Shown here: in pieces, positions 1 through 64,000 of the stretch
Layout: each line of letters starts with the position of its first letter
Numbering within the stretch: the first letter of the stretch is position 1
Source of the DNA: a bacterium BMS3Abin11
GTDB taxonomy: Bacteria > Pseudomonadota > Gammaproteobacteria > BMS3Bbin11
Direction of reading: 5' to 3'
NCBI GenBank assembly: GCA_002897635.1
Contig: BDTD01000011.1
Span: 2,501-66,500 of the forward strand
DNA: 64,000 nucleotides
Position numbers and translations under genes: made by a program
The notes under the pieces: model-generated
Database searches by the model: none
Told to the model about the DNA's origin: nothing
Seen by the model: only the letters and a program-made list of their open reading frames with translations

Positions 1-1183
1 GCGCAAAACGTCGCTTTCCTACCTGGTATATATGTGTACTTCCAGCCTCAATTACAAGCTTAGTATCTGCCACTTTTTCGCCATCAATTTTGACTGCACC
101 CTGCTTGATCATACGCAGTGCATCCGACGTGCTTTGTGTCAGGCCAGCGTCTTTTATCAGGTTTGCTATCTTTAATACACCACTATCCACGTATAAAGTC
201 ACTTCCGGCATATCCTCCGGCATGGCACCTTTACGAAATCGATCAATAAATTCCTGCTGCGCTGCCTCTGCGGCTGATTGTGAGTAAAAGCGGGCCGTTA
301 TTTCGCCAGCAAGCCTGAATTTCATATCCCTGGGATTAAACCCCTGCTCCACTTCCTGCTTCCAGCCTTCAATCACATCCATTGTCTGAAAGCTCAATAA
401 TTCGAAATAGCGCCACATTAAATCATCTGAAATCGACATGATCTTGCCAAACATCTCGCCAGGTCGATCATTGATGCCAATATAATTATTCAGCGATTTA
501 GACATTTTCTGTACACCGTCCAGGCCCTCCAGGATAGGCATGGTGATAATCGTCTGTGGGTCCTGCCCGTACTGACGCTGCAACTCACGACCCATCAGTA
601 GATTGAATTTCTGGTCTGTTCCACCCAGCTCAACATCCGCCTGCATGGCAACGGAGTCATAACCCTGTATCAGGGGATACAGGAATTCGTGAATTGCGAT
701 GGGCATGCCACCCGTGTAACGCTTATGAAAGTCATCACGCTCCAGCATTCTTGCCACAGTGTACTTGCCCGCCAACTGAATCATGTCAGCCGCGCTCATC
801 TTGCCCATCCACGCAGAATTAAAGACGATTTTTGTTTTGTCTGGATCGAGTATTTTGAAAATTTGCTCCTGATAGCTTCGTGCGTTTTCATCCACCTGCG
901 CCTGTGTTAGCGCAGGCCGAGTTGTACTTTTACCGCTCGGGTCACCAATCATGCCGGTAAAATCCCCAATCAGAAACAGGATTTCATGCCCTAGCTCCTG
1001 GAATTGATGTAACTTGTTGATCAGTACTGTGTGCCCCAGGTGAAGATCCGGTGCGGTCGGGTCGAAACCTGCTTTTATTTTTAGTGGCCGGCCGCTTTTA
1101 AGAAGCTCGACCAGGCCCTCTTCAGGAATAATTTCATCTGCACCTCGTCGTAGTAATGTCAGTGACTTATCAACAGACACCAT
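1..1183 (-). CDS. tyrS: Tyrosyl-tRNA synthetase (partial, C-terminus cut by window edge)
   Basis: Charges tRNA-Tyr with tyrosine in the cytoplasm. The frame opens at the ATG at 1183 and stays open to base 1, about 394 codons, so only the last few residues should be missing from a normal ~400-residue enzyme. The class I signature is HLGH at residues 48-51, in the context [13 protein letters not shown], and the second signature is KMSKS near residue 226. The last visible part ([16 protein letters not shown]) is the C-terminal S4 RNA-binding domain. It diverges from the M23 peptidase gene at 1350, the same arrangement as in Pseudomonas. Identification is secure. Confidence 0.95.
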
Positions 1184-1337
1184 CAGTATCGCCTCATAAT
1201 TGCTCGTTTTCAGGGGCGCAAAGAGTACCACAGGCAGGCAGAATAATGCACAACCTGAAGAAGTACACCTCTTATTAATTCCCCCTGTAGACTGGCTCAA
1301 ACTGCAAACAACGAGTAAAATGGCAACAATTTTTTAA

Positions 1338-2813
1338 TTGATAAACACCATGTCACAAACCCAAAATCATAATCGGGATTTCAAAGAACTGGAAAACAAG
1401 CGCTCCGGCAGGAAAGTCTGGTACTGGCTGCTGCTTTTGGCCATTATTTCTACAATAATACTTTACCCTGATCGCAACCAGGACAGTGATAGTTCTGGTT
1501 CTACTGATCAGACCATCATTAAACTTACTGATGAATCTTTTGCTGACCGCGACACTATTTCGGACAAAAGCCTGTCTACTTCAGCAGATAAACAGGCTGC
1601 CAATAATCAACCTGAACCCAGTCACATTCCAATGCTTGCTGATGCACTCACAAGTGCTGCTTCAGGAGTCTCTTTTAAGCCTCTGCTTGAGAAATCACCG
1701 GATTTGTGGAAATCCAGCACTATCAGAAAAGGTGACACGCTATATGTAATCCTTAAGCGATTTGGCCTGAAAACTGCTGCCGCAACCTTAGTAGCACGTT
1801 CTGACAACAGTAATCAGCTGGTACGGCTCACTCCCGGCAGGACACTACACATTCTCAGTAAAGATGGATCTAACAGTGATGTGTTTGTCTATGAAAATTC
1901 ACCACTAACCTGGATATATGCAAGCAAAAATGGCAGCCGTTATGACATTTCCAGCAAAAAGTTGCCGACAACGACTCATATCCGAAAAGTAAAGGGTGAG
2001 GTTATCTCCTCTCTTTATGCTGCTGCCAAAGTGGCGGGTATCAGCGACACGCTAACCATGAACATGACCGAAATCTTCGGATGGGATATTGATTTTGCTA
2101 TAAACGTGCAGCCCGGCGATCGCTTCAAACTTATATTTGAGGATATCTATGTCAACGGCAGTAAAAAAACTCATGGTGACATACTTGCTGCTGAGTTTAT
2201 CAATAATGGCAAGACCTATCGTGCGATTGCCCACAGAGATGACGATGGTGTACTGCACTATTACTCTCCTGATGGCAGGAGCATGCAAAAAACCTTTCTT
2301 CGGACACCGGTTAAATTCAGCCGCATCAGCTCTCGCTTCAGCAAGGCCCGTTACCACCCTATATTGAAAAGGACACGTGCCCATAATGGTGTTGACTATG
2401 CAGCACGCCGTGGCACACCTATTAGAGCAACGGCCGCTGGCAGAATTATTCATCTCGGCCGCAAGGGCGGTTATGGCAATACAGTTATCATTAGTCATGG
2501 TAGTACATACAGTACTCTGTATGCCCATATGTCGAGCTTCTCCCGTGGTATCGCAAAGGGTTCAAGAGTGAAGCAGGGACAGATAATCGGCCGTGTAGGC
2601 TCTACCGGCCTGGCCAGCGGACCGCACCTGCACTATGAGTTTCGTGTCAATGGCAAGCATGTAAACCCACTCACCTTTCGGCAGCCTGCCAGCAAGCCTA
2701 TCCAGCAATCTCAGAAAGCTGATTTTGAGCGCTCAGCGCGTTACTGGAAAGAACAGCTTGATACACTCGATAGCCTGAATATTGCTGCAGGCACGAGCAC
2801 TTCAGGCAGTTAG
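1338..2813 (+). CDS. M23-family murein endopeptidase, MepM-like with OapA/LysM-like region
   Basis: Periplasmic, probably inner-membrane-anchored peptidase that cuts peptidoglycan cross-links during wall growth. Residues about 28-44 form one membrane segment (VWYWLLLLAIISTIILY). A LysM/OapA-like region follows around residues 130-170 (RKGDTLYVILKRFGL). The C-terminal third is a LytM/M23 domain with HNGVDYA near 351, LYAHMS near 395 and the metal-site HLHYE near 430. The TTG at 1338 gives 491 residues; the ATG at 1350 is equally plausible. It lies between tyrS and anmK, which also acts in peptidoglycan recycling, as in Pseudomonas PA0667. Confidence 0.9.
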   Translation: MINTMSQTQNHNRDFKELENKRSGRKVWYWLLLLAIISTIILYPDRNQDSDSSGSTDQTIIKLTDESFADRDTISDKSLSTSADKQAANNQPEPSHIPMLADALTSAASGVSFKPLLEKSPDLWKSSTIRKGDTLYVILKRFGLKTAAATLVARSDNSNQLVRLTPGRTLHILSKDGSNSDVFVYENSPLTWIYASKNGSRYDISSKKLPTTTHIRKVKGEVISSLYAAAKVAGISDTLTMNMTEIFGWDIDFAINVQPGDRFKLIFEDIYVNGSKKTHGDILAAEFINNGKTYRAIAHRDDDGVLHYYSPDGRSMQKTFLRTPVKFSRISSRFSKARYHPILKRTRAHNGVDYAARRGTPIRATAAGRIIHLGRKGGYGNTVIISHGSTYSTLYAHMSSFSRGIAKGSRVKQGQIIGRVGSTGLASGPHLHYEFRVNGKHVNPLTFRQPASKPIQQSQKADFERSARYWKEQLDTLDSLNIAAGTSTSGS

Positions 2814-2845
2814 CGTTTCCAACTTCCTGATTCACCCTGTATATA

Positions 2846-3961
2846 ATGGATAATTACTACGTGGGTTTGATGTCAGGCACTAGTCTGGATGCCATTGATG
2901 CTGTCCTGCTTCGCATTGAGGATAACGGTGGCATCGAAGTAGTTTCCCTGATTAACACACCGTTCCCTGATCATATTTCTGGCCTGCTCAGAGACATGAT
3001 CGCTAGTAAAACTGAATCGCTGCACGAACTCTGCTCGCTGGATACTGAGCTTGGCGAGATCTACGCGGCAATCACTTTGGACCTGATTTCAAAATCGGGC
3101 TACAAACCTGGAGATATCAGGGCGATTGGCTGCCATGGCCAGACAGTACGCCATCAACCTGATGGCAAGCATCCCTACAGCCTGCAAATCGGCAATCCAT
3201 CCGTTATTGCTGAAGTGAGTGGCATCACTACAGTTGCTGATTTTCGCGCCCGCGATGTCGCTGCTGGTGGCCAGGGCGCACCATTGGTGCCTGCTTTCCA
3301 CAAGGCCGTATTTTCTGACCCCGACAACCAACGCGTCATCGTCAATATCGGCGGTATAGCAAACATCGCATTATTACCACGAACAAAAAGCAAGAATATT
3401 GTCACAGGTTATGATACAGGGCCGGGAAATTGCCTGCTGGACTCATGGTCATTATCCTGCCGGGGACAAGCCTTTGATGAAAATGGCAGTTGGTCTGCCA
3501 GTGGCAAGGTTGATGAAAAATTACTTGATGCGTTACTGGCCGATAGCTATTTCAGTAAAAGCCCCCCTAAAAGTACTGGCACAGAGTATTTCAACCTGGA
3601 GTGGTTAGAAAACACCTCTCCATTAGTGACTAAACTAAAAGCAGAAGATGTTCAGACAACCCTGGCCGAACTGACCGCACACTCAATTGCTTTAGCCATT
3701 ATCCGGGAAGGCTATGACAGCAATGAGATTTATCTCTGCGGTGGCGGTGTACACAATGATGATCTGATACAACGCATACAGCGACATCTTTCAGCTGCAA
3801 ACATCTTCAGTACGGAAAAATTAGGCCTGGATCCTGACTTCGTTGAAGCAACAGCCTTTGCCTGGCTGGCATGGCGAACAATGGAGAAGAAAACTGGCAA
3901 CCTGCCAGCTGTCACCGGTGCTCGTCATCCGGTTATCCTGGGGGGGATCTTTCTAGCCTGA
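2846..3961 (+). CDS. anmK: Anhydro-N-acetylmuramic acid kinase
   Basis: Phosphorylates and hydrolyses 1,6-anhydro-N-acetylmuramic acid to MurNAc-6-phosphate, a cytoplasmic peptidoglycan recycling step. The 371-residue length is typical. Visible family features are the N-terminal phosphate-binding GLMSGTSLDAID (residues 7-18), CHGQTVRH, the IGNPSVIAE stretch and DTGPGNCLLD near residue 190. The gene follows the M23 endopeptidase by 33 bases on the same strand, so co-transcription is likely. The neighbouring erpA converges on it from the other strand. Confidence 0.95.
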   Translation: MDNYYVGLMSGTSLDAIDAVLLRIEDNGGIEVVSLINTPFPDHISGLLRDMIASKTESLHELCSLDTELGEIYAAITLDLISKSGYKPGDIRAIGCHGQTVRHQPDGKHPYSLQIGNPSVIAEVSGITTVADFRARDVAAGGQGAPLVPAFHKAVFSDPDNQRVIVNIGGIANIALLPRTKSKNIVTGYDTGPGNCLLDSWSLSCRGQAFDENGSWSASGKVDEKLLDALLADSYFSKSPPKSTGTEYFNLEWLENTSPLVTKLKAEDVQTTLAELTAHSIALAIIREGYDSNEIYLCGGGVHNDDLIQRIQRHLSAANIFSTEKLGLDPDFVEATAFAWLAWRTMEKKTGNLPAVTGARHPVILGGIFLA

Positions 3962-3991
3962 CGAAAACCTCGAAAAGATTTTTTAAAAGGA

Positions 3992-4345
3992 TCAAACAGA
4001 AAAAGAAGATCCGCAGCCGCAGGTGGTCTGGGCATTGGGGTTATTGATGACGAACCTGGCACCTTCCAGATCATCTTTATAATCGACTTCGGCGCCTACA
4101 AGATACTGGAAGCTCATCGGGTCTACCAATAGCACAACATCATCATTGACGATACGGGCATCGCCTTCTGCTTCATTCTCTTCAAACTCAAAGCCATACT
4201 GGAAACCGGAACAACCACCACCGGTTACATAGACGCGTAGCATCAATTTTGGGTTTGCTTCTTCTTCAATCAGTTTTTTTACCTTTGCCGCCGCCTGATC
4301 GGTAAATATCAGTGCTGACCCGGTATCTGTAGCAACTTCGCTCAT
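3992..4345 (-). CDS. erpA: Iron-sulfur cluster insertion protein ErpA (A-type carrier)
   Basis: A-type Fe-S carrier that delivers [4Fe-4S] clusters to apoproteins. At 117 residues it has the family length. The three cluster-ligand cysteines are visible as GGGCSGFQY and the C-terminal [11 protein letters not shown]. An AGG-type ribosome site precedes the ATG at 4345. It is the first downstream gene of the bactofilin/DUF6776/argC minus-strand run, as in Pseudomonas (PA0665). Confidence 0.95.
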
Positions 4346-4399
4346 TTAAGAAAACCTCATGAAATATAATTAGTAGAGACACCCTTAGCTTATATTATT

Positions 4400-4867
4400 T
4401 CAATCCCGAGTAACCTGGTCAAGTATATTGTTTTTTGTATCCCCTTTGGTTATAGATGCAATGCTGGAATCCTTTCGTGATGATCCCTTGGCCGTCTCAC
4501 AAACCATGCTGCCGTTGACAGTAGCACCGAGCTCCATTTCAATTGAGGAATAATAGACATCACCAACGATTTTCGCCTTACTCTGCAATAAAACCTTACC
4601 GCTTGATGTTACATTGCCATTGATCAGGCCATTAATGATGACATGGGGGACTTTTATATTGCCACTGACCTCACCCTGCTCACTCACCGTCAGTAAACTC
4701 TTATTGCTGGAGTCCTGCGCCGAAACATTACCGGTTAATTTTCCATCGACACGTAAGCCGCCTGAAAAAGTAACATCTCCTTTAACCTCAGTATTAGGCC
4801 CAATTAATGTATCTATTTTGTCTGTTGGTTTTTCCACTACCGTAGGTGTTGGCTTTTTACCTAGCAT
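4400..4867 (-). CDS. Bactofilin-family cytoskeletal protein
   Basis: Polymer-forming beta-helical cytoskeletal protein. The ATG at 4867 is chosen because it has a strong GGAGG six bases upstream and gives 155 residues; a longer frame to 4894 exists but adds nothing family-like. Residues from about 20 on show the repeated glycine-spaced pattern of bactofilins (IGPNTEVKGDVTFSGGLRVD, then GEVSGNIKVP and GLINGNVTSSGKV). It is flanked by DUF6776 and erpA, a conserved gammaproteobacterial arrangement. A role in cell shape or wall-enzyme localisation is inferred from the family and from the M23 and anmK neighbours. Confidence 0.9.
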   Translation of the reverse strand: MLGKKPTPTVVEKPTDKIDTLIGPNTEVKGDVTFSGGLRVDGKLTGNVSAQDSSNKSLLTVSEQGEVSGNIKVPHVIINGLINGNVTSSGKVLLQSKAKIVGDVYYSSIEMELGATVNGSMVCETAKGSSRKDSSIASITKGDTKNNILDQVTRD

Positions 4868-4919
4868 AATATCCTCCTTTTCTAAATGTGCCACTTGCCT
4901 GGTTTACTTTCAAAAGGCT

Positions 4920-5678
4920 TCAGCTCTGTTCTGGCAGTCCTTTATTAAGCAATATATTCCAATTATACCATTTTTCTTTTTTTTCGGTCTTTTTTCCAGA
5001 CAGCCGGGCCGTTAAGTGTAGCCGCTGAGGCAAAAAGCCCTCCGGGATTGTCACCAGGCCATCGACTCTCTGGAGATATTTAAACAACAATTTTGCATCC
5101 TTGCCCGCACTCCCTGTGGGTACTTTTATCGTCTTTAGATCACCTTCCATTAATCCTTCAACTTCAATTAACAGCTTGCCTTTTGATTTTTTTTTACCAT
5201 AGTCGCTATTAACAATAATAACCCTGTAGCGATAGTTTCCTACAGTTCCATCTGACTGTAATGAAACAGTTTTAATTTGCAGTCCCTGTTTATGCTCATT
5301 GCCTTCAATAATACTCTCATAAAACCGGATGTTTTCTCTTAAACTGGCAATTTCCCTGCTGGTCGATATCAGTGTCTGCGCAACCTCTTCATAGGCCTGG
5401 CGTTTTATCTGTAGATCTCTCCTGCTTTTTGCTTTCTCGAATGCAAGACTCTCCTTTAATTTATCGTTTTCCAGGGCTACAGATGTAAAATCACTCTCAA
5501 GAACATCCAGCGCTTCGATGGCTTGCTGCCATTCTACCTCCGCACGATATTTCCCAAAAGCATAGGCAGCAATAACTGTCACGAACAACACTGCGACGAG
5601 AACAGACATCAAGCGAATTTTCCACCTGGAATCTGTTGCTACCCTTATTTCCAGGCTAGTCCTGGCATCCTTAAACAT
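4920..5678 (-). CDS. DUF6776-type membrane-anchored coiled-coil protein
   Basis: Function unknown. The 252-residue protein has one membrane segment near residues 23-42 (MSVLVAVLFVTVIAAYAFG), then a coiled coil of roughly 90 residues rich in E, K and L, then a compact C-terminal domain containing YRYRVIIVNS. The position between argC and a bactofilin gene matches Pseudomonas PA0663, which carries the DUF6776 family. An AGGA ribosome site precedes the start. A structural partnership with the bactofilin is plausible from context only. Confidence 0.75.
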   Translation of the reverse strand: MFKDARTSLEIRVATDSRWKIRLMSVLVAVLFVTVIAAYAFGKYRAEVEWQQAIEALDVLESDFTSVALENDKLKESLAFEKAKSRRDLQIKRQAYEEVAQTLISTSREIASLRENIRFYESIIEGNEHKQGLQIKTVSLQSDGTVGNYRYRVIIVNSDYGKKKSKGKLLIEVEGLMEGDLKTIKVPTGSAGKDAKLLFKYLQRVDGLVTIPEGFLPQRLHLTARLSGKKTEKKEKWYNWNILLNKGLPEQS

Positions 5679-5725
5679 TCTTAATATCCTGTCATAGATC
5701 TATTCTTGAGCCAGGAAAAGCAGGA

Positions 5726-6754
5726 TCATGGTGCAAGCGGGACAACTTCCAGCCCTGTTATCTCATCAAAGCCGAACATCAAATTGAAATTCTGTATCGC
5801 CTGGCCTGAGGCCCCTTTAACAAGATTATCTATTACAGACAGAACTATTACCCTCTGCTCATTACGGTAGACAGCAATCCGGCAAATATTCGATCCGCGT
5901 ACAGAACGCGTATCCGGCAGAGAACCCGCTGGCATCACATCAACAAATGGCTCATCCGCGTAGGCTTCTTCATACAGCTGTTGCAAATCAATAGCCTGTT
6001 CAGTGACTAATTTTGCATAAAGTGTAGCGTAAATGCCCCGAATCATCGGTGCTAAATGTGGCGTAAATAGAAGCCCGGGTGACTTACCGGATAATTGCAG
6101 TATAGTTTGTGCGATTTCAGGATAATGGCGATGCCCTGTTACAGCATAGGCCTTAAACGAATCTGCTGCTTCTGTCAGCAAGGTTCCGACATTAGCTCCC
6201 CTGCCAGCACCGGATACACCGGATTTTGCATCGGCAATCAGGTCGTTGACATCAACCAGCCCTGCTTTTAAAAGCGGCAACCAACCCAGAATGATGGCTG
6301 TCGGGTAACAACCGGGGTTGGCTACCAGTCTGGCAGCCCGGATCGCATCTCGATTTACTTCAGGCAGGCCGTAAACCGCATCATCCAGCAACTCAGGACA
6401 GGCATGCTGCATGCCATACCAGTGCTCCCAGACAGTAGAATCTTTTATGCGGAAATCAGCCGCCAGGTCGATGAGACGAATACCAGCATCCATCAGGTCA
6501 CGTGTCATGGTCATAGCAATGCCATTGGGTGTGGCTGAAAACACCACATCACAGTCAGCAAAGCTATCACTGTCAGGTTTGCTGTAAGTCAGCTCACAAA
6601 CACCCCTCAAACTGGGGAAGACCTCTGATACGCGACGACCTGATTCACCACGGGAAGTAATAACCACTAACTCAGCCTGCGGGTGTCTTGCCAACAGCCT
6701 TATCAGCTCTACCCCGGTGTAGCCGGTGCCACCAATAATACCTATCTTCGTCAT
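5726..6754 (-). CDS. argC: N-acetyl-gamma-glutamyl-phosphate reductase
   Basis: NADPH-dependent reduction of N-acetylglutamyl phosphate to the semialdehyde, third step of arginine biosynthesis. 342 residues, normal for the short ArgC type. The N-terminal nucleotide-binding motif is [15 protein letters not shown] (residues 6-20), and the catalytic cysteine lies in NPGCYPTAI near residue 150. The C-terminal half has GHRHYPEI. It is the first gene of the minus-strand run argC, DUF6776, bactofilin, erpA. Confidence 0.96.
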
Positions 6755-6925
6755 AGTAAATCCTTAATCAAGCTAGCGTGAACAATACGTGATGGAGTAT
6801 AGAAATGAAAGCCAGGAAAATGGTTGTCGATAAAGTATTTTCATTTCAATGAAATGTATTTGCTTGCTTCATTTAACTCATAAAAATTCCCGGTAATATA
6901 GCAATTTATAAAAAACCGATGGTAA

Positions 6926-6997
6926 CTGTAGGTGCGAATTCATTCGCACAAAGAGAAATTATCCGCTTAAAATGTTCGAATAAATTCGAACCTACAG
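6926..6997. repeat. Doublet palindromic repeat, copy 1
   Basis: Two self-complementary units, GTAGGTGCGAATTCATTCGCAC and its inverted relative TTCGAATAAATTCGAACCTAC, face each other across about 23 bases. The outer CTGTAGGT and ACCTACAG also pair, so the whole element can fold as a cruciform or REP-like doublet. A second copy lies at 25134-25186. It sits in the 346-base gap between argC and the porin terminator, in which I see no gene. Confidence 0.8.
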
Positions 6998-7052
6998 TAT
7001 TTATACTATAAGCCGTACAGGATTCACTCTACAGAAACTAAAAGCTGCAGAC

Positions 7053-7083
7053 AAAAAAAACGGGACCCGGAGGCCCCGTTCTT
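7053..7083 (-). terminator. Rho-independent terminator of the porin gene
   Basis: GC-rich stem (ACGGGACC with GGCCCCGT, one mismatch) at 7060-7079, followed in the minus-strand direction by eight U. It lies about 20 bases beyond the porin stop codon. Confidence 0.85.
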
Positions 7084-7100
7084 ATGCATTGCTTTATGAC

Positions 7101-8114
7101 TTAGAAGTCGTAGCGCATACCTGCACCAACCATCGTGTATTTGGTATCAGTCTTGGTTTGTGCATAACCAACATAAGCACGAACCTTCTTGGCGAGGAAG
7201 TAGGTTGCGCCGATCATACCGTAATCTACATCCTGACCGTTGTTGTCCGCATTGGTCTTACCGTAGCTACCTGTGATCAGTGTGTTACCGAACTTGTAAC
7301 CCAGGTTTACCCAGTTGATTTTGCCTGCGCCAACAGTTGCAATCTTATTGCCATTTACTTTGATGCTACCCACACTATCAACGTCTTCATACTGCCATGC
7401 GGCAATCAGGCCATTGGCCTTATAGCGGATACCAATCTTGGCCTGCTTGACATCACCTTTACCTTTAACGGCACCAACTGCTCTTTGCCTAAATTTCTGG
7501 TATCCAACTATTGCTGAGATAGGACCCCAGACACCGGTGCCACCGAATAGAAATGTGCCATTTGCTGCTGGCTTTTTGCCACCACTAGTAGCATTCTTAT
7601 CGGCAATATAACCAGCCTGGAATTTTATGCCGGCAAATTTAGGTGAGGCATACATAATGATATCGTTGATAAAGCCGTTGTGGCCCTTACCATCACCAGA
7701 CATACCACCTGAACGACGTGCTTCCAGGAAGGTCGCTGTGTACGGATCCCACTTAACACCGCCATTCATTTTGTATGGCGTAGGCATACGACCAAATTTT
7801 ACTGCACCAAAACCGCCTTTCAGGCCCACCCACTGATCACGAGCACCAAACTGTGAACCGTTTGATGGATCCATCTTCCAGGCGTACCGGCCAAAGGCCT
7901 TCAAACCATTGCCGAGATCCTTGCTGGCATCGATGTAGACACGACTACGTCCGCCCGCATCACCCTGCGCAACCTGATTATTAATTTTACCTCCATCGGT
8001 ATTGACAAGTTCTACTTCCAACTGGCCGCGTAATTTTACGTCAGCCTGTGCTGCAACTAATGGTGCGGCAGCGATTGTAGCGCCTACAGCCATTGCAATT
8101 AACGTTTTCTGCAT
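7101..8114 (-). CDS. Gram-negative general porin
   Basis: Trimeric outer-membrane beta-barrel for diffusion of small solutes. The ATG at 8114 is chosen: GGAGAG lies just upstream and it opens a signal peptide (MQKTLIAMAVGATIAAAPLVAAQA), whereas the longer open frame to 8234 adds 40 residues with no signal-like character. The mature 337-residue precursor is rich in alternating beta strands and Gly/Tyr/Asn, and ends with phenylalanine (GAGMRYDF), the outer-membrane assembly signal. Substrate cannot be told from sequence. The gene is monocistronic, with its own terminator. Confidence 0.9.
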   Translation of the reverse strand: MQKTLIAMAVGATIAAAPLVAAQADVKLRGQLEVELVNTDGGKINNQVAQGDAGGRSRVYIDASKDLGNGLKAFGRYAWKMDPSNGSQFGARDQWVGLKGGFGAVKFGRMPTPYKMNGGVKWDPYTATFLEARRSGGMSGDGKGHNGFINDIIMYASPKFAGIKFQAGYIADKNATSGGKKPAANGTFLFGGTGVWGPISAIVGYQKFRQRAVGAVKGKGDVKQAKIGIRYKANGLIAAWQYEDVDSVGSIKVNGNKIATVGAGKINWVNLGYKFGNTLITGSYGKTNADNNGQDVDYGMIGATYFLAKKVRAYVGYAQTKTDTKYTMVGAGMRYDF

Positions 8115-8899
8115 TGTTCTCTCCTCTTCAGGAACATGAAAATAAAAGATTAAATCACTATTTAGCGGTGATCCTACAGAACCACCCTGTGATAGTGCAA
8201 TACTACCTAGATAATTGCGTAAGTACAACATCAAATGTGATTATTTTGTACCGTTTACGACAGTATTTTGCTATTTGTTGTTTTTTTGATACAAATTAAT
8301 GTCCTGATCAGGAACCAAATCCTATAGATACATAGGCAACAGGGCCTGATTGTTTGATATTGTTAGAACTGACGATAGGTGTCTTCTTTGATTTTCACGT
8401 CAATATTGATGTATTTTCAGACGAGCCCAATACCAATTTTTTTTAGTGAAAAAGTAATCAATCGAAGCGAAAAAGTCCTGCAAATTGTCAGAATCATCTC
8501 CCGCCTCAATACTGAATTAAGCCTGCTCGACCGCCGATTGACAGTTTTTTCGTTGAAAACCTTCGCAGTAACCAGTTATGCAATGGTTCGATGTTATGAC
8601 CCAGTCTGGTGCAATTTTTTCGGTTGTCCTGACTTTGAATCCACACGGCACGATAAATTGCTGACAGGATTCGTTCTTCCTGTATCCCAGCTGGCTGTCT
8701 TTTAGCGGCATCATGCCACATCAGACTTTAACAATATTTTCATGTTGAATGAGTTATAATAATCGAAGGTATAAAAAGACGGTATAATAAAGCCTGTGAG
8801 ACACACTGGGAATTAGGTGGTGTGACATCTGGCCTGTTTTTTGTCAGACAGGGAGAAATTCTTTATTAATGTAAAGGGGTTCTTTACAGGAGAGTCATT
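8115..8899. other. 785-base gap: porin promoter region and a decayed repeat core
   Basis: No convincing gene. Bases 8115-8330 are the porin upstream region, AT-rich and with FNR/CRP-like half sites (AATGTGATTATTTTG at 8234-8248). Bases about 8551-8586 resemble the central part of the short elements at 57128 and 28291 (TTTTCGTTG, CCTTCGCAGTAACCAG), so this is probably a worn copy. The last 100 bases lead into the small gene at 8900, with AGGAG before its start. Confidence 0.5.
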
Positions 8900-9103
8900 A
8901 TGGACATGCAGGAAATACGCGGCCTTGCAAAAGATTTTGGAATTAAAACCTCGAGAATGAATAAGGTGAAACTGATTCAGGCGATACAGGGTTCAGAGGG
9001 GAATTTTAGTTGTTTTGCTACTGCTATTGATGGCGAATGTGATCAGTACGGATGTATTTGGCGGAATGACTGTTTCGCATCAGCAAAAAAATTACACAGT
9101 TAA
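8900..9103 (+). CDS. Small SAP/Rho-N-like protein with four cysteines
   Basis: 67 residues with a clear AGGAGAG ribosome site. Residues 4-30 (EIRGLAKDFGIKTSRMNK, VKLIQAIQ) form a helix-extension-helix like the SAP or Rho N-terminal fold, a nucleic-acid-binding motif. The rest has four cysteines in the pattern C-x10-C-x4-C-x5-C (CFATAIDGECDQYGCIWRNDC), which could bind a metal or an Fe-S cluster. Similar small proteins occur in sulfur-oxidising gammaproteobacteria as far as I recall. The function is unknown; it stands alone upstream of the converging glycogen genes. Confidence 0.75.
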   Translation: MDMQEIRGLAKDFGIKTSRMNKVKLIQAIQGSEGNFSCFATAIDGECDQYGCIWRNDCFASAKKLHS

Positions 9104-9148
9104 AGGCTCCCGCGCACTTCTTTCGTCAGCTTAGTCCGTCAATTTTTG

Positions 9149-10588
9149 TTATGCCAGGCTCTGGTACAGTTTAATAAAGTACTCGGCACTGGCTTTCCAT
9201 GAAAAATCCCTGCTCATAGCATTGAGTTGAAGCTGTCGCCATAACTCAGGTTTTCCATACAAAGCCAGAGCTCGTTGCACAGTGGCTAGCAGGGCAGATG
9301 AGGAGTGCTCATACAACACAAAACCATTGGCAGTGTTATCGTCAATATTCTCCTGAACCGCATCTACCACCGTATCTGCCAGTCCCCCAACATGGGTGAC
9401 CACGGGTAATGTGCCATATCGCATGCTATATAACTGGTTAAGGCCACAGGGTTCAAAATAAGACGGCATCAGATAAATATCAGAAGCCGCCTCAATACGG
9501 TGAGCCATTGCCTCGTCGTAACTATGAATAGCTTTCAGACGGTCAGGGTGTTTCTGAGACCATGTAGATAATTGTTTTTCATACCCGGCATCTCCTGTCC
9601 CCAGAACAACCAGCTGAATAGGCAGAGCTAATAAATCTGGCAGACTTTGTAAAAGTATGTCCAGACCTTTCTGCTGTACAAGCCGACTTACCATACCCAC
9701 CATCGGGACTGAGCTGTCGACAGGCAGTTTTAAGACTTTCTGTAAGTGAGTTTTATTTAGCTTTTTGTTGTCCAGCGAGCGTCGATTATATTTCTTTTCA
9801 AGATATGTATCTGTGCCCGGATTCCAGAGCTTAACGTCAATCCCATTAAGTATACCGAAGAGGTCTTTAGCGCGGCGTCTCAGTAGACCATCAAGACCAT
9901 GGCCATGCTCGGGTTGCAGAATTTCACGTGCATAACTGGGGCTGACCGTTGTTATTTTATCTGCACAGGTAATGCCACCTTTAATAAATGAAAACTGTCC
10001 ATAATATTCCAGCGCATCTATATGCCAGAGTTCCTGTGGCAATCGTAAAGCTGAAAAGATTTGCTGGTCAAAGACGCCCTGATACGCAAGGTTATGTATG
10101 GTAAACACCGTCGCCGGCCTGTTCTGATATAAGCTTAATAACGCAGGAACCAGCCCAGTTTGCCAGTCGTTACAATGAACCACGTCTGGCCGCCATTGCA
10201 AACCATGCCTGTCTAATGATAGCTCTACTGCGAGATGACAGAAAATCGCAAATCGGAGTGCATTATCATGCCATTCATGACCGCGTTCATCAACATATGG
10301 CCCACCCGGCCTGTTGAAAGCTGCCGGGCAATCAACCAGCCAGACTATGACATTCGTGCCTGGCAGCCTTGTTTCAATAATTTTCACCGGCAGCTGGTAA
10401 CAGGAGGTGCTGACACGCACCCTGTGCTTGCCAGTCTTACTGAGCGCGTCAGGATAAGCGGGCAATAATAGTCGAACATCCTGTGATTTCTTCAACAGGG
10501 CTGGAGGTAAGCTACCAGCGACATCTCCCAGTCCGCCGGTTTTAACCAGAGGATAGGCTTCGCTACAAACGTAGAGAACTTTACTCAT
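9149..10588 (-). CDS. glgA: Glycogen synthase (ADP-glucose)
   Basis: Transfers glucose from ADP-glucose to the growing alpha-1,4 chain; GT5 family, GT-B fold. 479 residues, normal. The N-terminal ADP-glucose-binding motif KTGGLGDV is at residues 17-24, and the C-terminal nucleotide-sugar loop reads [17 protein letters not shown]. It overlaps the upstream glgB by eight bases on the minus strand, so the two are translationally coupled. Confidence 0.97.
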
Positions 10589-12797
10589 CCTGTATTTTTA
10601 GCACCAGACCTGCCAAGGGTGGAAGCGTCAGTCTCACGGACACAGAGTGATTCATCCAGGGGACCTCCTCAGCCTGCACGATGGTGAAGCCCCCAGCATT
10701 GCCGCCAGCATAATAATTCGAATCAGAGTTAAATATGACCTCGTAGTTTCCCTGCTCGGGTACCCCAATACGGTAATTTTCACGAACCACAGGTGTAAAA
10801 TTGAGCACGACAATGATGGATTCATGCTCAGTCCTGCGCAGATAGGACAGAACAGACTGGTCGGTATCATTACAATCTATCCAGTCAAAACCCTGAGGTT
10901 CAAAATCGTATTTATGCAGTGCAGGCTGTAAAGTATATAAACGGTTCAGATCAGATATCAGTTTTTTTAATCCTGCGTGGTAAGGATATTGCAGAACATA
11001 CCAATCCAGCCCCGTATCGTGGTTCCATTCTGCCCCCTGGCCGAACTCACATCCCATAAACAGCAGTTTCTTCCCTGGGTAGGTGAACATATAGGTATAA
11101 AGTAAACGTAGATTGGCAAATTTTTGCCATTCATCCCCAGGCATTTTATTCAGCATTGAACCTTTACCGTGTACAACCTCATCGTGTGAAAAGGGTAAGA
11201 TAAAGTTCTCGCTAAACAGATATAAAAGCCCGAATGTGAGTCGATCATGGTGATAATGGCGGTGTACCGGATCTTTCGACATATAGTGTAGCGTGTCATG
11301 CATCCATCCCATGTTCCACTTCATGCTAAAACCAAGACCTCCTAGGGTGACGGGGCGGGTAACCTGAGGCCATGCTGTGGATTCTTCAGCCATCATCATC
11401 GTCCCCGGGAAACTCGCATGTGTAATAGTGTTTAATTCTCGGAGGAACCCGATCGCTTCAATATTTTCATTTCCACCATGTAAATTAGGTATCCAGTCTC
11501 CTTCATCTCTGGAATAATCCAGGTACAGCATTGATGCAACTGCATCGACGCGTAAGCCATCCAGATGAAATTCCTCTAACCAGAAAACAGCACTGGCAAT
11601 CAGAAAATTTTTAACTTCATTTCGGCCATAGTTGAATATTAATGTCCCCCAGTCACGATGTTCCCCGCGACGGGGGTCTTCGTGTTCATAGAGAGCACTA
11701 CCATCGAAGCGGGCCAGGCCGTGCTCATCACGGGGGAAGTGGGCAGGCACCCAGTCAAGTAATACGCCTATACCATGCTCATGACAGTAATTTACAAAAT
11801 AACGAAAATCGTCAGCTTGTCCGAATCGATGGGTAGGTGAAAAATATCCCGTTGTCTGATACCCCCAGGAAGCATCGAGTGGGTGTTCTGTAATGGGCAA
11901 TAATTCAATGTGGGTAAAACCGGTATCCCCGATATATTCTACAAGGCGATGAGCAAGTTCGTGGTAGTCCAGAAAATCACCATTTTCATCACGTTGCCAT
12001 GAACCCAGGTGGCATTCATAAATAGACAGGGGGGCATGTAACCAGTTTTTTCCCTGCCTTTCCCGAACCCACACATTATCACTCCACTGAAACAATGAAG
12101 TTTCCCTGACAACCGATGCCGTGCGTGGACGCAATTCAAGCTGCTGAGCATATGGATCAGTCTTAGACAGGATTTCTCCGGAGTCACGGTTACTAATTTC
12201 GAACTTGTAGAGGCACTCATTTTCAATATCGGGTATAAACAACTCCCAAACACCGCTACTACCATGTGTGCGCATAGGATGTCGTCGGCCATCCCATTCA
12301 TTAAAGTCGCCTATAACACTCACACGCCCGGCATTGGGTGCCCAGGTAGCAAATAACACACCAGCAATACCATCAATGGTCCTGGGATGTGCGCCCAGTA
12401 TCCTGTAGATATATAAGTTTTTCCCTTCTGCAAATAAATACAGATCATAATCTTCGATTTGTGGCTTAAAGCTGTATGGGTCATGAAAAGAACTGATATT
12501 ATTTCTGGTGTCCGTCCGGTTGACTAAATTATGTTCGCCAATTTGATCCAGCCCCTCTGGACAGACAAAAAAATCACTATCGCCATAGCGCTGTGCTGGA
12601 ATATTTTTTTCTGTCACACTCAACTGCTGGGTATCAGGCGAGTAAAACAGTATAAAATCACCGTGATGACTGGCCTGATTTCCCAACACAGAAAATGGAT
12701 CATGATGACGGGCCTGTGCAATCTTTTCGAGATCGACCTGCATAACATCAAGCAACTTGCTGATTTTAGATGATAATAGAGTTTTTGTTTGTGACAT
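10581..12797 (-). CDS. glgB: 1,4-alpha-glucan branching enzyme
   Basis: Makes alpha-1,6 branches in glycogen; GH13 family. 738 residues, the long form with N-terminal CBM48 region ([21 protein letters not shown], near residues 145-165). Catalytic motifs are [18 protein letters not shown] (nucleophile Asp), MMAEEST (acid/base Glu) and [10 protein letters not shown] (transition-state Asp). The stop overlaps the start of glgA. The divergent glgC is on the other side of a shared 378-base regulatory gap. Confidence 0.97.
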
Positions 12798-13175
12798 AAT
12801 TACCCGTTGCAGAGTTTAAGCTATTCATTTACTAAATTTTTTCTTTGTGTATATTGTAATATGCACGACGAGTAATTTCTGTGCAAAAATCTGCTTTTTT
12901 ATCCTCTCATTCTACTTTTTTAATGTATCGCTGAATACTCAGACAGCTTCATATGAAATATGCACTTACTTTCACATCAAATTATTGCACAATGAGAGGG
13001 TAACATAGCGAAGGCAATATACGGCAGCATTGAGGCACCCATGCACCAAACGGTGGGATCTTTTGGTTGTATGTTTCATGCGATGAAGAAACTGTAACAA
13101 TCATTGCATACAATCAGGTTTCCGCATAGAAATCTACTCGCAAGCTGACACTCGAATACGTTGGGAATTGAACGA
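12798..13175. other. Divergent control region between glgB and glgC
   Basis: 378 bases with no gene I can support. It must hold the promoters of both the glgBA and the glgC-GH57-malQ-glgP operons. The glgB-proximal part is AT-rich. I see no clear palindromic operator and do not call -10/-35 boxes. Confidence 0.5.
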
Positions 13176-14444
13176 ATGAATATAGAAAAATCACCCCGTT
13201 TTGTCAGTAACCTGACCAGAAGCACCCTCGCTCTCATTATGGCTGGTGGACATGGTGAACGCTTAAAACATCTGACTATGTGGCGGGCCAAGCCGGCTGT
13301 CCCATTTGGAGGAAAATTTCGCATTATCGATTTTCCTTTGTCAAACTGCATAAACTCTGACATACGTAGAATAGGCGTACTCACTCAGTACAAAGCACAT
13401 TCACTGATCTTACATATTCAAAGGGGTTGGTGGCAATTTAGAGGTGAATTCGGTGAATTCGTTGAACTATGGCCTGCTCAGCAACGCATTGAAGCCTCCT
13501 GGTATTCAGGAACGGCTGATTCAATCTATCAGAATCTGGATATCATACGTTCCCATTCTCCTGAGTACATCCTGATACTTGCTGGAGACCATATCTACAA
13601 AATGGACTATGGTGAGATGTTGGCCAGACATGTGGAAAGTGGGGCGGATGTGACTGTCAGCTGTATCGAAGTACCAATAGAAAAGGCTTCGGCTTTTGGT
13701 GTAATGAGTATAGAAGATAATCTTCGTATAAAGAGTTTTGAGGAAAAACCGAAAAACCCGGTTCCATTACCCGGCAATGAGGATGAAGCCCTCTGTTCAA
13801 TGGGAATTTATGTATTTAACAGAGACATGTTGTTTGAATTACTAATTCGTGATGCCGATACACCAGAATCCAGTCATGACTTTGGCAATAATATCATCCC
13901 CCACGCTATTAAAAATTATCGAGCCTTTGCCCATCCATTTGCCGATACAAAAAGTAACACACAGCCCTATTGGCGAGATGTAGGAACTGTTGATGCATTT
14001 TGGGAGGCCAACCTGGAATTAATCGGTGTTACCCCTGAATTTAATTTATATGATGAAGAATGGCCTATCTGGACGTATCAGGAACAATTACCGCCAGCTA
14101 AATTTGTATTCGATTCTGATGATAGAAGAGGTATGGCAGTTGACTCAATGGTATCAGGAGGATGCATTATTTCGGGTGCGCTTGTCCGCCACTCTTTATT
14201 GTTCTCCAATGTCAATGTTAACAGCTACAGTAAAATCCAATCATCCGTCATCCTTCCTAATGTCAGTATTGGAAGAAACTGCAAAATTAATCATGCTGTT
14301 ATCGACAAGGGCTGTAAAATTCCAGAAGGGACTGTCATCGGTGAGGATATTGAAGAGGATAAAAGCCGATTTTATGTTTCTCCTAATGGTGTTGTTCTGG
14401 TAACACCTGATATGCTCGGACAAGTTATCCATCATGTCAGATAA
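13176..14444 (+). CDS. glgC: Glucose-1-phosphate adenylyltransferase
   Basis: Makes ADP-glucose from ATP and glucose-1-phosphate, the committed and usually allosteric step of bacterial glycogen synthesis. The ATG at 13176 gives 422 residues; a TTG at 13161 would add five. Motifs: pyrophosphorylase loop [24 protein letters not shown], and [10 protein letters not shown], with a C-terminal left-handed beta-helix ([14 protein letters not shown]). The stop overlaps the start of the GH57 gene by 11 bases, so this is the head of a four-gene operon. Confidence 0.97.
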
Positions 14445-16143
14445 TTCTGAAAACAGAAGTCCTCTGAATGTAGTCATTTACTGGCATATGCATCAGCCGG
14501 AGTATCGTGACCTGCGTAGCGGTGAATATCACCAGCCATGGACATACCTTCACACTATCAAAGACTATGTCGATATGGTCGCGCACCTGGAAAACAATGA
14601 TCAGGCACGTGCCGTTGTAAACTTTGCACCGGTATTACTCGAACAGATCGATGACTATGCACAACAACTGGAAAATTATTTACATCATGGAAAGGCGTTA
14701 AGAGACCCTCTCCTGTCTGCGCTCGCAGATCCAGTTTTATCACTAAACCAGGAAAATCGTACACATATCATCAAGGCCTGTTTACGTGCAAATAAAGAGA
14801 GATTGATAGACCGTTTCGAAGTCTTTGGCTTTCTGGTTGACATGGCCGAAACAGCACTAAAAAGTACAGAGTGGCTCGGTTACTTTTCTGAACAGTATTT
14901 CTCCGATTTACTGGTCTGGTATCACCTCGCCTGGACTGCGGAAACGGTCCGTATTTCCGATAACCGCATAAAAGCTTTGATGAAAAAGGCCCGGCGCTTC
15001 AATCTCCATGACCGCCATTTATTGATTGAGGTGTACTATGAACTTATCAGCGGTGTTATTGATCGATACCGTCGGCTGGCTGTAGCAGGCAGAATTGAAT
15101 TGTCGATGACACCGTACGCTCATCCTATTGTCCCGTTACTACTCGATATTCACTCCGCCAGGCAAGCCATACCGGATATCAGCCTGCCGCTGACCGGCCA
15201 GTATCCTGGAGGTCTTGAAAGAAGTCGTTGGCATTTACAAAAGGGCATAGCTGTATTCAAGCATTTTTTCGGTTTTGAGCCACAGGGCTGCTGGCCCTCT
15301 GAGGGCAGCATCAGTGCTGAGACAGTCGAACTGATCTCTGAGACAGGTATAAAATGGCTGGCCAGCGGTGAGGTCGTTTTACGAAACTCCCTGCAAAAAT
15401 CCGCAATCGTAGCCGACAACTGCATCTACCATGCATACCAGTACCGCAACAACAATGTGACATGTTTTTTCAGAGATGGTGGACTATCAGACCTGATAGG
15501 TTTCAAATACTCGAAATGGCATGCTGATGATGCCGTCGCAAATCTTGTCCATAATCTGGAAAAGATAGCTGAAAAATGCAGTCACAATCCAGACTCAATC
15601 GTATCCATCATACTGGATGGTGAAAATGCCTGGGAATATTACCCCCAGAACGGCTATCATTTTCTCAAGACTTTGTATGAGAAACTTGCTCAGCACAAAG
15701 GCCTTAGATTGACAACCTACAGCAAATACCTTGAATCACCTGTTGGCAGGAAGCCTTTGAATGAAATCGTTGCAGGCAGCTGGGTCTACGGTACCTTTTC
15801 TACCTGGATAGGGGAAAAAGACAAGAATCGTGCCTGGGACATGCTAATTGAAGCAAAGAAAGTTTTTGACCGAGTGGTCAAAGGGGGGGGATTGTCTGAG
15901 GATGAGCTAAAAATAGCCGAAATACAACTTGCGACATGTGAAAGCTCAGACTGGTTCTGGTGGTTTGGTGAATACAACTCAGCAGAATCTGTGTCTATCT
16001 TTGATGAACAATTTCGCCTGCACCTGAGCAATCTATACCAATTGCTAAATGTAGAACCTCCTGACTATCTGTCAAAAACATTTTCGTTTGGCCTGGGCAA
16101 CCCGGAAATGGGTGGGGCAATGTTGCCAGACTCGCAGCAATAA
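14434..16143 (+). CDS. Glycoside hydrolase family 57 protein (alpha-amylase or glucanotransferase)
   Basis: Retaining alpha-glucan hydrolase or transferase. The 569-residue protein shows GH57 conserved regions: [11 protein letters not shown] at residues 10-20, [10 protein letters not shown] near 288 with the presumed nucleophile Glu, and [11 protein letters not shown] near 395 with the presumed acid/base Asp. The start overlaps glgC, and malQ follows after three bases. Context suggests trimming or remodelling of glycogen or maltodextrins; exact specificity (amylase, branching or 4-alpha-glucanotransferase) cannot be read from the sequence. Confidence 0.88.
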
Positions 16144-16146
16144 TTT

Positions 16147-17640
16147 ATGTTAGTTAATTCAGGGATAGCATCAGTAAACCGGGAACGACGGGCAGGGGTG
16201 CTCTTACACCCCACTTCATTACCAGGCCCTTTTGCAAATGGTGATATTGGTCATGAGGCGTACAGGTTCATCGAGTACCTTCATTCCTGCGGCTTTAAAG
16301 TCTGGCAAATGTTGCCCCTGGGGCCTACCCATAAAGACAAGTCACCTTACCAGTGCCTGTCTACTCACGCCGGCAATCCCCTCTTGATCAGTCTGGACTG
16401 GCTGGAAGATAAGGGCTGGCTAGACAGGTCAGGGGTCGACAGCAGCGAGTCAGATGATAACTATCGTGAAGCATGCCTGCACAGGGCTGCTCAGCATTTT
16501 TATCAGATAGACAACCAAAAATGGCAACAAAGGATTACTGATTTCGTCTTTCAACATAAAAGATGGCTGGATGATTATGCCTTATTCATGGCACTTAAAT
16601 ACCAATATCAGAACAAACCCTGGTATGACTGGCCAGACCCGCTACGTCACCGCAATCAGGACGCACTGGAGGATGCCAGCACCAGGCTTAAAGATTCGGT
16701 TAAGCAGACAATTTTTGAGCAATTTATTTTTTTTACACAGTGGCAGGAAATCAGACAGTATGCGTCAAACCATAGCATCGAGTTGTTCGGTGACATACCA
16801 ATTTTTGTCGCTCGTGACAGTGCTGATGTCTGGGCTGAAAGAGAAAACTTCTTAATGAATATTGATGGTGAGATGCCGTTTATTGCCGGCGTGCCTCCAG
16901 ATGCCTTCTCTGACACAGGCCAGAGATGGGGCAATCCATTATATGACTGGAACTACATGAAAAAGACAGAGTTCAGTTGGTGGAAAGACCGTTTTGACAC
17001 CCAGCTACAGCTTTTTGATCTACTTCGTTTTGACCATTTCCGTGGCTTACAGGCCCACTGGCAAATTCCATATGAGGATGAAACGGCCATCAATGGAAGC
17101 TGGGTAGAAGTCCCCGGCAGGGATATGCTAAGTGAGATGTTTGATAGCTTCCATCATCTGCCCCTGGTTGCAGAAGACCTGGGTGTCATTACTGATCAGG
17201 TCATTGAATTAAAGAAATCATTCAATTTACCCGGCATGAAAGTTTTACAGTTCGCATTTGACGGCAATAATGCTAATCCACACTTACCTCACCATCATGA
17301 AACCGATGATGTAGTGTATACCGGCACACATGACAATAATACAACGATCGGCTGGCTACTTGATGATCACAATTATAACAGAGCGTATTTCAATGGCTAC
17401 ACCGGATTGAAGAATAAATCAGAAAATCAGGGTCTCTGGGCAATGATAAGGCTTGCCATGTCATCTGTTTCTTTCTTATGCATTCTACCCATGCAGGACC
17501 TGCTGATGCTTGACTCATCAGCACGCATGAATGTTCCTGGTACAACTGAGGGGAACTGGAACTGGCGCTTTGAATGGTCTCAGCTTCGACCAATGAGTAA
17601 AAAAAACATATCTAAATTTATGGTATTGTATCAAAGGTAA
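16147..17640 (+). CDS. malQ: 4-alpha-glucanotransferase (amylomaltase)
   Basis: Disproportionates maltodextrins, moving alpha-1,4-glucan segments and releasing glucose. GH77 family, 497 residues. Motifs: N-terminal GVLLHPTSLPGPF, nucleophile region LLRFDHFRGLQAHW (residues 287-300), acid/base region LVAEDLGVIT, and YTGTHDNNTT. It lies between the GH57 gene and glgP with 3-base gaps on either side, so it is in the same transcript. Together with GlgP it degrades the linear chains. Confidence 0.96.
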   Translation: MLVNSGIASVNRERRAGVLLHPTSLPGPFANGDIGHEAYRFIEYLHSCGFKVWQMLPLGPTHKDKSPYQCLSTHAGNPLLISLDWLEDKGWLDRSGVDSSESDDNYREACLHRAAQHFYQIDNQKWQQRITDFVFQHKRWLDDYALFMALKYQYQNKPWYDWPDPLRHRNQDALEDASTRLKDSVKQTIFEQFIFFTQWQEIRQYASNHSIELFGDIPIFVARDSADVWAERENFLMNIDGEMPFIAGVPPDAFSDTGQRWGNPLYDWNYMKKTEFSWWKDRFDTQLQLFDLLRFDHFRGLQAHWQIPYEDETAINGSWVEVPGRDMLSEMFDSFHHLPLVAEDLGVITDQVIELKKSFNLPGMKVLQFAFDGNNANPHLPHHHETDDVVYTGTHDNNTTIGWLLDDHNYNRAYFNGYTGLKNKSENQGLWAMIRLAMSSVSFLCILPMQDLLMLDSSARMNVPGTTEGNWNWRFEWSQLRPMSKKNISKFMVLYQR

Positions 17641-17643
17641 CGC

Positions 17644-20118
17644 ATGTCTAAATCTCTTCCGCTATCTACTTCAGAAACACCTGTCATGAAAAAATTACCT
17701 ACTGACAGCGAAACATTAGCTAAAGACTTTGAAAGGTATTTGACCCACCACATGGGCCGCTTTGTCGGTTGTGTGCCGTATTACCTGTATGAAGCACTGT
17801 CCCTGACAATCCGTGATCACATAATGACTGGATGGAGGAACACATGGCGATTGCATGAGAAAAGAGGTGTCAGAAAGGCCTATTATATATCACTGGAATT
17901 TCTTATCGGGCGATCACTTGGCAATCATATTCTTAACCTTGGCATTGACAGTCAATCAAAAACCGCCATGAATCAGTATGCACTGGATCTTGAGGAGATA
18001 CTAAGCGAGGAACACGATGCAGGCCTTGGTAATGGTGGGCTGGGTCGCCTGGCTGCCTGTTTTATGGATAGTTGTGCAACACTGAAACTCCCGGTCGTCG
18101 GGTATGGAATTCGATATGAATATGGCATGTTTCGCCAGGAAATCGAAAATGGATACCAGGTTGAGGAGCCTGACCACTGGTTAAAGAATGGTAACCCCTG
18201 GGAACTTGAACGTCCCGAGTACACCCAGGTAATAAAGTTCGGTGGACATGTTGAAACGTTTACCGACCAGTATGGCAACAAGCGGCATCTTCTGTTTGAT
18301 GCGTCTGATGTCCTGGCAATTCCGTATGATGTGCCAATTTCTGGCTACCAAAACGACTGCGTCAATACCTTACGCTTATGGAGTGCCAGCACAACCGATG
18401 TCTTTAACCTGGATGATTTCAATGCAGGTAGTTACCCAGAAGCGGTAGAAGCGATCAATGAAGCTGAGCATATCACTATGGTGCTCTATCCAAATGACAG
18501 CAGTGAGAATGGTAAGGCACTAAGGCTTAAGCAGCAATATTTCCTTGCTTCGGCTAGCCTTCAGGATGTGATACGCATGTGGTCAATCAACGAAGGCGAC
18601 AACTTTACACATTTTGCCAGACAAAATGTTTTTCAGTTGAACGACACACATCCAGCAATTGCTGTGGCTGAACTAATGCGATTACTAATAGATGAAAAAA
18701 ATATTCCCTGGGATGAAGCCTGGGACATCACCCAAAAGACAATGGCATACACCAACCATACATTGTTGCCTGAAGCTCTTGAGAAATGGCCAGTACCACT
18801 TTTCGAGAAACTTCTACCTCGCATACTCCAGATAATTTACGAAATAAATGCCCGCTTCTTAAAAATGGTAGCCAGACAATGGCCAGGTGACACAGATCGG
18901 CAGAGAAGGATGTCAATCATAGAGGAAGGTGATACTAATTATGTACGCATGGCGTACCTCGCAATCGTTGGGAGTTTCTCTGTAAATGGCGTTGCTGCCC
19001 TGCATACACGTTTACTGACAGAAGGTCTGTTCAGGGATTTTTACCAGTTATTACCAGACAGGTTCAATAATAAAACCAATGGAGTCACACCTCGTAGATG
19101 GGTTGCGCATTGTAACCCCTTAATGAGTTCGCTTATCACAGAAAAAATTGGTAGTGACTGGATACGTCACTTTGAAAAAGTAAATAAATTAAAGAAATTT
19201 GTAGGTGATAGTGATTTTTCTGAACGTTGGTTTAATGTCAAAAAAGCTAATAAGCAGCGACTTGCACAACTGGTAAAAGAAAAATGTCATATCGATTTTA
19301 ATATCGATTCATTATTTGACGTACAGGTAAAAAGAATACATGAGTATAAGCGGCAGTTACTGAATGTCTTACATGTCATTCATCTTTATGATCGCATCAA
19401 GCGAGGTGACACGAAAAACTGGACCAATCGTTGTGTACTTATCGGTGGCAAGGCGGCACCAGGATATCAACTGGCAAAATCGATAATAAAGTTGATCAAT
19501 AATGTCGCTGATGTCATCAATACAGACCCTCAGGCCGGGGATAAATTGAAACTTGCTTTTATACCGAATTATAACGTTTCATGCATGGAAATCATCTGTC
19601 CTGGTACCGATTTATCTGAACAGATTTCAACCGCAGGAAAGGAAGCATCCGGAACTGGAAACATGAAATTCATGATGAATGGTGCCATTACTATAGGTAC
19701 TTATGATGGTGCAAATATTGAAATTCTTGAAGCAGTTGGAAAGAAAAATTTTTTCCTGTTCGGGTTACGTGTTGACGAAGTTGAACAACAGAGAAAAAAT
19801 TATCAACCTGAACGAATTATTGCCGAAGATGATGATCTGAAGCGCGTCATGCATCTCCTTAACTGCGGGCATTTTAATTCATTTGAATTTGGCATTCTGG
19901 ATAAAATAATTACATCACTGATGAATCCGCATGACCCATGGCTTACGCTGGCAGATTTCAGAAGCTATATTGAAGCACAGGAACAGGTATCTCGAGCGTA
20001 CCGTAACCGAGCGAACTGGATAAAAATGAGCATCAACAACACTGCCAGTAGTGGCTATTTCTCAACTGACAGAACGATGATGGAGTATAATGACGACATC
20101 TGGAAACTGAACCTCTGA
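17644..20118 (+). CDS. glgP: Glycogen/maltodextrin phosphorylase
   Basis: Phosphorolysis of alpha-1,4 chain ends to glucose-1-phosphate; GT35 family. 824 residues, normal. The glycine-rich NGGLGRLAACFMDS is near residue 130, and the pyridoxal-phosphate lysine lies in EASGTGNMKFMMNGA near residue 670. Last gene of the glgC, GH57, malQ, glgP operon. Its product is interconverted with glucose-6-phosphate by the converging pgm. Confidence 0.97.
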   Translation: MSKSLPLSTSETPVMKKLPTDSETLAKDFERYLTHHMGRFVGCVPYYLYEALSLTIRDHIMTGWRNTWRLHEKRGVRKAYYISLEFLIGRSLGNHILNLGIDSQSKTAMNQYALDLEEILSEEHDAGLGNGGLGRLAACFMDSCATLKLPVVGYGIRYEYGMFRQEIENGYQVEEPDHWLKNGNPWELERPEYTQVIKFGGHVETFTDQYGNKRHLLFDASDVLAIPYDVPISGYQNDCVNTLRLWSASTTDVFNLDDFNAGSYPEAVEAINEAEHITMVLYPNDSSENGKALRLKQQYFLASASLQDVIRMWSINEGDNFTHFARQNVFQLNDTHPAIAVAELMRLLIDEKNIPWDEAWDITQKTMAYTNHTLLPEALEKWPVPLFEKLLPRILQIIYEINARFLKMVARQWPGDTDRQRRMSIIEEGDTNYVRMAYLAIVGSFSVNGVAALHTRLLTEGLFRDFYQLLPDRFNNKTNGVTPRRWVAHCNPLMSSLITEKIGSDWIRHFEKVNKLKKFVGDSDFSERWFNVKKANKQRLAQLVKEKCHIDFNIDSLFDVQVKRIHEYKRQLLNVLHVIHLYDRIKRGDTKNWTNRCVLIGGKAAPGYQLAKSIIKLINNVADVINTDPQAGDKLKLAFIPNYNVSCMEIICPGTDLSEQISTAGKEASGTGNMKFMMNGAITIGTYDGANIEILEAVGKKNFFLFGLRVDEVEQQRKNYQPERIIAEDDDLKRVMHLLNCGHFNSFEFGILDKIITSLMNPHDPWLTLADFRSYIEAQEQVSRAYRNRANWIKMSINNTASSGYFSTDRTMMEYNDDIWKLNL

Positions 20119-20151
20119 CAGATACTAACCCGACCCCTAAATAGCAGACAC

Positions 20152-21804
<1,653 letters not shown>

Positions 21805-22037
21805 TTATTTCTGTCAATATTTTATCACGCTTAATACAGACCAGTTCCTCTCTATTATATTTTAGTACAGAATAAAGGAAAAATTTGAAATTTAGCAAAG
21901 TAGATGCATTAAATTTGTGCATGTATCATCTTGATTTATAAATGTCCATCTGTTTTGCCATTGCGGGATCCTGTTAATAATCGTTCCCGACGATTTTGTC
22001 GAACCTGGACACGGTTCAAATCCTTTGCAAGTAACAA

Positions 22038-22070
22038 TAAAAAAAGCCCCTAAAACAGGGGCTTTTTTTA
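22038..22070 (-). terminator. Terminator downstream of tRNA-Gln
   Basis: Strong hairpin of AGCCCCT and its partner CAGGGGCT around an AAAA loop with A-rich and T-rich flanks, so it can act in either direction. On the minus strand it ends the transcript that contains tRNA-Gln and probably rplM-rpsI. Confidence 0.9.
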
Positions 22071-22075
22071 TTGTC

Positions 22076-22149
22076 TGGCTGGGGGACAAGGATTCGAACC
22101 TTGGTTGGCGGAGTCAGAGTCCGCAGTCCTGCCGCTAGACGATCCCCCA
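22076..22149 (-). tRNA. tRNA-Gln (anticodon CTG)
   Basis: 74 bases including an encoded CCA. The acceptor stem TGGGGGA pairs with TCCCCCA followed by G. The anticodon arm is GCGGA-CTCTGAC-TCCGC, reading CTG (codon CAG), and the T arm carries GGTTCGAATCC. It starts 42 bases downstream of rpsI on the same strand, so it may be processed from the ribosomal-protein transcript. Confidence 0.95.
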
Positions 22150-22191
22150 CTAACTATCCAACTGCAGGCGGCGAAGCTGCCTGCAATAAAA

Positions 22192-22587
22192 TTAACGTTT
22201 CGAGAACTGTGGTGCCTTACGTGCCTTATGCAGGCCGAATTTCTTTCGCTCAACCTTACGTGCATCACGCGTAACGAAACCCGCTTTGCGCAATGAACCA
22301 CGAAGTTCTTCATCATACTGAATCAACGCGCGGGTAATACCGTGGCGTATGGCTCCTGCCTGTCCGCTGATACCGCCGCCACTGACAGTGACATTAATGT
22401 CGAACTTGCCTTCCATTTCAACCAGTTTCAGCGGCTGGTGGACGATCATTCTTGCAGTCTCGCGACCAAAGAATACGTCTAGCGGACGCTTGTTGATTAA
22501 GATATCACCTTTTCCACTGGTAATGTATACACGCGCTGTAGAACTTTTACGCCGACCTGTTCCGTAATTTATCTCTGCCGTTGCCAT
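22192..22587 (-). CDS. rpsI: 30S ribosomal protein S9
   Basis: Small-subunit protein near the P-site tRNA. 131 residues; [14 protein letters not shown] at the N-terminus, [15 protein letters not shown] in the middle, and the basic C-terminal tail ending KAPQFSKR that reaches the decoding site. It follows rplM by three bases, the universal rplM-rpsI pair. Confidence 0.98.
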
Positions 22588-22590
22588 GGC

Positions 22591-23019
22591 TTATATCTCC
22601 AGTATCTTCGGCTGTTGGGCCTGATGATTATGTTCTGCGCCATTGTAGATGCGCAATTTTGACAGCATGGAACGTCCAAGTGGGCCTTTCGGCATCATGC
22701 CGCGTACTGCTGACATAATGATACGATCCGGGTACTTTTCACGCATGGTTTTCAGGTTAACTGACTTTATTCCACCGGGAAAACCAGTGTAGTGGTGATA
22801 CATCTTGTCATTTTCCTTGTTACCGGTTACACGAATCTTTTCAGCATTGATGATAACAATGTAGTCACCCGTGTCTACGTGAGGTGTGTATACAGGTTTA
22901 TGTTTACCTCGCAGGTGGCGAGCCACCTCTGTGGCCAGTCGACCCAGAACTTTATCTGTTGCATCGACGATATACCAGTCACGCTGCACGGTTTCGGGCT
23001 TTGCCGAGATCGTTTTCAT
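22591..23019 (-). CDS. rplM: 50S ribosomal protein L13
   Basis: Large-subunit assembly protein, 142 residues from the ATG at 23019, which matches the family start [20 protein letters not shown]. The open frame to 23046 adds nine residues and is unlikely to be used. Conserved [10 protein letters not shown] and [11 protein letters not shown] are visible. Heads the rplM-rpsI operon. Confidence 0.98.
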
Positions 23020-23146
23020 TTGTTTTCCTTCAATTAACTCAAACAAGAAAGGGCGCGCATATTACTAAAAAGAGCCGTACGCCACAAGTATTTGCAGGTA
23101 TTTGTTATATTTTGGTAAAAAAAAAGGCACAGCAATGGAGGTAGCT

Positions 23147-23218
23147 ATGCCCAAACCACCAAAGGAGGATGGAGGAGTCTTTCAATGCCTGAAAATCTTC
23201 AGGCTGGTTCCTGAATAA
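23147..23218 (+). CDS. Candidate 23-residue small ORF
   Basis: ATG at 23147 has GGAGG six bases upstream and reads 23 codons to TAA. A 7-bp hairpin (GCCTGAA, loop AATC, TTCAGGC) lies inside it at 23187-23204. No homologue is recognised. The hairpin could instead belong to the rplM leader on the other strand, where feedback structures are known in bacteria. The rest of the 311-base gap between rplM and the ferredoxin gene shows nothing clear. Confidence 0.3.
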   Translation: MPKPPKEDGGVFQCLKIFRLVPE

Positions 23219-23330
23219 AGCCTTGTCAGAAACACATTTCAATCTTTCGTACAATCTTTCATGTCATCCGTGTACTTGATAAGTATATTAGTGTATTCTT
23301 ATTTTATTGTCAAGAAATATTTCTGTATTT

Positions 23331-23651
23331 TTACTCGCTAATCAACAAACGCTCAATCTGTCTGCCATCGTTAATCAGGCTATCGATAATTTCGTCGATA
23401 TCTTCTTCATCAAGATAGGTATACCAGACCGCCTGTGGGTAAATCACCATTACAGGTCCCCGGTCACAACGGTCCATACAACCTGCTGTGTTAACATGAA
23501 TTCTTCCTGCTCCTGATTCCCCTTCCTCTTTTATGCGTTTTTTCATATATGACCGCATTTCAACAGAATGGTGATTCTGGCAACATGGCCGGCCATCCTC
23601 CCGCTGGTTGGTACAAAAAAATACATGATATTTATAGTAAGAATTGCCCAT
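23331..23651 (-). CDS. Thioredoxin-like [2Fe-2S] ferredoxin
   Basis: Probably a small electron carrier with a thioredoxin-like fold. The ATG at 23651 has GAGG upstream and gives 106 residues starting MGNSYYKYHVFFCTNQ; the frame to 23663 adds four. Cluster-ligand cysteines appear as FFCTNQREDGRPCC at the N-terminus and TAGCMDRCDRGP near residue 65, the pattern of this family. It is transcribed away from the GlcF-like gene at 23776. The redox partner is unknown. Confidence 0.85.
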   Translation of the reverse strand: MGNSYYKYHVFFCTNQREDGRPCCQNHHSVEMRSYMKKRIKEEGESGAGRIHVNTAGCMDRCDRGPVMVIYPQAVWYTYLDEEDIDEIIDSLINDGRQIERLLISE

Positions 23652-23775
23652 CGATATCCTCAAGAAAGCTCTAATTAATGTCTGAAATAATACTCTCGTA
23701 TGGGAAAAAACTGGCTCTTGCCCTACAATTCAATTCTTTCCTATTTCACCTGTTTTATTATACCGCACTAAATTT

Positions 23776-25014
23776 ATGACTGAAGATCCCAACATAAACA
23801 CAGACAAAAACTTCATCATTACTGAAGCGGGGCGCTGTGTGGCCTGCAGCCTGTGCCTGCCCCATTGTCCAACATACCAGCTAACACAACTTGAGACTGA
23901 GTCGCCAAGAGGAAGGATATTCCTGCTTTCAGCTATGGCCAGTGGGCAGCTGCCCGCCACAGATCATCTCAATGAATTAATCCACCGCTGCCTGCTTTGT
24001 CGGGCATGTGAAACACATTGCCCCTCATCAGTGTCTTTTGCCCGATTAATGGACAAAGGACGTCATCTACTCAGGCAGAAACTACCGGCAGCTTCGTTAA
24101 AAAACAGGGTCACAGGCAAATCAATTGACTTTTTTCTGCGCAATCCTGAATGGATACGGGTCGCAACACGGTTTACATGGCTACTTCCGCTCCTGCCCAA
24201 ACCGGGCAAGCAGGACAAAGATAGAAAACTTACAGATTACCTGGCATCGAAACAACAGCATCGGCGATGGCAAACAGAATATTCAGCAGCGGTGACAGGC
24301 AAACAGGTCAGCCTTTTTCTCGGCTGTGTGTCCCGCAGCATGGACGGACGCACCCTTGATGATGCTATCTATGTACTTAATCGAATAGGGTTTTCGGTAA
24401 TCATACCCCCACAGCAGAGCTGTTGCGGTGCCCTCTGCCTGCATGCAGGAAGAGAAGAAGAAGCAATCAGGATGATGCAAAGGAATATCCATGCGTTTGC
24501 AGCCACAGCGACGCCCGTCATCCACACAGCCAGTGGCTGTGGCATGAGCCTTGTGGCGTATAAGGATTATTTGTCTGACAAAGGGTTCTCCAGCCGCATC
24601 GGCGAAGTCAGCTACTTTATTGATAGCCACTGGCCGGATGCCCTCAATCTCAGCGCTGGAAAATTAATTGCGTTGCTACATACACCCTGTAGTATGGAAA
24701 ATAGTACAACTGATACAAACGCACCATTTCGCCTGCTCAGTCGTTTTACCAATATTGATTTACGACCGATTAACAGTCCGTACAGTTGCTGCGGCGCCGC
24801 TGGAACAAAAATGCTAACTGACTACAAAGTATCCAGCAGTTTACGACAACCTGTGCTGGATCAGATTACTCACGAAATGCCTGATGTGGTTCTGAGTAGC
24901 AATATTGGCTGTGCGCTTCACCTGTCTGAGGGTTTGCGTAAAGCAGGCATAGATATTCCTGTCCGCCACCCGATTAGTCTGGTGGCTGATATTTTGCGGG
25001 ATCAGCATTTATAA
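23776..25014 (+). CDS. GlcF-like iron-sulfur subunit (4Fe-4S plus CCG domains)
   Basis: Resembles the iron-sulfur subunit of glycolate oxidase and the HdrB-like CCG family. Two 4Fe-4S motifs are visible: CVACSLCLPHCPTYQ at residues 17-31 and CLLCRACETHCPSS near 73-86. Two CCG-type modules follow, QSCCGALCLHAG near 214 and YSCCGAAGTKM near 336. 412 residues, the GlcF length. No glcD or glcE flavin subunit is adjacent, so glycolate oxidation is not shown; it may be a stand-alone quinone-linked electron-transfer protein. The ferredoxin gene diverges from it. Confidence 0.8.
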   Translation: MTEDPNINTDKNFIITEAGRCVACSLCLPHCPTYQLTQLETESPRGRIFLLSAMASGQLPATDHLNELIHRCLLCRACETHCPSSVSFARLMDKGRHLLRQKLPAASLKNRVTGKSIDFFLRNPEWIRVATRFTWLLPLLPKPGKQDKDRKLTDYLASKQQHRRWQTEYSAAVTGKQVSLFLGCVSRSMDGRTLDDAIYVLNRIGFSVIIPPQQSCCGALCLHAGREEEAIRMMQRNIHAFAATATPVIHTASGCGMSLVAYKDYLSDKGFSSRIGEVSYFIDSHWPDALNLSAGKLIALLHTPCSMENSTTDTNAPFRLLSRFTNIDLRPINSPYSCCGAAGTKMLTDYKVSSSLRQPVLDQITHEMPDVVLSSNIGCALHLSEGLRKAGIDIPVRHPISLVADILRDQHL

Positions 25015-25055
25015 AGTTCATTTGTTGTTGTACTGGTGCTCGGCAACCCGAAAGG

Positions 25056-25098
25056 AGATGAAAAGCAGAGGAAAGGTAAAAGGGGAAAGGAAAGTCAA
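25056..25098. repeat. Purine-rich heptamer-phased stretch
   Basis: Consists of near-heptamers (AGGAAAG, GTAAAAG, GGGAAAG, GAAAGTC). The string GCAGAGGAAAGGTAAAAG at 25065-25082 recurs exactly at 59434-59451, again between two genes. Confidence 0.6.
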
Positions 25099-25133
25099 AA
25101 CCTGGCAAGTGCAACAGTGATGATTTTGATTTT

Positions 25134-25186
25134 TGTAGGTCCGAATTCATTCGGACATGGTTTGTGCGAATGAATTCGCACCTACA
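25134..25186. repeat. Doublet palindromic repeat, copy 2
   Basis: Two self-complementary units, one around CCGAATTCATTCGG and one around GCGAATGAATTCGC, facing each other across four bases, with TGTAGGT and ACCTACA at the outer ends. Same family as 6926-6997. It lies in the upstream part of the coq7 open frame, which argues against the long coq7 start. Confidence 0.85.
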
Positions 25187-25270
25187 ATGTTGCCTTATAA
25201 AAAACATTCAGTCATCACTCGCACCCCAATGATATATAATAAGTACAGCGCCCTGATTTCGGAGAATAAA

Positions 25271-25915
25271 ATGCTAACTCGCCACATCAACCCCGTTGAC
25301 AAACTAATATCCCAGGCGGATTCCGCCTTACGAACAATCTTTGGCAAACCGCCTTTAAGCGGCAGGCCCTACCCAGCAGCTGATTGTTCTGAGGCCGAGC
25401 TTAGTAAACAGGAAAAGAAGCATGCCGCCGGACTGATGCGCGTTAATCATTCAGGTGAAGTCTCTGCTCAGGGGCTCTATCAGGGCCAGGCTCTAACAGC
25501 AAAACTTCCCAACGTCAGGTTAAAAATGGAGCAGGCAGCCATCGAAGAAAATGATCACCTGGTGTGGTGTGAGCAACGCCTGAAAGACCTTAATGCACGT
25601 AAAAGCCTGTTCAACCCGGTCTGGTATACCGGTTCATTTTTGATTGGTGCGACTGCAGGCATGCTGGGGGACAAATGGAGCCTTGGCTTTGTTGCTGAAA
25701 CAGAGCATCAGGTTGTCCGTCACCTTGATGAACATTTAGAATCACTCGCCAAGAACGATGAGCGTAGTCGAGCCATCCTGGAACAAATGAGAATTGATGA
25801 GGCAAAACACGCGACTACAGCCCTGCATTATGGTGGCTCCGAACTGCCCCTGCCTGTTAAAAAGCTTATGGGACTGATGTCAAAGGTGATGACTCGAACT
25901 GCTTACCGGGTATAA
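25271..25915 (+). CDS. coq7: Demethoxyubiquinone hydroxylase
   Basis: Di-iron monooxygenase for a late hydroxylation step in ubiquinone synthesis, acting at the inner membrane. The ATG at 25271 has GGAG upstream and starts [21 protein letters not shown], the normal family start; the open frame to 25157 would run through a palindromic repeat. 214 residues. Di-iron ligands are in [27 protein letters not shown], and [12 protein letters not shown]. Confidence 0.95.
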
Positions 25916-25916
25916 C

Positions 25917-26708
25917 TTATTGACGCACCCAGCGATCTGTCAGTGAGCTCGTACTGCCCGATAACTTTCTGCTCACAAAAACTTCAATAAACTTCGCCTC
26001 AATACCTGCTTGTTTATCGTGTATATGTATTACAGTTGTTGTCATGCCGGAGCTCGCATAAATAGTATCAATTAAATCTTTCCCCCATTCCGTTACTACC
26101 AGTGAGCCTTCATTATTTATGGGATTTACGTGGTAGTCCGGTTCTTCAAGATACACAACTTTATCATCCTCCTGTATCGCACGAATTTTTGTATCCTGCC
26201 AGGAGTACCACGGGACTGTGAAAATATGTGCCCCACCCGGCCTTAGTGTTCTACAAATTTCTTTCAGTGACTGAATCGGGTTCAGCAAATGCTCCAGTAC
26301 GTCCTGAGTAATCACAAGATCAAAGGATTCATCATCAAATGTTTGCCGGGCTAAATCTTCACAGCGGTGTCCTGAATAAAGCACGCCGGGGGGAATGCCA
26401 GAAAAAAACTGGCTTGGTAAATAGCCCTGACATTCAGACGAAAATTTTTTAAATGTTGCTCCACTGGGAGAAGACTCATGAATATTCAAGTTTCTCCAGT
26501 CAGGAAAAAATTGTTGCATGACTTGCAGCAGTGCTCTTTGCCTGGGGATACTGCTACACCTGATGCAGTGGTAGTTATCCCGCAGCCAGTCAGCTTTTTT
26601 ATAAAACAGTGTTTTTTTCTCGCATATGGGACAATATCCTGTATTCAGTCCTCTGCGAAATATTTTAAACACATCCCCAATAGAAATATTTCTCAAGCGC
26701 TTAATCAT
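25917..26708 (-). CDS. SAM-dependent methyltransferase with N-terminal zinc-ribbon-like region
   Basis: 263 residues. The N-terminus has two cysteine pairs, YCPICEKKTL and YHCIRCSSIP (residues 21-53), likely binding zinc. A methyltransferase type 11 domain follows, with FDLVITQDVLEHLLNP and LKEICRTLRPGGAHIFTVPW. The usual GxGxG motif I is replaced here by a divergent stretch near NIHESSPSGATFK. Substrate unknown. It converges on coq7 with one base between, but a role in quinone methylation is not supported, since UbiG-type motifs are absent. Confidence 0.75.
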   Translation of the reverse strand: MIKRLRNISIGDVFKIFRRGLNTGYCPICEKKTLFYKKADWLRDNYHCIRCSSIPRQRALLQVMQQFFPDWRNLNIHESSPSGATFKKFSSECQGYLPSQFFSGIPPGVLYSGHRCEDLARQTFDDESFDLVITQDVLEHLLNPIQSLKEICRTLRPGGAHIFTVPWYSWQDTKIRAIQEDDKVVYLEEPDYHVNPINNEGSLVVTEWGKDLIDTIYASSGMTTTVIHIHDKQAGIEAKFIEVFVSRKLSGSTSSLTDRWVRQ

Positions 26709-26845
26709 TTCCCGGGATTCTTAATCTGCCCTGGCACAAAATGTAGCCTCTCATATTGTATATAATTTAGCAGGATCAATAACATCATAGTTCAGCATTA
26801 TAGTTCAGCTTGTAAGAACTATTCCTTGCTACATTTCCACCTCTA

Positions 26846-27202
26846 TCAGTCTTTGCTTTTTTCCCTACGATAGACCTGATAGTGTTCCTCAAAAAAAATC
26901 TCCATCTCATCAATCAAGCTAGCACACTCTTCTCCATGCATCAGATTTCTCATCATAAATGATGAGGTTTTCTCAAAGAGTTTTTTTGAGTCGAGCATCG
27001 GATAGGTTCTCGACAACCTTTTGACAGCCTTAATCACAGATTCTTCCTGTGGGCGGCGTATATCCAGTGGATGATCTGCAACAGGCTCAGCTTCTATGGC
27101 ATAGCGCTGACTCAGAAACTCTGCATAATCAAGCAGCGTCTGTTGCTGAGTCCTGGGCAACTGACGGAAATTTTTTAATAATACTTTTTCCTCATCAGGC
27201 AT
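26846..27202 (-). CDS. Conserved hypothetical protein, 118 residues
   Basis: Not recognised. The N-terminus (EKVLLKNFRQLPRTQQQTLLDYAEFLSQRYA) is helical and resembles the DUF2281-like short regulators only loosely. No membrane segment or cysteine motif. The gene lies 55 bases downstream of the LysR regulator on the same strand and may be co-transcribed with it. A half copy of the CCTCTRATT-type repeat lies between them at 27216-27235. Confidence 0.65.
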   Translation of the reverse strand: MPDEEKVLLKNFRQLPRTQQQTLLDYAEFLSQRYAIEAEPVADHPLDIRRPQEESVIKAVKRLSRTYPMLDSKKLFEKTSSFMMRNLMHGEECASLIDEMEIFFEEHYQVYRREKSKD

Positions 27203-27257
27203 TTTAGTAATTCAAGGAGCCTCTGATTTATGGGCCGAACGAGAATCGATATATGCC

Positions 27258-28175
27258 TCAGGTCTTTTTGTCTTTGTCTTTATTAACATCGCAACGTTCA
27301 TGGGCAAAATTTAAGAATTCCTGCATCGCTCGAATACGAAACTTCTGCCGCTGATGAACCAGAGAGAAAGCGCGGTGTAATGGCGGGTCAATTTTTACAG
27401 CTTTCAATGTATTTAACTGTAATTCTTTTACCAGCGTAGTTTCTGAAACGACAGATATCCCGAGACCTGATTCAACGGCATTTTTGATCGCCTCAGGACT
27501 GCCGAACTCCATACTTAGATCAAGGTCACTCATGCTCAAATTATTTTCTTCAAGATAATCAGCAAGCACACTACGAGTACCTGAGCCTTCCTCACGCGAA
27601 ATAAAAGGATGATCTTTTAATTCGCTAACATGGACACTTTTCTTGGCTGCCAGAGGATGGTCCGGTGCGACAATAACAACCAGATTATCCTGCCAGCAGG
27701 CCTTGACAGCCAGACTCTTGTTAAGCACCGGAGACTCAACAAGCCCTATATCGATATCATTGTTTTCGACCATATGGACAACGCCGAGGGAATTTGACAC
27801 TTTCAGGCGTAGCTTAACCTTAGGGTAAAGTGCCTGGAATTCCCCCAGAAGACGCGGCAGCATATATTCTGCAACTGTGGTGCTTGCGCCTATCACCAGA
27901 ACACCGATAATTTCTCCTGTAAGCGTTCGTATATCATTATCCATCTCACGATAGAGACCAAGAATTTGCTCTGAATAGACAAAGACTTTTTCCCCGACAT
28001 CCGTAAGACTAATCCGGTTATGGGTTCGATCGAATAAACGTGTATTGAAATATTCTTCAAGCTGACGAACCTGGAACGTAACAGCCGGTTGTGTCATGTG
28101 AAGAGAATCTGCTGCCTTGGTGAAACTGAGTAAACGCGCAACGGTGTTGAATACCTGTAGACGTCTGTCCGCCAT
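27258..28175 (-). CDS. LysR-family transcriptional regulator (CysL/CbbR-like)
   Basis: 305 residues. N-terminal winged helix-turn-helix (RLQVFNTVARLLSFTKAADSLHMTQPAVTFQVRQLE) followed by a periplasmic-binding-protein-like effector domain (GVLVIGASTTVAEYMLPRLL onward). The helix-turn-helix and early effector region look most like the CysL and CbbR branches, which act on sulfur or carbon-fixation genes, but the target cannot be read here: there is no divergently transcribed operon beside it, only a short inverted-repeat element. An assignment to cbbR would be a guess. Confidence 0.85.
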   Translation of the reverse strand: MADRRLQVFNTVARLLSFTKAADSLHMTQPAVTFQVRQLEEYFNTRLFDRTHNRISLTDVGEKVFVYSEQILGLYREMDNDIRTLTGEIIGVLVIGASTTVAEYMLPRLLGEFQALYPKVKLRLKVSNSLGVVHMVENNDIDIGLVESPVLNKSLAVKACWQDNLVVIVAPDHPLAAKKSVHVSELKDHPFISREEGSGTRSVLADYLEENNLSMSDLDLSMEFGSPEAIKNAVESGLGISVVSETTLVKELQLNTLKAVKIDPPLHRAFSLVHQRQKFRIRAMQEFLNFAHERCDVNKDKDKKT

Positions 28176-28290
28176 ATTAATGCCTTGCCTGTCTGGTTAA
28201 ATTCATACAGTCTAGGCTACCAAGGTATATAAGGCAATGCTAAATCACTTTTTAACAGCGCAATCAAATATATTTTTCAGCATGCAACGA

Positions 28291-28455
28291 CTAAAGGGCA
28301 CCTCTATTTATGGATAGATCAGATTGCATGCAAAATCGTTCATATCAAGGCAAGGATCGCACGTAATAGCTAGCTATTGCGAAGATTCTTAACGCAGAGA
28401 TGGACGATTTTGGATGTGAGATGAATATTCATGAATAAATAGAGGCGCCCTTTAG
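28291..28455. mobile_element. Short inverted-repeat element (MITE-like), copy B
   Basis: About 165 bases bounded by CTAAAGGGCACCTCTATTTA and the inverted TAAATAGAGGCGCCCTTTAG. No coding capacity. Its reverse complement shares the core CTTCGCAATAGC-AGCTATTACGTGCGAT with the 167-base element at 57128-57294. The right end continues into a hairpin (AATAGAGGCGCCC with GGGCGCCTCTATT) that contains the stop codon of the PilT-family gene and could act as its terminator. Confidence 0.75.
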
Positions 28456-28465
28456 GGCGCCTCTA

Positions 28466-29587
28466 TTAATAACCTTCCAGCTTTAATTTTAGATCAGTCG
28501 GACTGCTGGCAAACTGCAGTGCCACATCTTCGGTGATCTTTCCCGTCCGATAAAGCTCCAGCAGACTGCGGTCAAAAGGGATCATGCCCTCTGCCGCTGT
28601 TCCTTTCTTTATCACACCACTAATTTCCCCGACGCGTAGAGGATCAAGGATATATTCACGCACCAGTGCCGAAACGGTCATAACTTCTGCTGCCAGTGCA
28701 CGCCCCCTGCCTTCTGCTTTCGGAAGCAACCGCTGGCTAACGACCCCTTTTAGATTTCCGGCCAACTTGGAGCGTATCGTCTGTTGAGCATTGGGCTGAA
28801 ATGCAGAAATAATACGATTGATGGTCTCTGCTGCATCAGGTGAATGCAAAGTTGAGAATACCAGATGCCCAGTTTCTGCTGCCGTAAGGGCGATATCAAT
28901 GGTCTCAGGGTCTCGCATTTCACCCAGTAGAATAACATCAGGATCTTCACGCAGTGCTGAGCGCATCGCGTCCGGGAAACTACTGGTATCCACGCCTACC
29001 TCGCGCTGGGAAATAATTGATTTATTATCTGAAAAGAGAAATTCCACCGGGTCTTCAATAGTCAGTATATGCTTGGCATAGGTGCTGTTTATCTCGCCGA
29101 TTAATGAGGCAAGGCTGGTCGATTTACCGGAGCCAGTCGCTCCCGTTATAATTATCAGACCGCGCTCTTCATGCACAAAGCGGCGCACCGTTTCCGGCAG
29201 CCCGAGCGATTCAGGACTGGGCACGTCTGTATTAATGACACGTAGGGCCATTGATATGCTGCCACGCTGATGATAAGCATTGGCACGCACGCGCCCTATT
29301 CCTTTCAGGCCAAATGAAAAATCAGCCTGACGCAGTGTTTCAAATGCTTCTTTATTGTGCTCCGGTATGATCTTATCTGTAAGATCTTTCATAAAGGCAG
29401 GCGATGTCGCCGGGAAACGCTCCACCATCTTTAGCTGCCCGTCTACACGCACTACAGGATGCATGCGCGTACGTAGATGAATATCTGAGGCATCCTTACC
29501 CATAGCAAACTTCAAAAGGGTCGCAAGATACTGGATTGTATCAAGCTCCTCCTTATTTTCTTTTTTTGTTTGTACACTACTGCTCAT
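28466..29587 (-). CDS. PilT/PilU-family type IV pilus retraction ATPase
   Basis: Hexameric ATPase that depolymerises type IV pili. 373 residues. Walker A is GATGSGKS (near residue 143), Asp box and Walker B are in ALREDPDVILLGEMRD, and the His box is TGHLVFSTLHSPDAAETINRI. N-terminal PAS-like domain with GKDASDIHLRT. The extra N-terminal 25 residues and divergence from PilT proper suggest a PilU-like or third paralogue. No other pilus gene is in the window. The stop codon lies inside the hairpin at the edge of the repeat element. Confidence 0.9.
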   Translation of the reverse strand: MSSSVQTKKENKEELDTIQYLATLLKFAMGKDASDIHLRTRMHPVVRVDGQLKMVERFPATSPAFMKDLTDKIIPEHNKEAFETLRQADFSFGLKGIGRVRANAYHQRGSISMALRVINTDVPSPESLGLPETVRRFVHEERGLIIITGATGSGKSTSLASLIGEINSTYAKHILTIEDPVEFLFSDNKSIISQREVGVDTSSFPDAMRSALREDPDVILLGEMRDPETIDIALTAAETGHLVFSTLHSPDAAETINRIISAFQPNAQQTIRSKLAGNLKGVVSQRLLPKAEGRGRALAAEVMTVSALVREYILDPLRVGEISGVIKKGTAAEGMIPFDRSLLELYRTGKITEDVALQFASSPTDLKLKLEGY

Positions 29588-29708
29588 TGGCTCTCCATCC
29601 TTCGCCTGTAGAGGCGCTACAGTCTGTTTTTAGATAACACCGGAAAGAGCATAACAACTATAGGCTAAAATGAAAATTCCAGTCTGCATACATTTTTTTT
29701 GTATCCAT

Positions 29709-29732
29709 AAAAAATGCCCCGCAAGCGGGGCA
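29709..29732 (-). terminator. Terminator of the SCP2-like gene
   Basis: Perfect 8-bp stem TGCCCCGC/GCGGGGCA with an AA loop, followed in the minus direction by six U; 27 bases beyond the stop codon. Confidence 0.9.
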
Positions 29733-29761
29733 CTTTCTGGTATTTAAACCTTACTTCTATA

Positions 29762-30412
29762 TCATGGGCAAACCGTTGAGTCTGAAGGGAAATGACCAAA
29801 CAGTAGCAGAAAGTTCTTGAATGGTCCCATATTCCCCATGGCTTCGATCTTTGGGCCTTTAAATTTCAGACGACCAAACATCATAGCCTTCAACGGGCCA
29901 TAATCTCCGTTACCGATTTCTATCCAGCGCCTGGTATCTGCAAACATTTCATAATCGGCAGAACGGTCCAGATCCGGGTTTTCGACCTTACCAGCATAAA
30001 CACATATAGCCTTATTATCCTGACGCTCAAACTGCATTTCCACATGTGGGCTATCTGGACAATCACGGCGATAAAGCTGGATTATCTTGAATCCTTTGTC
30101 ACCATCGTTATCTATCCATTCAGAATCAGCCAGACCTTTGGTCATCAATTCATCAGCATTCCAGGCATCGCAAAATTGCTTGATATAGTCGACTGACATC
30201 ATTGCAGGCAAATTACCGGCAGGTGTATCCGCTACTGGCCCTGCGGTAGCTTCATCTGCAGCCTGCTCGGTTTTTTTTTGATCCTGTTTCTTTTCCGCAA
30301 CTTTTGTCTGTCCAAAAACGGTGCCAGAGAAAGCGAATATTCCGGAAACCATTAATACCGCTGCGATCTTCTTGAGCGAAACGTCTATTAGTTGAAAGCT
30401 ATACGATTTCAT
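29762..30412 (-). CDS. Secreted protein with SCP2-like (sterol carrier) domain
   Basis: The ATG at 30412 opens a signal peptide (KKIAAVLMVSGIFAFSGTVFG) and a charged, alanine-rich linker; 216 residues. The C-terminal part (DYEMFADTRRWIEIGNGDYG, LKAMMFGRLKFKGPKIEAM) resembles the SCP2 sterol-carrier fold, which binds hydrophobic ligands. Four cysteines in the mature part. It lies just downstream of a FadL-type channel on the same strand, but a terminator hairpin at 30450-30479 separates them. A role in moving hydrophobic compounds through the periplasm is inferred from domain and context. Confidence 0.65.
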   Translation of the reverse strand: MKSYSFQLIDVSLKKIAAVLMVSGIFAFSGTVFGQTKVAEKKQDQKKTEQAADEATAGPVADTPAGNLPAMMSVDYIKQFCDAWNADELMTKGLADSEWIDNDGDKGFKIIQLYRRDCPDSPHVEMQFERQDNKAICVYAGKVENPDLDRSADYEMFADTRRWIEIGNGDYGPLKAMMFGRLKFKGPKIEAMGNMGPFKNFLLLFGHFPSDSTVCP

Positions 30413-30444
30413 AATTTCACCCTGTTTAAGAAAATTTAACATCT

Positions 30445-30479
30445 AAAAAAAAGGGACGGCTTAAAGAAGCCGTCCCTTT
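30445..30479 (-). terminator. Terminator of the fadL-like gene
   Basis: Hairpin AAAGGGACGGCTT / AAGCCGTCCCTTT with loop AAAG, followed by a U run on the minus strand, 33 bases after the fadL stop. Confidence 0.9.
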
Positions 30480-30511
30480 ATCTTTAACGCTAAGCATAAC
30501 CTTTCGGTCTG

Positions 30512-31849
30512 TTAGTATCTCCAGGTGTAGTTGACTGCAGCCTCATACTGCTTCATTTCAATTTCAACTGTCTGAGTATCTCCCAAACCAGGTATGGCCG
30601 CTAGAGGATTACCACCCTTAACCTTTACAAGTGGCGCATAGGTGAATGAAAAGTCCAGCGAACTGTTTTTACCGATATTTGTAGTAAGCCCAAGTGACCA
30701 TGCATTTTTCACAACACCGGGGGCCAGGATATTAAACAAAGTTTCTGTGTCAGGGACAGCCTGGTCATTAGTGGAGAAGCCTGCGCGAGCCTGCCATTTA
30801 CCCGCATCATACTGGTAGCCAATCTTATAGACATTAATATCTTCCCAGCCAAACCCTGCACCGTTTGAGCCACCAAGGCAGTTCGACGCGACACCAGCCA
30901 TACAGGCACCAAGGTTAGGCATCAGTGGGTTAGAAATTGAACCAACATCAGTGTAATTTATGCGTTGGTAATCAAACAGGAGGGTATGCATCTTTGCAGG
31001 AGAAAACTTTGCCCCGAGAGACCAGGTAGACGGAATATCAAATCCACCTTTCTCAGCAAAAAGACCTGCATAGTTGTCAAACTTACCCATAGAAATCTTG
31101 GTTTGATACGATGCGCCAAGTGAAAAACCTGGTGCTACTTCACCGGTAATACCAAACTTTGCACCAAAGCCGGTAGCAGTGTCGTAACCGTTACCTGTCA
31201 AATTAGCTGGGCTTGTAGAGAAGCCACCAAAAGCTTCAAGCCCTATGGCCTTGAAGCGCTGGAAGGCAAAGATACCTGAAATACCCAAAGAAACCTGGTC
31301 GGTAACCTTGCGGGCATAGGTAACCAGGGTATTTAGCTGCATCAGGTCTATACCAGCTGGCCCCGCACCGAAAGTGCCCGGGGTGCCTGAGGGGGCACCA
31401 GGTGCGGTAACATTTCTGTATTCAGTATTCATTCCGCCATTAGCCGCTAGCGTGATGCCAATAGAACTGACATCATCAATCATGTGATTCCAGCCAAAGT
31501 TTGGAATCAGGAAATTTTCATTATCACTGTCATAGGTACCTGGTAACAGTGAAAAGGCACCTGTTTCCGGGCCAAGAAAAGGGCCGACCTGGTTAACAGT
31601 GTAACTACGGATGGGGCTAAACCAGGTAACACCGGCATCGATACGGTTACCAACACCCACCATATTAGCCGGATTTGTAGCGGCATCCATGCTATCAAGC
31701 GACATTGCCACACCCGTGCCACCCATACCTTTGGCTTTAACACCAAATCCATTACTAAAATAGCCATTAGTTGTTGCCATTGCTACACCAGGTAGGACCA
31801 TACTTGCAGCGACAGCTAGCACCAATACGTGCTTCTTGGGGTTTATCAT
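30512..31849 (-). CDS. FadL/OmpP1-type outer-membrane transporter
   Basis: 14-strand outer-membrane channel for long-chain fatty acids or other hydrophobic substrates. 445 residues with a signal peptide ending near VAMA, then TNGYFSNGFGVKAKGMGGTGVA, the typical FadL N-terminal hatch start. It ends with aromatic YTWRY. AGAGG precedes the ATG at 31849. A TGTGA-N6-TCACA site lies 161 bases upstream. Substrate unknown: in sulfur oxidisers relatives are annotated only as OmpP1/FadL. Confidence 0.9.
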   Translation of the reverse strand: MINPKKHVLVLAVAASMVLPGVAMATTNGYFSNGFGVKAKGMGGTGVAMSLDSMDAATNPANMVGVGNRIDAGVTWFSPIRSYTVNQVGPFLGPETGAFSLLPGTYDSDNENFLIPNFGWNHMIDDVSSIGITLAANGGMNTEYRNVTAPGAPSGTPGTFGAGPAGIDLMQLNTLVTYARKVTDQVSLGISGIFAFQRFKAIGLEAFGGFSTSPANLTGNGYDTATGFGAKFGITGEVAPGFSLGASYQTKISMGKFDNYAGLFAEKGGFDIPSTWSLGAKFSPAKMHTLLFDYQRINYTDVGSISNPLMPNLGACMAGVASNCLGGSNGAGFGWEDINVYKIGYQYDAGKWQARAGFSTNDQAVPDTETLFNILAPGVVKNAWSLGLTTNIGKNSSLDFSFTYAPLVKVKGGNPLAAIPGLGDTQTVEIEMKQYEAAVNYTWRY

Positions 31850-32009
31850 CTTTTTTACCTCTGGGTAATTATTAATATTAATAGTTTATCTACCCGGACT
31901 TGTCTTTGTTGTTTCCAGGCAACTTGAACTATTTATTTTGACTCTCAGTGGCTGTAAGCATGGTCAAATTTTATTTGTAAGTCAATAAAAACGCCGTGAT
32001 TCTTTTCAT

Positions 32010-32025
32010 TGTGATACAAATCACA
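32010..32025. promoter_or_regulatory. CRP/FNR-superfamily-type palindrome upstream of the fadL-like gene
   Basis: TGTGATACAAATCACA is a perfect match to the CRP consensus TGTGA-N6-TCACA. It is 161 bases from the fadL-like start, in a 299-base gap. Binding by a CRP or Vfr homologue is inferred. Confidence 0.5.
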
Positions 32026-32045
32026 TTATTTTGTTTCAATTAGGC

Positions 32046-32074
32046 AAAAACCCCCACATTGGTACGGGGGTTTA
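32046..32074 (-). terminator. Terminator downstream of dsrE2
   Basis: AAACCCCC pairs with GGGGGTTT around a ten-base loop, with a U run in the minus direction; about 75 bases beyond the dsrE2 stop. Confidence 0.75.
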
Positions 32075-32148
32075 CTAAGGGAATCAGGGATATTTTTGTG
32101 TCCATACTGGCTTTTATGGAGTAAATTAACCCTAAGTCCGACGGACCC

Positions 32149-32628
32149 CTAGATGTACAGTGTAATATTTGCATCACCCGCAAATTCAAAGAAGGTCGCG
32201 GCTCCGACAAAATCCAGGCCATCAAGAAAATCACTCTTGTTCATATCAAAGAGATCTACAGTCATTTGACAGGCGACCAGTTTCACTTCAGCTTCAATAC
32301 AGAGTTCACGCAGATCTTCGATACTGGCAACACCTTTTTTCTTCATGGTATTTTTCATCATCATAGTCATAATGCTTTCCATACCGGGGATCGCCGTACC
32401 CAGCACAGGAAACCACTTGTCCATACCCATAGGCATAGGCATGCCCGGATTACCAAGCGGACTAACTTTCAGGTTCAGATGTTTCTTCAGCAATTGCAGA
32501 CCGTAAAAAGTAAAGAAGATCATCACATCGTAACCCAGTGCTGCGGCAGTTGATGACAGAATAAAAGGAGGATAGGCCCAGTCCAGGGTGCCCTTGGTTG
32601 CTATAATAGCGAGTTTCTTTTCAGACAT
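32149..32628 (-). CDS. DsrE2-type sulfur-carrier protein (DsrE/F/H-like)
   Basis: DsrE-fold protein of the DsrE2 branch, which in sulfur oxidisers works with TusA (and often a rhodanese) in cytoplasmic persulfide transfer. The ATG at 32628 is used because GGAGTG lies six bases upstream; 159 residues. N-terminal KKLAIIATKGTLDWAYPPFILSSTAAALGYDV is typical. A cysteine in KLVACQMTVDLF near residue 117 is the likely active thiol. It is 39 bases downstream of tusA; no rhodanese gene is present next to them. Confidence 0.85.
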   Translation of the reverse strand: MSEKKLAIIATKGTLDWAYPPFILSSTAAALGYDVMIFFTFYGLQLLKKHLNLKVSPLGNPGMPMPMGMDKWFPVLGTAIPGMESIMTMMMKNTMKKKGVASIEDLRELCIEAEVKLVACQMTVDLFDMNKSDFLDGLDFVGAATFFEFAGDANITLYI

Positions 32629-32675
32629 AACATTCACTCCACGGCACTACACCGTTAGTTAAGATAAAATTAAAA

Positions 32676-32906
32676 TTAACCTTTTTTCATCAAAAAAGTG
32701 AACTCACCACCATTTTCTACAGATTCCATTAGTTCATTGCCAGTCTGCTTTGCAAAAGCTTCAAAATCTTTTACCGAACCGGGATCGGTGGCTAGAATAC
32801 GTAGCACTTGCCCGCTCTCCAGTCCATTAATTGCTTTTTTTGCCCGTAGGATAGGAAGCGGACAGTTCAATCCGCGTGCGTCAAGTTCTTGATCAAAATC
32901 AGACAT
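32676..32906 (-). CDS. tusA: TusA-family sulfurtransferase
   Basis: Small sulfur carrier; 76 residues. The active-site cysteine is in DARGLNCPLPILRAKKAI (Cys at residue 15 in the CPxP context). GGAG precedes the ATG at 32906. It heads a two-gene unit with dsrE2. In sulfur oxidisers this pair feeds sulfane sulfur to Dsr or Hdr-like oxidation; the downstream system is not in this window. Confidence 0.92.
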   Translation of the reverse strand: MSDFDQELDARGLNCPLPILRAKKAINGLESGQVLRILATDPGSVKDFEAFAKQTGNELMESVENGGEFTFLMKKG

Positions 32907-33337
32907 GGTTTACTCCAGAATTAAAAGTAGATGATATTATTAATAAATAATTACATTGAATAGGGTTGGGATTATCGCTACTGATACACAGACGAACAGT
33001 AATCATTGCCTGTATAACCTGTATAATAGCTGCTTTTCACGCAAAGATTATTATACATTTTACGCATTGGGCATAATAATTCAATGCGCAGGCGAAACAC
33101 AAGTAAATCACCTTAAGGGTGCCCTATAAATTAAAAGGGTACCCTTAATCATGTTAAAACAAATCGAGCTTATATAGCTTGCGCTGATATAATACAGTAA
33201 TGAAACTGTATCTGTGATTACTTCTATCAACTGACAGGCATGTACGCTAAGCCGTAAAATGACAGCTTCCATCCTGAGATCACATACAAAGATTACCCAT
33301 TCTCACAAAACACAAACAACACACTCTATATGTATTC
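32907..33337. other. 431-base gap between tusA and bepA with a short palindrome
   Basis: No gene seen. A small inverted pair at 33112-33149 (TTAAGGGTGCCCT and AGGGTACCCTTAA) resembles the ends of the CCTCTRATT-type elements reduced to almost nothing but the tips. The remainder must carry the divergent tusA and bepA promoters; I see no clear operator. Confidence 0.5.
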
Positions 33338-34789
33338 ATGTACCGTAAATTCATAAATTTTTTTCTTCTGATACTGCCGTTGGCGCTTTCATCACTTACT
33401 ATTCCTGCCCAGGGGCAGACCTCTGACTTTAACCTGCCTGACCTCGGCGACGAATCCTACAATGCCATGTCCCCACTTGAGCAGAAGCAGTTGGGTGAAA
33501 AATTTTATCGCCAGGCTCGCACCTATATGAATCTGGTCGACGACCCTGAGTTAAAAGAGTATCTAGATGACCTGGGCAATAGATTAATTGAAGGTGCCGG
33601 CCTGGCCAGGAACAGCTTCACCTTTTTCATGATTAATGATAATTCTGTCAACGCCTTCGCTGTTCCCGGAGGCTATATAGGGGTGAATACCGGGCTACTA
33701 TTAACCGCAAAAAATGAAGCAGAAGTTGCTTCGGTGCTAGGCCATGAAATTGCACATGTTACGCAGCAGCATATCCCCCGTATGATAAGCGCGCAGAAGA
33801 AAAACCTGCTGCCTAATCTGGCCACATTGCTAGCAGGCATTCTGTTAGGGGGTCAGGCCACCGAAGCCGCCATCGCTATCACATCAGCCAGATCTCTGGA
33901 CAACCAACTCACATTCACGCGTGCATTTGAGCGCGAAGCAGATCGAATTGGAATAAACGTGCTTGCCAACTCAGGCTATGACACCAATGCCATGCCTGCT
34001 TTTTTTCAGCGCATGCAGCAGGCCAACATCCTGAATGAAACCAACGCCCCGCAATTTCTGCTGACTCACCCGATCACCACTGACCGTATCGCCGAGGCAA
34101 AAGCCAGAGCAGCTAACTACCCTCATATAGCAACAAACGATAACACCCGGTTTACGCTGATCCATGCAAAATTGAGCGTAATGAATGCAGATGCCAATGA
34201 CGCTGAAAGCCGCTATAGAGAAAAAATTCGTAAAAATGGGACAAAATTCACCCTGGCAGATCATTACGGCCTGGCTCTTGCATTGTTGAAAGGAAAAAAA
34301 TATAAAGCAGCGAGAAAAGAAACCGCCTTATTACTTGATCGGGCGCCAGATCAAATGTTATTCAGAATACTGGAAGCTCAGATAGCGTCTGCCGAAGGGA
34401 ACAATGATAAATCCCTGAAGCTTTTCCGCGATATCTATAAAGCTGACAAATCATCACTCTCTGCAATTACCTATTACGCAGAAGCCCTGGCCCATCATGG
34501 CAACTATGCCGAAGCACGAAAAGTGTTGCGTAAGGCCGTCAGAAAATTCCCAAAAAGTGTTCTTTTTTACGAAAAGTTATCGCAGGCAGAAAGCAAAACC
34601 GGTTCGAAAATGGAATCTCATCGCGCGCTGGCCGAAGCCTATGCGTTACTCGGGAATTACCCTTCAGCTACACAGCAACTTAATATTGCGCGCACATTTG
34701 CCAGCAAAGATGATTTCTATGCACAGGCCAGTATTACGGCAAGAATCAAAGAAATAAAGAACCTTGCAGCATTAGAGAAAGAAAAATAA
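33338..34789 (+). CDS. bepA: BepA-like M48 metalloprotease with TPR domain
   Basis: Periplasmic zinc protease and chaperone for outer-membrane protein assembly. 483 residues; signal peptide through about residue 26 (FFLLILPLALSSLTIPAQG). The zinc motif is GHEIAHVTQQH near residue 138, with the third ligand in EREADRIG near residue 200. The C-terminal 200 residues contain TPR repeats (YYAEALAHHGNYAEARKVL). It lies before the sox operon but is separated by 199 bases, so probably independent of it. Confidence 0.92.
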   Translation: MYRKFINFFLLILPLALSSLTIPAQGQTSDFNLPDLGDESYNAMSPLEQKQLGEKFYRQARTYMNLVDDPELKEYLDDLGNRLIEGAGLARNSFTFFMINDNSVNAFAVPGGYIGVNTGLLLTAKNEAEVASVLGHEIAHVTQQHIPRMISAQKKNLLPNLATLLAGILLGGQATEAAIAITSARSLDNQLTFTRAFEREADRIGINVLANSGYDTNAMPAFFQRMQQANILNETNAPQFLLTHPITTDRIAEAKARAANYPHIATNDNTRFTLIHAKLSVMNADANDAESRYREKIRKNGTKFTLADHYGLALALLKGKKYKAARKETALLLDRAPDQMLFRILEAQIASAEGNNDKSLKLFRDIYKADKSSLSAITYYAEALAHHGNYAEARKVLRKAVRKFPKSVLFYEKLSQAESKTGSKMESHRALAEAYALLGNYPSATQQLNIARTFASKDDFYAQASITARIKEIKNLAALEKEK

Positions 34790-34988
34790 CGAAAAATACT
34801 GCCTGATAAAGTAAAAAAAGCTAGTAAATTGAGTCTCTCTGGAAAAAAATTGCAATAATCCCTTTGCGATTACCGCAAATATATGTATGCTATACGTCAC
34901 AAAATAAACGCCGCTGTGTATTGGCATAAAGATCAAACGCATTCCGGCATATCTAATTAGTTCTAGTGCTTGAGGAGGCCACAAAATT

Positions 34989-35414
34989 ATGAGGAAATAT
35001 TTCTCTCTAGTCGCAACTGCAGGGGCAGTATTTTTAGCGGGTAACCTTGCTATGATACCTGTTGCTTCTGCTGGCGAAAAAAGTCTACCCACCGAAAAAC
35101 AATGCAAAGCGTCGAAGCCGACCGATGCAGCCACTAAAGGCTGGTGTGTCATTATTACCCGTAAACAAGGTAACTGCCTGGCCTGTCACGATGTAGTGAC
35201 CAAAAGATGGCCTGCTGATCTGCCTGCATCTGGCAACGTCGGCCCACCATTGGTCAGCATGAAAGCACGTTTCCCTGATAAAGCGAAACTTCGTGCTCAA
35301 ATCTGGGATGCTACGGCTGCTAACCCTAATACAGTCATGCCTCCTTTCGGGCGTCACAAAATAATTTCTGAAAGCGATATCGATAACATTGTTACATTTC
35401 TATACACCATCTAG
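34989..35414 (+). CDS. soxX: SoxX, monoheme cytochrome c subunit of SoxAX
   Basis: Periplasmic electron-accepting subunit of the SoxAX enzyme that attaches thiosulfate to SoxYZ. 141 residues; signal peptide to about residue 29, heme motif CLACH near residue 58, and the distal-methionine region TVMPPFG near residue 118. AGGAGG precedes the ATG. First gene of soxXYZA. Confidence 0.95.
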   Translation: MRKYFSLVATAGAVFLAGNLAMIPVASAGEKSLPTEKQCKASKPTDAATKGWCVIITRKQGNCLACHDVVTKRWPADLPASGNVGPPLVSMKARFPDKAKLRAQIWDATAANPNTVMPPFGRHKIISESDIDNIVTFLYTI

Positions 35415-35456
35415 TATAAGATGGTGTCAATTCAAAACTCAGGAGAGCTTGGAAAC

Positions 35457-35921
35457 ATGAAGCGTAGAACATTTCTGAAAGGAACAGTCGCTACTAGCGC
35501 ACTGGCTGTCGCAGCTGGTGCCGGCTTACTTAGATCAGGGCAGGCACTTGCAGCCGGATGGCCAACCGCAGCATTTGCTGCCACCGACCTCGCTGCAGCA
35601 AGCAAAGCAGTCTTTGGCTCTAAAGGAGCAGTAAGTAAAGACATCAAAATCAAAGCACCATTACAGGCTGAAAACGGAGCTGTTGTTCCAATCAAAATCT
35701 CGACAGCACTGCCTGACGTCAAGAGCATCGCAATTTTTGTTGCGAAAAACCCTAGACCACTGTCAACGAAAGTGGACTTTAGCGGCGGCGCTGAAGGATT
35801 TTACACTACTCGTGTAAAAATGGGCAAAACCTCAGACGTCTTCGCCTATGTCAATTCGGGCGGGAAAATACTGAAAAATTCCGCAATGATCAAAGTAACC
35901 GTCGGCGGATGTGGTGGTTAA
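35457..35921 (+). CDS. soxY: SoxY, sulfur-carrier subunit
   Basis: Carries sulfur intermediates as a thiol adduct on its C-terminal cysteine. The ATG at 35457 has AGGAGAG upstream and opens a twin-arginine signal (MKRRTFLKGTVATSALAVAA); the frame to 35421 precedes it and is not needed. 154 residues, ending in the required GGCGG. Folded export together with SoxZ is implied by the Tat signal. Confidence 0.96.
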   Translation: MKRRTFLKGTVATSALAVAAGAGLLRSGQALAAGWPTAAFAATDLAAASKAVFGSKGAVSKDIKIKAPLQAENGAVVPIKISTALPDVKSIAIFVAKNPRPLSTKVDFSGGAEGFYTTRVKMGKTSDVFAYVNSGGKILKNSAMIKVTVGGCGG

Positions 35922-35958
35922 ACCATCCCCGCATGTCAACAGCTAAGGTACTGAAATA

Positions 35959-36267
35959 ATGGCAACGAAAATTAAAGCCCGTAAAAAGGGAAACGCAACT
36001 GAAATCCTCGTACTGGTCCAGCATCCTATGGAAACTGGAAACCGCAAGGATAAGAAAACCAAAAAGTTGATACCTGCTAACTTCATCCAGACAATGATTT
36101 TTTCCGTCAATGGCAAAACTGTGGCTGATGCATCTTTGGGCATTGGTATCTCCAAGAACCCACTGGTCGGTATTCGCGTCAAGAATGCAAAATCCGGCGA
36201 TAAAATCAATGTTTCTTGGAAAGATAACATGGGTAAGACCGGCAGCGCCAAAACAACCGTAAAATAA
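35959..36267 (+). CDS. soxZ: SoxZ, partner of SoxY
   Basis: Forms the SoxYZ carrier; no signal peptide of its own, so it rides with SoxY through Tat. 102 residues, conserved NFIQTMIFSVNGKTVADASLG and KSGDKINVSWKDNMG. AAGG precedes the ATG. Third gene of the operon. Confidence 0.96.
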   Translation: MATKIKARKKGNATEILVLVQHPMETGNRKDKKTKKLIPANFIQTMIFSVNGKTVADASLGIGISKNPLVGIRVKNAKSGDKINVSWKDNMGKTGSAKTTVK

Positions 36268-36334
36268 GTATATCTATTACGGAATGACCAGGTCAGTCAA
36301 AACTGGCCTGGTCATGACTACCAGGAGGAGTATT

Positions 36335-37192
36335 ATGAATAAAAAACTTATATTAGTGCTTGCGGGTCTCGGCATTGCTCTCGGGGCACCGATAACAGCA
36401 ACCGCAACACCTCAAGATGACCTGAAGCAATTCCAGGCCTTTTACAAAAAACGTTTCCCGACAGTCCCACTGGAAGCATATAAAGATGGTGTAAATGTAC
36501 TGCCACAATATGCGGATCAGGTTGAAAACTGGAAACTGTTGATGGAATTTCCGCCCTATGATGAGGAAGTAGACAAAGCCGAGAAACTCTGGAACACACC
36601 ATTTGCTAACGGTAAAACTTATGCCAGCTGTTTCAAAAATGGTGCTAAAGGACTGGCAGTCGGCTACCCTTTCTACGATACAAAGAGCAAGCAGGTACGT
36701 ACTGTCGTAGGAGACATCAATGAATGCCGTGTTCGTAATGGTGAAAAACCCATCAAGAACCTGAAATATGGTGATATGGCCAGATTGGCTATTGCCTTCA
36801 AAATGCGTTCAAACGGCAAAAAGATGGCTGTGAAGATAGATAGTCCTGGGGCAATAGCCGCCTATGAAAAAGGTAAGCAGTTCTATTGGGCACGCCGTGG
36901 GCAGCTGAACTTTTCCTGTGCCGGATGTCATGTACAAAATGCCGGCAACACAGTACGTGGTAATGTCCTGGGCGCCGGACTTGGTCATGGCGTAGGCTTC
37001 CCGGTTTACCGAACCAAGTGGGCACTCAAAGGTAAGCCCCTTGGCACCCTGCACCGTCGCTATGGGGGTTGTAACAAACAGGTGCGTGCTAAACCTCTGA
37101 AACCTCAAAGTGAAGCATATAAAAATCTTGAGCTATACGAGGCATACATGAACACAGGTATCCCCATCGAGGTACCCAGTCAGCGTATGTGA
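36335..37192 (+). CDS. soxA: SoxA, catalytic cytochrome c subunit (monoheme type)
   Basis: With SoxX forms the c-type cytochrome that conjugates thiosulfate to SoxYZ. The ATG at 36335 has AGGAGG upstream and opens a signal peptide (MNKKLILVLAGLGIALG); 285 residues. Only one heme motif is present, SCAGCH near residue 194; the first heme site of diheme SoxA is replaced by isolated cysteines (TYASCFKNG, NECRVRNG). The active-site cysteine ligand is in RRYGGCNKQVRA near residue 246. Last gene of the cluster, followed by a terminator. Confidence 0.95.
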   Translation: MNKKLILVLAGLGIALGAPITATATPQDDLKQFQAFYKKRFPTVPLEAYKDGVNVLPQYADQVENWKLLMEFPPYDEEVDKAEKLWNTPFANGKTYASCFKNGAKGLAVGYPFYDTKSKQVRTVVGDINECRVRNGEKPIKNLKYGDMARLAIAFKMRSNGKKMAVKIDSPGAIAAYEKGKQFYWARRGQLNFSCAGCHVQNAGNTVRGNVLGAGLGHGVGFPVYRTKWALKGKPLGTLHRRYGGCNKQVRAKPLKPQSEAYKNLELYEAYMNTGIPIEVPSQRM

Positions 37193-37211
37193 TCATTACT
37201 GTATGATTAAA

Positions 37212-37237
37212 AGCCCGGCGTCGCCGGGCTTTTTTTT
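37212..37237 (+). terminator. Terminator of the sox operon
   Basis: Perfect stem AGCCCGGC/GCCGGGCT with loop GTC, followed by eight T; 20 bases past the soxA stop codon. It closes soxXYZA before cmoB. Confidence 0.95.
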
Positions 37238-37300
37238 GCCTGCAAACCTGTATAATCTATATAACAGCACAACTTATGGCACACCTCTCAGCTTAAAAGA

Positions 37301-38269
37301 ATGAACCACCCGGACTCCTGGTCAACATATTTCAAAGACACGGCCTTGCAGGACTGGCTAAATGAACAACTAACACTATCCGATAGCATTTGCGCTGCCC
37401 ATGGTGACTACAGGCGCTGGCATCAAACACTGAAACAACTCTCCCAGTACAGCACAGAAAAATACAATCTTTCACTGCCCACAATCCAGATTGGCGAAAA
37501 GCGTCAATTAAACCAGGACAAATATGATCACCTGGAAGATCAACTTCGGAACTTACACCCCTGGCGCAAAGGCCCCTTTAACATCTTTGGGGTAGAAATA
37601 AACAGTGAATGGCGCTCTGATTTCAAATGGCAAAAACTCGCAGACAAAATTAGCCCTCTGAAATCAAGAAAAATCCTGGATGTTGGCTGTGGCAATGGGT
37701 ACTTTATGCTGCGCATGTTAGGAGAAGGTGCAAAATGGGTATTAGGTATTGACCCTGCTGTACTGTTCAATATGCAGTTCAGAGCACTCACCCAGTCTAT
37801 TTCTCATAACATCAATGCACGTATCCTACCTGTCGGCATCAATGACCTGCCTGCTCATCTGGCATGCTTTGACAGCGTTTTTTCCATGGGGGTCCTCTAT
37901 CACAGACGCTCGCCCATTGATCACCTTAGCAGGCTATACTCATGCCTCAGGCCGGGTGGAGAATTAGTTCTTGAAACACTGGTACTCGATGAGCCAGGAG
38001 AAAAATTATTAGTACCACATTCCCGTTATGCAAAGATGAGAAACGTCTGGTTTATACCGACGACCACAACATTGACGATATGGCTACATCGTACTGGATT
38101 CAACAAAATTAAACTTGTGGACGTTTCCACCACAAGCCGGGAAGAACAAAGGTCTACCGACTGGATGAAATATGAATCTCTGTCTGATTTTCTTGACCTA
38201 GACGATCAAAGTAAAACGGTTGAAGGCCATCCTGCACCAACGAGGGCAATCTTTGTCGCAAGTAGATAG
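37301..38269 (+). CDS. cmoB: tRNA U34 carboxymethyltransferase
   Basis: Uses carboxy-SAM to make 5-carboxymethoxyuridine at the wobble position of tRNA. 322 residues. Rossmann motif ILDVGCGNGYFMLRML near residue 125, plus WRKGPFNIFGVEINSEWRSD and GVLYHRRSPIDHL typical of CmoB. No cmoA is adjacent in this window. Identification is by overall family pattern. Confidence 0.93.
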   Translation: MNHPDSWSTYFKDTALQDWLNEQLTLSDSICAAHGDYRRWHQTLKQLSQYSTEKYNLSLPTIQIGEKRQLNQDKYDHLEDQLRNLHPWRKGPFNIFGVEINSEWRSDFKWQKLADKISPLKSRKILDVGCGNGYFMLRMLGEGAKWVLGIDPAVLFNMQFRALTQSISHNINARILPVGINDLPAHLACFDSVFSMGVLYHRRSPIDHLSRLYSCLRPGGELVLETLVLDEPGEKLLVPHSRYAKMRNVWFIPTTTTLTIWLHRTGFNKIKLVDVSTTSREEQRSTDWMKYESLSDFLDLDDQSKTVEGHPAPTRAIFVASR

Positions 38270-38367
38270 CCAAAATAAAGACAGAATTAATAAATGGCCT
38301 GTCTTACATGCGATAGCAGGTATCCGGCAAGCCTTTGATTTAGACTAAATATCACCGGTCATTTTCA

Positions 38368-38541
38368 TTAATTGATTAGAGGTTCCTTAATATCTTGCTC
38401 CGGCTCAAGGGTACTAACAGAATTCAGACAAAGACCCTCACCAGACAATGCTGCTACCTCTGCATCGATATCATCCAATGAGACATCTTCCAGATTTAAT
38501 GCTTTAATAATCATCACAGCAATTTCTCGTTCCAACGACAT
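38368..38541 (-). pseudogene. Truncated acyl-carrier-protein gene
   Basis: A 57-residue frame (MSLEREIAVMIIKALNLED, then SLDDIDAEVAALSGEGLCLNS) matches the first half of the acyl carrier proteins that read LFGEGLGLDSIDALE. The expected phosphopantetheine site is degraded to LCLNSVST, and the frame ends inside a half copy of the CCTCTRATT-type repeat at 38371-38392. About a third of a normal ~85-residue ACP is missing and no partner genes are nearby, so this looks like a relic cut by the repeat. Confidence 0.6.
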
Positions 38542-38576
38542 TTATTTCCACCCCACTTTTTATTTATTTGTAATAT

Positions 38577-38640
38577 CGATTAACAACACCCTATTTAGAA
38601 AATTAGCATAAAAATACCATTCGTCAAGAAATAATGACCG
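38577..38640. repeat. Direct repeat, left copy of pair flanking the csrA segment
   Basis: About 64 bases (begins CGATTAACAACACC, includes AAAAATACCATTCGTCAAG) that recur with some changes at 39391-39450. The pair brackets about 750 bases holding a short inverted-repeat element and csrA. Confidence 0.75.
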
Positions 38641-38766
38641 TCTATCTAAGATGGTCTAGTTAAAACCCAAAAAAACAGCGGCAGAAGGACTGGTGAAACA
38701 GGGTTTTGCTGGAAGAAAGCAGGATGCGTGAAATGAGGAGTTATTTGTCCACCTACGTTTCTCTTA

Positions 38767-38933
38767 CTAGGAGCCTGTCGGGTTTAGCTGTTTTGGAACT
38801 AAATTAACGAGATCGAATAAAATGAGTTTATCATGTGAGGAGAATGGTTGTTCCATTTGACGATCAGGATAAGCTCAGTTTATCGATATTCGTGGATTTT
38901 GAACGAAACATGTTAAGCCCGACAGGCTCCTAG
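38767..38933. mobile_element. Short inverted-repeat element, second family
   Basis: 167 bases bounded by CTAGGAGCCTGTCGGGTTTA and its near-perfect inverse TAAGCCCGACAGGCTCCTAG. No coding capacity. The ends differ from those of the 57128 element, although the length and CTAG borders are the same. Non-autonomous element; the mobilising transposase is not in the window. The 581-base gap 38542-39122 otherwise holds the direct repeat and a small stem (CCATCATCAT/ATGATGATGG, 39072-39105) downstream of csrA. Confidence 0.75.
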
Positions 38934-39122
38934 AGAGTAACTAATTTAATTCGACAGAAACAGTGGAATTCGGAAATCCTGCACCGCCTCGACCAGGGCA
39001 GGGTTACCATCAGGCAGAAAATACTACGATAAATACCTTCACATCTGACTTTCCCAGTATTGTACTTTGGAACCATCATCATCCATCACCGGATCTATGA
39101 TGATGGTCACTATAGCTGGCTG

Positions 39123-39305
39123 TCAGTCTCCATCTTCAAGGTTTTCGTGTTTGATCTTTTCGTAGATTTCTTTCCGGTGTACCGGTACCTTTTTTGGCGC
39201 ATTTATCCCGATGCTGACTTGATTTCTATTGACTCCAAGCACAGTTACCTGAATCTGATCACCGATATTTAACGTCTCGCCTGTACGTCTTGTTAATATA
39301 AGCAC
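39123..39305 (-). CDS. csrA: Carbon storage regulator CsrA
   Basis: RNA-binding dimer that blocks or stabilises mRNAs at GGA-loop motifs; regulates glycogen, motility and c-di-GMP genes in other gammaproteobacteria. 60 residues: [42 protein letters not shown]. The start is GTG at 39305 with AAGGAG upstream. It is isolated from its usual neighbours and lies between repeats. A second csrA elsewhere in the genome is possible. It shares the window with glycogen and diguanylate-cyclase genes, but the link is inferred. Confidence 0.95.
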
Positions 39306-39390
39306 TATCTCATCTCCTTGAATATTATATTTCAGCCACTATGGCTCTTCCGTGAAGCTTTCGCCTCCTCTAAAAAAGTCAATCAATATT

Positions 39391-39450
39391 CGATTAACTA
39401 AAACCTAATTTAAAAAATAGCAGAAAAATACCATTCATCAAGATAAACGG
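39391..39450. repeat. Direct repeat, right copy
   Basis: Partner of 38577-38640 (CGATTAACTAAAACC, AAAAATACCATTCATCAAG). It overlaps the left arm of the perfect hairpin at 39410-39492. Confidence 0.75.
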
Positions 39451-39492
39451 TCATTTTTACTTGATGAATGGTATTTTTCTGCTATTTTTTAA
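39410..39492. repeat. 33-bp perfect inverted repeat (17-base loop) upstream of csrA
   Basis: Arms 39410-39442 and 39460-39492 are exact reverse complements; the loop is 17 bases. A-rich and T-rich outer ends would let it act as a bidirectional terminator between csrA (minus) and the small gene at 39547 (plus), but it is upstream of both, so a cruciform, recombination or RNA-processing role is also possible. Confidence 0.8.
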
Positions 39493-39546
39493 GGGAAGAG
39501 ATAAACATTGATATAAGTGTTTGATGTCTAACCCAGGGAAGAAATA

Positions 39547-39807
39547 ATGTTAAGTTGTAAGAAAAATAGAGAACAAAGTAATTTTGGTGAGTTTATCGAA
39601 CAGAAGACAAGGATGTTCCATTCAAAAGTAGTGTATGCGCTGAATCGTAAACATGAGCATTTCTTTAGCAAAAGAGATGTGTTGAATGGCAATATTGATA
39701 CGCGCTGCAAGGTGTGTGGAATCCTTCTGTCAGAATATCGCGCCCAGAAAAGGTTTGAAGAAATGAATACTCTGATTATTACTCGACGGAGAGAAGAATA
39801 CGGTTAA
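39547..39807 (+). CDS. Small HxH/CxxC protein, paralogue of the one at 63775
   Basis: 86 residues. AGGGAAG precedes the ATG. The middle reads HEHFFSKRDVLNGNIDTRCKVCGILLSEYRAQKR: two histidines, then CxxC, likely one zinc site. The same pattern recurs in the gene at 63775 (HKHYFSKKDV, RCKICGMLLSEFR). Basic overall (many K and R), so nucleic-acid binding is plausible. No family recognised. Confidence 0.65.
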   Translation: MLSCKKNREQSNFGEFIEQKTRMFHSKVVYALNRKHEHFFSKRDVLNGNIDTRCKVCGILLSEYRAQKRFEEMNTLIITRRREEYG

Positions 39808-39893
39808 GTCTTCCGTTTCTTTACGCTAATTTCCCCAGATATCTGCCTGCATTCAATCGAGTAGACCTTCAAAAAAGCTGGAAAACAAACACC

Positions 39894-41069
39894 ATGGAAG
39901 AAAAAAATACTGATTTACAGCTGGATGATCTGGTACGAGTAGATAACCTGCAACTACTTTATCATCAATCTTACCCAGCTATTTTCGCCAGTCTGATTAG
40001 CGCTGCATTGCTTTCTGCAGTTCTGTGGCCGGTGCAACAAAAAGAAGTACTGATTAGCTGGTTTATTATCCTTACCTATACCGCTATTGTTCGACTCATC
40101 CTGTTCATGCTCTACAATCGTGTTAAGCCGCAGGGTGAAGACATACTGTCCTGGGAAATGCCGTATTTTGTAACACAGCTCCTGTCGTCGACTTCCTGGG
40201 GCATTGGGGCTGTCTACATCATGCCCATCGACTCTCAACTGCATCAGGTAGTAATCTATTATTTTCTGATGGGCCTGTCTGGTGGTGCTATTTTTGCCTA
40301 CTCTGCCAATCGCACCATGACACTGGTCACGATTGCCAGCCTTTTGTTACCAATAACTGGCTGGTTTCTCGTACAGGGCGGTCTGTTGGCGATGGGGTTA
40401 GTGATGGGGGCAGTTGTCTTCTATATTTATACCATTCGCGCAGGAAAAATTCTGTCACTGACATTGAATAAGAGTTTTATGCTGGCCCATGAACTCAATA
40501 ATGCGAAGGAGGCTGCAGAAACTCTGGCCCTGAAGGACGAATTATCCGGACTTAATAACCGCCGTGCATTTTATGAAAAAGGAAAAATGTTAGTTGACTA
40601 CTGTCAGCGGAATAATGAAGTATTTTCGGTCATAACCATTGATATTGATCACTTCAAGAAAATCAACGATAAGTTTGGCCATGCTGCGGGTGATGCAACA
40701 ATAATTCAAGTTGGGAGTATTCTCCTACAAGTGATACCTAAATCTGGCCTCTGCGCAAGAATCGGTGGTGAGGAATTCGGCATATTGCTGAAGGCTTCAG
40801 CGTCTGACGCGGCCGTACAACTCGCAGAAAAATTACGCCAGAAGATTGCAGCGACACCAATTGCGTTCAACGGCGAAGACATAACCATCAGCGCCAGCTT
40901 TGGTGTCGCTGACGGCAATTTAGACCTCGATACTCTCTTGAAGCGTGCAGATGCTGCCCTTTATAAAGCCAAGGAGACTGGTCGAAACCGTGTTATCTGT
41001 GACGAGTGTGATACTGAAGAGATGCAGAGTCGGCTAAATGCAAAACGACTGTTATCTCTCATCGGCTAA
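39894..41069 (+). CDS. Membrane-bound diguanylate cyclase (GGDEF)
   Basis: Makes cyclic di-GMP. 391 residues: N-terminal half has five or six membrane segments (residues about 35-195) of a MASE-like sensor; the C-terminal GGDEF domain has DELSGLNNRRAFYEKG near residue 215 and the active site RIGGEEFGILL near residue 290. The inhibitory RxxD site upstream of GGEEF is absent (PKSGLCAR instead), so product inhibition is probably missing. Signal unknown. The gene stands alone. Confidence 0.92.
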   Translation: MEEKNTDLQLDDLVRVDNLQLLYHQSYPAIFASLISAALLSAVLWPVQQKEVLISWFIILTYTAIVRLILFMLYNRVKPQGEDILSWEMPYFVTQLLSSTSWGIGAVYIMPIDSQLHQVVIYYFLMGLSGGAIFAYSANRTMTLVTIASLLLPITGWFLVQGGLLAMGLVMGAVVFYIYTIRAGKILSLTLNKSFMLAHELNNAKEAAETLALKDELSGLNNRRAFYEKGKMLVDYCQRNNEVFSVITIDIDHFKKINDKFGHAAGDATIIQVGSILLQVIPKSGLCARIGGEEFGILLKASASDAAVQLAEKLRQKIAATPIAFNGEDITISASFGVADGNLDLDTLLKRADAALYKAKETGRNRVICDECDTEEMQSRLNAKRLLSLIG

Positions 41070-41116
41070 GGATTGGTTTAGATCACAGGAGGGTCCTGCA
41101 GTGATTTTCAGGCACT

Positions 41117-41155
41117 AAAAAAGCCCTGAACCGTTATCGTGTTCAAGGCTTTGTT
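41117..41155 (-). terminator. Terminator of tRNA-Lys
   Basis: AAAGCC-C-TGAAC pairs with GTTCA-A-GGCTTT around a nine-base loop, with A-rich bases giving U on the minus strand. Just after the tRNA 3' end. Confidence 0.8.
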
Positions 41156-41157
41156 TT

Positions 41158-41233
41158 TGGTGGGTCGTGGGCGATTCGAACGCCCGACCGCCTGATTAAA
41201 AGTCAGATGCTCTACCGACTGAGCTAACGACCC
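41158..41233 (-). tRNA. tRNA-Lys (anticodon TTT)
   Basis: 76 bases with encoded CCA. The acceptor GGGTCGT pairs with ACGACCC, the anticodon arm is CTGAC-TTTTAAT-CAG with anticodon TTT, and the T arm is GGGCGTTCGAATCGCCC. It is the usual end of the queE-queC block in Pseudomonas; here yeeE is between queC and the tRNA. Confidence 0.96.
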
Positions 41234-41262
41234 AAATACTCATCTAACACTGGTTCAGGCTG

Positions 41263-42564
41263 TTAGACTTTTTCGAGTTTGCGCATCATACTAGGAAGCA
41301 GCCTCATGTCAACCAGAGATGAGCTCAGAGCACTAAAAAAACCAGCTTCTTCATATACCATCCTGTAATACTGTACTTTCATCGTCAGAGCACTACCAAA
41401 TACTATCGATATCAGGGCGAGATATGAGCCCAAAGCAAGTGTACTTACACCGGTAACCCCCTGCCCAATAGTACAACCCAGTGCAAGTACGCCACCAAAA
41501 CCCATCAAAATACCACCGACAACATGATTGAAAAAATCCTTGACTGAGGCAAACCATTCAATCCTGAAACTTTTCATCCATAATGACATGAGAAATGAGC
41601 CCAGGATGACACCAAAGACAATTGCTACACCAAGGACAATGTTTATTCTTTTAAAACCTTTAGCTACATAACCGAGAGTTTGTCCTAATGGGTTAATAAA
41701 TGAAAATGACATTGGGCTACCAGAATTTCTGGATGGTTTTGGTCCAACCCAGTCCTTATGCAAGTCCTCAGCCATATCCCACTGTGATGTTGTCGGGTCA
41801 AGATACTCACGAAGAGTTATTTGTACTTCACCATCAAAATCAGACGTACTCTCAAGGAATATATTCGATGTGACATACCAGAGACCGACAACTACCAGTC
41901 CAACTACCAGCCCACCGAGGATATTATCGAAATTTTTACGGAAATCGGCTGATTTGAATATAAAGATTAATAGTGCCGAAACTAACAGCAGACCAATCCA
42001 GAGTCGGCCAGAGGCTGCATTTTCAGGGCCTGCCAGTAGTGTCCCAAAATCCTGTGCACCGCTGTCCAAATTGATTGCAAGCGGTCTGATCCAGCCATTA
42101 AAGAGCAATGAAAACAAGGTCTGATCAGTACCTGGTAATGAATTAACCATATAATAGGCAACACCGCCGATACCCAAAAAAACTATAACCGATTTTATGT
42201 TCCCAGCGCCCATGCGGATCAGAGTCTTGTTTCCGCAGCCGGACCCATATGTCATGCCAATACCAAATAAGAAACCGCCAAGCATGTTCTCAGCCCAGAT
42301 CAGGGTACCGCTACGGTAGGGGGGCATTGCGAGGTCAGGAGTAATAAGGCCCTGTGTTTCAAACAAGGTGACGCCTAACAGAGCCACCGCGATCGCGAAC
42401 ATCCATGCACGGATCCTGCCGTGGTCACCCATATTAATCCAGTCAGAAATTGCCCCCATGGTGCAGAAATTGGTTTTTTGTACCACTGCACCCATGATCA
42501 GGGCCAGAGCAAATGTTAACCATAGCATCGTTGTCCAGGCTGTTGAGAAATCGTCAAAAATCAT
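41263..42564 (-). CDS. YeeE/YedE-family sulfur-compound transporter (SoxT/TsuA-like)
   Basis: Inner-membrane carrier of the family that includes thiosulfate transporter TsuA and the SoxT proteins of sulfur oxidisers. 433 residues with about ten membrane segments. Conserved cysteines are in TYGSGCGNKTLIRMGAGN (near residue 105) and ALGCTIGQGVTGVSTLALGS (near 380), plus KTNFCTMGAISDW near residue 30. GGAG precedes the ATG. It lies in what is otherwise the queC-tRNA-Lys junction. Transport of thiosulfate or a related species is inferred from family and sox genes 4 kb away. Confidence 0.9.
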   Translation of the reverse strand: MIFDDFSTAWTTMLWLTFALALIMGAVVQKTNFCTMGAISDWINMGDHGRIRAWMFAIAVALLGVTLFETQGLITPDLAMPPYRSGTLIWAENMLGGFLFGIGMTYGSGCGNKTLIRMGAGNIKSVIVFLGIGGVAYYMVNSLPGTDQTLFSLLFNGWIRPLAINLDSGAQDFGTLLAGPENAASGRLWIGLLLVSALLIFIFKSADFRKNFDNILGGLVVGLVVVGLWYVTSNIFLESTSDFDGEVQITLREYLDPTTSQWDMAEDLHKDWVGPKPSRNSGSPMSFSFINPLGQTLGYVAKGFKRINIVLGVAIVFGVILGSFLMSLWMKSFRIEWFASVKDFFNHVVGGILMGFGGVLALGCTIGQGVTGVSTLALGSYLALISIVFGSALTMKVQYYRMVYEEAGFFSALSSSLVDMRLLPSMMRKLEKV

Positions 42565-42728
42565 CTAAATTCTCCTTTAATAACTGATTGATATCATAAA
42601 ATTTATTAGTATTTTTAATGGTTAAAAAATATTATTCTTCAAAGTGTGCGGCTTTGCGGCTACCTGGGAATAAGACTTCTACCATAGCCGATTTATTCCA
42701 ATTTTTCTACACGTATTGCTTACGGATA

Positions 42729-43442
42729 CTACCTTACAGGCCAATAGACAGTTGGATCCGCTGTATCTGTCTGATTAAATCCATCTGCCCGCAAATGGCA
42801 TGAATCACAAACCCCGCAGGCAAGCCCATCAGGCGATGGGTTATAACAGGATATTGTGAGACTGTAATCAACGCCTAGCCTAACGCCTGTATTAATAATG
42901 TCGGCCTTGCTCATATCAATCAACGGTGCCCTGATTCGAAACCCCTCACCTTGCACACCTTCACGCGTTGCCAGATTTGCCAAATTTTCAAAGGCTAAAA
43001 TAAATCCAGGACGGCAATCCGGGTAGCCTGAGTAATCCACTGCGTTAGCACCGATGAAAATATCCCTGGCACCATATATCTCGGCCATAGCCAATGCCAT
43101 GGATAAAAATACAGTATTCCGCGCTGGAACATAGGTAACTGGAATACCGCTATCCTCAAATTCGCTGACTTTCGGTAGATCAATAGCATCATCCGTTAGT
43201 GCAGAACCACCCAGTTCTCCAATTGGCAGATTAAGAATTCTATGTTCTGCAACCCCACCAGCGTTAGCTACACGCCTGGCTGCCTCCAGTTCGACACGAT
43301 TACGCTGACCATAATCAAAGCTAAGTGCAAAACACTGGTAGCCTTCATTACGTGCGATAGCAAGGGCGGTCGCGGAATCCAGGCCACCGGAGAGAAGCAC
43401 TACCGCTTTATCTGCTTTATCTGCCTTATCTACCACGCTCAT
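42729..43442 (-). CDS. queC: 7-cyano-7-deazaguanine synthase (PreQ0 synthase)
   Basis: ATP-dependent conversion of CDG to preQ0 in queuosine synthesis. 237 residues. PP-loop [16 protein letters not shown], zinc-site cysteines in [20 protein letters not shown]. The N-terminus carries three repeats DKADKADKA from a 9-base tandem repeat (43400-43434) not usual in QueC. Start overlaps the stop of queE by 17 bases. Confidence 0.95.
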
Positions 43443-44106
43443 CTCCCCACAGATACTTGTGTAGCTGGATTTGCATTCTAACCAGAAGATTGTCGTTCAG
43501 TATCCATTCGGCCATGTCCACTGGATCAAGCTCACCATGCACTGGCGAAAAGAGTATTTCACACTTCCCTGTTAATTCATTTTCTTCTATAAACTGCCGG
43601 CTCCAGTCATAATCTACCCGGTCAGTGATCACAAACTTGACCTGATCACTGCTTTTCAGCAGTTCGATATTCTGGAAGCGGTTACGGTCCGATTCGCCAG
43701 AGCCGGGCGTCTTGATATCCATAATAGTTGAGACCCGTTTATCCACCTGGCTTATATCTATTGCACCACTTGTTTCCAGTGATGTGGTGTAACCGGCATC
43801 ACAGAGCATCTTCAACAATAGCCAACAGTCTCGCTGCGCCAATGGTTCGCCACCAGTAACAGTTACATAACGAGTAGAATACGATTTAACCTGCTGCAAA
43901 ATTCCAGAAAGAGACATATGCTCTCCTCCTGAAAATGCATAACTGGTGTCACAATAACGACAACGCAAAGGACATCCTGTCAGGCGGATAAATACTGTTG
44001 GAAAACCTGCCGTTCCTGATTCACCCTGTAGTGAATAAAAAATCTCACAAATACGTAGTTCGCGGTCTGCAGCAGGGATCGGGGGATTGTTTGATGTTGA
44101 AGGCAA
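43426..44106 (-). CDS. queE: 7-carboxy-7-deazaguanine synthase
   Basis: Radical SAM enzyme that makes CDG from carboxytetrahydropterin. 226 residues; the cluster motif is [18 protein letters not shown] (CxxxCxxC variant of QueE). The start is TTG at 44106 without a good ribosome site; no better in-frame start is visible before [12 protein letters not shown]. Upstream is the heptamer array at 44120-44154. Coupled to queC. Confidence 0.93.
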
Positions 44107-44119
44107 TGGAGTGGGTTTA

Positions 44120-44154
44120 GACTAAGGACTAAGGACTAAGGACTAAGGACTAAA
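44120..44154. repeat. Tandem heptamer array (GACTAAG) with inverted degenerate array beside it
   Basis: Five GACTAAG-type heptamers at 44120-44154 (four exact, the last GACTAAA). At about 44173-44203 the other strand reads GATAAAG, GACGAAG, GATTAAA, GATAAAA, again period seven and facing the first array, so the region can fold. It lies between cpoB and queE. Confidence 0.85.
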
Positions 44155-44206
44155 GGATTAAATCACTCTCAACTTTTATCTTTAATCCTTCGTCCTTTAT
44201 CTGGGT

Positions 44207-45094
44207 TTAATGCCCTGTTTTCGTCATCTTGTCTAGCCGCATTTTTGCCGAAACTGCGACACGACTGCCAGGATATCGAATAACCACCGCATTCAGCGCC
44301 CTTCTTGCCTGCTCCCACTGCTCATTTTCGAAGTGGATATACCCCACTTTCAACATCGCATCAGGGAGTCGCTTACTTTCAGGGTAGCGCTGTATCAGTG
44401 CATTATACTCATATAGTGCGGCATCGTAGGCACGATTCACATAATGGGCTTCAGCTATCCAGTACTGAGCACTGTCAGCTAATGCACTTCTTGGGAATCG
44501 TGTTTGAAATTCCTTGAAAGCTGCAATGGCTTCCTCATAGCGACTTTGTTTTAGAAGATCGAATGCTCTGTCATATGAAGCCTGCTCCAGTTGAGAAGGC
44601 CCAGCCTGGCTACTTTGAGTTGAATTTTCCGCTGACAATTCCGCCGCAGCGGGTGCAGGCATCCCTGCCTGATTTGTGCCACTCTTATCTGCAGGTGTAA
44701 TCGCTGAAGTCACCCTATCCCCCTGCTTTGGAATAGAGGGGATTTCATTGTCAGTTATCTTACCAGACGCAGGCGCAACAGGCGCAGTCATGGATGGCGA
44801 AGACATTTCGATACTGCGCATACGGCGGTCAAGATCATCAAAAATTCCGGATAATCTCTCGCGTTGCCTGTTCAGTTTGTTTTCCTGCACATCAACTGTA
44901 TTCTGTAACCTTGATATTTCGCTCTCCAGGCTGTTAACCCGCCCTAGCAGCTGTAATTGCGGGTTTACCTGAGTAGCAGACGGCCGCACAGTTGCAGCCG
45001 TCGTTTCATTGCAGGCACTCAACAGCAGCAAAGAGCTGAGTACCATCGGCAATAATAAACTCCTCATCGAAAAACGATTGATCTTACCTGTCAT
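44207..45094 (-). CDS. cpoB: Cell division coordinator CpoB (YbgF)
   Basis: Periplasmic TPR protein of the Tol-Pal system that coordinates outer-membrane constriction with wall synthesis. Starting at the ATG 45094 (overlapping pal by 11 bases) it has 295 residues: signal region ending SLLLLSACNET, a coiled coil (about residues 45-85), a low-complexity linker, and C-terminal TPR repeats (YDRAFDLLKQSRYEEAIAAFKEF). The LSAC looks like a lipobox, which is not usual for CpoB. Confidence 0.93.
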   Translation of the reverse strand: MTGKINRFSMRSLLLPMVLSSLLLLSACNETTAATVRPSATQVNPQLQLLGRVNSLESEISRLQNTVDVQENKLNRQRERLSGIFDDLDRRMRSIEMSSPSMTAPVAPASGKITDNEIPSIPKQGDRVTSAITPADKSGTNQAGMPAPAAAELSAENSTQSSQAGPSQLEQASYDRAFDLLKQSRYEEAIAAFKEFQTRFPRSALADSAQYWIAEAHYVNRAYDAALYEYNALIQRYPESKRLPDAMLKVGYIHFENEQWEQARRALNAVVIRYPGSRVAVSAKMRLDKMTKTGH

Positions 45095-45608
45095 AGCGTA
45101 TCTCGACACGGCGGTTTAAACGCCATGCCGATTCATCATGCCCTTCTGCAACCGGGTTTTCTTCACCGTAGGAAATAACATCAATATTGGCGGCATTGAC
45201 ACCCAGAGCGATAAAGACGTCCGCCACCGTCTGTGCGCGACGCTCGCCCAGGGCGAGATTGTATTCACGCGTGCCGCGTTCGTCAGTATGGCCTTCGAGT
45301 ACTACTCTAGTTGCAGGGTGGTTGCTTAAATAAACCGCATGAGCTTCAACGATTGCCTGGCTCTCAACATCCAGTTCACTGCTGTCATAGGCAAAATAAA
45401 CCTGGGTCTGGGCAAGCAGGTCCGCTGAAGCGCTATTCTGCCAGTCACCCAGAGGTTTACCATCGGGTCCAAATCCAGCTCCGGTTCCGGTTGCAGAAAC
45501 CCCACCCATGTCAGCACCTTCTGCCTTGCGGTTTTTCTTATTACAGCCACTTACTACTACCATGCCAGCCAACAGTACTATTAGAATTAACTTACTCGTA
45601 TTTTTCAT
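45084..45608 (-). CDS. pal: Peptidoglycan-associated lipoprotein Pal
   Basis: Outer-membrane lipoprotein that binds peptidoglycan and TolB. 174 residues; lipobox VVSGC near residue 22 after a hydrophobic signal; OmpA-like domain with YFAYDSSELD, VVLEGHTDERGTREYNLALGERRA and the C-terminal RRVEI. GAAGAG precedes the ATG. Fifth gene of the tol-pal run. Confidence 0.96.
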   Translation of the reverse strand: MKNTSKLILIVLLAGMVVVSGCNKKNRKAEGADMGGVSATGTGAGFGPDGKPLGDWQNSASADLLAQTQVYFAYDSSELDVESQAIVEAHAVYLSNHPATRVVLEGHTDERGTREYNLALGERRAQTVADVFIALGVNAANIDVISYGEENPVAEGHDESAWRLNRRVEIRYDR

Positions 45609-45633
45609 CTCTTCATCTATCCTCGTTCTATTA

Positions 45634-46941
45634 TCATCTTAAATATGGTGACCACGCCGGTTCGCGGACGTCACCTTGTAAAAATCTTAATGTTTGCCGC
45701 ACGCGGCCATCGGATGATACTGCTGCCAACACTCCCTTATTGCCCTGCTCAGTAGCATAAAGTACCATTCTTCCATTTGGCGCGAAACTCGGAGATTCGT
45801 CAAGCATTGTATCGGTAAGCCTGGTTATCTTTTTACTCCGCAAATTCATCACCGCCACGTGAAAGCGCCCGTTGCCACGGCTAATCATAACCATCAGTTT
45901 ACCATCTGCCGAAACTGATGGCCTGGCATTATATTTTCCGGAATAGGTCAGCCGCTGTATACCCGATCCATCAGCATTCATCCTGTAAATCTGGGGCTGC
46001 CCACTACGGCCTGAGGTAAATACAAGCCCCCGGCCGTTCGGCAACCAGGATGGTTCGGTATCAATACCATGATTATTGGTCAGCCGCTTGATGGCGCGCG
46101 TACGCAAATCGAGCACATATATCTCAGTATTACCGTCTTTTGACGAAACGAATGCCAGTTTCGTGCCATCCGGGGAAAATGCCGGGGCACTGTTTATGCC
46201 TTTAAAACTGGCTACCTTTTCACGCTTACCATCTGACAAACGCTGTATGTATATCATTGAACGCTTTTTTTCGAAAGAGACATAGGCCAACTTGCGCGCA
46301 TCCGGAGACCAGGCGGTAGACATCAACGGCTGGTGCGAATCGAGTATTGTCTGTGGGTCAAAGCCATCTGAATCTGCAACCTGTAGCAAAAAACGCCTCC
46401 CTTTTTTCGTTTTCTCTACGGTTACATAAGCAATCTTCGTATTAAAGGCACCCTTTTCTCCTGTCAGTTTTTCATAAATAATATCACTGATCAGATGTGC
46501 TACATTCCTCAGTTTTGTGCTCTGGATATTATATTGATAGCCGGTCAATGTATTGCCCCTGAATACATCCATCAACTGAAATTTTACATTATAAGTTGTT
46601 GCACCCGTCTGCCGTATACTGCCAACCACCAGATAATCTGTTTTGATCAGACGCCAGTCCTTGAACCTTACCTGTTTCGCATTGTGTGGCTGCTGCAAAA
46701 AATCAGCCTGCGGAATACTGTCAAAACGTCCTGACCGGGTAAGATCCGCCTCGATAACTTCTGTCATACTTTCACCTGCTACCGGAGCGCCGCTCCAACT
46801 AAAAGGAACAATGGCGATCGGTATGCCTACATCAACACCTTTTGTGATTTCAATGGTGAGTACTGCCTGTGCTGAATTGACCATTAGCCCCGACAGAATA
46901 ATTAACAGTGCAGCAAGTTTTTTCATATTAGATAATTTCAT
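45634..46941 (-). CDS. tolB: Tol-Pal system protein TolB
   Basis: Periplasmic six-bladed beta-propeller that links TolA and Pal. 435 residues; signal peptide to about residue 26 ([11 protein letters not shown]), N-terminal domain, then WD40/PD40-type repeats ([29 protein letters not shown]). CAGGA precedes the ATG at 46941. Between tolA and pal, normal order. Confidence 0.97.
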
Positions 46942-47034
46942 GTTCCTGTAGCCGTCTCTGGCAATATTGTAGCCCCGAAAGCTGAAGATTTCCTTAGGGA
47001 ATTTCTGAATAAGTCTGATTGATGAATAGTTCCC

Positions 47035-47898
47035 TTATGGTCTGAACGGAAAATCAATGACCTTAAATTCGGAATACAGGTCTGGATCCAGTGGTATCGG
47101 TATTGGTGAGGCCCGCATGAAGGCCTTCTCTACCGATTCATCACAGAAACTGTCACCACTGCTCTTCACAATCCTCGCCTTCAACACCTTGCCATCCGGT
47201 GCAAGATTGACCCGTACAATAGGGTTACAGCCTTCTGCACCGCGTGGTGGCAAGTACCAGTTATCCTGCACTTTTCTTTGAATGCGCGGCGCATACTTGC
47301 TCATGGCCTGACGCGCCCGTCCTTCTCTTGCTTTCGCCTCCAACTGTTTCTTCATATCAGCCTCTTTACGCTTACGTTCTTTTTCTGCCTTGCGTTTCCT
47401 GTCAGCCGCAGCTTTTCGTTTTTTCTCTTCAGCAAGTTTCTTTTTACGCTTCGCATCTTTTTTCTTCTTCGCTTCAGCTTTTTTACGTGCTTTTTCCTTA
47501 TCAGCCTTCTTTTTCTTTAGAGCCGCCTTCTTCTTCGCTTCTTTTTTGCGTTTTTTCTCAGCCTTTGCCTTCTTTATCTTTTCTTCCTCCTTGCGTTTAG
47601 CCTCTGCCTTGCGCTTTTTTTCAGCGGTTATTTTGCGCTGCTTTTCGCGCTCTATGGCCTTCTTCTTTTCCTTTCTCTCCTCCAATACCTTTTTATCGAC
47701 GACCGATGCTTCAATAATATCAACGGGCTTCTCTACATTCATTTGCATGGCTTTAACCATCGCTACCGGTTTCAGATGGCTATCCACCTTGATAAACATG
47801 ATGCCGAATAAAAGGCCGTGCAACAAAATCGCGAGACCTAACGCAACCGGACTTAAATGCTGCTTTTTTAATAGCCGCCTGCTAGTGTAGTGTTTCAT
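47035..47898 (-). CDS. tolA: Tol-Pal system protein TolA
   Basis: Inner-membrane protein that spans the periplasm. 287 residues: one membrane segment (residues 17-37), a long Lys/Ala/Glu-rich helix (about 70-200), and a C-terminal TonB-like domain (KVQDNWYLPPRGAEGCNPIV). The start is ATG at 47898. The bases upstream have no Shine-Dalgarno sequence; they belong to a 34-bp inverted repeat whose other copy is at 48117-48150, and 267 bases separate tolA from tolR instead of the usual near-overlap. Expression may rely on translation initiation without a strong ribosome site. Confidence 0.94.
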   Translation of the reverse strand: MKHYTSRRLLKKQHLSPVALGLAILLHGLLFGIMFIKVDSHLKPVAMVKAMQMNVEKPVDIIEASVVDKKVLEERKEKKKAIEREKQRKITAEKKRKAEAKRKEEEKIKKAKAEKKRKKEAKKKAALKKKKADKEKARKKAEAKKKKDAKRKKKLAEEKKRKAAADRKRKAEKERKRKEADMKKQLEAKAREGRARQAMSKYAPRIQRKVQDNWYLPPRGAEGCNPIVRVNLAPDGKVLKARIVKSSGDSFCDESVEKAFMRASPIPIPLDPDLYSEFKVIDFPFRP

Positions 47899-48150
47899 AT
47901 TAATTAACGATTAAGCGTGACGAGAAGCTATTAGCTACAAGGCAGGTTTCGCAGTAAATGGTTGTTCCCTTTGCAAGGAACCTAACGCTGTAGATGACAG
48001 TTTCTCGCCGCGCCCGAAGGGAGACCCACAAATGGCCCAATACGGCGTTGCAGCTCTTGGCAAGGGATTAACCATTACCTGCAATCTGCGCCTTGTCTTG
48101 AACCATTTGTGGGCCTCTTAATCGTTAATTAATATGAAACACTACACTAG
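47882..48150. mobile_element. Insertion-like segment in the tolR-tolA gap with 34-bp inverted ends
   Basis: Perfect 34-bp inverted repeats at 47882-47915 and 48117-48150. The left copy contains the tolA start codon and first five codons; the right copy repeats them facing the other way. Inside are a shorter inverted pair (ACCCACAAATGG at 48024 and CCATTTGTGGGC at 48103) and GC-rich palindromic sequence, with no gene. It looks like a non-coding element that duplicated its target or carries the tolA start in its end. Confidence 0.6.
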
Positions 48151-48165
48151 TTCCACCCGTCACAA

Positions 48166-48588
48166 TTATTTTTCCGGTGGTTCTGTTACCAGGCCTACCT
48201 TTGGAATTCCCGCCTGCTTCAACAACACCATGGCAGTCATCACTGCCTGATATTTCACTCGCCTGTCTCCTTTCACAAGAAAGGGCGTTTTCGGGTTTCG
48301 TTTATAGACAATGGAGGCCTTCCTGACAATTTCCTCGCCGCTGAGTGGCTGTTTTTCTTCATTTGCAAATAACTGCCCATTCCTGTCTACCGATAATAAA
48401 AATGGCTCAATATCCGGATCTTTCACCGCATCCGATATTGCTACAGGTAATTCAACCTCAACGCCCTGCGTCAATAGTGGTGTTGTGACCATGAAAATAA
48501 CCAGTAATACCAACATGACATCAATGTAAGGGACAACATTGATCTCACTCATCTGACTTTTTCGGCTACGCCGTGAGTGTTCAAACAT
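48166..48588 (-). CDS. tolR: Tol-Pal system protein TolR
   Basis: Inner-membrane proton-channel partner of TolQ. 140 residues, one membrane segment with the essential Asp (EINVVPYIDVMLVLLVIFMV). AGGAAAT precedes the ATG; the start overlaps tolQ by eight bases. Confidence 0.97.
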   Translation of the reverse strand: MFEHSRRSRKSQMSEINVVPYIDVMLVLLVIFMVTTPLLTQGVEVELPVAISDAVKDPDIEPFLLSVDRNGQLFANEEKQPLSGEEIVRKASIVYKRNPKTPFLVKGDRRVKYQAVMTAMVLLKQAGIPKVGLVTEPPEK

Positions 48589-49303
48589 CGCCGGATTTCC
48601 TGTGGTAACTCTGGCGGGAAACGATACTGGTAAATTCTTCCATAAACATTTCGTAGCGCATGATTAGTCGTTCTACATTGTTGGAAAATCGATTATAGGC
48701 AATCACCGCAGGGATCGCTGCAAATAGCCCCATGGCAGTCGCAACCAGTGCTTCGGAAATACCAGGAGCAACCGAGGCAATGGTCGCCTGCTTCATGACG
48801 CCGAGGTTACGGAACGAGTTCATAATGCCCCAGACCGTACCAAACAAACCGACATAGGGAGATATTGAACCGACGGTGGCAAGAAACGACAGGCCCCCTT
48901 CAAGATCCTCGATTTCCTGCGCCAAAGCCACACGCATGGCACGCTGCACCCCATCCGTCACTTCACTGCGTTTTATCCCTTCTTTATTGTATAGGCGGGA
49001 ATATTCTCGATAACCGGCAATAAAGATGCTCGCCATGCCTCTCTCATCGCTGGCTTCCTTCCCGCCCCACTCAGAGTAAAGTTTGCCCAAATCACCACCT
49101 GACCAGAAAGAATTTTCAAAATTATCGGCCGCATTTCGCGCCTGCCTGATCTCACTCCACTTCTGGAAGATCAATGCCCATGATACGACAGATGCCAGCA
49201 TCAGCAGCGCCATGACCAGTTGCACCACCAGCGTAGCCTGCATAATCATATGCAGAATAGACAGACTCTGTTGCGGGTTGACAAGTTCTACGACTGTTTC
49301 CAA
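48581..49303 (-). CDS. tolQ: Tol-Pal system protein TolQ
   Basis: Inner-membrane ion-channel protein energising TolA. 240 residues, three membrane segments near residues 20-42, 138-160 and 172-192 (VGLFGTVWGIMNSF, GLFAAIPAVIAYN). The start is TTG at 49303 with a strong GAGGAG eight bases upstream. First of the Tol genes. Confidence 0.96.
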   Translation of the reverse strand: METVVELVNPQQSLSILHMIMQATLVVQLVMALLMLASVVSWALIFQKWSEIRQARNAADNFENSFWSGGDLGKLYSEWGGKEASDERGMASIFIAGYREYSRLYNKEGIKRSEVTDGVQRAMRVALAQEIEDLEGGLSFLATVGSISPYVGLFGTVWGIMNSFRNLGVMKQATIASVAPGISEALVATAMGLFAAIPAVIAYNRFSNNVERLIMRYEMFMEEFTSIVSRQSYHRKSGDV

Positions 49304-49349
49304 ACGGTTTTCTCCTCTTATGTTCTTATGATCTTTGTATAACCGACAC

Positions 49350-49823
49350 TCAATCTATCTCGAAGGGTATTGCCTGCGGCCGAAAGGAACCCGCTGCAAG
49401 GCCTGCCAGTTTGATGCCTGCGCGACAGACTAAAACATTTTCACGGTAAATTTCATGCAGGATGTCCAGTGATACCTTACCTTTACGGGCAACAGTCACA
49501 TGTACCTGAAGCAGATCATTCAGAAAAGCAGGTTTCAGGAAGTCAACATTCGCAGACCGCACAGCAAAGATAAACCCCTGTTCCTGTTCCAGCTTAGTCA
49601 GCTCGTAGCCTGTCTCACGTAGCCATTCAGTCCTGGCGCGCTCCATATACCTGAGATAATTGGCGTGATAAACAACCCCACCGGCATCGGTGTCTTCATA
49701 ATAAATACGAATCGGGAATATGAATGTCGGGTTGCTCAAACTGTTTACCGAAAGGGCCACACATTTGCCAAAAAATTCTTCCAAACTATACAGGGATAAG
49801 AAGAAATTACCAGTCTTCCACAA
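49350..49823 (-). CDS. ybgC: Tol-Pal-associated acyl-CoA thioesterase YbgC
   Basis: Hot-dog-fold thioesterase. The full frame is 157 residues, longer than the usual ~135; the family start begins near RIYYEDTDAGGVVYHANYLRY, so an internal GTG at 49760 (VALSVNSLSN) is the more likely start. The active Asp lies in EDTDAGG. Its position ahead of tolQ is conserved. Confidence 0.9.
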   Translation of the reverse strand: MWKTGNFFLSLYSLEEFFGKCVALSVNSLSNPTFIFPIRIYYEDTDAGGVVYHANYLRYMERARTEWLRETGYELTKLEQEQGFIFAVRSANVDFLKPAFLNDLLQVHVTVARKGKVSLDILHEIYRENVLVCRAGIKLAGLAAGSFRPQAIPFEID

Positions 49824-49893
49824 TGGTAAAAAAGAGGTGGATTTCTACTACAAGAAGATCAAAACCGTCTCACCATAGAGGAGTGCAAGAATA

Positions 49894-49935
49894 AGGTTTT
49901 AGGTTTTAGGTTTTAGGTATTACGTTTTATGATTT
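49894..49935. repeat. Tandem heptamer array (AGGTTTT)
   Basis: Three exact AGGTTTT units at 49894-49914 followed by AGGTATT, ACGTTTT, ATGATTT, still in period seven. Shortly after come the ACCTAAT and ATCTAAT units at about 49942-49969 and a CCTCTGTGTCCTCTGTGG stretch. It lies between ybgC and ruvB, where I see no gene. Confidence 0.85.
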
Positions 49936-50047
49936 GCGTAACACCTAATTCGTGACATCTAATTTACTCAACTTTAAAAACTCTATGTCCTCTGTGTCCT
50001 CTGTGGTTAACTGGTTTTGAACTTAAAACCTGGAATTTGAAACTTCT

Positions 50048-51097
50048 CTACAACAACTCCCCCTGCTGAGCTTCAGATCTTTTTGAGTCATCAGGATAAT
50101 CCAGTCCGAAATGCTGCCATGCCAGGCGTGTCGCGACGCGCCCTCGCGACGTTCGTATGATAAAGCCCTGCTGAATCAGGTAAGGCTCGATGACATCCTC
50201 CAGAGTATCCCTTTCTTCACTTAAAGCTGCCGCGAGATTATTGACACCTACCGGGCCGCCATCAAACTTCTGTACAATTGCTGACAACAATCGCCTGTCC
50301 ATTTCATCAAAACCATGTTCATCGACTTCCAGCATATCCAGCGCAGAACAGGCAACTTTTTTGTTCAGCTGCCCATCCCCCTTAACTTCGGCGTAGTCAC
50401 GCACACGTCGCAGTAGTCGGTTGGCGATCCTCGGCGTTCCCCGTGAGCGGCGGGCAATCTCTGCCACACCCTTATCATCAGCTATTACGCCCAAAATGCC
50501 ACAGGAGCGGTGGATGATCTGCTGTAGCTGTTTACTGCCGTAAAATTCCAGCCGCTGTATGATACCGAAGCGGTCTCGCAACGGTGACGTCAGCAGTCCT
50601 GCCCGAGTGGTTGCACCGATAAGGGTAAATGGAGGCAGGCTAAGCTTGATTGAACGTGCAGCAGGCCCTTCACCGATCATGATATCGAGCTCATAATCCT
50701 CCAACGCGGGGTAAAGAATTTCCTCAATGGCAGGGGACAGACGATGAATTTCGTCAATAAACAGTACATCACCCTGTTCGAGATTAGTCAGCAAGGCCGC
50801 AAGATCACCGGCTTTTTCCAGTACCGGGCCGGAAGTCTGGTGCAGTTTTCCTTCCATTTCATTTGAGATAATGTGTGCCAGAGTTGTTTTACCAAGACCC
50901 GGTGGGCCAAACAGCAACACATGATCCAGCGCTTCTTCACGATTAAGGGCAGCGGTAATAAAAATTTCCAACTGCTGATGGATTTTCGGCTGGCCGACAA
51001 ACTCGTCGAGTTTTACTGGCCGCAGGGCCTTGTCAAAAACCCGCTCGCCGATATCTTCTTTTGTTTCCGGAGCAATAAGACGATCAGTTTCTATCAT
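50048..51097 (-). CDS. ruvB: Holliday junction ATP-dependent helicase RuvB
   Basis: AAA+ motor of branch migration. 349 residues. Walker [13 protein letters not shown] near residue 62, Walker [12 protein letters not shown], sensor [21 protein letters not shown] precedes the ATG; the start overlaps the ruvA stop by four bases. Confidence 0.98.
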
Positions 51098-51708
51098 CGT
51101 GGGCCTCCTGACATGGCCTGCAGGGCCTGTCTTATCAGAGATTCACTACTCAATCCCTCACTGCCATCAGACTGATCTGCCAACTGGCCTATGACTTTTT
51201 CTGAATCCTTTACTCGATAGCCCAGTGCGGTTAGTGCACTGATGGCATCAGACCGTATTTCATTACTGCTGCCGGCAATCGCCACGTCTTCATCGGCAGA
51301 CATACCGGGTAGTTCTTTACCGCGCAACTCAAGAATCACTCGTTCAGCAGTCTTGCGACCGATGCCCGGCACTTTGGTCAGCCTCACCACATCCTCGCCA
51401 TTGATACACAGACGAAATTCTTTTACCGACAAACCAGACAATATTGCCAGCCCGACACGTGGTCCGATACCACTGATCTTCAGCAAATGGCGAAACAGGT
51501 TGCGCTGGTTTTCTGTGGAAAAGCCGAATAATAACTGGGCATCCTCACGCACAACCAGATGTGTGTGCAGCATCAATTCTGCACCTTCCTTTGGCAGATC
51601 ATAGAAGGTTGTCATCGGTGCATCGAGTTCATAGCCAACACCCTGCACGTCCAGCATCAGGGCCGGAGGCTGTTTAGACAATAAAATACCGCGCAACTGA
51701 CCGATCAT
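51094..51708 (-). CDS. ruvA: Holliday junction complex protein RuvA
   Basis: Binds the four-way junction and loads RuvB. 204 residues: N-terminal OB fold ([20 protein letters not shown]), helix-hairpin-helix [16 protein letters not shown] and [18 protein letters not shown]-terminal domain III. Overlaps ruvC and ruvB. Confidence 0.97.
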
Positions 51709-52214
51709 GCCTGTGTTTTCATTCCCCGCAGTTTACTCATACGATGATTGTGCTCCAGTGTGTGGCTATGGCAGATAGCACAGGCCAGCGCATCGGCCGC
51801 ATCTTCCTGTGGCACGCCATCAAGTGCGAGTATAGTTCGAACCATGTGCTGTACCTGGGCCTTATCCGCCTGACCGTAGCCGACGACCGATTTCTTTATT
51901 TGCAGAGCCGTGTATTCGCCGACCGCCAGGCCTTTGCTTACACCAGCAGATATCGCCGCCCCTCTGGCCTGTCCAAGCATGAGAGCAGAACGGGCATTGC
52001 GGGAAACAAAAACTTCTTCTATTGCCATAAAATCAGGCAGCACATTCTCAATTACCTCAGACATCCCTTCAAAGATAGTCCTGAGTCTTGTAGGCAGGGC
52101 CCTGTCCTTCATTTTTATGCAGCCGCTTGTGACATAGCGCAGTTTGCCATTATCTATTTCAATTACGCCAAAACCGGTAATGCGCGAACCCGGATCAACC
52201 CCAAGAACTCTCAT
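51705..52214 (-). CDS. ruvC: Crossover junction endonuclease RuvC
   Basis: Resolves Holliday junctions. The ATG at 52214 has AAGGG upstream and starts MRVLGVDPGSRITGFGV; 169 residues. Acidic catalytic residues: Asp7 (VDPG), Glu in MAIEEVFV, and Asp pair in PQEDAADALACAICH. First of ruvCAB, directly after yebC. Confidence 0.97.
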   Translation of the reverse strand: MRVLGVDPGSRITGFGVIEIDNGKLRYVTSGCIKMKDRALPTRLRTIFEGMSEVIENVLPDFMAIEEVFVSRNARSALMLGQARGAAISAGVSKGLAVGEYTALQIKKSVVGYGQADKAQVQHMVRTILALDGVPQEDAADALACAICHSHTLEHNHRMSKLRGMKTQA

Positions 52215-52237
52215 CAGTCTGCCCTTAACAATTCTGG

Positions 52238-52975
52238 TCACCCTACAAAGTCATCCGGGAAATGAGCATTAGAATGCACTTCCTGCACATCGTCCAGATC
52301 CTCCAGTGCATCAATCAAGCGCATCAGCTTCTCGGCATTTTCGGTATCCAGCACGGTTTCTGTTGAAGCACGTTCAGTGATTTCCGCATAATCGACGTTC
52401 AGTCCTGCCTCATCCAGTGCCTTTTTAACATCGTTAAAGGTTTCCGGTGTAGTCTGCACCTCTATAGAGCCATCCTCTTCTGTTACTACGTCCTCAGCAC
52501 CGGCTTCCAGTGCCACATCCATAATAACTTCTTCATCGCTTCCAGCAGGATAAGCAATAATGCCCATCCTGCAAAACAGATAGGCCACTGAACCATCTGT
52601 ACCCAGGTTTCCGTTATACTTGCTGAAGGCATGACGTACTTCACTGACAGAACGGTTGTGGTTATCCGTCATACAATCAACCAGAATCGCCACCCCTGCT
52701 GTACCGTAACCTTCATAACGAACTTCTTCATAGTTAACACCTTCCAGATCACCGATACCACGCTTGATCGCTTTTTCGATGGTGTCTCTCTTCATGTTAT
52801 TGGCCAGTCCTTTATCAATCGCAGACCGTAAACGGGGGTTAGAATCCGGGTCACTACCACCCATGCGTGCGGCAACGGTAATCTCTCTGATAAATTTGGT
52901 AAAAAGCTTGCCGCGCCTGGCGTCCTGGGCGCCCTTGCGAAAGCGAATATTGGCCCATTTACTGTGTCCGGCCAT
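52238..52975 (-). CDS. yebC: YebC/PmpR/TACO1-family regulator
   Basis: Binds nucleic acid or ribosomes; assigned roles range from transcription factor to translation at proline stretches. 245 residues, family start [22 protein letters not shown], and DAEVLEAG-like acidic C-terminal region. Upstream of ruvC with about 24 bases between; the normal neighbour. Confidence 0.95.
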
Positions 52976-53123
52976 TTAAATCTCCTGATAAATTAAAAAA
53001 TCTCAACTTTTGAAAGTCTATCATATTTCATAGCAACAACTGCGCACAGGCTCATATCACATGAATTAAGAGAGGGAAAACACATAAGCTTCTTACCTGT
53101 AATTTGTGAGGGTTACACGGTAT

Positions 53124-53184
53124 TTACTTTATAAACGAGGTTTATAAAGTAATATTATGATATTTTCGTAGAATCAGTTCTACG
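53124..53184. repeat. Two perfect hairpins in the yebC-53231 divergent gap
   Basis: TTACTTTATAAA / TTTATAAAGTAA around CGAGG (53124-53152, 12 bp) and CGTAGAA / TTCTACG around TCAG (53167-53184). The gap of 255 bases holds no other sign of a gene. Operator or mRNA-leader structure is possible for the plus-strand gene at 53231. Confidence 0.55.
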
Positions 53185-53230
53185 GATTCCCACCCGGCAG
53201 ATACAAAAACCCCGATACTGGTGCAGACTT

Positions 53231-53530
53231 ATGAGTGATGAAGACAAAAATACCCCTGGCAAGGAAGAAGAAATTCTACAATTAATCAAGAACACCCTGA
53301 CATCCATTGCCAGGGATACCTACACGCCACCTGAACTGACCCATCCGTTATCCGGTGACACCATCAATCAGATTCGAAACTGTTTTGTGGTGATCACCCA
53401 GCGTCAACAGGAACTCGCTCTGGCACGTGGTGAAGAGTTTAATGATCGTCCGCACTATATTGATGAACCAGCCGATACCTTTGTCGTCTCTCTGGATGAT
53501 TTTCGCGATTCGGCAAAAAAGGAGGATTGA
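53231..53530 (+). CDS. Conserved hypothetical protein, 99 residues
   Basis: Acidic and without membrane segment. Residues 14-80 (EILQLIKNTLTSIARDTYTP, NQIRNCFVVITQRQQELALARGEE) are mostly helical. It lies directly upstream of a second small gene and ygiQ, spaced for one operon, a grouping I have seen in other gammaproteobacteria without an assigned function. Confidence 0.75.
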   Translation: MSDEDKNTPGKEEEILQLIKNTLTSIARDTYTPPELTHPLSGDTINQIRNCFVVITQRQQELALARGEEFNDRPHYIDEPADTFVVSLDDFRDSAKKED

Positions 53531-53532
53531 TC

Positions 53533-53772
53533 ATGCCTTATTATGTTTATCGCATAACTGATTCAGCCGCAGGTTTGGTCAAGAAACTGGAGTTGCTGGA
53601 TAGCTTCGACAGCTATCGTGAAGCAAAACAGCTGACCAAAAAGACCCGCCTCGCCATGGACAGTAACGACACGGCACAGATTAAGGTCATGTTTGCAGAA
53701 AATGAACTGTCTGCGGAAGAGCAGCTACAGGAAAAACGTGAAAAACCCATTACTATGGAGTGGGAGAAATAA
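53533..53772 (+). CDS. Conserved hypothetical protein, 79 residues
   Basis: Small, charged protein starting MPYYVYRITDSAAGLVKKLEL. The ATG at 53533 follows GGAGG by seven bases; TTG at 53527 would add two. C-terminal part is helical and acidic (AENELSAEEQLQEKREKP). Overlaps nothing; 38 bases before ygiQ and likely co-transcribed. Role unknown. Confidence 0.78.
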   Translation: MPYYVYRITDSAAGLVKKLELLDSFDSYREAKQLTKKTRLAMDSNDTAQIKVMFAENELSAEEQLQEKREKPITMEWEK

Positions 53773-53809
53773 GGGCCCCATAAGACTTTGAAGAAGTCTC
53801 AGGTTCACA

Positions 53810-55894
53810 ATGAACACCGCCAAAGACCTTTTTTCCTATCAAAAATACTGGGCACAATGTTTCGGTGTCGCACCGGTACTGCCCATGTCCAGGGAGGAAA
53901 TGAATGAACTGGGCTGGGACAGCTGTGACATCATAATTATTACCGGAGATGCCTACATTGACCACCCCAGTTTTGGTATGGCGCTGATTGGTCGATTACT
54001 GGAATCTCAGGGTTTTCGCGTCGGAATTATCGCCCAGCCTGACTGGCAGAGTGCTGATGCATTCAAAGCACTTGGTAAACCCAATCTATTCTTTGGCATC
54101 ACCGCCGGCAACATGGATTCCATGGTCAACCGCTATACCTCCGACCGACGGCTGCGACATGATGATGCATACACGCCAGATGGCAAAGAAGGTAAGCGTC
54201 CTGATCGCTCTGTACTGGTCTATGCCCAACGAGCCAGAGAAGCCTTCACTGGTGTGCCTGTCATCATCGGGGGGATAGAGGCAAGCCTTAGGCGCATTGC
54301 GCATTATGACTACTGGTCTGACAAGGTACGACGATCCTGTCTGCCGGATTCCAAGGCCGACATGTTGCTGTTTGGTAATGCAGAACGGGCGATTGTTGAG
54401 ATCGCGCATCGGCTGGCAGCCAATGAAGACATCAAGGATATACACGATGTGCGCGGTACGGCATTCATGACATCCTGCATTTCGAATGACTGGACTATCA
54501 TTGATTCTACAGATGTGGATCAACCGGGATGGGTCGAGAAACTGGCAGACCCTCATCGCGATCCCTATGCCAGCAAGGACGACTGCTCAGAACAGACTAT
54601 CACCTTACACACCCGTCCTCGCGGACTGAATCGGTCACGCACAGTATTACGTCTACCGTCCTACGAGAAGGTAAAAGCTGACAAGATTCTCTACGCCCAC
54701 GCCTCAAGAGTTTTCCATCTGGAAACCAACCCGGGAAATGCGCGCGCATTGATACAGCGTCATGGCAATCGCGACATCTGGTTAAACCCTCCGCCAATAC
54801 CGATGTCGACCAGAGAACTCGACCGCATATATGAGCTGCCATACACACGCAAGCCGCATCCAGCTTACGGCGACGCTCGAATGCCTGCCTGGGAGATGAT
54901 CCAATTCTCTATTAATATCATGCGTGGATGCTTTGGCGGCTGTACCTTCTGTTCTATCACCGAACATGAAGGCCGAATCATCCAGAACCGCTCAGAGAAA
55001 TCCATTCTCAATGAGATTGAAACCATACGCGACAATGCCCAGGGCTTCACCGGTAACATCTCTGACCTCGGCGGCCCGACGGCGAATATGTGGCGGCTTA
55101 AATGCAAAGCCCCTAAGATTGAGTCGTCCTGCAGGCGCCTCTCCTGTGTTTACCCGGGGATCTGTAAAAACCTTGATACCAACCACGAACCACTTATTCA
55201 GCTGTATAGAAAAGCGAGAAAGCTGAAAGGGATAAAACGCATCTTTATCGCTTCAGGCCTGCGTTATGACCTTGCAATCCGTTCCAGAAGCTACATTAAG
55301 GAACTTGCCACACATCATGTCGGCGGTTATCTTAAGATAGCCCCTGAGCACATCGAAGAAGGCCCTCTTTCAAAGATGATGAAACCGGGCATTGGTGCCT
55401 ATGACCACTTTAAACAACTGTTTGACCAGTATTCAAAAGAAGCCGGCAAAGAACAGTATCTGATTCCTTATTTCATCTCGGCACACCCTGGTACAACCGA
55501 TGAAGACATGCTGAACCTCGCCATCTGGCTCAAATCCAATGACTTTCGCCTTGATCAGGTACAGGCCTTCCTGCCTACGCCCCTTGCGATCGCCTCAGCA
55601 ATGTATCACACAGAACGTAACCCACTGAAAAAAGTAAGCCGTGAATCAGAAAAAGTCGGCGCAGTGCGTGGCGCCCGTCAACGTCGGCTACACAAAGCAT
55701 TTCTTCGCTACCATGCACCGGAAAACTGGCCGATATTGCGGGAGGCTTTAAAACGCATGGGCAGGGCTGATCTGATTGGTAACGGTAATAAATATCTGGT
55801 GCCTTCCTGGCAACCTGGAGGAAAACATCGTAATCAGAAGAAATTTGTGCAGAAAGGGAAATTCACACCTGCAAAGACACGTTTCACCAAATAG
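53810..55894 (+). CDS. ygiQ: YgiQ-family radical SAM protein
   Basis: Conserved uncharacterised radical SAM enzyme. 694 residues. N-terminal B12-binding-like region, then the cluster motif [16 protein letters not shown] (CxxxCxxC) near residue 375, then a C-terminal domain with additional cysteines ([24 protein letters not shown]). The enzyme reaction is not established. It shares an operon with the two small genes at 53231 and 53533. Confidence 0.93.
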
Positions 55895-55907
55895 TTACAG
55901 GGTCGCG

Positions 55908-56204
55908 TTATTTTTCCTGCACCAATACCCATGGTGCGACGACCATCGCCCACAGCACTGGCTCACCCGTAATCCACCCACGTGCATCATCATCTGTAGT
56001 TTTTCTGAGTTCTCCTGTTTCCAGCCAGGCATCGATAATGCTTTTATCATCATGAATCATATGCGCCCCAAGTTGAACAAGATCCAGGCCTGGGGAAACA
56101 GTCATTAAAACACCACGCGCAAAATGGCGCTCCAGTTCTGTCCAGCTTATACAGGCTGTCTCTGAATCTAATTGCAAAGCTATTTGATCAATGCCTTCTT
56201 TCAT
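55908..56204 (-). CDS. DUF2288-family protein
   Basis: 98 residues from ATG at 56204. Features of the DUF2288 family: WTELERHFARGVLMTVSPGLDLVQ and ITGEPVLWAMVVAPWVLVQ. Function unknown. It converges on ygiQ. The frame to 56213 adds three residues. Confidence 0.8.
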   Translation of the reverse strand: MKEGIDQIALQLDSETACISWTELERHFARGVLMTVSPGLDLVQLGAHMIHDDKSIIDAWLETGELRKTTDDDARGWITGEPVLWAMVVAPWVLVQEK

Positions 56205-56277
56205 TATTAGCATGAGTCGTCAGCACTGAGAATCATGGCCCTTTTTTATCTTTTGCCTTCTGAGATCTGACTGCATT

Positions 56278-56808
56278 TCACTCAGGCCTCTTTGCATAGG
56301 TGAGATCAAAAATTGATTCGAGACGAGGGTGTATTCCCCGCAACCCGTCAATCACGGCCTTTGCCCAATCAAAATATTCCTGTCGTCTCTGTAAACCCCA
56401 TCCAACTGGTGGGTTGTCGGCCACATCTCGCAGGTTACATATTTTATCCGCCAGCTTTATCAGTTTTGCTTCATCACTGAGTTCCGGAGCACGTCTGATT
56501 TGCTCTTTTTTGCGTTCGGTTTTACATAGATTGCAGTCATCAGACATTTCGAGAACGATAGTACAAATCTGCTGCCCGAAGTATTGTGTTAGTTCAGCTG
56601 CTGTCGTTTTTGTGTCTTCTATGGTGTCATGTAGTGCCGCAGCACAAAGAACATTTGTGTCACTTATACCTGCTTCGTTGCACAGCACATCGATCAGTTG
56701 TATAGGGTGATTGATGTAAGGAGATGCACACACATCCTTGCGTCGCTGATCACGATGCCTGTCGGCAGCAAAAGCAACGGCTTTTATTAAATCGCTCTGC
56801 GTATCCAT
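56278..56808 (-). CDS. HD-domain hydrolase (MESH1/RelA-SpoT hydrolase-like)
   Basis: 176 residues. AVAFAADRHRDQRRKD and YINHPIQLIDVL followed by the HD pair in LCAAALHDTIEDTKTT (near residue 60) match the ppGpp hydrolase domain of RelA/SpoT and the small MESH1 enzymes. No synthetase or regulatory domain. A role in clearing (p)ppGpp or a related nucleotide is inferred from the fold. Confidence 0.8.
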   Translation of the reverse strand: MDTQSDLIKAVAFAADRHRDQRRKDVCASPYINHPIQLIDVLCNEAGISDTNVLCAAALHDTIEDTKTTAAELTQYFGQQICTIVLEMSDDCNLCKTERKKEQIRRAPELSDEAKLIKLADKICNLRDVADNPPVGWGLQRRQEYFDWAKAVIDGLRGIHPRLESIFDLTYAKRPE

Positions 56809-56826
56809 ATATTGATCGTTTATTCT

Positions 56827-57066
56827 TTATAACCAACGCACAAGATAATAAATAAACTGCCCTTCTGATGATTTTGAAGGCCCTGCTACATGTGCGGGGT
56901 AATAATTATTCTCGTCGTCCGCAGCAGCGATTGCTTCTTCCTCAGATACCATTATCTGTACACAACCCGCCGGGAAACGCTTGCGGTCTTGTCGTTTAGT
57001 ATAGACCACCGCAAAATGAACCTGCGATACACTGGTTTCCGGATCGGGGGGAACGATGCCTTTCAT
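56827..57066 (-). CDS. Conserved hypothetical protein, ~79 residues
   Basis: Not recognised. Starts MKGIVPPDPETSVSQVHFAVVYTKR; has acidic stretches (EEEAIAAADDENN) and ends YYLVRWL. No cysteine motif or membrane segment. It is just upstream of the HD-domain gene on the same strand with 18 bases between, so the two may be co-transcribed. Confidence 0.6.
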   Translation of the reverse strand: MKGIVPPDPETSVSQVHFAVVYTKRQDRKRFPAGCVQIMVSEEEAIAAADDENNYYPAHVAGPSKSSEGQFIYYLVRWL

Positions 57067-57127
57067 AATAGTCATTCAGCTTATTTCGAGAGATTATTGT
57101 ATTCCTAATAATAATCTTCTTCTAATT

Positions 57128-57294
57128 CTAGGGAACCTCTGATCAATTCATGAACTCGTATCTTACGCCTAAAATATCCAGCCTTTTCGTTGCAAACCTT
57201 CGCAATAGCCAGCTATTACGTGCGATTTGCGCCTCAAACCTGAATATTTTAGATCGCAAGCTACTTCGTCCAGAATTAATCAGAGGTTCCCTAG
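57128..57294. mobile_element. Short inverted-repeat element (MITE-like), copy A
   Basis: 167 bases with ends CTAGGGAACCTCTGATCAAT and ATTAATCAGAGGTTCCCTAG. Interior shares CTTCGCAATAGC-AGCTATTACGTGCGAT with copy B at 28291-28455. CTAG borders and length suggest a non-autonomous relative of IS5-type elements; no transposase gene is in the window. Confidence 0.8.
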
Positions 57295-57338
57295 GTTTTT
57301 TGTGGCAAACCCACCCTTTAGGCGATGCAACAGGCATT

Positions 57339-57360
57339 AAAAAACCCCGCATCTGCGGGG
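57339..57360 (-). terminator. Terminator of the cold-shock gene
   Basis: CCCCGC/GCGGGG stem with loop ATCT and six U on the minus strand; 30 bases past the csp stop codon. Confidence 0.85.
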
Positions 57361-57389
57361 ATTCTTATACAAACCAGAACCTGGATTAT

Positions 57390-57593
57390 TCAGGCAGGGG
57401 TAACATTCGATGCCTGTGGCCCTTTTGGGCCAGTCTCTACATCATAGGAAACAGCCTGTCCTTCTTCAAGCGTTCTGAATCCATCTGAAGCAATAGCAGA
57501 GAAATGTACAAATACATCTGCGCTACCATCATCTGGAGTAATAAATCCGAAACCTTTGGAGTTGTTAAACCACTTTACGGTACCTGTAGCCAT
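57390..57593 (-). CDS. CspA-family cold-shock protein
   Basis: Single-stranded RNA/DNA-binding OB fold. The ATG at 57593 gives 67 residues starting [20 protein letters not shown] with RNP1 KGFGFITP and RNP2 VFVHFSAI. The gap of 296 bases to yaeQ includes its upstream region; long leaders are usual for csp genes, but no specific structure is claimed. Confidence 0.95.
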
Positions 57594-57889
57594 GTGCAAA
57601 AAACCTCAATAAAAAAAATAATAAACATTACAAAGTGTTACCTGCACAACAGCCTATGGCCGTTAATGGTCTACTGAAACCGTGCTCAACAATATTGTAA
57701 TTCTTTTGAATACAGGAAGCATGCAAGTGCACGCTATCCAATATTCTGCCCGAGTATATAAGAACAAATTATCATATACAACAGTAAATTAATGATAAGA
57801 ATTATGTGTTTTATTAACTACATAGCCAGTTTCCAGGACTGTACAATGGTAGAATAATTACCCGATAAATACTGGTTTGATTCAAATCA

Positions 57890-58426
57890 ATGGCGCAGAA
57901 AGCAACAATATACAAAACGGAGTTACAAATAGCCGATATGGATCGCAACCATTACCATAACTATTCTCTGACTGTAGCTCGCCACCCCTCGGAAACGGAT
58001 ATTCGCATGATGGTGCGACTGCTGGCCTTTGCACTAAACGCCAGTAATAAGCTGAAGTTTACCAAGGGGATCAGCACTGACGATGAACCAGACATCTGGA
58101 AAAAAAACCTGACTGATGACATCATACTGTGGGTAGACCTCGGGCAGCCTGATGAAAAACGCCTGCGTAAGGCATGCGGCCGCGCTGAAGAAGTTATGGT
58201 TTATACCTATCAACAGCACAGCGCAGAACTCTGGTGGAACCAATTTGAAGACAGAAGCCAACGTTTTGATAATCTCAAGGTTTTCAGTATTCAAGAAGAT
58301 GCCTGTAAATCCCTGACACAGTTCGTGAATCGCAACATGCAATTGCAATGCTCCATACAGGATGGCGAGTGCTGGATTACTGATAGCGAATCAACCGTTC
58401 ACGTGATCTTGCATCAGTGGAAGTAA
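57890..58426 (+). CDS. yaeQ: YaeQ-family protein
   Basis: Nuclease-like fold protein of unknown function. 178 residues with MAQKATIYKTELQIADMDRNHY, HPSETDIRMMVRLLAFAL, and DIILWVDLGQPDEKRLRKACGR, all family features. Ten bases upstream of srkA on the same strand. Confidence 0.92.
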   Translation: MAQKATIYKTELQIADMDRNHYHNYSLTVARHPSETDIRMMVRLLAFALNASNKLKFTKGISTDDEPDIWKKNLTDDIILWVDLGQPDEKRLRKACGRAEEVMVYTYQQHSAELWWNQFEDRSQRFDNLKVFSIQEDACKSLTQFVNRNMQLQCSIQDGECWITDSESTVHVILHQWK

Positions 58427-58435
58427 GTTTTCGCT

Positions 58436-59431
58436 ATGGCTGAGTCAAATGCCAAAAAAGCCTTTGCACAACTGACACCCGACCACATGCTCGATGCCAT
58501 TGAATCGCTGGGCCTAAGATGTGACGGCCGTTTCCTGGCACTTAATAGTTATGAAAACCGGGTGTACCAGATTGGAATCGAAGACCAGTCCCCGCTGGTG
58601 GCGAAATTTTACCGGCCCGGAAGATGGTCTGACCAGGCGATCATAGAGGAACACGAGTACACACAGACACTGGCCGCACTGGAAATACCGGTCATCGCAC
58701 CAGATAAAGATGATAAAGACGTGAGCCTGCACCAGTACGGGTCCTATCGTTTTGCACTTTATCCCTGCCGCGGCGGTAGGGCACCAGAGCTGGATAATCC
58801 GGAGCACCTCGAACAGTTAGGACGCTTTATTGCACGCATCCACGCCGAGGGGGCAACGAAAAAATTCAAATACCGGCCTGAACTGGATATCGAAAGTTTT
58901 GCAATAGAACCAGGGAAGTATCTTCTGGAACATGATTTTATTCCGGCACATCTTATTGAGGCCTATCAGAGCCTGACGGGAGACCTTATTAAACAGATAC
59001 AGCAGTGCTTTGATCGTGCAGGAGAAGTTCACAACATTCGCTTACATGGTGACTGCCATCCGGGTAATATTTTATGGACAGATGACGGGCCGCATATTGT
59101 TGATTTTGATGATGCCCGCACTGGCCCTGCGATACAGGACCTATGGATGTTTCTGTCTGGCGACCGTGCGTATATGACAGCACGTCTTGCCGACCTGCTA
59201 GAAGGCTATACACAATTTTACGATTTTAATCCCATTGAGCTGCATCTGGTTGAAGCACTACGAACCATGCGACTAATTCACTACTCAGCATGGCTGGCGC
59301 GACGCTGGGATGACCCGGCCTTTCCACTGGCCTTCCCGTGGTTTAACAGCATTAACTACTGGGAGGAGCAGATACTTATTTTGCGTGAGCAGGCATCCTT
59401 GATGAATGAGCCGGTTCTGGTTTGGGATTAA
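58436..59431 (+). CDS. srkA: Stress response kinase A (YihE-like)
   Basis: Ser/Thr kinase-like protein of the aminoglycoside-phosphotransferase fold, linked to envelope stress. 331 residues. Kinase motifs: LHGDCHPGNILW near residue 203, and IVDFDDARTGPAIQDLWMF. N-terminal ALNSYENRVYQI is typical. Likely co-transcribed with yaeQ. Confidence 0.93.
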   Translation: MAESNAKKAFAQLTPDHMLDAIESLGLRCDGRFLALNSYENRVYQIGIEDQSPLVAKFYRPGRWSDQAIIEEHEYTQTLAALEIPVIAPDKDDKDVSLHQYGSYRFALYPCRGGRAPELDNPEHLEQLGRFIARIHAEGATKKFKYRPELDIESFAIEPGKYLLEHDFIPAHLIEAYQSLTGDLIKQIQQCFDRAGEVHNIRLHGDCHPGNILWTDDGPHIVDFDDARTGPAIQDLWMFLSGDRAYMTARLADLLEGYTQFYDFNPIELHLVEALRTMRLIHYSAWLARRWDDPAFPLAFPWFNSINYWEEQILILREQASLMNEPVLVWD

Positions 59432-59433
59432 AG

Positions 59434-59476
59434 GCAGAGGAAAGGTAAAAGAGGAAGGAGGAAAGGAAAATCAGGA
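59434..59476. repeat. Purine-rich heptamer-phased stretch
   Basis: Units of period seven (AGGAAAG, GTAAAAG, AGGAAGG, AGGAAAG). It shares GCAGAGGAAAGGTAAAAG with 25065-25082. A complementary CCTTTCCTCTTTA follows at 59490-59502, so the segment can fold. Confidence 0.65.
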
Positions 59477-59499
59477 TCAAAACCGCCAGCCTTTCCTCT

Positions 59500-59555
59500 T
59501 TAGGGCACCCCCTATTTATTCTGGATAATACAGAATAAATAGAGGTACCCTTTAA
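59500..59555. repeat. Reduced inverted-repeat element ending at the sbcB stop
   Basis: TTAGGGCACCCCCTATTTAT at the left and ATAAATAGAGGTACCCTTTA at the right pair with a seven-base loop. Same end sequences as the 28291 element but without its interior. The right tip contains the sbcB stop codon, so it could end both srkA and sbcB transcripts. Confidence 0.7.
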
Positions 59556-60997
59556 CCTTTAACCTGATTCATCAATCCCGAAACCCATGCCTCAAGCTGC
59601 TGCATCAGTTTAAGCTTGTCTTCATCCGTCTCTTCATCATAAATCTCACGCATCCTTTGATTAAAGGCTTCAAGTGTAAGTGTACTACCTAAATCACCTT
59701 CCAGCAGTCTGACTCGACAAAATTCCCTCCACCATTTTTGGTCATCTTCTGATAACAGATGCGGCCAGTTGCGTGCACGATAACGGGGGAAAAGCTGCTG
59801 TAGTCTCTGGTCCTCAAAATCTGGCTGCCAGTCCATCAGGTCTTCAGCTTTGGAATTCAGTATTTTGTTGCTTATACGACGGTCAGCATCACCGAGAAAC
59901 CCCCCATATAATGATGTATCAACATCCCCCGGTTCAATTGGCGTACGTTCCTCATACACTTCCTTTATGCGCTGTACTAAACCCTTATCCGCTAATAACT
60001 GATCACGATGTTTTTTAATGGCTGTAAGATCGATCTTCCAGCGTTTGGCCTCAGCACCGCGTAAGGTAGCTATCGGTGCAACGGCGGGTGACTTGTTGAT
60101 ATGCAGGCTCTTCACGCCGACCCGTTCTACTCCTTCCGGCAACTCCTCCTTGCGGGTAAACAAATTCTGACTAATCTCCTTTGAAGACATGGATAATAGT
60201 TTTTTGGGGTCCTGTCTTAGATCTATCACCACTATTTCATTTTTGTTCTGGTTATTCCTGAGCAGCGGCATTACCGGTGTAATACGTCCAAACTCGATCG
60301 GGTACATACCCGACACATGCAGTATCGGTGTTGCATCTTTAAAGTCTTTAATAACTTTAAGAACCTCATTCTTGCGTCGTAGTTTTAAATAATAGTTAAA
60401 AAGATCCGGCTGTTTCTGTTTGATCAGGCGGGCAAGTCCAATCGTTGCATGCACATCAGACAATGCATCATGCGCACCGACATGAGGGATATCATTCGCA
60501 ATAGTCATATCCTCGAGTCGAAAACTGGGTATACCATCGTCCCGTGTCGGCCATTCGATGCCTTCCGGTCGCAGGGCATAGGCCATGCGTACCAGATCAA
60601 TAATGTCCCAGCGACTGTTGCCGTTTTTCCATTCACGCTCGTAGGGATCAATAAAGTTTCGATAGAAACCAAAACGTGTCACTTCATCATCAAAACGTAG
60701 ACTGTTATAGCCCACCCCACAGGTACCAGGAAGGGAAAGATGCTGATGTATCTGCTGAAAAAACTCGGCTTCGGAAATGCCTTTTTCATTCGCCACTTGC
60801 GGTAACAGACCGGTAATCATTACTGAGTCAGGATGCGGTATAAAATCCCCACTGGGGCGGCTATAAATCATCACCTCTTCACCAATAATTTCCAGCTCAC
60901 CGTTGGTACGGATACCGGCAAACTGAGAGGGTCGGTCAGCGCGAGGGTTCAGCCCCCAGGTTTCGTAGTCATGCCAGAAAAATGTCATCTCAGACAT
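59552..60997 (-). CDS. sbcB: Exodeoxyribonuclease I
   Basis: 3' to 5' exonuclease on single-stranded DNA. 481 residues; DEDDh motifs FFWHDYETWGLNPRADRPSQFAG at the start, GYNSLRFDDEVTR near residue 98 and GAHDALSDVHATIGLA near residue 178. The stop codon lies in the repeat at 59500-59555. Confidence 0.96.
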   Translation of the reverse strand: MSEMTFFWHDYETWGLNPRADRPSQFAGIRTNGELEIIGEEVMIYSRPSGDFIPHPDSVMITGLLPQVANEKGISEAEFFQQIHQHLSLPGTCGVGYNSLRFDDEVTRFGFYRNFIDPYEREWKNGNSRWDIIDLVRMAYALRPEGIEWPTRDDGIPSFRLEDMTIANDIPHVGAHDALSDVHATIGLARLIKQKQPDLFNYYLKLRRKNEVLKVIKDFKDATPILHVSGMYPIEFGRITPVMPLLRNNQNKNEIVVIDLRQDPKKLLSMSSKEISQNLFTRKEELPEGVERVGVKSLHINKSPAVAPIATLRGAEAKRWKIDLTAIKKHRDQLLADKGLVQRIKEVYEERTPIEPGDVDTSLYGGFLGDADRRISNKILNSKAEDLMDWQPDFEDQRLQQLFPRYRARNWPHLLSEDDQKWWREFCRVRLLEGDLGSTLTLEAFNQRMREIYDEETDEDKLKLMQQLEAWVSGLMNQVKG

Positions 60998-61041
60998 AGA
61001 AAAATCCTTTTATATTTTTGGTTTCGCAATGATATATTAAA

Positions 61042-61125
61042 TTCAGTGTTCAGTGTTCAGTGTTCAGTGTTCAGTGTTCAAAATATTTTAACTTTTTACT
61101 GAAAACTGAACACCGAAAACAGAAA
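61042..61125. repeat. Tandem heptamer array (TTCAGTG) facing a degenerate inverted heptamer array
   Basis: Five exact TTCAGTG units at 61042-61076. At 61098-61125 come ACTGAAA, ACTGAAC, ACCGAAA, ACAGAAA, also in period seven and complementary in sense to the first array. The pair sits between the sbcB start and the darP stop. Confidence 0.9.
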
Positions 61126-61126
61126 A

Positions 61127-61639
61127 CTATGTTTTCCGTAATTCTTTTAAATACTGAAACAACAAACGGGCGTATTTTGGTGGTTTTTCCTGCGAATGTT
61201 CTTTACGCGCATTGTGTACCAACTGCCTGAGGTGCTGACGATCTGCATCCTGAAATCTGTTGACTGCCTGATTAATGACCTCATCATCGCCATCCAGCAA
61301 CTTATCCCGCCATTGTTCAATTTCATGAAAGGCCTTTAGCTCGTTCCTTTGCGGCTGTGATATCTGGCTTAACATCTGGCGAATAGCAGCATCGTCTTCT
61401 TCACGCAGCAACTTGCCGATATGTTGTATCTGCCGGCGCAGTGCCTCGCGCTTTAAGCCCTGTGCCAGGATAATCGAATCATGCAGGGACTCAGCCAGGC
61501 CGAACTTTTTAAGTGATACCAGAGGAAGGTCAACCAGCTCCTCGCCAAGGTCTCGCAAGCGCTGCATCTCACGCTTAACCTGAGACTTGCTCTTAGGTAT
61601 CTCATCATTCTCTTCGTACATATTTCTATCATGCATGCT
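61127..61639 (-). CDS. darP: Ribosome biogenesis factor DarP (YjgA, DUF615)
   Basis: Factor in late 50S assembly. Frame opens to 61651; the family usually starts near MHDRNMYEENDE, so one of the next methionines is likely (61636 taken approximately). Conserved KSKSQVKREMQRLRDLGEELV and LRRQIQHIGKLLRE are present, with the final KYARLLFQYLKEL. Length about 170 residues. Confidence 0.88.
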   Translation of the reverse strand, partial: SMHDRNMYEENDEIPKSKSQVKREMQRLRDLGEELVDLPLVSLKKFGLAESLHDSIILAQGLKREALRRQIQHIGKLLREEDDAAIRQMLSQISQPQRNELKAFHEIEQWRDKLLDGDDEVINQAVNRFQDADRQHLRQLVHNARKEHSQEKPPKYARLLFQYLKELRKT

Positions 61640-61737
61640 GATCACACCCACTATGTGTCACCTGGCAGGTGCCACACTCTTGAATCTGCGTTATTATAAA
61701 CCATTTAGCCTGCTACAAAATGCTACAGGAAGCCCTC

Positions 61738-62544
61738 ATGTCAAAAAAATCAAAGGTCATCGGCAAACGTGCCTATGAAAAGGCCTTATTTGAACTTCAA
61801 CTTGAGCTGGTAAAACTACAGGCCTGGGTCAAACTTAAGGGGCTGAAAGTCGTTATTATATTTGAGGGTCGGGATGCGGCAGGAAAAGGAGGTGTAATCA
61901 AACGCATCACCCAGCACCTGAACCCGCGCATTGCTCGCCTTGTTGCCCTGCCCGCACCGACAGAAAGGGAGAAATCACAATGGTATTTCCAGCGATATTC
62001 AGCACACCTGCCCACAATCGGTGAAATAGTTCTGCTGGATCGCAGCTGGTACAATCGTGCCGGGGTGGAAAAGGTAATGGGCTTTTGCACAGAGGAAGAA
62101 CACGAGGAATTCCTGCGCTCCTGCCCCGAATTTGAGCGCATGCTGGTTCGATCAGGAGTTATTCTCATAAAATACTGGTTCTCAGTTTCTGATGATGTAC
62201 AGGAAAAACGTTTTTTGGCACGCCTTGAGGAACCTCACAAACGCTGGAAGCTAAGTCCTATGGATCTTGAATCTCTCTCTCGCTGGGAGGAATATTCAAA
62301 AGCAAAAGATCAGATGTTTGCCCACACCGACATCAAGCAGGCACCCTGGTATGTGGTAAATTCTGATATAAAAAAACATGCCCGCCTAAACTGTATCTCT
62401 CATCTTTTAAGTCTTATACCCTATGAAGACCTGACACCTGAGAAAATTGTGCTTCCTGAACGAAATGAAACAGTCGGCTATGTGCGCCCGCCTATGTCTG
62501 ATCAAACATTTGTTCCGGAAATTTACCCTAAAGGTGATGGTTAA
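61738..62544 (+). CDS. Polyphosphate kinase 2 family protein (first of two)
   Basis: PPK2-type enzyme: transfers phosphate between polyphosphate and nucleotides. The ATG at 61738 has AGGAAG upstream; 268 residues. Walker A is FEGRDAAGKGGVIKR, lid-region motif WYNRAGVEKVMGF, and FLARLEEPHKRWKLS. Followed immediately by a second PPK2. Confidence 0.93.
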   Translation: MSKKSKVIGKRAYEKALFELQLELVKLQAWVKLKGLKVVIIFEGRDAAGKGGVIKRITQHLNPRIARLVALPAPTEREKSQWYFQRYSAHLPTIGEIVLLDRSWYNRAGVEKVMGFCTEEEHEEFLRSCPEFERMLVRSGVILIKYWFSVSDDVQEKRFLARLEEPHKRWKLSPMDLESLSRWEEYSKAKDQMFAHTDIKQAPWYVVNSDIKKHARLNCISHLLSLIPYEDLTPEKIVLPERNETVGYVRPPMSDQTFVPEIYPKGDG

Positions 62545-62548
62545 AAAG

Positions 62549-63475
62549 ATGAACGACGTAAATACCCCAATACAGAAAGATCAGGAAGCCCCAACGGAAA
62601 GCAGTATTTCTGAGACACTGGATTCGTCAACAGCAGAGGGGACTATTCCAGAGCCTACGGCTCCTTCTATAAAAAAACTTAAGAAAAAAGCCTTGAAAAA
62701 GTACCTCAGGGAAGAGGAGCTTAAACCCTACCAGGCAGAGCTAATAAAAATGCAACAGTACCTGGAAACAACAGGTAAGCGTATGATCATTCTATTTGAG
62801 GGAAGGGATGCATCAGGTAAGGGTGGGACTATCCGACGGGTCACACGCTATATGAATGAAAAACACTATCGTGTCGTTGCTATGGGGAAACCAACTGAGC
62901 ATGAAAAAACACAATGGTTTTTCCAGAAGTACATACGCCAGTTCCCCCGTGGAGGTGAAGTCGTACTTTTCGACCGTAGTTGGTATAACCGTGCCATGGT
63001 CGAGCCTGTTTTCGGTTTCTGTACTGAAAAAGAATACAAAAATTTTATGCATGGAGTAGATGGCTTTGAAAAAGATCTTGTGCGCCAGGGTACTATCATT
63101 ATCAAACTTTATTTTAGTGTCACCAAAGAAGAACAGAAAAAACGTTTCAGTCGCCGCAAACATGATCCATTGAAACAGTGGAAACTCAGTGAGGTTGATG
63201 TACAGGCACAGGAACGCTGGGATGATTTCACCAATGTAAAGTATGAGATGCTGAAAAGAACACATACTACATACTCTCCGTGGAAAATTATTCGTTCAAA
63301 TGATAAACATCTGGCAAGGCTAAATGTGATGAAAGTGATTCTGAATTCTGTACCGTATGAACACCTGAACGAAAATCTGGATTTTGTACCAGATCCTGAA
63401 ATTGTCATCTCGGGCTCAAGAGAACTGGAAAAGATGGAAGCTCAACGACTACGTAGTGGTAAATTTCTTGACTGA
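62549..63475 (+). CDS. Polyphosphate kinase 2 family protein (second of two)
   Basis: 308 residues from ATG at 62549; ATG at 62537 (overlapping the first PPK2 by eight bases) is the alternative, and the frame further upstream lies within the first gene. Walker A FEGRDASGKGGTIRR and WYNRAMVEPVFGF. It has a Ser/Glu/Pro-rich N-terminal extension of about 50 residues absent from its neighbour. Tandem duplication or differing nucleotide specificity (ADP versus GDP or AMP) is possible but unresolved. Confidence 0.92.
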   Translation: MNDVNTPIQKDQEAPTESSISETLDSSTAEGTIPEPTAPSIKKLKKKALKKYLREEELKPYQAELIKMQQYLETTGKRMIILFEGRDASGKGGTIRRVTRYMNEKHYRVVAMGKPTEHEKTQWFFQKYIRQFPRGGEVVLFDRSWYNRAMVEPVFGFCTEKEYKNFMHGVDGFEKDLVRQGTIIIKLYFSVTKEEQKKRFSRRKHDPLKQWKLSEVDVQAQERWDDFTNVKYEMLKRTHTTYSPWKIIRSNDKHLARLNVMKVILNSVPYEHLNENLDFVPDPEIVISGSRELEKMEAQRLRSGKFLD

Positions 63476-63548
63476 CACTGATTTTTTTGTTGCATTAGCC
63501 GTAGTACTCGACAACAAAAAATGAGGATCTAAGACCAAGACTAAGGAT

Positions 63549-63651
63549 TAAGGGTGCCTCTATTAATTCATGGATAACCATATTGAAACCAACACCCGAT
63601 ATATCCAGAATTAATAGCGGGACATGGCATAATTGATCAGAGGCTCCCTAG
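63549..63651. mobile_element. Short inverted-repeat element, reduced copy
   Basis: About 103 bases from TAAGGGTGCCTCTATTAATT to GATCAGAGGCTCCCTAG, the same end family as 57128-57294. An internal AGAATTAATAGCGG looks like a nested end. It lies in the 299-base gap between ppk2 and the last gene; a degenerate heptamer-like GACCAAG/GACTAAG/GATTAAG run precedes it at about 63523-63553. Confidence 0.6.
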
Positions 63652-63774
63652 TAGACCCAGCTTTGAGATGAATGGATTAGTAAAGCCGATGAGCTGTGCC
63701 TCCCCTTCATGGTAATTTAAGAATAACACTCTAGACTTAATAGAAAATCTGATAGTTCACATGCCGAGGGAATA

Positions 63775-64000
63775 ATGTTTGGTCTTAACAGCAAAGAAAC
63801 CACTACTGTAAGTGAGTATATTGAGAAAAAAAGTAAACTCATACAGAAGAAGAACAAGATTTTCCGAGCGAAAATCAATCATGCGCTTCGTGGTGAGCAT
63901 AAGCACTATTTCAGCAAGAAGGATGTGGCTTCTCAGAACCAGAATGCACGATGCAAGATTTGTGGTATGTTGCTCTCTGAATTCAGGGTACAGCGCAGGT
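63775..64000 (+). CDS. Small HxH/CxxC protein, paralogue of 39547 (cut by window edge)
   Basis: 75 codons to the edge of the window. GAGGGAATA precedes the ATG. Reads MFGLNSKETTTVSEYIEKKS, then HKHYFSKKDV, RCKICGMLLSEFRVQRR. Aligned to the 39547 protein, residues Y/F-IE-K, H-x-H-F/Y-FSK-x-DV, RCK-x-CG-x-LLSE-x-R are shared. Unknown function; both copies lie downstream of repeat elements. Confidence 0.65.
   Translation, partial: MFGLNSKETTTVSEYIEKKSKLIQKKNKIFRAKINHALRGEHKHYFSKKDVASQNQNARCKICGMLLSEFRVQRR

Follow-up and report, generated by a model that had tools for sequence, protein, structure and literature searches.

The cpoB-queE locus

The window, that is, the whole stretch of DNA analyzed here, comprises 64,000 nucleotides (contig C11, positions 2501-66500) of the gammaproteobacterium BMS3Abin11, the assembly of which contains 2.67 Mb in 38 contigs with an estimated completeness of 99.9%. 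On the - strand, genes occur in the order ruvB, ybgC, ..., tolB, pal, cpoB, queE, and queC, with domains supported by Pfam, and a heptamer array occupies the gap between cpoB and queE. The names ybgC and pal are assigned on the basis of domain and gene order, and QueE is presumably the correct name given its domain and its place beside queC. The features of the locus are as follows.

43426-44106, - strand: queE (radical SAM; Pfam PF04055), downstream of the array
44120-44153, + strand: pure heptamer array (GACTAAG)4.9 (TRF, 100% matches, score 68)
44154-44172, no strand: decayed end of the array (AAAGGATTAAA) and hairpin loop (sequence, RNA fold)
44173-44201, - strand: degenerate heptad arm facing the array, with the + strand sequence CTTTTAT CTTTAAT CCTTCGT CCTTTAT C (sequence, fold z = -4.7)
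44207-45109, - strand: cpoB/ybgF (TolA-binding trimerisation, TPR; Pfam PF16331 and TPR families), upstream of the array

The initial annotation described a GACTAAG array with a facing degenerate heptamer arm at 44120-44203, and this arrangement was confirmed by TRF, by the sequence and by folding. The GACTAAG array decays into ACTAAAGGATTAAA, which is reached by 44165, and the facing arm at 44173-44201 (CTTTTATCTTTAATCCTTCGTCCTTTATC) consists of degenerate heptads read on the opposite strand. For transcription from cpoB to queE on the - strand, 44120-44153 is the 3' (downstream) arm. As a single strand the element folds at -27.3 kcal/mol (z = -4.7), none of 200 shuffles folded as well, and part of the predicted stem has unpaired bases at about every seventh position. 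The array lies 13 bp ahead of the queE ORF start, ORF starts being heuristic, and the array class itself occurs in convergent and co-directional gaps. No terminator-like site with a U-tract was found at 44106-44206, which lacks the GC stem followed by a U-tract of an intrinsic terminator, and no Rfam family matched the arrays within positions 40000-64000 of the window.

Further arrays and arms are present in the same window.

49894-49929, + strand: second array, unit AGGTTTT, in the ybgC-ruvB gap (TRF, gene calls)
59437-59566, no strand: degenerate heptad arms (GAGGAAAGG..., CCTTTAACCTTTAACC) between convergent genes (TRF, sequence)
61042-61080, + strand: third array, unit TTCAGTG x5.6, in the darP-sbcB gap (TRF, ortholog series)
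61098-61128, - strand: degenerate facing arm of the third array (ACTGAAA; TRF, fold z = -5.5)

The arms at 59437-59566 surround a different inverted repeat, AGGGCACCCCCTATTTATTC...GAATAAATAGAGGTACCCT. An element resembling this inverted repeat, GGCACCTCTATTAATTCGTCATTGCGAGGAGCGAAG, sits within a heptad hairpin of the relative G006 (L220:1592-1866). A cspA thermoregulator RNA (RF01766, 96 bits) was detected on the - strand at 57336-57658.

Period and units of the arrays across the genome

A sample of 1.18 Mb, taken in stretches and equal to 44% of the BMS3Abin11 assembly, was scanned for lag matches (threshold 17 of 21, periods 4-21). Period 7 yielded 58 arrays and each other period 0-9; the nine arrays of period 14 are in part the period-7 signal again. 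The density is about 50 heptamer arrays per Mb. When the same scan was applied to loci of other bacteria totalling 1.32 Mb, it gave 4 arrays for period 7, whereas period 6 had 29 and period 9 had 22. The initial annotation had suggested one mechanism from a 7-bp period shared by sites in the window, and had set against this idea the case in which period 7 is genome-wide no commoner than 6, 8 or 9 and paired inverted arrays are missing. The reverse was found, since period 7 stands out in BMS3Abin11 and not in the other bacteria. Once the arrays were masked, lag-7 matching in the gaps fell to background; a 7-bp background throughout all gaps was therefore rejected, and the arrays are discrete.

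The absence of a unit sequence common to the sites, claimed from the window, extends to the genome sample. The 58 arrays comprise 29 canonical units, a count in which some units are close variants of each other and the consensus of mixed arrays is rough. The commonest are AACTTGG, AAGGACT, AAAACGT, and AAACCGT. No GGGNATC-type consensus with G-quadruplex potential dominates among the 29 units, and TAACTGA is absent from those found in 1.18 Mb. A rule that units contain AA or TT held for 29/29 but was rejected, as 70% would be expected by chance and the units are not independent.

Facing arms, folding, and placement

An inverted arm no more than 120 bp away, scoring above all 50 shuffles of the array's own flanks, was found for 34/58 arrays, and 24/58 had no facing arm beyond shuffles. 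Of the arrays, 22/58 scored 14 or more for an inverted arm and 0/58 for a direct one, and swapped flanks of other arrays reached the inverted score in 6.6%. All these figures count paired arrays twice, once per arm. The inverted layout proposed earlier is thus frequent, but it is not always present. In some elements even the order of unit variants is mirrored, as at L046:4392-4486, where AAGTTCC alternates with AAGATCC in each arm (z = -11.7).

The arrays lie at 3' ends and in intercistronic gaps, with 52/58 outside heuristic ORFs. Because gene calling followed a simple longest-ORF rule, the six arrays that fall within called genes may reflect mis-calls. Arrays occupy 26/387 co-directional, 10/101 convergent and 2/124 divergent gaps, and their scarcity in divergent gaps compared with all others (36/488) has a p of 0.02. 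The median fold z of array gaps is -2.4, with single elements down to -11.7. Good folding also occurs in array-free co-directional control gaps, 7/25 of which have z below -3. Relative to transcription, the 3' arm was the purer in 13 cases and the 5' arm in 5, with 11 ties, a difference that is not significant with arm boundaries as crude as these.

A universal loop or flank motif was sought by 9-mer enrichment and rejected, as mostly other repeat families were obtained. The word TCAAAATC is enriched near arrays (7 vs 1.3 expected). A loop core, TCAAAATCGTAACCGGTTTTTCTTTCATC, is common to several hairpins and marks a subset of the elements. Its best four matches (at most 5 mismatches) all lie inside heptad hairpins, at L060:8194 and L014:16563 in BMS3Abin11 and in L227 and L231 of G006, a count that is not independent because the core was built from such loops. 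Ten shuffled cores gave at most one match each at 8 mismatches, none near arrays. Within each genome the matches lie at separate positions, and copying from one locus to another is therefore suggested.

Conservation and turnover in relatives

Five MAGs labelled Gammaproteobacteria or Arenicellales encode a TolB with 85-93% identity to the TolB of BMS3Abin11. The commonest unit, AAGTTCC, forms arrays in 7/7 genomes of this uncultured genus and in no other genome of the relatives sample; the sister genus G007 has one small heptad pair in 157 kb. The pattern AAGWTYC x3 was absent from 397 other Pseudomonadota sampled, a result for one unit family only, as other lineages carry other heptamers, among them Trichormus plasmid A and a few viral contigs with several units. 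All assemblies are MAGs, one per species, so the copy-number variation described below is variation between species. The G006 stretches were picked for holding arrays and are biased for arm statistics.

In congeners the site is kept and either the copy number shifts in 7-bp steps or the unit is replaced, so unit number does vary between relatives. The cpoB-queE gap contains GACTAAG x5 in BMS3Abin11, GACTAAG x4 in L069, units CCACTTT and AACTGTT in L070, and a GGTTTTACG hairpin in L071 and L072. The 3' arm at darP-sbcB has about 5 GAACACT units in BMS3Abin11, 3 in G003, 2 in G001, and 1 in G002, and AAGTTYC-type units take their place in G004 and G005; the 5' arm differs by one heptad between BMS3Abin11 and G003. 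At C15:177476 a matched hairpin is present in both BMS3Abin11 and G006, with different units.

The two arms of cpoB-queE have changed together between congeners, and pairing is stronger within (-23.7 kcal/mol) than between species (-13.9). Over a small set of five hand-picked sites, with spacers split at the loop by hand, the mean duplex energy of a 5' arm was -28.7 kcal/mol with its own 3' arm, -17.5 with that of another species at the same site, and -13.7 with those of other sites. Co-turnover of the arms is clear at cpoB-queE, C15:177476, and C15:168099; at darP-sbcB it is weak, and C4:75496 shows none.

Comparison with known repeats

The closest published layout, which the initial annotation does not name, is that of inverted GGGAATC pairs in Xanthomonas. 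Rehm et al. (2015; PMC4692102) have described GGGAATC heptamers in Xanthomonas and GGGGA(C/T)T in Nostoc. In Xanthomonas, 70-75 pairs of arrays are inverted and convergent, and the arrays tend to lie near stop codons, with few between divergent ORFs; array length varies between species and the pair type is usually preserved. The arrays of BMS3Abin11 are likewise intergenic tandem 7-bp units close to stop codons, few in divergent gaps, often in convergent inverted pairs (34/58 arrays with an inverted arm), and of a length that varies between species. They differ in that Rehm et al. studied one G-rich consensus per genome, with G-quadruplex potential, whereas a single genome here has 29 mostly AT-rich units, and in that units are replaced at orthologous sites. 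G-quadruplexes cannot be the common cause.

MacGregor (2015; PMC4679880) has reported TAACTGA direct repeats in marine Beggiatoaceae that are intergenic and dispersed and has proposed a role of cold-shock proteins. These repeats comprise two to six copies, in most cases directly before a start codon and in one case inverted. The present arrays are also dispersed intergenic direct repeats of heptamers, but of many units instead of one, often inverted, and rare in divergent gaps. In cyanobacteria, which have heptamers of the STRR kind, plasmid A of Trichormus variabilis (NC_007410) served as a yardstick. Period 7 stands out there too, with 11 arrays of several units in 350 kb. Inverted arms are rarer in this small sample (3/11), and 0/7 canonical units equal any of the 29 found here. 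The STRR and TAACTGA repeats named in the initial annotation thus agree with the present arrays in period; they differ in sequence and, in the case of TAACTGA, also in where they usually lie.

As described in PMC4679880, Mrazek et al. (2007) have reported a heptanucleotide excess in bacterial genomes and proposed that a polymerase contact of 7 nt favours slippage; the description given there includes neither facing arms nor the replacement of units in place. There is no agreed cause for the reported excess. Since heptamer over-representation and inverted Xanthomonas pairs are already published, the arrays of BMS3Abin11 are of the same kind as known bacterial heptamer repeats. What is new is that a single genome has many AT-rich units lacking G-quadruplex potential, and that units turn over in place. 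Within one genome the many heptamers have nothing in common but the step and, in many cases, an inverted arrangement, and in relatives units are replaced in place with arms matched. This separation of the 7-bp step from the sequence speaks against any one binding sequence, and against G-quadruplexes, as a general cause.

Origin of the arrays

The separation of step and sequence points to replication at hairpins. One mechanism acting on the 7-bp step, as first suggested from the window, is still the simplest reading, and slippage fits it best given the 7-bp copy-number steps at orthologous sites. The arrays combine a 7-bp step, diverse units, a frequent facing arm, 7-bp changes of copy number, and in-place replacement of units with matched arms. 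For these we favour heptad hairpins at 3' ends and in intercistronic gaps, with arms of 7-bp units that grow and shrink by slippage, an explanation that, taken as a whole, has about an even chance of being right. Replication slippage in 7-bp steps would lengthen or shorten each arm. Loops of the length of such a step should escape mismatch repair. The nascent strand may occasionally copy the other arm of the hairpin by quasipalindrome-type template switching, which would keep the arms complementary; the arms might also stay matched if selection favours hairpins that pair. New units could arise by mutation of a single unit that then spreads through its array, or by the copying of a hairpin from a different locus, and no dedicated reader would be needed. 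A hairpin is not required for expansion, because about 40% of the arrays have no facing arm, and slippage alone leaves 7 rather than 6 or 8 unaccounted for. The hairpin nuclease SbcD is missing in the genus; since most array-free relatives also lack it, its loss cannot be the cause and is at most permissive. The role of the arrays is most likely mild, with putative hairpins tolerated at 3' ends where no promoter is disturbed. Like REP elements, for which this has been proposed, heptad hairpins might possibly protect or attenuate the 3' ends of mRNAs.

In a tentative and rather unlikely alternative, selection acts on the arms for the RNA hairpins that they form at the 3' ends of mRNAs, as terminators, stabilisers or RNase III sites; heptads would then be no more than raw material, and selection would keep the pairing. 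The avoidance of divergent gaps is consistent with it, but simple tolerance fits that avoidance equally well. It would also agree with the folding of array gaps (median z -2.4, single elements to -11.7), with arms that match within a species despite differing units, and with the general abundance of gene-end hairpins in the genome, seen in the control gaps. Against it, the U-tract of a terminator is missing at cpoB-queE, 24/58 arrays have no facing arm beyond shuffles, and the near-perfect mirrored arms of L046:4392-4486 exceed what selection for pairing would need.

It is improbable that a small REP/MITE-like mobile element, mobilised by a Y1 transposase, gave rise to the arrays as its remnants or copies. 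The genome has about ten Y1_Tnp matches, the loop core TCAAAATCGTAACCGGTTTTTCTTTCATC recurs at four loci in two genomes, and the same gaps host other inverted-repeat families; however, eight Y1 loci (most about 3.3 kb) contained no heptamer array, fixed ends and target duplication were not seen, and the 29 canonical units are not one conserved sequence. Unlike REP/BIME elements with RAYT, the arrays have no single conserved palindrome, TCAAAATCGTAACCGGTTTTTCTTTCATC occurring in few elements only, and none flanks Y1_Tnp in the eight loci examined. A REP-like palindrome, GTAGGTGCGAATTCATTCGCAC, does occur in BMS3Abin11 (e.g., L020:2136 and L037:3615); its core, GTGCGAATTCATTCG, has 45 matches in 1.18 Mb of BMS3Abin11, 2 in the G006 sample, and 0 in the G001 and G003 samples. 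Another palindrome, TGTGGGAGGCGCGCCTCCCACA, recurs near G006 heptad arrays (L229:5964, L226:930), where its half has 10 matches, and occurs only once in the BMS3Abin11 sample.

There is a similarly small probability that a dedicated process, blind to sequence and advancing by 7 nt, such as a property of a polymerase, primase or repair enzyme of the genus, writes arbitrary heptads at hairpins, in which case period and layout would be inherited and sequence would not. Reverse transcriptase was considered as a heptad writer and rejected, the sole match being a 447-aa ORF that resembles a group II intron maturase. This group II intron-type reverse transcriptase ORF (C9:161326-163390) has a Y1 transposase about 1 kb away.

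Selection of the period by a hypothetical reader of the arrays, whether protein or RNA, whose footprint spans 7 nt is very doubtful: the period is conserved and the sequence is not, cold-shock proteins reportedly bind heptamer repeats, one per heptamer and with weak specificity (PMC4679880), and a cspA-type thermoregulator RNA lies within the window (57336-57658), but the units are 29, the arrays have no common position relative to start codons, and hairpin arms would be double-stranded.

Heptamer arrays in other sequences

Among 2.9 million viral contigs, the units of this genome gave 5 and 2 matches. One viral contig from IMG/VR (L245, 14.3 kb) has seven period-7 arrays with seven different units, so multi-unit heptamer arrays are also present in an unrelated phage-like contig. 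An ACCAGTG heptamer array was also observed in a distant gamma-proteobacterium, Gammaproteobacteria RBG_16_51_14 (L110:1579-1633).
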